Part shown: one piece after another, positions 1 through 20,799 of the stretch
How positions within the stretch are numbered: the stretch's first letter is position 1
How the letters are laid out: the number at the start of each line of letters is the position of its first letter
IMG/VR virus record: IMGVR_UViG_3300025082_000098
Coordinates: 1-20,799 of that record
Length of the DNA stretch: 20,799 nucleotides
Direction: 5' to 3' (one strand)
Origin: a virus
Position numbers and translations under genes: made by a program
Notes under the pieces: generated by a model
The model's database searches: none
Seen by the model: only the letters and a program-made list of their open reading frames with translations
What the model was told of the DNA's origin: nothing

Positions 1-273
1 GTCTATGCTTTTTTTAAGTTCTGCTCGTTCCTTCTCAACTTCTCTTAACTGTTCTTTAAGTTCGATGCTTTCAGGATTTTCTCTTACAAGTTTTTTAAGT
101 TCGTAATATTGTTTGGTTAATTCACGATACTCGTTTGTATCTATTCGTAAGTAAATTTGTTCTTTTATGCTTTGTACTTCTTTGGCATCAACATATCTAT
201 CGTCAATAAACCAAACACCAGTAATAAAAGTAATAATGAGAGCGGTACTTCCTAGTATTCTCAATATCCTCAT
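1..273 (-). CDS. Membrane-anchored coiled-coil protein, 3' end cut by window edge
   Basis: The reading frame starts at an ATG that overlaps the stop of the preceding 50-residue gene (TAATG) and stays open for 91 codons to base 1, so its C-terminus lies outside the window. A basic N-terminus (MRILRILG) is followed by one hydrophobic segment at about residues 9-23 and then by a charged, helix-prone region rich in Glu, Lys and Leu (about 30-91) that looks like a coiled coil. One N-terminal membrane anchor plus a long helical domain, placed after the tail fibre genes, resembles inner-membrane spanin (Rz-like) or holin-associated proteins. That role is only inferred from shape and position; I recognise no motif. 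I believe similar anchored coiled-coil proteins occur in other marine phages, from memory. Confidence 0.7.
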   Translation of the reverse strand, partial: MRILRILGSTALIITFITGVWFIDDRYVDAKEVQSIKEQIYLRIDTNEYRELTKQYYELKKLVRENPESIELKEQLREVEKERAELKKSID

Positions 274-425
274 TATCTTTTCCAAATATCATTAAAAAAA
301 TCTTGCCAGAATTTCTGAACTTGATCTTGATATTTCTTTGCTTGTTCTGGTTGATCTTTTATGAACTTTTCAATTTGAACTTTCCACTCTGCGTAAGTTG
401 GAATATCTAATTCTAATTTAAACAT
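273..425 (-). CDS. Small hypothetical protein, 50 aa
   Basis: A 50-residue frame with a very good ribosome binding site: AGGAG lies five bases before the ATG. It starts MFKLELDIPTYAEW, is rich in Gln, Lys and aromatic residues (three Trp, several Phe) and ends FFNDIWKR, which suggests a short amphipathic helical protein. There is no hydrophobic segment long enough to cross a membrane and no cysteine. Its stop overlaps the start of the membrane-anchored coiled-coil gene (TAATG), so the two are probably translationally coupled. I do not recognise the family. The strong Shine-Dalgarno sequence and coupling are the reasons to regard it as real despite its size. Confidence 0.65.
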   Translation of the reverse strand: MFKLELDIPTYAEWKVQIEKFIKDQPEQAKKYQDQVQKFWQDFFNDIWKR

Positions 426-455
426 ATTTCTCCTTTCTTTTATGTTTTAGGAAAT

Positions 456-683
456 TTATTTTTTATCTGGTTTTACTTCTTTAACTTCTTTAACTTCTTC
501 TTCTTTAGGAAGTTCTTTTTCTAGTAGTTCAGAATAATGTTTTTTCAAAAAATTAATATCTAAAATTTCTAAAGTTATTTGTTGTAGTTTAGTTTGTAAA
601 TTTTGTAATTTCTCTAAATATAACTTTCCTTTATCCGATAGCTTTTCACTACCATAATCTTTGTTGTCCATTTTAAAGTTCAT
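456..683 (-). CDS. Small coiled-coil protein, 75 aa, with VKE repeat tail
   Basis: The gene has a strong Shine-Dalgarno sequence (AAAGGAG, about seven bases before the ATG). The protein has a short N-terminus, then a helical stretch (about 15-58) of regularly spaced Leu, Ile and Tyr: LSDKGKLYLEKLQ, a Gln/Leu-rich segment, then KHYSELLEKEL. The pattern 'Y..E.LSD..K...EKLQ ... Y...L...L' resembles a small helical domain common in marine phage tail regions (I recall it as DUF6447-like; low certainty). The last 15 or so residues are a charged tail built from a VKE repeat, encoded by a 9-bp tandem repeat. The position next to the fibre genes hints at a tail-associated or fibre-assembly role, but no function can be assigned. 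Confidence 0.7.
   Translation of the reverse strand: MNFKMDNKDYGSEKLSDKGKLYLEKLQNLQTKLQQITLEILDINFLKKHYSELLEKELPKEEEVKEVKEVKPDKK
472..498. repeat. 9-bp tandem repeat, three copies
   Basis: On the plus strand the units are tttacttct, ttaacttct, ttaacttct; the first differs by one base. They lie inside the 3' end of the 75-residue gene and encode the VKEVKEVK tail on the minus strand. In-frame 9-bp units can expand or contract without breaking the gene. Confidence 0.75.
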
Positions 684-697
684 TCAGTCTCCTTTGA

Positions 698-883
698 TTA
701 TTCTCCATTATCTATTACTGTTCCACCATCAGCTATCCATTCTTGAATTGCTTGGTAATCTGTGTTTGCCTCGTTTAGTGGTACTAAAATTGTATTAGGA
801 TTTTTGTTTTCATTAAAAACTCTAATTCCAGTTTTTTGACCATCTAAATAAATATATTCTACTATGCTATTATTTAAATCCAT
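698..883 (-). CDS. Small tail-fibre-associated protein, 61 aa
   Basis: A 61-residue acidic protein encoded directly after the tail fibre, with a 2-base gap. The N-terminal half looks like two or three beta strands (IVEYIYLDGQKTGIRVF). The C-terminal half contains NTDYQAIQEWIADGGTVID, a signature I associate with small proteins and protein ends next to tail fibres in marine phages and cyanophages, where 'Y..IQ.W...G.T' recurs. A GGAATT lies upstream of the ATG as a modest ribosome site. Its location suggests a role in fibre folding, fibre capping or attachment. No enzymatic residues are apparent. Confidence 0.75.
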   Translation of the reverse strand: MDLNNSIVEYIYLDGQKTGIRVFNENKNPNTILVPLNEANTDYQAIQEWIADGGTVIDNGE

Positions 884-885
884 TT

Positions 886-2469
886 TTATAATTCCGCACT
901 TGCCGCTAGTTTATATGAAGCATCATTACATCTTACTCTTGCTGATGCACCAGCTGACCCAACATAATTTTCTGCACCAGAAGTAAAAATTGCTATGTTA
1001 TTATAACCAGCTTTTCCAACTCCATTAAATCCATCAAATGTATCTTGCGCTCCATTTCTTAAAGCTAATAAATAATCTGTTCCTGTTGTTTGAACTATGC
1101 TTGGAATAGACCTCATTGTAGTTGGTAAATCTTTCATGCAAAAAAGTTGACCACCATCATAGTCTGTGCAATTTGCTAAATCTAATACATCAGAATACGC
1201 TTGTGTTCCACTTCGAGAATAAATTTGATGATAATATCTTTGGCATCTTCCTAAATTCACACCAACAGGCAAGAACTCAAAATCAGATGATGTTCCTACT
1301 TCTAATTGTATTCCTGTTATATAAACTTCATCATCAGTAGAACCACCAAGTCCAGCAAGATTACCACTTGACCAATAACCAACGGCAGAATTTTGCCAAG
1401 TATTAGTTACACCTGATCCATTAGGTGTACCAAAATATAATTTAACTGAAAATTCCTCTGTATTTGTATTTTTAATTATTCTAGAAGTATCGCCTGGAAA
1501 TGTTATTGTTTTCTTTTCCCAAGTATCAGCACTGCTTACAGTATAATCAAAAGATGCTATTCTTTCTTGGTCTGAATTAGCATTAAATAAAATTGCACTA
1601 TAGGTTCCTGTTTCATTAGTTTTAATCCAAAAACTTAAACTTAAACTTTCAGCAGATGCTGTTCCAAATTTTAAATGCTGTAACATTTGACCTTCAAATT
1701 TCTGCATTAAAGCTATCTCATCACCATTTGAACTTCCAGCAGATGTACAATCTAACTTCATTGAATAATAAAATCCTTGTCCACTAGGTACATCAGTTGA
1801 TTGTGAGATAGTCCAAGTACCAGTATCGGTTTGAGTTTTCCATCTATCACAAGCATAATAGCCGTCACTTGTTGTAATAGAAGCAGTTGAAGTTGCTCTT
1901 TGAGCAACAGCCATATCTCCATTAATTAAAATATTTTTATAATTTTTATCTCCACCACCAGCAGCAAAAGCTGGTGGTTGACCAGCACCAGCAGAAGTTA
2001 AAACTTGTCCGTCTGTTCCTGTTGCAATAGCAACGGGGTCGCCACTTGCATCATAACTAATTATATTTCCATCTGTACCACCCGCCATCTTTGCTAAACT
2101 TACAGCGTTATCAGCAATTTCTTCTGTATCTACTGCGTTATCTGCAAGATGTATATTATCAATTGAACCATCAACATATTGATCGCTGTCTACTGAATCT
2201 GCGCCAAGAGATACAGTTGAATCCAACCAGTTAACTGTATTTGCTGAATAGTTAAAGGTGCAAAGTGAAATCCAATCTGAACCGTCATAAAATTTTAAAG
2301 TTGGTGTTGTTGCTGAAGTTGTGTCTAACCATAAACTTCCAGCCGCCTTACTTCCAGGTGCAGAAGAAGCTGAACTTAAAGTGTTCAAAGCATTTAAGCT
2401 ATTGTTCATAGCTGTACGGAATGCCGAGAAGCCCTGATTATCTACTGTAATTTGTGAAACTGATGCCAT
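886..2469 (-). CDS. Tail fibre / receptor-binding protein with sugar-binding-like domain
   Basis: This 527-residue protein has the modular build of a marine phage fibre. Residues 1-70 include GSLWLDTTSATTPTLKFYDG, a strand-rich module often near fibre bases. Residues 85-130 carry repeated strands with the motif ADNAV twice (109-113 and 119-123), as in trimeric beta-helical shafts. A Gly/Ala-rich hinge (about 158-174) follows. From about 178 to 405, starting NILINGDMAVAQRA and ending near YITGIQLEVG, is a jelly-roll that resembles carbohydrate-binding (CBM4/9-like) modules found at fibre tips. The last 120 residues, opening with CQRYYHQ, form a further terminal domain that may be the receptor-binding tip. 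A GGA-containing ribosome site lies about 11 bases upstream. Position after the gpJ-like hub fits a side or central fibre. The receptor is unknown. Confidence 0.87.
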   Translation of the reverse strand: MASVSQITVDNQGFSAFRTAMNNSLNALNTLSSASSAPGSKAAGSLWLDTTSATTPTLKFYDGSDWISLCTFNYSANTVNWLDSTVSLGADSVDSDQYVDGSIDNIHLADNAVDTEEIADNAVSLAKMAGGTDGNIISYDASGDPVAIATGTDGQVLTSAGAGQPPAFAAGGGDKNYKNILINGDMAVAQRATSTASITTSDGYYACDRWKTQTDTGTWTISQSTDVPSGQGFYYSMKLDCTSAGSSNGDEIALMQKFEGQMLQHLKFGTASAESLSLSFWIKTNETGTYSAILFNANSDQERIASFDYTVSSADTWEKKTITFPGDTSRIIKNTNTEEFSVKLYFGTPNGSGVTNTWQNSAVGYWSSGNLAGLGGSTDDEVYITGIQLEVGTSSDFEFLPVGVNLGRCQRYYHQIYSRSGTQAYSDVLDLANCTDYDGGQLFCMKDLPTTMRSIPSIVQTTGTDYLLALRNGAQDTFDGFNGVGKAGYNNIAIFTSGAENYVGSAGASARVRCNDASYKLAASAEL

Positions 2470-2508
2470 AATTTTTATTTATCCTATTTTGTTGTTTAAT
2501 GCAAACTC

Positions 2509-5500
2509 TTAAGGTGATAATCCATACCCCTCTGCCACGTAATCAAATGTTCTATCTTGGGCTACAGCAGAATTATTATAAAAAGTTATTGAGAAACCAG
2601 TAGCACTTTTTGATGTGATTGTATAGTAGTCTCCCGTTGCCATATTTTGTGCCGCAATTCCCAAGCTAGGTGTTGTAAAAAATGCGTTGCTAAATGTAAT
2701 TACTTTTGTTGTTGCTCCACTTGCAATATCGTTGCCTTTTGCATTTCTGTTTTCCATAGCCAATTTAATTACTAATTGAGTTATATTACTGCTTGTTTTA
2801 TTATCATCATTGGTTAATCGCAATCTAAATTTGGCATATCTAAAGGCATAAGTAGCTGACGAAGAAATATCATTATAAACAGTTGCCGCACCCAAACTCG
2901 CTGTACTTGTAGCCATTTGTAATTTATGAAAAGCGTGAGAAGGTTCACTTCCATCAAATGGTGCTTTTGCATCATCAAAATATAAATTTCCTCTACCACT
3001 ATCAAAAAGATCATACGGATTTTGATTATCTAAAGTTAAAGTTGGTTTAACTGTTCCATCATAAGTAGCCGATAATGAGATAGAATTAATAAAATTATAA
3101 TATCCAAGACTATCTCTATTAGCTAAATAATAAGTTGGATTTGAAGTTGCATCAGTACCCCCAAGTTCAAAATCTCCACTAGGAGTATCAAAGTTTCCAA
3201 CTGTATCTTCAAAATTAGTAATAGTATCTAAAGATAAAACAGTATCTCCACTCACATCTTCTTTTACACATAAAGGATAAGTCGCATCCATTTGTGCTGG
3301 GCTTAAAAATAAATTTGGATTTTCTGTTGTTGTAGAAATATCAGTATAAGCAAAAATATTTGAAACATTGGTGTAAATAATAGATTCCGAAATTGATTCA
3401 TTGCCAGTTTTGTCGATTGCTTTTATGAGGAAAGCACCAACTCTACTATTCACTAAAGCATTATCTGATTTTCTTCTTGTTACCCTGATTAAATTCGTGC
3501 TGTTGTTCCATAATGCACCACTCGTTACATTTTGGTATCTTATTTCATAGTAAGCAATATCTAAATCTGTTGAGGCACTAGGTGGTGTCCAAGTCAATCT
3601 CATTTGATTACTTCCGTGCATTTCTATTGCAAAATCATCAACATTACTTGGTGGATCACTTCCACCTACTATTGTTCTGTTTTCAGAAGTATAAGTTGAG
3701 GAAACTCCCAATGAGGAAATCGCCTTACATCTTACATTATAAATTTTTCCATCAACCACATTTAACATTTCATGGTTTAATTGAGTTCCTTTTGCTATAA
3801 TTTTATAATCTGATTCTGTGCTTTGTTTAGCTTCCACTTGATAATATTGAACAAATTTATCTGTACTTGCACCCACTAAAATATTAAGTCGAGTCAGCAC
3901 AACACCATCTGAATATTCTATTAGTTCATCACTCAATGTTAAACTTGCTGGTGCAGTTACAGAATAAGGATCTGGTAATGTAGTATCAGGTATTGTAACG
4001 GGTGCATTTTTATCATTAAATGTGTAAAAATTATCTTGGTGTTCAAATAATTGCACATTTACAGTTAAATCTTCATTGATCTCTAACCCCAAAACACGAA
4101 AAGGTTTAGCACTAAAACCACCACTTGCGTAGGTTAATGCAACTATGTCACCAATTTCTAATTCTAAAAATTCTGATGTTAAAGTTAATTGTATTTGTAA
4201 TTGGTTTCTTGATCTTCTTAAAATAATTTCGCAAAGTGCTTCCGCATTATAAGCATTAGTAACATTTGGAAATTGAAAATTACCCTCTAACAAAGTATTA
4301 TTATCTACAGACAACATTGTAGCGTGTTGAAAATCACTAGCAACTCCACTGTCATCAATAGGCGGAAAACATACAGTATCATTTTGCCATTTCTTATATG
4401 GGTTACAATAGGTTCCGATAACACGATTGTATTTAGTATTTTTTCTTTCTCCTACAACTTTTGCACCACCTACAACATGATCTTTGGTAATTGTTTTAAC
4501 AGATGAACCTGTTCCCTCAATTTTTAATTTATAAACTCCATTGTTATAAGTAAATAAAGACCTCATAGGATTGAGAAGTTTTTTTACATTTTCAATAACC
4601 TTTTGACTTGTATCTATAACAGCATTGGATTCAAATTTTATAATAGCTGGAACTGTATCTGTAATTTGTGTTCCATTATCAAATTTTGCAGATAAAGTTG
4701 TACTATAAGTTCCGCCAGTTATTTTCCATGAAAAAGTTAAAACAGAATCCGTTGGTGCGTTTCCATATAAAATAATAATTGGATAGACCTGACCACTTGT
4801 TAAACTTTTTGTACCCTCTCTGGTTTGTTCTCCATGCCACCCACTATTATTTACAATTAATTTGCTATCTTTATTTCCTTGTATTTCTATAAATAAATTA
4901 TTTACTGTTTGACCAGCATCACCAACATAAACTCTTGAACTATCATCTGAAGTTGTTTTAAAATAATATGTATTTGTACTTGCTGGTGTAAAATAACCAA
5001 AATATCTCCTAGAGTTATTGGGATCTGTTGATACTGAACTTATACTTGTAACTGTGCCTGTTGATGATGGATATTTATTTATAAAATAATTTGGATCATC
5101 ATTATAATAACCTGAATAAAATTCATGGATTAATCCAGGTACAGAAGATGTGCTAACAGTTCTTGGAACTATTAATGTATCGGCATCATTAGCGGCAGTT
5201 TGAAAAGAAGTAAAATTTGTTTCAAAGGCACTATTTGGTAATCCTTTTCCATATCTGGAATTTCTTAAATAATCCAGTAATACTAAAGCAGAGTTCGGTG
5301 TGTATCTTGTTGTTGTATCTCTTGGGTCATAAACTTTTTTTCCTTTTAATGTAACTTTAATTTGTGGAATTGAACTGAAAATATCTTGATGCCATTTAAA
5401 CCTAAAAGATAAATAACAGATTCCTGACAATTTATGTGCCGCAGTCCAATTAGATGATGCTGATAAAATTGAAGATACACTTTGTCCATCTGTTCCATAA

Positions 5501-5895
5501 AATGCTTGTATCTGAATATGTGAAGCACTATCTTTATAAAAATTTGCATCACCACCAGAAACTTCTCTTACTGTTCCATCTGTTAAATCTCCATCAAAAA
5601 AAACTAATTTATCATCTACAAATATTTGTTGGATTTCTTCAATCTCTCCTTCGCAAACAATACCCGCCATGTATAAATATTCATTATCAGTTCCAGAACT
5701 TTCTAAAAAAACTCGTGTAATTCCAGTTTGTCTTCTACCATAAACTATCGGGATTTGTGCATTGTTGGATTGTTTATTAATTAAAACACCTTTGGCTTCT
5801 TCTGGTATATCAAAATCAGGGGTATCAGCTACTGGAATTAACCAACCAATAAAACCTGAAACAACCTCAACTATCGAATCAATTATACCACCCAT
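2509..5895 (-). CDS. J-like: Tail tip hub / host-specificity protein (lambda gpJ-like)
   Basis: At 1128 residues this is the largest gene, last of the tail-assembly block and just before the fibre, as gpJ is in lambda. The N-terminus (MGGIIDSIVEVVSGFIGWLIP) is hydrophobic and is followed by the hub start typical of this family (KGVLINKQSNNAQIPIVYG at about 36-52). PYD/PRD and LLDYLRNSRYGKGLP (about 206-220) also match gpJ-type hubs. A PA14/GLEYA-like domain sits at about 250-395. Hub beta domains resume (about 415-660), including EIGDIVALTY, and two fibronectin III-like repeats follow (about 675-880). The C-terminal 250 residues are beta-rich and probably surface exposed. The start has a strong AAGGAG about nine bases upstream and overlaps the previous stop (TAATG). 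The protein should close the tail tip, contact the receptor and undergo the change that triggers DNA release. Confidence 0.9.
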   Translation of the reverse strand: MGGIIDSIVEVVSGFIGWLIPVADTPDFDIPEEAKGVLINKQSNNAQIPIVYGRRQTGITRVFLESSGTDNEYLYMAGIVCEGEIEEIQQIFVDDKLVFFDGDLTDGTVREVSGGDANFYKDSASHIQIQAFYGTDGQSVSSILSASSNWTAAHKLSGICYLSFRFKWHQDIFSSIPQIKVTLKGKKVYDPRDTTTRYTPNSALVLLDYLRNSRYGKGLPNSAFETNFTSFQTAANDADTLIVPRTVSTSSVPGLIHEFYSGYYNDDPNYFINKYPSSTGTVTSISSVSTDPNNSRRYFGYFTPASTNTYYFKTTSDDSSRVYVGDAGQTVNNLFIEIQGNKDSKLIVNNSGWHGEQTREGTKSLTSGQVYPIIILYGNAPTDSVLTFSWKITGGTYSTTLSAKFDNGTQITDTVPAIIKFESNAVIDTSQKVIENVKKLLNPMRSLFTYNNGVYKLKIEGTGSSVKTITKDHVVGGAKVVGERKNTKYNRVIGTYCNPYKKWQNDTVCFPPIDDSGVASDFQHATMLSVDNNTLLEGNFQFPNVTNAYNAEALCEIILRRSRNQLQIQLTLTSEFLELEIGDIVALTYASGGFSAKPFRVLGLEINEDLTVNVQLFEHQDNFYTFNDKNAPVTIPDTTLPDPYSVTAPASLTLSDELIEYSDGVVLTRLNILVGASTDKFVQYYQVEAKQSTESDYKIIAKGTQLNHEMLNVVDGKIYNVRCKAISSLGVSSTYTSENRTIVGGSDPPSNVDDFAIEMHGSNQMRLTWTPPSASTDLDIAYYEIRYQNVTSGALWNNSTNLIRVTRRKSDNALVNSRVGAFLIKAIDKTGNESISESIIYTNVSNIFAYTDISTTTENPNLFLSPAQMDATYPLCVKEDVSGDTVLSLDTITNFEDTVGNFDTPSGDFELGGTDATSNPTYYLANRDSLGYYNFINSISLSATYDGTVKPTLTLDNQNPYDLFDSGRGNLYFDDAKAPFDGSEPSHAFHKLQMATSTASLGAATVYNDISSSATYAFRYAKFRLRLTNDDNKTSSNITQLVIKLAMENRNAKGNDIASGATTKVITFSNAFFTTPSLGIAAQNMATGDYYTITSKSATGFSITFYNNSAVAQDRTFDYVAEGYGLSP
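4711..5148 (-). other. PA14/GLEYA-like domain inside the tail hub gene
   Basis: Residues about 250-395 of the hub protein read as a PA14-type beta-barrel: PGLIHEFYSG, then a segment ending RRYFGYFTP, then TYYFKTTSDDSSRVYVG, and finally YPIIILYGN before a strand ending FSWKITGG. The order 'G.l..eyY', 'rr..G.f.P...tY.F.t.sDDssrv.vg', 'g..YPi.i.ygn' is the familiar PA14/GLEYA pattern. The Asp-Asp pair (317-318) is at the place where calcium and sugar are held in the family. Sequence before (RNSRYGKGLP) and after (VIDTSQKVIENVKKLL) looks like continuous hub, so the domain appears inserted. Confidence 0.7.
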
Positions 5896-6290
5896 TAATG
5901 ATAACTCCTTTTAAACTTCTGACCTACTCTATAAATATCACTATTAACTCTTAACCAATTTATAGATTGATTTACTTTTAATTTCTTTTTAAAATAATGA
6001 TAAACCCAGCGCATCATATTAAATGTATTTTTTGTAGATACAATTTCAATTACCCAAGTATTATTTCCTGATTTCCATTCATAAGTTTTTATTTTACCTG
6101 TGTGTTTAAATCTTTTTTCTACTAGATCATGGATATGCGCCCAATTAACAAAACCAACTAATTCGTTATTGTCATAAAATTTTTTAAATTGATTTAGTTT
6201 AATTGATGGTTGTAGATAATATTGTAATTGATTATCTGGTTTATTTTTAAAACGATCAAATTTTTTAAATAGATTAATTACATCTTGCAT
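5895..6290 (-). CDS. HlyC-like (RTX toxin lysine acyltransferase family) tail-region protein
   Basis: The 131-residue protein matches, motif by motif, the RTX toxin-activating acyltransferases as I remember HlyC: P-x-I-x-x-x-Q at 28-34, LVGFVNWA at 44-51 (HlyC PVAYCSWA), and EWKSGNNTWVIEIV at 71-84 (HlyC DWTSGDRKWFIDWI). A further RVNSDIYRVGQKF near the end matches HlyC RVDPKTHVGKVSEF. HlyC moves an acyl chain from acyl carrier protein to toxin lysines. When aligned without gaps, the essential His of HlyC falls on Phe14 here (FKNKP against HRNWP) and the essential Asp falls on Glu82, so catalysis may be lost or changed. The gene overlaps its neighbours by TAATG on both sides and sits between a gpL/DUF2163-like gene and the hub, where many phages encode an NlpC/P60 cell-wall peptidase. 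Family placement is fairly secure; function is open. Confidence 0.75.
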   Translation of the reverse strand: MQDVINLFKKFDRFKNKPDNQLQYYLQPSIKLNQFKKFYDNNELVGFVNWAHIHDLVEKRFKHTGKIKTYEWKSGNNTWVIEIVSTKNTFNMMRWVYHYFKKKLKVNQSINWLRVNSDIYRVGQKFKRSYH

Positions 6291-6844
6291 TATGCTCTAC
6301 CCCATTTAATATCGCCTATAGTTTGTGAGGCATATTCAAAACCTAAATCAGTAGAGAAATGTATTTGTTGTGAATTAGTATTTGTTTTTCTTCCCTCAAT
6401 TTTATCAAAATCTGACCAATGAGAAGTAACAAGAACATTAATATTAGATTGATTAATAGATTCATCAATACTAAAAGATTCAATTCTGCCTTTAAATAAT
6501 AAAAATGGGTCTGCTATTACACTTTCGTTGCTATCTAAAAATCCTTTATAAACTTCCGCCTCTTTTTCTATATAAGCATTAGATAAAAATAATGAAATAA
6601 TTGTTTGATCTGCACCTGTAAAAGATATTGAAATATTGCTAACTTCTACTTGAGAAGATTCCTTAACGCTTGAAAGACTTGTAAATAATGAAGATGCTGA
6701 ATAGGTATTAGAATCGTAAGTTATATCTTTGTAGTGATCTGTAAATCTATGTCCTGAAGAAACATTAATATAAACAAGAGTAATAGGTTTTAAATTATCT
6801 GTTGCTAATTCTGTTTTTACTGCGGTGGATAAACTTCTTGTCAT
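6290..6844 (-). CDS. Minor tail protein, gpL / DUF2163-like
   Basis: A 184-residue protein from the tail-tip block. It opens MTRSLSTAVKTELA, typical of proteins that link the distal tail ring to the hub, then ITYDSNTYSASSLF (about 41-54), a segment VEVSNISISFTGAD (46-residue spacing later), VIADPFLLFKGRIESF (about 109-124) and ends with SDLGFEYA-like residues and IKWGRA. The series 'ITYd...Y', 'evsn..is.tG.d', 'dpf.lFkGri...' and final 'WGr' is what I associate with DUF2163 and related gpL-type tail proteins, as in gene transfer agents and many alphaproteobacterial phages. In those systems the next gene is usually a cell-wall peptidase; here it is the HlyC-like gene, coupled by TAATG. There are no cysteines, so the iron-sulphur cluster of lambda gpL is not expected. 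Confidence 0.75.
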   Translation of the reverse strand: MTRSLSTAVKTELATDNLKPITLVYINVSSGHRFTDHYKDITYDSNTYSASSLFTSLSSVKESSQVEVSNISISFTGADQTIISLFLSNAYIEKEAEVYKGFLDSNESVIADPFLLFKGRIESFSIDESINQSNINVLVTSHWSDFDKIEGRKTNTNSQQIHFSTDLGFEYASQTIGDIKWGRA

Positions 6845-6850
6845 AAATAA

Positions 6851-7450
6851 TTAAAGAGCTTCCTCTAGGTTTATTTCATATTCATATAAATTATTAATTG
6901 TAATAGAATATTCCTGAATATCATTAGTAAGTCTAACAGTAAAAGCAACATCATCATAAATTAACGCCACATCATTTGCTACATCTTCTCTTAATGGTGG
7001 TTCAAAAGTTAATGTTCCATCGCCACTTCCATCTGAATCTAAATCTGCTACCGCCATATAAACTTTGTCTGCACCGAATCTAAAGTAATCCCCAGCTTTT
7101 AATATTCCACTTGTGCTAACTGTCATTCCATCTATGGCGCAAGTTGTAACACCAGCAGAAATAGCACCATCAACACTTATTGTTCCTGTAGCTGAACCTT
7201 GTGCATCTGAAACAATAGGTGGAGTAACTGTAAAAGTATTTAATCTTGATCTTTGTTTCATTAAAAATGCTTTAATTGGTGCGAAAGTTGCTCTGTTCAT
7301 TGGTGCATAAACTAAAGTTATAGCAAATTTTTGACCATCTATTTGCCTGGTTTGAACTCTACCTGATGTCGTTGTTGATATTAAAGTATTTTGCCTTGAA
7401 CTTATTTTTGCATTTTTTGCAGTTGGTGTTGTTGGAAATTGTCCACTCAT
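6851..7450 (-). CDS. Distal tail-like (Dit / gpM-position) minor tail protein
   Basis: The 199-residue protein directly follows the tape measure with a 4-base ATGA overlap, the position of lambda gpM or the Dit protein of other siphoviruses. It starts SGQFPTTPTAKNAKISS and continues with QIDGQKFAITLVYAPMNRATFAPIKAFLMKQRSRLNTFTV, a beta-helix-beta arrangement common to distal tail ring proteins ('w.l.l.y..l.r....i.aFl...rgr...F'). The middle (about 90-150) holds an extra beta domain including LKAGDYFRFGADKVYMA, similar to inserts in other distal tail proteins, and the end (AFTVRLTNDIQEY ... NNLYEYEI) closes the first fold. It should form a hexameric ring joining tail tube to tip. Assignment rests on position and fold-like pattern, not on a close match. 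Confidence 0.68.
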   Translation of the reverse strand: MSGQFPTTPTAKNAKISSRQNTLISTTTSGRVQTRQIDGQKFAITLVYAPMNRATFAPIKAFLMKQRSRLNTFTVTPPIVSDAQGSATGTISVDGAISAGVTTCAIDGMTVSTSGILKAGDYFRFGADKVYMAVADLDSDGSGDGTLTFEPPLREDVANDVALIYDDVAFTVRLTNDIQEYSITINNLYEYEINLEEAL

Positions 7451-9255
7451 ACTAAAGCCTCTCTTCCTTTTTCATTTAAAGCAGAATTAATTACATTAAC
7501 AATAGTTGCTCTGTTATCAATTAATAATTTTTTAACTCCTGTTACATCTGTTGCATTAATAGTAAAGGCAATATTTATATTTTTACCTCCAAGATGAGGA
7601 CTAATAAACCCACTACTATTAGGAATCATGACCTCTGGTCCTCCCTCACCAACCATGTATGGTTTATTTTCTGATACTATTCCACCTTGTCTTCTTCCAG
7701 TATATTTCTGCGCTCTTATTTGTCCTACTTGTGCCATACCAAAAGCTAGTGCCGCGGCTACTGCAAGATAACCCATAGGTGTAGCACCATAAGCCGCAAA
7801 CGCTTTCATAGCTGCCGATCTTGTATTAATAATAGCTTCTGCTATTTTATATGCTTTTAATGCTTTAAATGCTTTCTTACTATGTCCTGATAATATAGTT
7901 AGTGTTCCCTCTACATCACTCCTAAGATTTGCATTAGCTTTTTCTCTAATCTCTTTTTCTTTTTTAACTCTTTCTTCATACGCATCTATTCGCGCCCATT
8001 CTAATTTTTGCATGTGTGCAAAATGTAATTGCTGTTGTCGTTTTTCTTCTTCTAAACGCTCAAGATTTTTTAGTCTAGCTTTTTCGGCCTCTGAACTTAA
8101 ATTTGCTATAAGTTGTTTTTTTGTTTCTGCAGCTTTTTGTGCAGATAATACACTTGCGGCATTTGTCTTTTCTTCATTGTCTTGACTCTCGACTCCCAAT
8201 CCATTTATTACTTTATGAAAATCAATTATTTCCTGTTTCATTATGGCAGTATTATCTACAACGGAATCTTTAACTTTTAACATTTGTAATTTCATTATTC
8301 CTGGCCAACCAGCGGGTCCTGAAGCAAATAATAAGGCCTGTGTTTTAAATATTTTCCAATTAGTTGCTAAACCATCAAATGAATCTCCTAGACCTATAAT
8401 TGTATATTTAAGTCTAATAAATGCTTCACCAACTTGTCCTACAATATTCAGAAATTTCTCTGCTAACCATTTTCCAAATCCTTCCATATCTGTATGTGTT
8501 TCTTTTACATAGTGTAATAAAGTATCTCTTAATTTATTTGAAGCAGTTTCAATCGCTGGTGCTAATCCAACAGTAAATTGATTTGCAAGTCCTGTAAATA
8601 ATAATTTAGTTCTAGCGACTGAATCGTTTGCATCTTCAATAGCCCTAACCATTTTTGTTGTTAAAACTAAACCTAAAGTCTTCGCTTCCTTACTCATTTC
8701 TACCATGCCAGCAGTACCAGATTCAATAGCAGTTAAGAGTTCTATATTTCGACCACCAAATAATTTATAAGCAATAGCAGTTTTATCTCCTTCTTTTTTT
8801 ACTTTTTGCAAAGCGTCAGCAACCAACTCGAATTGAGCCATTAAATCTCCATTCGTTGCTCTTAAATCATCTTGAGTAATTTTTAATTGTTTAAATGCGT
8901 CTTGTGCAATACCAGTTCCTTTAACAAGCCAATCGTTAATTCCAACTGCCATTGTTCTTGCACCTTTAGCAAATGCTTCTAAAGATGTTCCACCTAGTTC
9001 TGCCGCTAATCTAAATGCTGATAAATTTTCTGTTGAAATAAATAATTGACGTGATAGCTTTCCAATCTTGTCTACACTAATTAATGAATTTCTAATTAAT
9101 AAACCAAGACCAGCTACACCAGCGACTGCCGCTAGTCCAGTCTTCATATTAAAAATAGCTTTACTTACGCCTTTTAGTCCACGCTTTAATGAACTAAATG
9201 CTCGTTTAGTTTTATCCTTTGCATTAATATCAAATTGTAATTTATTTCTTGCCAT
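7447..9255 (-). CDS. H-like: Tail tape measure protein
   Basis: The 602-residue, helix-rich, alanine-rich protein begins MARNKLQFDINAKDKTKRAF, which fits the tape-measure start, and has a hydrophobic segment at about 38-56 (GLAAVAGVAGLGLL). A long coiled coil runs at about 375-445. A second hydrophobic stretch lies at about 490-515 (YLAVAAALAFGMAQVG). The C-terminal GGIVSENKPYMVGEGGPEVMIP (about 524-545) is a hallmark of tape-measure tails. Tape measures set tail length at roughly 1.5 angstrom per residue, which would give a tail near 90 nm, and they help DNA enter the cell. It starts in a TAATG overlap with the T-frame of the chaperone gene, so it should be made after ribosomes that have shifted frame. 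The long length, order and motifs make the call secure. Confidence 0.93.
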   Translation of the reverse strand: MARNKLQFDINAKDKTKRAFSSLKRGLKGVSKAIFNMKTGLAAVAGVAGLGLLIRNSLISVDKIGKLSRQLFISTENLSAFRLAAELGGTSLEAFAKGARTMAVGINDWLVKGTGIAQDAFKQLKITQDDLRATNGDLMAQFELVADALQKVKKEGDKTAIAYKLFGGRNIELLTAIESGTAGMVEMSKEAKTLGLVLTTKMVRAIEDANDSVARTKLLFTGLANQFTVGLAPAIETASNKLRDTLLHYVKETHTDMEGFGKWLAEKFLNIVGQVGEAFIRLKYTIIGLGDSFDGLATNWKIFKTQALLFASGPAGWPGIMKLQMLKVKDSVVDNTAIMKQEIIDFHKVINGLGVESQDNEEKTNAASVLSAQKAAETKKQLIANLSSEAEKARLKNLERLEEEKRQQQLHFAHMQKLEWARIDAYEERVKKEKEIREKANANLRSDVEGTLTILSGHSKKAFKALKAYKIAEAIINTRSAAMKAFAAYGATPMGYLAVAAALAFGMAQVGQIRAQKYTGRRQGGIVSENKPYMVGEGGPEVMIPNSSGFISPHLGGKNINIAFTINATDVTGVKKLLIDNRATIVNVINSALNEKGREALV

Positions 9256-9407
9256 TATCTTTTTAATTTAGCGTCTTTGTTTAGTTTATTATAAAACGCA
9301 CACCATAAATTAAACTCGTCAACAGTCATATCCATAATGTCGGATAGTTTCAAGTTGAGGTCTTTAGCAAGATGGAGAATGTTTAGAAGTTCGTTATCAG
9401 TCCTGAT
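9255..9407 (-). CDS. T-like: Tail assembly chaperone, T-frame extension reached by frameshift
   Basis: This 50-codon frame has no start codon of its own at its beginning; it opens from the A10 run in the 3' end of the preceding chaperone gene and ends in a TAATG overlap with the tape measure. It reads IRTDNELLNILHLAKDLNL, then a segment with LSDIMDMTVDEFNLWCAFYN, and ends KLKR. 'L...A...n....im.Mt..Ef.lW..fy' is the pattern of gpT-type C-terminal chaperone domains, which bind the tape measure. Relative to the first frame it is +1 (equal to -2), giving a fusion of 163 or 164 residues with the slip placed within the run. In lambda and most relatives the shift is -1. A Met at codon 25 of this frame could in theory start a very short protein but has no ribosome site. 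Confidence 0.8.
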   Translation of the reverse strand: MRTDNELLNILHLAKDLNLKLSDIMDMTVDEFNLWCAFYNKLNKDAKLKR

Positions 9408-9747
9408 TTTTTTTTTCCCAGTCTTCAACTGGGATTACGTCTAATATCTGATTGGCAACTCGTGCCACTATATCAGGATCAGTAGTGTGCATTAAGGAAT
9501 GTTTATCGTCTAGCTTAAATATTTTATTGCCTTTGTCATCTTCAGCTTTAAAAATTAAAACATTAGCGAATAAAGTAACATCGTCAGGTTTTATATCACG
9601 ACTTAATCTTCTTTTTTCTGCTAAAGTTAAAGGTTTAGCATAGATAACAAATGGTTTTCCATCTTTGGTTTCCCATTCTGGTATCTCAATTCGTTTTATA
9701 TCTTTTGATTTAAAATGTTCTTTAGCAGACTCAAGTATATCGCTCAT
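9397..9747 (-). CDS. G-like: Tail assembly chaperone, G-type
   Basis: The 116-residue protein sits between the tail tube and tape measure genes, the fixed place of gpG-type chaperones. It begins MSDILESAKEHFKSKDIKRIEIPEW and has a beta-rich middle (GKPFVIYAKPLTLAEKRRLSR), followed by a helical C-terminal part ending in WEKKNQD. 'ipew...dGk.f.iyakplTlaek.rl' resembles tail chaperones and related tail proteins from other siphoviruses of alphaproteobacteria. The final codons GAA AAA AAA AAT lie in the A10 run where the frame change to the T part occurs. The role in lambda is to coat the tape measure during tail assembly, with a fixed ratio of G to GT protein. I see no clear Shine-Dalgarno sequence upstream. 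Confidence 0.85.
   Translation of the reverse strand: MSDILESAKEHFKSKDIKRIEIPEWETKDGKPFVIYAKPLTLAEKRRLSRDIKPDDVTLFANVLIFKAEDDKGNKIFKLDDKHSLMHTTDPDIVARVANQILDVIPVEDWEKKNQD
9405..9419 (-). other. Frameshift site: G3A10 homopolymer
   Basis: Read on the minus strand, GGG followed by ten A (positions 9416 down to 9407) and then TC. The first frame reads TGG GAA AAA AAA AAT CAG GAC TGA. The T frame resumes as ATC AGG ACT. The -1 frame would end after only a handful of codons (ends TTC TAA), so only a +1 or -2 change gives the long product. A run of ten A can shift by ribosome slippage or by the polymerase adding or dropping A. Confidence 0.75.
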
Positions 9748-9788
9748 GACAGAGTTAATACATAAATAAAACTAAATAGTCAAATTAA

Positions 9789-10178
9789 TTAAACAGTTCC
9801 TCTAGTTAGCGCACCAGTTAAAGTAGCTGAAAAAGTTGCTTCTATCATACCATCAGTTGGAACTGAAACAGAATTAGCAGTAATTAACCATGTACCGCCA
9901 AAATAATAATCTGCTGAATCAGCACCCTCTGGATATAAATAAAGAGTCACTTGTTCACCTTCCGCTATTGCTATCTGTCCATTAGTGTCTGTTTCGTCCC
10001 AGAAACACTCAACAGATGCAGTTGCACCTTTTTTGCCAACTTGGAAAGTTTTGGAAGTATCAGTTAATGTAGTATCTTCTAATAATTCTGCTGTTGTGTC
10101 TAAAGTAAAACTTCTCACTTCTGCAATAATATTAGAACCACATTTTACTAAACCTGAACTTCCTGTATGTGTTGCCAT
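9789..10178 (-). CDS. V-like: Major tail tube protein
   Basis: The 129-residue protein begins MATHTGSSGLVKCGSNIIAEVRSFTLDTTAELLEDTTL and continues KGATASVECFWDETD, GEQVTLYLYPEG and YYFGGTWLITANSVSVP, ending IEATFSATLTGALTRGTV. Residues 'gs.g.vk.g...iaev.sftld..ae..edt.l.d' and the closing 'eatfs...tGal' are the pattern of tube-forming subunits of siphoviruses. The protein polymerises as stacked hexamer rings around the tape measure. The gene has one of the better ribosome sites here (AGAGGAA about eight bases before the ATG), as expected for a highly expressed structural protein, and overlaps the previous stop by TAATG. There is no extra Ig-like domain at the C-terminus, unlike lambda gpV. 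Confidence 0.88.
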   Translation of the reverse strand: MATHTGSSGLVKCGSNIIAEVRSFTLDTTAELLEDTTLTDTSKTFQVGKKGATASVECFWDETDTNGQIAIAEGEQVTLYLYPEGADSADYYFGGTWLITANSVSVPTDGMIEATFSATLTGALTRGTV

Positions 10179-10360
10179 TATTTATTTTCCTCTTTTTTTA
10201 TTTTCTGTTTAGCTTTATTACTAAACGTACTTATAGGTTTTGTAACAGTAACACCAACCTTTGTGTACCCCATTTTCAAATAATAGTCTTCCTTATCTGC
10301 AAATGTTTCAATCACACTATCTCCGTTAGGTGTTTTTAATTTTATTCTATTTGTTGCCAT
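10178..10360 (-). CDS. Small hypothetical protein, 60 aa, in tail block
   Basis: A 60-residue basic protein between the tail terminator and tube genes, with a TAATG overlap to the tube gene. The N-terminal 40 residues (ATNRIKLKTPNGDSVIETFADKEDYYLKMGYTKV) look like a small alpha/beta fold, and the C-terminal 20 residues are a Lys-rich tail. No motif is recognised. The position corresponds to that between gpU and gpV of lambda, where some phages encode a small conserved protein of unknown role. Coupled translation and conserved location argue that it is real. Confidence 0.6.
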   Translation of the reverse strand: MATNRIKLKTPNGDSVIETFADKEDYYLKMGYTKVGVTVTKPISTFSNKAKQKIKKEENK

Positions 10361-10362
10361 AA

Positions 10363-10806
10363 TTATACTCCAGTTTGTACTGCATTTTCGATAGTATTGT
10401 ATGAAATTAAATAGGTCAACCTCATCAACCCTGTTTTTTGACTAGCAGTTTCAAATTCTACTTCTGTTGAAACTAATTTTGTATCTTTGGCATTACCGCC
10501 ACGTGAAACATCAGTTACCATTGCTTCTTCAACTTCTTCTGCAATCGTATCAAGTGTGTCATCTATATTTGCTGTACCTCTACAATGTGCTTCTACAATT
10601 AAATTTAATGACCTATATTGAGTTCGTGTATTTTGTCCAATAGTATAATCTTCTATTGTTTCATCTAATGTATAAACAATTAAAGCTGGAAGATTTCCAG
10701 TCTGTAATGGAAAATATCTTGTTTCATAAACATTTGAACCAGTAGTAGATAAACTTGTAACTGTTGTAACAACGTGTTCTCTGATTGCTTTTCTAACGTG
10801 AGCCAT
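10363..10806 (-). CDS. U-like: Tail terminator protein, gpU-like
   Basis: The 147-residue protein begins MAHVRKAIREHVVTTVTSLSTTGSNVYETRYFPLQTGNLPALIVYTLDE. The opening helix followed by 'l.ttG.nVy..R.fplq...lPaliVyt..E' is characteristic of gpU-type terminators, as is the later YRSLNLIVEAHCRGT strand and the DDTLDTIAEEVEEAM helix. The final LMRLTYLISYNT strand fits the same fold. gpU forms a hexameric ring that stops growth of the tail tube and joins it to the head. The gene starts 1 base after the FII-like gene and is followed after 2 bases by the 60-residue gene, giving the expected connector to tail order. Confidence 0.82.
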   Translation of the reverse strand: MAHVRKAIREHVVTTVTSLSTTGSNVYETRYFPLQTGNLPALIVYTLDETIEDYTIGQNTRTQYRSLNLIVEAHCRGTANIDDTLDTIAEEVEEAMVTDVSRGGNAKDTKLVSTEVEFETASQKTGLMRLTYLISYNTIENAVQTGV

Positions 10807-10807
10807 A

Positions 10808-11116
10808 TTATCCTGATAATGTAAATCTTGTCATTCCTGTTCCATCAGGAAATATCTCTTTAATGTAATAAGTAACGCTATCAATAACAAAGGTATCATC
10901 AAAAGTTGCGGCAGAAACATCGCTTGATCGGCAAGTAAATACTGGCACTTCTTCTATTAATCCAGCTTCTCCTACTGACTGTTCTACTGATTCCTTATCA
11001 AAAATACCTTTAACTGTTGAACTTGAACTAGCACTAACATCTGTAAAAGTTGCAGATTTACCAAAATCATCTGTATCAAAAAATATTAATCTTTCTGTAT
11101 CTGATTCTATTGCCAT
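10808..11116 (-). CDS. FII-like: Head-tail joining protein, gpFII-like
   Basis: The 102-residue protein has LIFFDTDDFGKSATFTDVSASSSSTVKGIFDKESVEQ near its start, matching the 'f..dDFg..aty......v.giFd.e' pattern of FII-type (Phage_attach) connectors. The C-terminal half reads ATFDDTFVIDSVTYYIKEIFPDGTGMTRFTLSG, beta-strands ending in 'dg.G...l.l', also typical. The protein binds the filled head so that the finished tail can attach. Position directly before the gpU-like gene matches lambda, with no gpZ analogue between. No clear Shine-Dalgarno precedes the ATG; the neighbouring gene stops 2 bases upstream, so reinitiation is plausible. Confidence 0.8.
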   Translation of the reverse strand: MAIESDTERLIFFDTDDFGKSATFTDVSASSSSTVKGIFDKESVEQSVGEAGLIEEVPVFTCRSSDVSAATFDDTFVIDSVTYYIKEIFPDGTGMTRFTLSG

Positions 11117-11117
11117 T

Positions 11118-11429
11118 TTAATTTGCTTTTTTTATACATTTTGTTAATAATCTAAATAGTAATGGATTGGCCATGAATATTTTTTCGTAACCATTGCCTA
11201 CTGCAAATGCAATAGGTTCTTCGCCTTTCTCATTCACATTTATATTTTCCATATTCATTATTATATGAAATAACTCATGGAATAAAGTATTAAATAACCT
11301 TAAACCTTTCAACCTTTTATCTATCTGTAATGTATGGAGATTTGGATCATATAATCCAAAACAGTCTTGAAGTAAAACATATTGAATTTTAATTTTTCTT
11401 TTACCATACTTGATAAAAGACAAGTTCAT
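11118..11429 (-). CDS. Small zinc metallopeptidase-like protein (HExxH)
   Basis: The 103-residue protein contains TLFHELFHIIMN with His51, Glu52 and His55 of a zincin HExxH motif, followed by EEPIAFAVGNGYEKIF in which Glu70 or Glu71 could be the third zinc ligand. This layout (short beta-strand region, HExxH helix, then 'E...A.A.....') resembles small ImmA/IrrE- or SprT-like metallopeptidases. The gene lies between the capsid and connector genes and overlaps a small membrane protein gene by TAATG. Prohead maturation is already served by the protease fused to the capsid protein, so this enzyme may process another head or connector protein, or act on a host protein. Substrate cannot be told from sequence. 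Confidence 0.72.
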   Translation of the reverse strand: MNLSFIKYGKRKIKIQYVLLQDCFGLYDPNLHTLQIDKRLKGLRLFNTLFHELFHIIMNMENINVNEKGEEPIAFAVGNGYEKIFMANPLLFRLLTKCIKKAN

Positions 11430-11545
11430 TAAAATACAAAGATATACAAAACAACAATTAAAATAATAATACCAGCAGATATTTTTGGATTATCTTTTGC
11501 TATTCCAAACCAGTTTTTAAACTTACGTTTAAAATTAGTTATCAT
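11429..11545 (-). CDS. Small single-pass membrane protein, 38 aa
   Basis: A frame of 38 codons has one of the strongest ribosome sites in the window (AAAGGAG about seven bases before the ATG) and a TAATG overlap with the next gene. It has a basic N-terminal half (MITNFKRKFKNWFG) and a hydrophobic C-terminal segment at about residues 22-38 (ISAGIIILIVVLYIFVF) that is long enough to cross a membrane. Basic N-terminus plus C-terminal helix suggests a tail-anchored inner-membrane protein with its N-terminus inside. Position in the head block is unusual for a lysis protein, though holin-like activity cannot be excluded. The family is not recognised. Confidence 0.7.
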   Translation of the reverse strand: MITNFKRKFKNWFGIAKDNPKISAGIIILIVVLYIFVF

Positions 11546-11557
11546 AATTAGACTCCT

Positions 11558-11755
11558 TTATTTTTTTTTTCGTGAAAAAAAACTTTTCTTTTTAACAGTT
11601 TCTTTATTTTCAGGTTTTTTAACTGATTCAGCACTTGCAATAGCTTTCCCTATACCGATTAATAATTCTCCATCGTTTTGAGTAGCTTCTATTACATCAC
11701 CAGCTTTTGCTAATTGCCCTTTGACAAAAGTTTGTTTTAGTATTTTTATCTTCAT
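11558..11755 (-). CDS. Small protein after capsid, 65 aa
   Basis: A 65-residue protein with a good AAGGA ribosome site seven bases before the ATG. Residues 1-43 (KIKILKQTFVKGQLAKAGDVIEATQNDGELLIGIGKAIA) form a small beta-barrel-like unit with 'kv....v.g....aGdvie.......llig.gkA', a pattern I recall from small proteins encoded next to major capsid genes in many phages. The last 20 residues are very basic (KKSFFSRKKK). It is the first gene after the capsid terminator, in the place of lambda FI or HK97 connector genes. A role in head decoration or connector assembly is possible but not shown. Confidence 0.68.
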   Translation of the reverse strand: MKIKILKQTFVKGQLAKAGDVIEATQNDGELLIGIGKAIASAESVKKPENKETVKKKSFFSRKKK

Positions 11756-11780
11756 AATAATTCCTTTTATATAAAAGAAA

Positions 11781-11802
11781 AGGCGAGGTCAATGCCTCGC
11801 CT
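11781..11802 (-). terminator. Rho-independent terminator after the capsid gene
   Basis: On the minus strand, AGGCGAGG-CATTGA-CCTCGCCT forms a perfect 8-bp GC-rich stem with a 6-base loop, followed at once by a T-rich run (TTTTCTTTTATAT) on the same strand. It begins 19 bases after the capsid stop codon. This is the strongest hairpin I see in an otherwise AT-rich window, and it should cut transcription of downstream connector and tail genes relative to capsid mRNA. Confidence 0.85.
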
Positions 11803-11811
11803 AATCTTGTA

Positions 11812-11830
11812 AATGCGTTAATTACGCATT
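11812..11830. other. Small hairpin over the capsid stop codon
   Basis: AATGCGT-TAATT-ACGCATT: a 7-bp perfect stem with a 5-base loop that spans the capsid stop codon, just ahead of the terminator stem. It has only three GC pairs and no T-run of its own. It may protect the 3' end of capsid mRNA, or be chance. Confidence 0.5.
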
Positions 11831-13822
11831 ATTATCTTGAATTGCCGCAAAACTTTCTGCGTGTCTAACAGCAACATCAACATCGTATAGCCCTATAATT
11901 CTAGTACCACCTTTAGCGGCATTAGTATAAGGATCAACAGATATATCTAAACTACCCCATTCTCCAACAATCAGGTCATTAAAATTCCCGAAAGTTAAAG
12001 CAGAGCAATCTCCACTTGATGACCCTTTTGTAAGAGTATCAGGTGAGTTTGTTGTTGAAAAGACATTGTAACCCAGTAGCTTGTTTTGATCGTTCATGAT
12101 CATGACAGAGTCAGAAGAACCGACTTTAGCCGTAGCCATTAAACGAGAAACTGCAAGAGGAGAAGTAATCCAAGCCAACGCACCTATATCTGCGTTGTCA
12201 GTAGCAACTTCTTTCCAAGTTTCAACAGCCAGCGCCCATGTAAACGCACCACCATTCGTTCCGATAGCAACAGAACCAATACCTGAAGTATTTAAAATAC
12301 CAGTTGGTTTGTTACTAGAACCTGAACCTTGAATGGCTTGTTTATCAACTTCATTAGAAAGTGTTTTTAAAATATCATTTCTAACAATAGTTTCGATTGC
12401 TGGAGTAGATTGGTGCATTAAGTGTCTTGATATGTCAGTAAATGTTCCCAAAGTTTTTGGAGCCATTGTAACTTGACGATATGTCGTGTTGACTTCTGTT
12501 ACTGCTGAATTTTCTCCAACCCATGATGCAGAATTAACTGCAAGTTGAGCTGGGATAGCAATATCGCCAACTAGACCACTTAAAAATAAAGCACCAGCTT
12601 GTTTCACAACCATTCTTGCTCTTAATGCTTCAATAAACGAACCACTTAAAAGATTAGTTGCTACCAAGTGTCCACCATCTGCGCCCACTCCTTGAATAAG
12701 ATCCCTGGTCCAACGAACGTCTGTTGGAACATAGACACCTTTAGGAGTTTTGCCAGTTTTACGAGAGATTTCATCAGACGCTTCTTTTTCAAGTTCAGCA
12801 CCAGACCAGTTCCCAGTTGTCATTGCTTTAATAGCTTTGACAAGAGAATAGACTCGTGATTCCTTGTTAGAAAGTCCAATGTTGTCTTTCTTGTCCAAAG
12901 GTTTTGCTTCCCCTAGTTTGTTTAAAACAATTCCTCTAAATTGAGCAAGAGAAACATTATCGTTAACTGCTTTATCTGCAAGGTCTTTACAATTATGTCT
13001 TGACCCTAAAGATTGAATTTCCTTAACTCTAGCTGTTTCTTCTTTTCTCGCTTTAGCGATTTGTTCTTCAACATTAACTTGAGGTTGCTCCACTTTTGGA
13101 TTTTCTTTTGCTTTTTCCATTGTGTTTTCCTTAGTTATGATCTCAATAGTTTCTTTACAACTATCTTGATCGGTTAAAGTATCATACCTACTGCGTCCTA
13201 CGCCAACAGTTGAGTCTGCTGGTATGGAAACAATAGACGCTTCCAATGGTTTCCAATTAACACGATAAGTTGGATTTTCCTCGTCCTTATTATCGCTTTT
13301 AATCTTATCCATCTTCATTATTTCGTAGCCCACACTCACATTACTGCGAATGCCATCTACGACATCATGAAAAACCTCATCAGCTAGTTTTGATTTACCA
13401 AATCTAACGACTGCACGACCTACCTTGTCTGCATCGCTGATTTTAGCTTCTTCAATGACTCCTATTTGCTTTTCTAAATCGTGGTTAAGCAATAATGGCG
13501 CTCTACCACTAGCAATGAATGAAAAGTCAACATCTTTTGGATTATGACTTAAAATTTCTGTTCCAAAACTTCTTTCGTATGGTTCTTCAGAAGAAAAAGC
13601 TAGATCAACAGTTCTGTTATTTTCGCTTACTTCTTTTTTATTAAAACCAAATACACGATATAGTTTTTCTTTATCTGATTTTTGTGTTGTCATTTTATTT
13701 TCTTTTTGGAAAGTATCGTTGGTTTCTTTTTGTTCTGATACCACTTCCTTTTCGTTGCTATTAGATACTTGCCCGTTCCCTTTTTCGTCAATGTCATTGT
13801 TTATTTTATATTTTGTTTCCAT
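11822..13822 (-). CDS. Prohead protease / major capsid protein fusion (HK97 type)
   Basis: One 666-residue frame joins two functions. Residues about 53-210 are a U35/S78-type prohead protease: RVFGFNKKE, then RSFGTEIL, RAPLLLNHD with His114 as probable catalytic residue, and GIRSNVSVGYEI with Ser163. Residues about 235-330 are charged and helical, like a delta scaffolding region. From about 375 to the end is an HK97-fold capsid domain: GGHLVATNLLSGSFIEALR, IAIPAQLA, ASWVGENSA, TFTDISRHLM, NEVDKQAIQGSGSSNKPTGI, AWITSPLA and a final GGTRIIGLYDVDVAVRH. The first ATG lacks a clear Shine-Dalgarno; Met44 (13693) is another possible start. An AAGGA precedes an in-frame ATG at Met235. Self-cleavage should free the capsid subunit. 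The gene follows the portal by 12 bases and ends before a strong terminator. Confidence 0.92.
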   Translation of the reverse strand: METKYKINNDIDEKGNGQVSNSNEKEVVSEQKETNDTFQKENKMTTQKSDKEKLYRVFGFNKKEVSENNRTVDLAFSSEEPYERSFGTEILSHNPKDVDFSFIASGRAPLLLNHDLEKQIGVIEEAKISDADKVGRAVVRFGKSKLADEVFHDVVDGIRSNVSVGYEIMKMDKIKSDNKDEENPTYRVNWKPLEASIVSIPADSTVGVGRSRYDTLTDQDSCKETIEIITKENTMEKAKENPKVEQPQVNVEEQIAKARKEETARVKEIQSLGSRHNCKDLADKAVNDNVSLAQFRGIVLNKLGEAKPLDKKDNIGLSNKESRVYSLVKAIKAMTTGNWSGAELEKEASDEISRKTGKTPKGVYVPTDVRWTRDLIQGVGADGGHLVATNLLSGSFIEALRARMVVKQAGALFLSGLVGDIAIPAQLAVNSASWVGENSAVTEVNTTYRQVTMAPKTLGTFTDISRHLMHQSTPAIETIVRNDILKTLSNEVDKQAIQGSGSSNKPTGILNTSGIGSVAIGTNGGAFTWALAVETWKEVATDNADIGALAWITSPLAVSRLMATAKVGSSDSVMIMNDQNKLLGYNVFSTTNSPDTLTKGSSSGDCSALTFGNFNDLIVGEWGSLDISVDPYTNAAKGGTRIIGLYDVDVAVRHAESFAAIQDNNA
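13118..13132 (-). promoter_or_regulatory. Internal ribosome site and ATG inside protease-capsid fusion
   Basis: On the minus strand AAGGA (13132-13128) lies seven bases before an in-frame ATG (13120-13118, Met235, MEKAKENPKVEQ). Initiation here would yield a 432-residue protein with the scaffold-like helix and whole capsid domain but without the protease. The Shine-Dalgarno is clearly better than that of the first ATG of the gene. Confidence 0.55.
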
Positions 13823-13834
13823 AATTAATATCTA

Positions 13835-15322
13835 TTATTTTTCTTCTTCTTCTTCAACCTCATTAGGTTCATTTTGTTGTATTTGTTTTGAACCAAAAGG
13901 TTCGAAAGCTAACTGTATTCCAAATTTTTCTGCTAATTCCTTATCTGATTGTATCTGACTAAATACATCTTCTACATCACGACCATATCCAGCTTGTACG
14001 TCTTGATGTGATAAAAAACCATTTTCTACACCAACTTTTAATGCTTCAACTTCTTTTTTAGGATCAATCCATTGCCAACCTCTTGCTCTCCAGATAGGTT
14101 GATTAAATTTAGGAAATTTTGATGTTGGAAGTCCATTTAATAGGTCTGTTAACAAAACCATTTCTAACCAATTAGAATAAACAATATCGTGAAAGTTTCT
14201 GATAATTTTATATTGTTCACATTGAAAATAATTGCGCTCCTCTAATGCGCCTTGTCTAATACTTGAATAATTTACACTCTCTAAATCATTTGCAAGTGTA
14301 TTATAACTAACATTTAAACTACTAGCGATTGATCGAATAATTGATTTAGTAAAATCTTTAAATGCTGTCGTTGGGTGTTGAGGATCAAATGTTTGAAAGT
14401 CAGTTCCAGTTGGTAATTGTTCAAATGTTCCAGGTTCTGCATTCATAATCGGATTATTAGTATCTGTTTTATCTTCTCCAGTATAACTATCGGCATCTGC
14501 TGATTTAAAAAATCCCATTTTACTTGCACCTACTCTTGCGGCAACCAGTTCAGCTTCCATATAACCATCTAGCATTTTTAAATCTTTTAAACATGATGAT
14601 AAAGGCGGAACTCCTCTCGTTTGATGTGGTCTTTCTTGATGATAAAAATGAATAATCTCGTTAGCTGGAATAATATTATATTTTGTACCTACATAGGAAC
14701 TTGCACTTAAATTTAGATCATCGTTTGGGTGTCTTTTTAGTAAATGATAATTAATTGGCTTACCAAACTTATCAATTTCAATTCCCATTCTAACTTCATT
14801 ACCATTTGGTAAAACTATATTTAATTCTGTATCTAAAAAATCAGCTTCTATAAATTCAATGGCAAGTCTATATGGATTATCAAAATTTTTTATTATTCTA
14901 ACCAAAACCTCTCCATCTCTTGCAAAAGTTTCAGCAAATAATCGTTGGCAATCAACCCAACTCATTTTACCATCGGCAGTACATTGATGTCCCCATTCTT
15001 TCCAACGTCTTTCAATCATATTATTGGCAAATGAATCTAGTTGACCATTTGGGTCCCTACTTCTTACTTGTAGATGAACTCCTTTTGCACCAATCACATT
15101 ATCTGTATAAACATTGATAAATCTTCTAGCGTAAGCATTATTTCTTGCTAAATCTCTTGACCGATTTCTTAAAACTCTTAAACTTTGTTTTATTTCAGTA
15201 TCAGCAGATTTTGATGTTTGAATAAAGTTACTTAATAATCTATGTGTACCAGCACCAGAATAAAAAGACTTTTTGCTTGTTCTTCCTTTGAAGAAATTTT
15301 TAATCCTCTCAAGATATGTCAT
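13835..15322 (-). CDS. B-like: Portal protein, lambda family
   Basis: The 495-residue protein has the marks of the lambda gpB portal family: RSRDLARNNAYARRFINVYTDNVIGAKG at about 54-81, FAETFARDGEVLVRI at about 128-142, GIEIDKFGKPINYHL, IPANEIIHFYHQERPHQTRGVPPLS at about 228-252, LNVSYNTLANDLESVNYSSIRQG at about 343-365, and a C-terminal WQWIDPKKEVEALKVGVENGFLS. 'R.gQtRGvp' and 'D.ypk.e..A....v.nGl.s' are hallmarks. Twelve copies form the vertex channel through which DNA is pumped by terminase. The end is an acidic EEEEEK tail from a GAA repeat. Its start overlaps the previous gene by 14 bases. No fused protease is present, unlike lambda B/C overlap, because the protease is joined to the capsid instead. 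Confidence 0.93.
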   Translation of the reverse strand: MTYLERIKNFFKGRTSKKSFYSGAGTHRLLSNFIQTSKSADTEIKQSLRVLRNRSRDLARNNAYARRFINVYTDNVIGAKGVHLQVRSRDPNGQLDSFANNMIERRWKEWGHQCTADGKMSWVDCQRLFAETFARDGEVLVRIIKNFDNPYRLAIEFIEADFLDTELNIVLPNGNEVRMGIEIDKFGKPINYHLLKRHPNDDLNLSASSYVGTKYNIIPANEIIHFYHQERPHQTRGVPPLSSCLKDLKMLDGYMEAELVAARVGASKMGFFKSADADSYTGEDKTDTNNPIMNAEPGTFEQLPTGTDFQTFDPQHPTTAFKDFTKSIIRSIASSLNVSYNTLANDLESVNYSSIRQGALEERNYFQCEQYKIIRNFHDIVYSNWLEMVLLTDLLNGLPTSKFPKFNQPIWRARGWQWIDPKKEVEALKVGVENGFLSHQDVQAGYGRDVEDVFSQIQSDKELAEKFGIQLAFEPFGSKQIQQNEPNEVEEEEEK

Positions 15323-15899
15323 TAAATTGAACCTTTACTACTCTGCCTGAACCTTCATTATTCCCAGTTCTAAATTCGGCAACTTCTTTTTTATATTCTG
15401 CTCTATAATAATCTCTCCATCTTAATAACTCATCAACAGTTAATTTATTAAGTGAACGTCCAGCTATTGAATAACTTGAAACATCTGCATCTGCTCTATT
15501 TTCTAATATGCTTTCAATTTTATCAAGCATAACTTTAGCATGACTTCTGGTATCTCCAGTAGTTGCAAAATAATTATCCTTAACAGTTATTTTTCCTGAA
15601 TCTATAACTAATGTTTCACTATCACTTGTTTGAAGAACTTTTAAAAACCATACATAATCTCCAGCAGTATAACTAGCTGTTGAAGAATTATCTAAAGTAA
15701 AAGTATAATCTGTTCCTGACTCTGTAACTGTTGCTGAAAATCTTGTTGAACCATCACTTTCTAATGATGCTTCCCAAACCATTGAATAACTTGATGGATC
15801 ATAGTCGGCTCCTATATCTGTTCTTTTCCAAACAACAGTTTCGCCTTTATAAAAATTTATTGGTTCTTTTTCTGGTATTGTTGTAAATATATTTGCCAT
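15309..15899 (-). CDS. Head-tail connector-like protein with N-terminal beta domain and gpW-like end
   Basis: The 196-residue protein lies between large terminase and portal, where lambda has the 68-residue gpW. Residues 1-108 are beta-rich (FYKGETVVWKRTDIG, YSMVWEASLES, YTFTLDNSSTASYTAGDYVWFLKV), suggesting an immunoglobulin-like fold. The remainder is helical with YSIAGRSLNKLTVDELLRWRDYYRAEYKKEV at about 143-173 and a final VVKVQF strand. 'Y.iaGRsl..lt..eLl..r..y..ev' resembles gpW and related small phage proteins. gpW stabilises filled heads and bridges portal and FII. The fused beta domain is not part of lambda gpW; it may be a decoration or assembly module. The position and tail motif support the call, which is moderate. 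Confidence 0.6.
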   Translation of the reverse strand: MANIFTTIPEKEPINFYKGETVVWKRTDIGADYDPSSYSMVWEASLESDGSTRFSATVTESGTDYTFTLDNSSTASYTAGDYVWFLKVLQTSDSETLVIDSGKITVKDNYFATTGDTRSHAKVMLDKIESILENRADADVSSYSIAGRSLNKLTVDELLRWRDYYRAEYKKEVAEFRTGNNEGSGRVVKVQFNDIS

Positions 15900-15905
15900 A
15901 ATTAA

Positions 15906-17720
15906 TTAATCATTCCACGATTTTGCAAAATTACTATGCTTTTTATAATGTTTCAACCTATTTGGGTTGACTTTATAATCTGCTTGTGTTTGCGAACTGC
16001 TTTGTCTTTCAGAAATTTTATTCAAGTCTGCATTTAATAATGTAAAAGCTGACAACGCATACACTCTGCAATCCAACGCTTCATTTCGTGGTCGCATTAA
16101 AACCCATTCACGCCTTTTAAAACCCCTTCTATATTTTGTAACAACTTTTTCTGCTGTTAGTTGTCTGAAATATTCTTCTCCATATTTTTTTGGAAAATGA
16201 CAATATCCAGCACCATAATCTCTTATCCTTAATCTCGAATATATTAATTCTTTAGCAGTATCAACGCCAATAGGAAATAAAGTTATGCGTGCAATATTAT
16301 TTCTTGTGGGCCTACTAATAATTGCTCGTCCTTCTCCACCTATACCCTTAATTGCAAATATTCTTCGTACATATCTTGGTTTGCAAAATTGATAAACTTG
16401 ATTCGTATGGTGTCCACTATCAACACAAGTAGCAACGATTTTAAGTTTAGTTTTGTTAGGTAATTCGTATGTTTTAGATAATATTAAATCTAATTCTTGC
16501 CAAATATTAGGTGCTGATGGATCGCCATAAATAGTATGATAATCAATACTCCATGTTTCTTCATTTAATCCCCAACCTAATATCTCTACTTCAATTCTAT
16601 CGTCTTGAATATCAACTCCAGCAGTTAATAATATTACTTCGTTAGGAATAACATAATCTTCACGTCTTTCGTATAAACCTAAATCATCAATTCTTTCTCC
16701 TTCATCTTCCCACGTTTCTCCCAGATAAGTATTTACAAATACTCTTAATGTTTCAGGTAATTTTTTTGCTCGTAAGAACTCTCCAACTGCTTCTTCCATT
16801 GTTACCCATACAGAATAAAGACCATTCAAACTAAAACCAACACGTCCATTAAATCTATTAGTCGCTTTCCATTGTCCTTTGGCAATATTTTTTATTCTTT
16901 CTATGTCAGTCCATTTCTTTTCACAATGCACACATATATATTTAGCTGTTTCAGGTTTGTTCTTTTCCCATTGAACTTGCGACCACTTTAAAACTTGTTT
17001 CTTTCTGCACTTATGACATGGAACATAAAATAAACGCTTATCAGTATCTTCATAAGCAGATTCAATCGCACTTGCACCTTTAACAGTAGGTGTTGATGTT
17101 AAAACCAACTTGCTATCCCAAAAGGTTGCACTTCTACGTTTGGCCAACATAACTGGATCGCCCTCACTTCCAGCAGTAGGTGGGTATCTATCTATCTCAT
17201 CGCATAAAACAATTTTGATAGGTCGAGAAGCTAACGATGCTGGAGAATTAGCACCACAAGCTGTAATGTGTCCACCATCAAATATCTTATGTAATACTGT
17301 ATTACCTGAATCCTTACTTTTAACATCGGCAACTTTATATTTTAAAATTTCGGTATCTCTTATCATTGGTGCAAGTCTATCCTGACTCCATGCACGAGCC
17401 ATTTCTAAAGTTGGGTGGACAATTAATATAGGTGCTGGTGCATAATGAATATAATAGCCAATAGCATTAAGTAATATTTCTGTTTTACCTATTTGAGAAC
17501 AAGACATAACAACAACTTCAGTAATAGTTGGATCATTAATACTATCCATTATTTCTTTTTGAAATATGGCTCTAGCAGTTTCAAATTTTCCAGCTTCACT
17601 ACTGCTTTCAGTAGATAACAGTCTAAATTTATCTGCCCATTGACTTATTTTTAGGTGTGGCGGTGGTTTTATTAGATTCATTGTTTTTTGCCACACTTCT
17701 GTCATCGCTTGTGATCTCAT
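15906..17720 (-). CDS. A-like: Terminase large subunit, GpA family
   Basis: This 604-residue packaging motor and nuclease begins 92 bases inside the small terminase gene; GAGG lies six bases before the chosen ATG, and Met6 and Met14 are alternatives. Seen in order: an ISQWADKFRLL N-terminus typical of GpA, Walker A-like SCSQIGKT at 73-80, Walker B IVLCDE at 170-175, a zinc ribbon with Cys235/Cys238 and Cys263/Cys266, NTYLGETWE at about 330-338, and nuclease acids Asp370 (TAGVDIQDDR), Asp434 (CVDSGHH) and Asp550 (NEALDCRVYAL). Lambda gpA has the same set and a similar length (641). The enzyme cuts concatemers at cos and pumps DNA into the head with ATP. A cos-type phage is therefore likely. 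All key residues are intact. Confidence 0.95.
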   Translation of the reverse strand: MRSQAMTEVWQKTMNLIKPPPHLKISQWADKFRLLSTESSSEAGKFETARAIFQKEIMDSINDPTITEVVVMSCSQIGKTEILLNAIGYYIHYAPAPILIVHPTLEMARAWSQDRLAPMIRDTEILKYKVADVKSKDSGNTVLHKIFDGGHITACGANSPASLASRPIKIVLCDEIDRYPPTAGSEGDPVMLAKRRSATFWDSKLVLTSTPTVKGASAIESAYEDTDKRLFYVPCHKCRKKQVLKWSQVQWEKNKPETAKYICVHCEKKWTDIERIKNIAKGQWKATNRFNGRVGFSLNGLYSVWVTMEEAVGEFLRAKKLPETLRVFVNTYLGETWEDEGERIDDLGLYERREDYVIPNEVILLTAGVDIQDDRIEVEILGWGLNEETWSIDYHTIYGDPSAPNIWQELDLILSKTYELPNKTKLKIVATCVDSGHHTNQVYQFCKPRYVRRIFAIKGIGGEGRAIISRPTRNNIARITLFPIGVDTAKELIYSRLRIRDYGAGYCHFPKKYGEEYFRQLTAEKVVTKYRRGFKRREWVLMRPRNEALDCRVYALSAFTLLNADLNKISERQSSSQTQADYKVNPNRLKHYKKHSNFAKSWND

Positions 17721-18150
17721 AAAGTGCCTCGTATAGTTTATCTTGTAATATTAATTTTATTTCGCTAATATTCTTAACAGTAACAACAACTGGAGCAACC
17801 TTATTTGGTATTGAAAGCAATTTTTGTTTTATTTTGTGTACTAACTCTAACCAGGTGCGTTTTACTTCTTCTTTCGGTATTAATTCGCCTGTTGCCCTTT
17901 GCTTTTCTATTTCTGCTATTTCTGCTTTAGCTTTCAGTAATTTATTTTTATTTTTTAATACTTCTTCAGCAGTAAAATCGCCACCAGCTTTAGCTTTTAA
18001 AAAATCTATATATCCATGAACACTACTGACTAAATCATACTTACCACGTTCCGCTTTAGGTATAATATTATCTTTAGCGAGTTGTTGTACTCTACGTTCA
18101 GATAGTTTTAAAAGTTTAGCAATAGCTTCGATGTTAAATGAAGTAGCCAT
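17629..18150 (-). CDS. Nu1-like: Terminase small subunit, Nu1-like
   Basis: The 173-residue protein starts ATSFNIEAIAKLLKLSERRVQQLAKDNIIPKAERGKYDL, a winged helix-turn-helix of the Nu1 type with recognition helix near residues 17-27, followed by a VHGYIDFLKAKAG segment. Residues 60-115 form a long helix with KAEIAEIEKQRATGELIPKEEV, typical of Nu1 family proteins that dimerise and bind large terminase through the C-terminus. Lambda Nu1 has 181 residues. The protein should recognise the cos DNA and recruit the large subunit, with which it overlaps by 92 bases. Its start overlaps the previous stop by TAATG. Confidence 0.92.
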   Translation of the reverse strand: MATSFNIEAIAKLLKLSERRVQQLAKDNIIPKAERGKYDLVSSVHGYIDFLKAKAGGDFTAEEVLKNKNKLLKAKAEIAEIEKQRATGELIPKEEVKRTWLELVHKIKQKLLSIPNKVAPVVVTVKNISEIKLILQDKLYEALYEITSDDRSVAKNNESNKTTATPKNKSMGR

Positions 18151-18431
18151 TAATGTCCTAAATCATAATTTGATTGTTCTTCATAACCATTCCAATAGTT
18201 ACCTAATTCATCTTTACAATAATGTCCCATAACATATTTATCTTTATACATAATCACTACCCAATTTTCTCCATTACCATCTTTATATTTAGGATTAGGT
18301 AAAATTTTAACAGTTTTATTCCAAGCATCTTCACAAGTTATAGGTCTTAAAGTAAAACCAAATGGTACTTTTTCTAAATAATAATTTCCATCATTAACTA
18401 TTATTATTAGATATAAAAAAAAGACTTTCAT
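18150..18431 (-). CDS. Small protein with hydrophobic N-terminus, 93 aa
   Basis: The N-terminus (MKVFFLYLIIIV) is hydrophobic over about residues 3-12, short for a membrane span, but could serve as an export signal. The rest is polar and aromatic, rich in Trp, Tyr and Asn, with only two cysteines (33 and 72) that could form a disulphide if exported. WVVIMYKDKYVMGHYCKDE suggests two strands. The gene is coupled on both sides by TAATG to a microprotein and to small terminase. A possible periplasmic protein in a packaging operon is unusual. Family not recognised. Confidence 0.68.
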   Translation of the reverse strand: MKVFFLYLIIIVNDGNYYLEKVPFGFTLRPITCEDAWNKTVKILPNPKYKDGNGENWVVIMYKDKYVMGHYCKDELGNYWNGYEEQSNYDLGH

Positions 18432-18562
18432 TATCTTCCTTGTCTATTATAGCGTTTAACTTTTTTATGTTTTGGATTTGGATTTTTAGCGTGTCTGCCA
18501 GGGCGCTTCTTTCTAGTTTTTGCAAGATAGATATATCCACCATATTTAGGTTTTTTTGCCAT
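18431..18562 (-). CDS. Basic RPGRH microprotein, 43 aa
   Basis: A 43-codon frame, overlapping the end of the coiled-coil gene by 17 bases and the next gene by TAATG. It begins MAKKPKYGGYIYLAKT, then KKRPGRHAKNPNPKHKK and ends RYNRQGR. From memory, small phage proteins with the same layout (KKRPGxH(A/S)K, a Lys/Asn-rich linker, and an ending near YRGQGR) are widespread in marine phages, including T4-like cyanophages and pelagiphages, without known function. The net charge is strongly positive, so it may bind nucleic acid. Position just upstream of terminase hints at a packaging-time role. I translated this by hand from the complement and rechecked it. Confidence 0.8.
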   Translation of the reverse strand: MAKKPKYGGYIYLAKTRKKRPGRHAKNPNPKHKKVKRYNRQGR

Positions 18563-19031
18563 GTTTTTTTAATTTATTTTCATACATTGTTACTTTAGCC
18601 ATCATAAGTTTATCAGCTTCTTTTTTAGTTTCTTCTACTGCTTTTATTTTTTCTAATTTTAATTTTTTTATTTGTTCATCTTTTTTATCATTTTGTAGAG
18701 TAGTAATAGTTATTTCGTCCCTTAATATATCAATATCTTTTAATAGCTTTTCTTCTTGTTCGGCAATTCTATCTTTTAAAGTTGACATATAACAAATATC
18801 ATCAATTTTTTCTTCTATTGATTCTTCTATCCATTCAGGAATAGATTTAGAATTATCTGCCATTGTTTTTTTAAACTTTTCCATTCCTTGTTGGTGTCTA
18901 GCAAATATTCTATTAATAACATCATTAATTACTGGATCAGAAGTTTTAACTTTATATTTTTTCATTAAATCATAATTTTGTTTTGTTAGTTCTTCATTGT
19001 CTTTTTTTAACGCATTAATATAGTTGCTCAT
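18546..19031 (-). CDS. Coiled-coil protein, 161 aa
   Basis: The 161-residue protein is almost wholly helical and highly charged. An N-terminal coiled coil (about 5-25, NALKKDNEELTKQNYDLMKK) is followed by a linker with DPVINDVINRIFARHQQG (about 32-50), then a long coiled coil at about 85-150 with heptad-spaced Leu and Ile, and a basic end (KLKKHGKKT). The start overlaps the methyltransferase stop (ATGA). Proteins of this kind upstream of terminase are usually unannotated; a scaffold-like, spacer or DNA-binding role is possible. No known family is recognised. The C-terminal 17 bases overlap the microprotein gene. Confidence 0.75.
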   Translation of the reverse strand: MSNYINALKKDNEELTKQNYDLMKKYKVKTSDPVINDVINRIFARHQQGMEKFKKTMADNSKSIPEWIEESIEEKIDDICYMSTLKDRIAEQEEKLLKDIDILRDEITITTLQNDKKDEQIKKLKLEKIKAVEETKKEADKLMMAKVTMYENKLKKHGKKT

Positions 19032-20209
19032 ATTTTTTTACTACTCTTGCCTGTGTAATCTTCCCATCGCTTAATTATTACATCGCAGTATTTTGGGTCT
19101 AACTCCATCATATAACATTTTCTATCTAATTTTTCACAAGCTATTAGTGTTGAGCCAGAGCCACCATATAAATCTATAATATTTTTTTTATCCTTTAAAG
19201 AAAAGTAATTAAAAAACCATAATAATAAAGCTATTGGTTTTTGTGTTGGATGAACTCTTTTTTTAGTATCTTCTTTAGATAGACCAAATATTCCAGCCCA
19301 TTTTACTCTTGCCATTATTCTTTTGTGTTTTGCTTTTGACCAACATAATTCAAAAGTACTTCCATACATCTTATCTGCTGATTCCTCTAATCTTTTATCC
19401 CATACTATCCAAGAACCATTATTTTTATTATTTATATATTCTGAATAATAATCTGCACCCCATAAAAAAATTTCTTCACAATATTTAAAATTATTTAATA
19501 CTGAAGTTATAAATTTAGGTTTAAAATCTATATTATCTCCTATTACTTTATTATATTTGTTTCCATCTCCGAATATACCTTTCATCGAACTAAAATCGGT
19601 ATTTAAAAACATCCCATAAGGTGGATCAGTAAAAACCATATCAGCTTTAGCACCATCCATTAGTTTATTTACATCTTCCTCTTTAGTAGAATCCCCACAT
19701 AACAATCTATGCTTACCCAGATGCCATATATCTCCTAATTTAGTTATAGGTTTTTCAGGAGTATCAGGAACAGCATCATCATCAGTAAATCCTTTAACTT
19801 CATCAATAATTAAATCGTCCAATTCATTCTTTTCAAATCCTAAACTATCTAAATTAAAATCCAGTTTAGAAATATCTTTGAACTCTAATTTTAATTTTGA
19901 AAAATCCCATTCACTATCCTGATTAATTCTATTATCAGCTATCCTGTACGCTTTAGCTTTAACTGGAGAAAGATCAGCAATAATAACTGGCACTTTATCT
20001 AAACCAAGTTCTTTACCAGCTTCATATCTGCTGTGGCCCACTATAATAATATTTTTTTTATCAACTACAATAGGTTGTTGGAAACCAAACTCTTTAATCG
20101 AATTAACAACCTTTGTAATGTTTTGTTTTTTTCTTGGATTGTTAGAATAAGGTTTAATATCTTTTAAAGGAATATTTTTAATAATAGGATTATGATTTAA
20201 GTTGCTCAT
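19028..20209 (-). CDS. ParB-like domain fused to DNA N6-adenine / N4-cytosine methyltransferase
   Basis: With the ATG at 20209 (TAATG overlap with the previous stop) the protein has 393 residues; a TTG six bases further upstream is a weaker start. Numbering from that TTG, residues 10-135 are a ParB/Srx-like domain: PYSNNPRKKQN, SIKEFGFQQPIVVD, IIIVGHSRYEAGKELG and YRIADNRIN. The methyltransferase follows: LLCGDST, TDPPYGM (motif IV, 197-200), an adenine-type DPPY, then HPTQKP (322-327) and IDLYGGSGST (motif I, 348-356). Motif IV before motif I is the beta-type order, as in CcrM-like enzymes. It should transfer a methyl group from S-adenosylmethionine to adenine (or cytosine N4) in phage DNA and could protect it from host restriction. 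No restriction enzyme lies nearby. Confidence 0.9.
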   Translation of the reverse strand: MSNLNHNPIIKNIPLKDIKPYSNNPRKKQNITKVVNSIKEFGFQQPIVVDKKNIIIVGHSRYEAGKELGLDKVPVIIADLSPVKAKAYRIADNRINQDSEWDFSKLKLEFKDISKLDFNLDSLGFEKNELDDLIIDEVKGFTDDDAVPDTPEKPITKLGDIWHLGKHRLLCGDSTKEEDVNKLMDGAKADMVFTDPPYGMFLNTDFSSMKGIFGDGNKYNKVIGDNIDFKPKFITSVLNNFKYCEEIFLWGADYYSEYINNKNNGSWIVWDKRLEESADKMYGSTFELCWSKAKHKRIMARVKWAGIFGLSKEDTKKRVHPTQKPIALLLWFFNYFSLKDKKNIIDLYGGSGSTLIACEKLDRKCYMMELDPKYCDVIIKRWEDYTGKSSKKI

Positions 20210-20718
20210 TACCAACTATGCCCACATTCAGGACATTCATTTTTTTTAGGTTTAGCTTCTTCAGGATCAGTTAAAGTTCCAGCTAATACTCGTGCAATTT
20301 CTTCTTCATTAAAACCAGTCTGTTTCCACCATTCCGAATCTAATTTACTATTCAATTCCAGTTCTGCTAATTCATTTCTCAACAGAACTTTATCCCATTC
20401 AGATTCATCAGCAGAACGATTGTCTGCAATACGATACTTCCTAACATCTAAATCGTTTAAGTGATTCAATTCGATATAAGGAACATTTGTCATTCCTAAT
20501 CGTTTTGCCGCCTCGTATCTTGTATGCCCACTCACGATAAGTTTGTCCATCATATTATTAATAGTGATAGGCACATTAAAACCAAATGACTTAATAGATT
20601 CCATAACAAGCGGAACACCTTTTTGAATCTTACGTGGATTCTTTGCATAAGGAATTAAATGTTCAATAGGAATTGTTTTAAGATTTGGATTAATTCTTAT
20701 TTCTATCTTCTTTGGCAT
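20209..20718 (-). CDS. Stand-alone ParB-like domain protein
   Basis: The 169-residue protein carries the same domain as the next gene: IPYAKNPRKIQKG (about 22-34), SIKSFGFNVPITI (41-53), KLIVSGHTRYEAAKRLG (59-75) and YRIADNRSADESEWD (95-109), with a C-terminal GFNEEEIARVL helix. 'GHTRYEA' matches the nucleotide-binding box of ParB-type domains (G-x-R-R in bacterial ParB). It lacks the HTH and dimer domains of plasmid ParB. The last residues, CPECGHSW, form half a zinc-finger knuckle (CPECGH). The two genes look like a tandem duplication with the MTase-fused copy next door. It may act with that enzyme in DNA binding, or have CTP/ATP-dependent sliding activity. The ATG has a modest AAGAGA upstream, about six bases away. 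Confidence 0.85.
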   Translation of the reverse strand: MPKKIEIRINPNLKTIPIEHLIPYAKNPRKIQKGVPLVMESIKSFGFNVPITINNMMDKLIVSGHTRYEAAKRLGMTNVPYIELNHLNDLDVRKYRIADNRSADESEWDKVLLRNELAELELNSKLDSEWWKQTGFNEEEIARVLAGTLTDPEEAKPKKNECPECGHSW

Positions 20719-20736
20719 ATAGATTCTCTTATATGC
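20715..20736. promoter_or_regulatory. Inverted repeat across divergent start codons
   Basis: GCATATA-gattctct-TATATGC: seven-base perfect arms with an eight-base spacer. The left arm contains the start codon of the minus-strand ParB-like gene (as CAT) and the right arm that of the plus-strand gene (ATG). Minus-strand TATAAG preceded at 17 bases by TTTGCG could be a weak sigma-70-like promoter giving an almost leaderless mRNA. A 22-bp symmetric element here could be an operator, but the evidence is base pattern only. Confidence 0.35.
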
Positions 20737-20799
20737 AAAACGAAACGAAACGCAAACCTAACTACGCTGTCTACAAAACAGTTTCCGTCGAGCGAAACC
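20733..20799 (+). CDS. Divergent plus-strand gene, partial (N-terminus only)
   Basis: An ATG at 20733 opens a frame that stays open for 22 codons to the window edge: MQNETKRKPNYAVYKTVSVE and two more residues. 'KP.Y.VY.....' resembles small hypothetical proteins found in many bacteria and phages, from memory. It is the only plausible gene on the plus strand and has visibly higher GC than the phage genes. No clear Shine-Dalgarno sequence precedes it. With so few codons it could be chance. Confidence 0.4.
   Translation, partial: MQNETKRKPNYAVYKTVSVERN

Follow-up and report, generated by a model that had tools for sequence, protein, structure and literature searches.

We describe a tail assembly chaperone locus of a marine phage family in which the choice between a short and a C-terminally extended protein is probably made by RNA polymerase. 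In the window, as we call the whole 20,799-nucleotide stretch of DNA analysed, the chaperone gene G runs into ten consecutive A residues and overlaps a T frame lying in +1 (equivalent to -2) relation to it, and an RNA hairpin directly abuts the A run on its 5′ side. Comparison of related junctions argues for hairpin-assisted loss of one A by the polymerase, a probable route by which normal translation would yield a 163-residue GT fusion. With somewhat better than even confidence, hairpin-driven slippage that deletes one A sets the G:GT ratio, and in this lineage it replaced ribosomal -1 slippage, in parallel to IS1447 among the IS3 elements. The features concerned are as follows.

7447–9255, minus strand: tail tape measure protein (PHROG tape measure, E 5e-48), whose start codon overlaps the T stop (TAATG).
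9255–9407, minus strand: T frame, the C-terminal part of GT; 50 codons plus stop, +1/-2 relative to G, with coding-type substitutions and no conserved start before codon 18-19.
9255–9747, minus strand: predicted GT fusion of 163 aa (one A lost) or 164 aa (-2), lengths from frame arithmetic.
9397–9747, minus strand: G, the tail assembly chaperone in the zero frame; open reading frame of 116 aa.
9407–9416, minus strand: A10 run (T10 on the plus strand), the candidate slippage site.
9417–9433, minus strand: stem-loop CCCAGT-TGAAG-ACTGGG directly 5′ of the A run, supported by folding, covariation and synonymous resampling.
9789–10178, minus strand: major tail protein (PHROG major tail protein, E 1.1e-13), the upstream neighbour in canonical tail gene order.

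The G product was matched to the PHROG tail assembly chaperones by profile search (E 1.7e-6 and 2.3e-4) and is homologous to the annotated chaperones of HTVC026P, phi3LM21 and RcCronus by tblastn; a Pfam search of G and T gave no match. The pair lies between the major tail protein and the tape measure, with T overlapping G in another frame, which is the lambda-type layout. On the minus strand, G ends in TGG GAA AAA AAA AAT CAG GAC TGA. T encodes IRTDNELL...DAKLKR and stops at 9255 inside the TAATG that contains the tape measure ATG, and the 50-codon frame from the A run to this overlap was correctly recognized in the initial annotation. That annotation started T at an ATC immediately after the run; the codon count holds, but that ATC takes its A from the run, as the last of the ten. 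The T frame of the window is already open before the run begins and stays open across it, and the -1 frame from G terminates early, as had been noted, after ...KKSGLITNF. The computed products are 163 aa with one A lost or a ribosomal +1 shift, 164 aa with two A's gained or a -2 shift, and 121 aa with one A gained. The contig has a G+C content of 32%. The hosts of its nearest cultured relatives are Pelagibacter (by G) and Roseobacter (by terminase), and a search of the contigs of one bacterial genome set returned one remote match and identified no host. Elsewhere in the window, 2509–5895 (minus strand) encodes a large tail protein of 1128 aa with an inserted PA14/GLEYA domain and an fn3-like match. 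The genes at 19028–20215 and 20209–20718 (both minus strand) are adjacent and share ParB-like N-terminal sequence, the former joining a ParB_N domain to an N6/N4 DNA methylase domain.

Relatives were gathered from viral contigs, cultured phages and one bacterial genome set. They gave 212 distinct G/T junctions, with T in -1 in 172, in +1/-2 in 39 and unplaced in 1. Most of the +1/-2 junctions (33/39) come from the 27 close rows of the window's clade (SH-aLRT 99) and from a distant subgroup around L120 and L200, which are counted together below. A tree constrained to unite the two fits no worse than the unconstrained one (p-AU 0.68), and a single origin of the +1/-2 state for both is possible. 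All 33 distinct clade junctions, from many metagenomes, show the same relation, with A10 in 17 and A9 in 16. The assignment of the pair to +1 or -2 at A10 rather than the usual -1 is thus borne out by the open reading frames and by every clade junction, and T is never placed where -1 slippage on an X XXY YYZ heptamer would reach it. When run and frame were compared across the clade, as had been proposed, no relative fused the two frames or put them at -1, and none encoded the T domain separately. The cultured relatives (HTVC026P, 202P, 111P, 112P, CRP-821, DSL-LC06, RcCronus and phi3LM21) are all -1, as are almost all other branches; the +1/-2 state therefore appears to be derived, the clade having changed the direction of the shift.

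The remaining six +1/-2 junctions are L065 and the L140-144 lineage. L140, L141, L142, L143 and L144 have near-identical junctions with T in +1/-2, only A5 (TCA AAA AGC ACA TCT GAA TGA) and no hairpin, and this separate lineage looks like ribosomal +1. L065 has A9 and T in +1/-2, whereas its near-identical sisters L062 and L063 have A10 and T in -1, so that a length change of one A, by natural indel or assembly error, flips the relation. In phi3LM21 (L017) the -1 T frame carries no fusion annotation, and between G and the tape measure its record lists nothing but a short hypothetical protein (p41). The coding DNA of four clade genomes contains fewer runs of eight or more A's than expected (25 against 38.5 ± 3.7), and both A10 runs in that coding DNA are the chaperone junction. 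Conservation of AAA at the run was considered as proof that the run is needed and set aside as weak alone, the other invariant lysines in G likewise all being AAA.

The substitutions in T follow a coding pattern, and no start codon of T itself is conserved. Across the 27 close clade sequences, which are of equal length and free of indels, pairwise differences in T number 1525/747/3758 at codon positions 1/2/3. In T codons 9-18 alone, between the G stop and the first possible TTG start, they number 174/0/1168, and this third-position bias ahead of any possible start indicates that T is translated from upstream. A separate start for T was rejected: no conserved start precedes codon 18-19, coding constraint extends upstream of that point and a TAA lies just upstream in one subgroup. 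Because this TAA stops the T frame immediately ahead of the run in that A9 subgroup (TGG CTA AAA AAA AAT), the shift there must occur within the run or in the few codons between the run and the G stop.

The hairpin directly 5′ of the run had escaped the initial annotation. In the window, the stem-loop at 9417–9433 has a predicted RNA folding energy of about -8.4 kcal/mol, and a 37-nt piece in which the first A of the run also pairs reaches -11.1 kcal/mol (z -3.3). A stem-loop is found at this position in 33/33 distinct clade junctions, built from eight different stems with stem energies of -4.6 to -8.8. The window-type junction reads CCCAGT-TGAAG-ACTGGG + A10; the other main types are GCCAGT-TGAAG-ACTGGC + T + A9, CCCAAT-TGAAG-ATTGGG + A10 and CCCAT-CGAAGA-ATGGG + A10. 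In the distant subgroup the stems are GACGC-ATATA-GCGTC + G + A9, GACTCC-TAC-GGGGTC + G + A9, GACTCT-TAC-GGAGTC + G + A9 and CTCC-TACG-GGAG + CG + A9. The distance from the stem base to the last A of the run is 10 nt in 32 of the 33 junctions and 11 nt in one. Measured from the stem, the last AAA codon is read in a phase that shifts by one nucleotide between subgroups, yet the hairpin-to-run-end distance is still 10; what is conserved is thus blind to frame.

Two stem pairs covary among the main types (C-G to G-C and G-C to A-U). By pair counts, stem pairing is 100% in the main types versus at most 50% in slid controls; the distant subgroup taken by itself gives weak counts. When the protein was recoded with random synonymous codons, a stem like that of the window came up in 18 of 3000 draws. 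Such a stem arose in 0-3 per 1000 draws for the distant subgroup, 0.7-6 per 1000 for the main types and 3-6% for two weaker types; for the CCCAT and CCCAAT subtypes the test reaches only mild significance. RNAalifold run on the long alignment largely missed the hairpin that the direct scan and pair counts detected, the CCCAT subgroup being paired one register off and the sequence being held fixed by the overlap.

The hairpin accompanies the frame relation. Of the junctions with at least nine A's, 33/34 in +1/-2 and 4/53 in -1 have a stem next to the run that reaches -4.5 kcal/mol; a Fisher test overstates this contrast, these rows being related and not phylogenetically independent. Among the long-run -1 relatives, 15 of 53 have a stem better than the synonymous expectation, usually a weak one. 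L067, L069, L073 and L074 are -1 junctions with A9 and an abutting hairpin (stem energy -4.7 to -7.0). L016, L018 and about 40 relatives (GTA AAA AAA AAC TAA) are pelagiphage -1 sites that retain A9 although A AAA AAC would suffice; they are mostly without an SD or a strong hairpin, and insertion-type polymerase slippage is possible at such sites.

Anti-SD pairing and downstream structure are the usual stimulators of -1 frameshifting in bacteria. Both are present at the short-run (A7) -1 sites, where upstream anti-SD pairing averages -5.0 kcal/mol and the downstream RNA is folded (z -1.65). At the window-clade junctions, we found no SD-like element upstream (mean anti-SD pairing of only -2.1 to -2.5 kcal/mol) and no downstream structure (fold z +0.9), so that neither hallmark of dnaX-type, 5′-SD-stimulated frameshifting occurs in the clade. 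The long-run (A9-A10) -1 relatives mostly have neither of these stimulators nor an abutting hairpin.

The clade junctions instead have the features of stem-loop-mediated transcriptional slippage, namely an adjacent 5′ stem-loop and a motif, A9-A10, about one hybrid long (7-10 nt). The abutting stem-loop, the fixed 10-nt spacing and the lack of ribosomal stimulators together favour polymerase slippage with one A lost. From the frames, run, hairpin, spacing, conservation and derived state, all of which are read directly in the sequence, we infer a slip in RNA synthesis, the deletion of one A and the slip frequency. G and GT would be made from one start, as lambda G and GT are, with the switch thrown during transcription. 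The RNA:DNA hybrid in the polymerase is 9-10 bp (PMC5009743), and after ten A's have been copied it would consist of rA:dT pairs only, with the nascent hairpin CCCAGU/ACUGGG folding exactly at its back. The hairpin would pull on this weak hybrid, and a fraction of polymerases would realign forward by one to make an A9 mRNA. That mRNA would be translated normally through ...DWEKK-IRTDNELL... into the 163-residue GT, a fusion predicted here by frame arithmetic, and A10 mRNA would give the 116-residue G.

Of the routes considered, only polymerase slippage requires a run of hybrid length with a nascent hairpin behind it, and this favours the polymerase route. Two experimental precedents with the same layout, together with the under-use of long A runs elsewhere in the genes of the clade genomes, likewise favour hairpin-assisted loss of an A. 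Against it, short poly(A) runs tried with E. coli RNA polymerase gave no slippage by deletion, and there was no activity below A8 (PMC6260861); in E. coli and Buchnera, A runs lose residues less often than they gain them (PMC5574713). Neither set of tests included an abutting hairpin; since the E. coli polymerase rarely deletes in poly(A) without one, the model depends on the hairpin. A search for a phage-encoded single-subunit RNA polymerase gave no match, and neither did its control. The initial annotation had headlined a ribosomal shift, with polymerase slippage as an aside: its +1/-2 assignment stands, and the evidence now tilts towards the polymerase.

The alternative that survives best, although we consider it unlikely, is a ribosomal +1 shift in which lysyl-tRNA on the last AAA moves one base forward as the hairpin refolds behind the ribosome, again giving a 163-residue GT. 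Such a shift has the right direction, and in SARS-CoV constructs +1 shifting is stimulated when a 5′ stem-loop lies 4 nt from the site (PMC5009743), the stem base here being 5 nt from the last AAA; the L140-144 lineage, with its A5 and no hairpin, suggests that ribosomal +1 is usable in the family. However, AAAA would be enough for such a shift, yet A9-A10 is kept at every clade junction. The A site holds no fixed stop or rare codon (AAT in most, ATT in the distant subgroup), and it is the distance from hairpin to last AAA that varies (5 versus 6 nt), whereas that to the run end is constant.

A Mu-like ribosomal -2 shift, which would give a 164-residue GT with an extra lysine, is less likely still. 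Mu uses such a shift (PMC5009743), and in A10 members the ten A's would allow two lysyl-tRNAs to re-pair two bases back; P-site -2 slippage needs only five A's. In the A9 subgroup with CTA AAA AAA AAT, however, tandem slippage would put the P-site tRNA on UAA. A 5′ hairpin should resist backward movement, SD-like and 3′ stimulators are both absent from the clade, and in a purified E. coli system ribosome sliding is strong at A11 and slight at A9/A10 (PMC4363877). The Mu parallel drawn in the initial annotation is one of relative frame only (+1 = -2), the Mu shift being described as ribosomal -2.

It is improbable that the main role of hairpin and run lies elsewhere, in mRNA stability, pausing or re-initiation at T, with GT arising from low-level, non-programmed slippage. 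Lambda needs only about 1 GT per 30 G (PMC5009743), which modest slippage on A10 might supply, but the hairpin goes with the +1/-2 relation, most -1 relatives whose runs are just as long having none, and re-initiation would skip the constrained first 18 codons of T. Homopolymers are error-prone, as the initial annotation warned, and L065, one A off its -1 sisters, shows that length changes do occur, but 33 distinct A9-A10 junctions from many metagenomes agree in frame, T is under coding constraint without a conserved start before codon 18-19 and the TAA directly upstream shuts its frame in the A9 subgroup, so that for the clade we reject, and for the window's own contig discount almost entirely, a miscalled run or other assembly artefact, or a random frame-breaking indel leaving T dead or separately started.

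Recoding at this locus most probably varies the known G/GT scheme at the level of transcription, for which insertion sequences provide the precedent. As in lambda (Xu, Hendrix and Duda; PMC5009743), a short chaperone would be accompanied by a C-terminally extended form, T overlaps the end of G and the gene order is major tail protein, G/T, tape measure; by analogy, GT would connect the tape measure to the major tail protein. Lambda and most relatives use -1 ribosomal slippage on a heptamer, whereas the window clade has +1/-2 on A9-A10 behind a stem-loop. In IS1447 orfAB of Clostridium thermocellum, an A9T run adjoins a stem-loop in the same +1 relation, and A8 was recovered in 9/52 cDNA clones with 0/30 DNA clones changed (PMC6211511). 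The family of IS1447 otherwise uses -1 ribosomal slippage on A6G/C/A (PMC6211511), likewise a switch within a family. By contrast, IS1447 encodes a transposase in a Firmicutes host, slips in both directions and has two A's inside its stem; its A8 transcripts and slippage were demonstrated experimentally, whereas slippage in the window clade is predicted. In a Roseiflexus IS630-type element, as reported (Penno et al. 2015, via PMC5009743), a stem-loop is likewise 5′-adjacent to a 10-nt motif and transcripts one nucleotide short open the +1 frame; the motif there is U5C5 rather than A10, and the gene encodes a transposase. The Pelagibacter phages HTVC026P, HTVC202P, HTVC111P and HTVC112P have homologous G (31-41% identity) and T genes and A7-A9 at the junction, but with T in -1 and no abutting hairpin; HTVC111P and 112P have A AAA AAG.

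A review describes tail-chaperone recoding as ribosomal, in -1, -2 or +1 direction (PMC5009743), and our full-text searches of open-access papers met no case of transcriptional slippage in a phage tail chaperone. Software that finds genes or predicts frameshifts from -1 or +1 ribosomal motifs only would overlook such genes or label them wrongly. The family offers a natural series, from A6-A7 with SD signals through A9-A10 without them to A9-A10 with a hairpin, in which an evolutionary switch is testable. If the proposed mechanism is correct, this virus would set the ratio of its structural proteins at RNA synthesis, within a gene family whose relatives use the ribosome.

Follow-up and report, generated by a model that had tools for sequence, protein, structure and literature searches.

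A conserved candidate start site inside a phage protease-capsid fusion gene and its predicted protease-free capsid product

The window analysed here, an IMG/VR virus record taken over its whole length of 20,799 bases, contains a 666-aa frame in which a predicted prohead protease is followed by a helical delta (scaffold) domain and a capsid domain, and within that frame an ATG (Met235) that lies between protease and delta domain and is preceded by a Shine-Dalgarno (SD) sequence retained by most relatives of the gene. We propose that this one frame has two starts and gives rise to a 666-aa protease-delta-capsid protein and a 432-aa delta-capsid protein, which would co-assemble with only a minority of the subunits carrying the protease; we assign to this reading a probability of roughly 0.8. 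The conservation of the site strongly implies that the Met235 start is used.

The fusion gene and its candidate internal start

Profile searches revealed a siphophage-like cluster of head and tail genes on the minus strand of the window (small and large terminase, a head-tail joining protein, a lambda-type portal, the capsid, a gpFII-type joining protein, the tape measure and a central fibre). A small ORF with a HELFH-type zinc-protease-like motif is found between the capsid and tail genes (11118-11429, minus strand). The features considered below are:

13835..15322, minus strand: lambda-type portal gene, upstream of the fusion (TIGR01539; phrog_21)
11822..13822, minus strand: fusion gene, protease-delta-capsid, 666 aa (open frame; PF05065; phrog_617; NF045541 below cut-off)
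13820..13822, minus strand: Met1, the first ATG, 12 nt past the portal stop codon (no Shine-Dalgarno)
13220..13663, minus strand: predicted prohead protease domain, residues 54-201 (AlphaFold2 model; TIGR01543 E 1.8e-5, below cut-off; relatives above the PF04586 cut-off; invariant columns)
13128..13132, minus strand: candidate internal Shine-Dalgarno AAGGA (spacer of 7 nt to the ATG; core SD word kept there in 63/69 clusters of relatives)
13118..13120, minus strand: candidate internal start codon ATG, Met235 (in frame; junction ATG in 169/169 usable sequences)
11822..13120, minus strand: predicted second product, delta-capsid, 432 aa (open frame; compare stand-alone capsids of 439 aa and 428 aa)
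12755..13072, minus strand: predicted helical delta (scaffold) domain, residues 251-356 (AlphaFold2 model)
12644..12709, minus strand: low-confidence linker, residues 372-393, the probable maturation cleavage region (pLDDT <50; the mature R4C chain starts at residue 383 of our protein)
11828..12637, minus strand: HK97-fold capsid domain, residues 396-665 (PF05065, R4C match, AlphaFold2, Foldseek)

The first-pass annotation had described a single frame spanning protease and capsid as a departure from the usual two-gene arrangement; the 666-aa ORF (13822-11822, minus strand) is indeed there, but such an arrangement is already known (phrog_617, NF045541). The phrog_617 profile matches residues 49-665 nearly from end to end (profile positions 4-625 of 626, E 1.1e-141), and the NF045541 model of protease/capsid fusions scores 160.6 bits, below its curated cut-off of 525. 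The capsid part is recognized confidently by PF05065 (Phage_capsid; residues 383-662, E 2.5e-37, over the cut-off) and TIGR01554 (103 bits vs. a cut-off of 27.5), and the mature capsid chain in the solved R4C structure begins at the position aligned to residue 383. The AlphaFold2 model of the complete protein (mean pLDDT 70.7), for which Foldseek reported R4C, the RcGTA capsid and HK97 as the best matches (8gta among the entries matched), separates the protease from the delta domain by a low-confidence linker (residues 202-246) that contains Met235. The protease part is more divergent from the available profiles (TIGR01543: 24.9 bits, cut-off: 59), and a Pfam domain search of the window protein returned no PF04586 match; the PF04586 (Peptidase_S78) cut-off is nonetheless exceeded by four of the six extended relatives scanned. 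H114 and S163, which we take to be the catalytic His and Ser of an S78 prohead protease, are invariant in two alignments of 23 and 25 sequences. Taken by its profile matches and its model, the 666-aa frame carries an HK97-type capsid behind a delta (scaffold) domain and, nearer the N-terminus, a prohead protease that is S78-like.

The remaining elements described by the first-pass annotation, i.e. an in-frame Met235 with AAGGA seven bases upstream, a first ATG devoid of an evident SD, and products of 666 and 432 residues, all reappeared in our analysis at the same positions and sizes. The predicted SD duplex energies are +0.4 kcal/mol for Met1, -0.9 for Met44 and -6.0 for Met235, the last being the best value that any of the gene's 12 in-frame ATGs attains; of the 24 gene starts predicted for the window, 4 equal or surpass it. 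We also considered the bare count of the motif in the window as evidence and rejected it as not significant: AAGGA-N5-9-ATG occurs 9 times on the coding strand vs. 5.2 expected. In the fusion gene it occurs once, and since 0.45 occurrences in any frame are expected there by chance, the window alone is indecisive. It is only through conservation that the internal SD-ATG exceeds chance.

The size of the predicted 432-aa product can be compared with capsid proteins encoded by genes of their own. In Cellulophaga phage phi39:1 protease and capsid are encoded by two genes, and residue 92 of the 439-aa capsid protein aligns to residue 320 of the window protein, which places its start near residue 229, a few residues from Met235. 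In phiKO2 a separate 428-aa capsid protein, annotated as N-terminally cleaved, has its residue 134 aligned to residue 383. According to these alignments, a product initiated at Met235 would be sized like an ordinary delta-capsid protein. PhiKO2 and PY54 had also been sought out as an independent class of ClpP-type fusions and were rejected as such, the genes being separate in both.

Conservation of the junction ATG and its Shine-Dalgarno among relatives

Relatives of the gene were collected in two scans of viral contigs and supplemented with 26 phage records and the window itself. This gave 184 sequences (183 loci and the window, whose own piece among the loci was omitted), of which 15 were dropped, as they did not span the junction in one frame, leaving 169 usable sequences that do. 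At 75% identity these fall into 69 clusters; two loci (L107 and L108) stem from the same contigs as two others (L058 and L067) and are all kept within the 169. One of the six patterns used in the first scan spanned the junction peptide, which may enrich for near relatives that retain it. The second scan relied on a protease pattern only, and among the clusters represented by loci new in that scan the SD energy at the junction is -5 kcal/mol or better in 38 of 42. A scan of genome contigs yielded a single match (L185), on a contig assigned to an Akkermansiaceae metagenome-assembled genome.

All 169 usable sequences possess an in-frame ATG between the protease and the delta domain. In 57 of the 69 clusters this junction ATG has an SD energy of -5 kcal/mol or better, a level attained by 8.7% of the 1,179 remaining in-frame ATGs of these frames; in 44 clusters it is the strongest ATG of its frame. 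A core SD word is located 3-13 nt before the junction ATG, most commonly at a spacing of 7 nt, in 63 of the 69 clusters, compared with 131 of the 1,179 control ATGs. The clusters share descent, so that p-values such as those reported below overstate their independence, and more trust can be placed in the counts obtained at 40-50% identity; the core SD word is present in 39/42 clusters at 60% identity, 21/23 at 50%, 17/18 at 45% and 8/9 at 40%. The predicted mRNA structure is weaker at the junction ATG than at other ATGs in 64 of the 69 clusters, to which the composition of the linker may contribute.

The first-pass annotation had named fusions lacking an internal SD or ATG as a finding that would refute its proposal; the proposal withstands this check, in that no usable relative lacks the ATG and 63 of the 69 clusters keep a core SD word. 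Five clusters are without a convincing SD (L087 and L097, both from cyanophages, and L093, L094 and L119). In the two cyanophage clusters, which represent S-LBS1 and S-CBS1/3, the junction ATG is kept with no Shine-Dalgarno. Within the window's own cluster, 25 of 40 members have a weak SD (-2.9 to -3.4 kcal/mol), with energies about the median of the window's gene starts.

Some loci have disrupted frames. In L062 the capsid frame opens shortly upstream of the homologous Met. This was considered as a naturally separate capsid gene and rejected as evidence, as the frame changes at a seven-A run (around 1010-1040); another locus from the same metagenome (3300009679), L075, is also frameshifted at a seven-A run (around 3595), so that the break in L062 is likely an error, and both probably arose in sequencing or assembly. 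In L066 the protease is frameshifted around 1846 by a stretch missing in comparison with L075, with the capsid part and the internal ATG remaining open; having lost part of the protease and the frame, this locus was excluded as evidence.

In many relatives the fusion has about 100-400 additional residues at its N-terminus, located after the portal and before the protease; some of these extensions contain DUF5824 or phrog_2859. There are 16 clusters in which the protease behind such an extension begins at a Met near an Arg-His-Ile/Val motif (17 listed matches minus L048, a false pattern match inside the accessory domain), and in 12 of them this Met has an SD energy of -5 kcal/mol or better. This suggests that each domain junction keeps a putative ribosome site of its own. 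Loci with one or more accessory domains before the protease (DUF5824; phrog_2859-like), often with their own junction SD-ATG, include L113, L128, L140 and L177, among others. Roseobacter phage CRP-823 has a pair of overlapping genes in this region (462-1178 and 1138-3390), each annotated as major capsid protein; the upstream gene of the pair looks like an accessory domain.

Selection at the junction and the proposed use of the internal start

Several lines of evidence indicate that selection acts on the nucleotides of the junction and not on the peptide that they encode. Among the 63 clusters with a core SD word, the SD occupies all three codon phases (13, 32 and 18 clusters) and encodes 14 different dipeptides. 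Where the site reads Lys-Glu, the Lys codon is AAG in 27 of 30 cases vs. 63 of 202 Lys codons before Glu elsewhere (p 7e-10). A first run of synonymous shuffles gave a combined p of 1.5e-8, with single clusters rarely significant (12/69 at 0.05); in gene-wide shuffles the junction has a mean mid-p of 0.22 vs. 0.52 for control ATGs (Mann-Whitney p 3.7e-18), and values of 0.1 or below are obtained for 27 of the 69 junctions vs. 8.1% of the control ATGs.

These data bear directly on the most serious competitor of our reading, according to which the SD-ATG is an unused relic of the fusion of two genes and all capsid protein derives from a full-length product that cuts itself. The separate protease and capsid genes in relatives such as phi39:1 and phiKO2 would fit such a history, as would possible cleavage of the linker by the protease and the weak SD of some near relatives. 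Yet the SD is kept between clusters below 40-50% identity despite a changing linker peptide and codon phase, and synonymous codons at the site are under selection, whereas a relic would decay; we therefore regard this explanation as improbable. It counts against the two-start reading that autoproteolysis of the fusion could also release capsid. We attach very little weight to the idea that Lys-Glu-x-x-Met is conserved for the sake of the protein, e.g. as a protease cleavage site, with the SD as a by-product of codons: Lys-Glu does occur there more often than any other dipeptide (22/63 clusters), but the variety of dipeptides and phases, the preference for AAG and an SD energy better than in synonymous shuffles all argue against it.

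In the two-start reading that we prefer, some ribosomes would enter at Met1, probably through coupling with the end of the portal gene, and make the 666-aa protein; others would bind the in-frame AAGGA, start at Met235 and make the 432-aa delta-capsid protein. Both products would co-assemble into the prohead, since the capsid domain is common to both. The 432-aa form would be the main building block, while the 666-aa minority would bring the protease inside the prohead, where it would later remove the delta domains and itself. Judging from the relative strengths of the SD sequences, little fusion and much capsid is a plausible outcome. Across the relatives the upstream start is not consistently the weaker one: of 64 clusters, 48 have a stronger SD at the junction than at the first ATG and 13 a weaker one, but against the best upstream candidate the figures are 38 and 23. 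The proposed ratio, plausible in the window, is thus not a general result. It is hardly likely that the internal start serves mainly coupling or timing instead of stoichiometry, with the fusion possibly the more abundant product, a notion favoured by the good SD candidate at an upstream start in many relatives and opposed by the contrast between Met1 and Met235 in the window.

If our reading is true, it would explain how fusion phages escape having each of their capsid subunits burdened with a protease, and the annotation of fusion genes with a single product would miss the main capsid precursor. It also makes exact and inexpensive predictions, namely initiation at one particular codon that is abolished by silent changes, for which culturable phages such as R4C, RcCronus and Arya, whose sites are strong, and ep3 are suitable.

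Comparison with known systems

The fusions grouped in phrog_617, phrog_4523 and NF045541 (Jilinvirus-type phages) have the same domain order as the window gene, which itself falls far below the NF045541 cut-off, and in phage records the known fusion proteins are mostly annotated as a single gene with one product. Protease-scaffold-capsid fusions have also been described in small actinobacteriophages (clusters EE, AN and others) (PMC7302621); going by that description they follow the same fused logic in actinobacterial hosts, and the portions of that article dealing with them do not mention an internal start. The R4C structure paper reports 415 capsid proteins from this gene; its main text contains neither "protease" nor "cleav", and this silence neither supports nor contradicts an internal start. 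Searches of an open-licence literature collection turned up no protease-capsid fusion for which an internal start is described, from which its absence from print does not follow.

What is already known is thus the fusion itself and, in lambda, nested in-frame starts in protease-scaffold genes: an internal start within gene C yields Nu3, a protease-free scaffold, from inside the protease gene. Lambda differs in that its capsid gene E is separate, whereas the nested product predicted in the window contains the capsid itself. The tripartite capsid gene of Gifsy-2 reportedly combines a ClpP-like protease, a central scaffold-like domain and the capsid in one gene, as opposed to the S78-like protease of the window. 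HK97 possesses an S78-type protease (gp4) and a delta domain fused to the capsid (gp5), encoded by two genes with separate ribosome sites; the window shares with it the predicted delta-capsid arrangement and the HK97 fold (Foldseek), united in one gene with a putative S78-like protease. On balance we lean towards viewing this widespread class of head genes as fused operons that retain a conserved ribosome site at each junction (accessory / protease / delta-capsid) and would produce, from one frame, two or three nested, co-assembling proteins with a common capsid domain. Internal initiation, in place of frameshifting, would then set how much protease enters each capsid, a translational counterpart of Gag/Gag-Pol.
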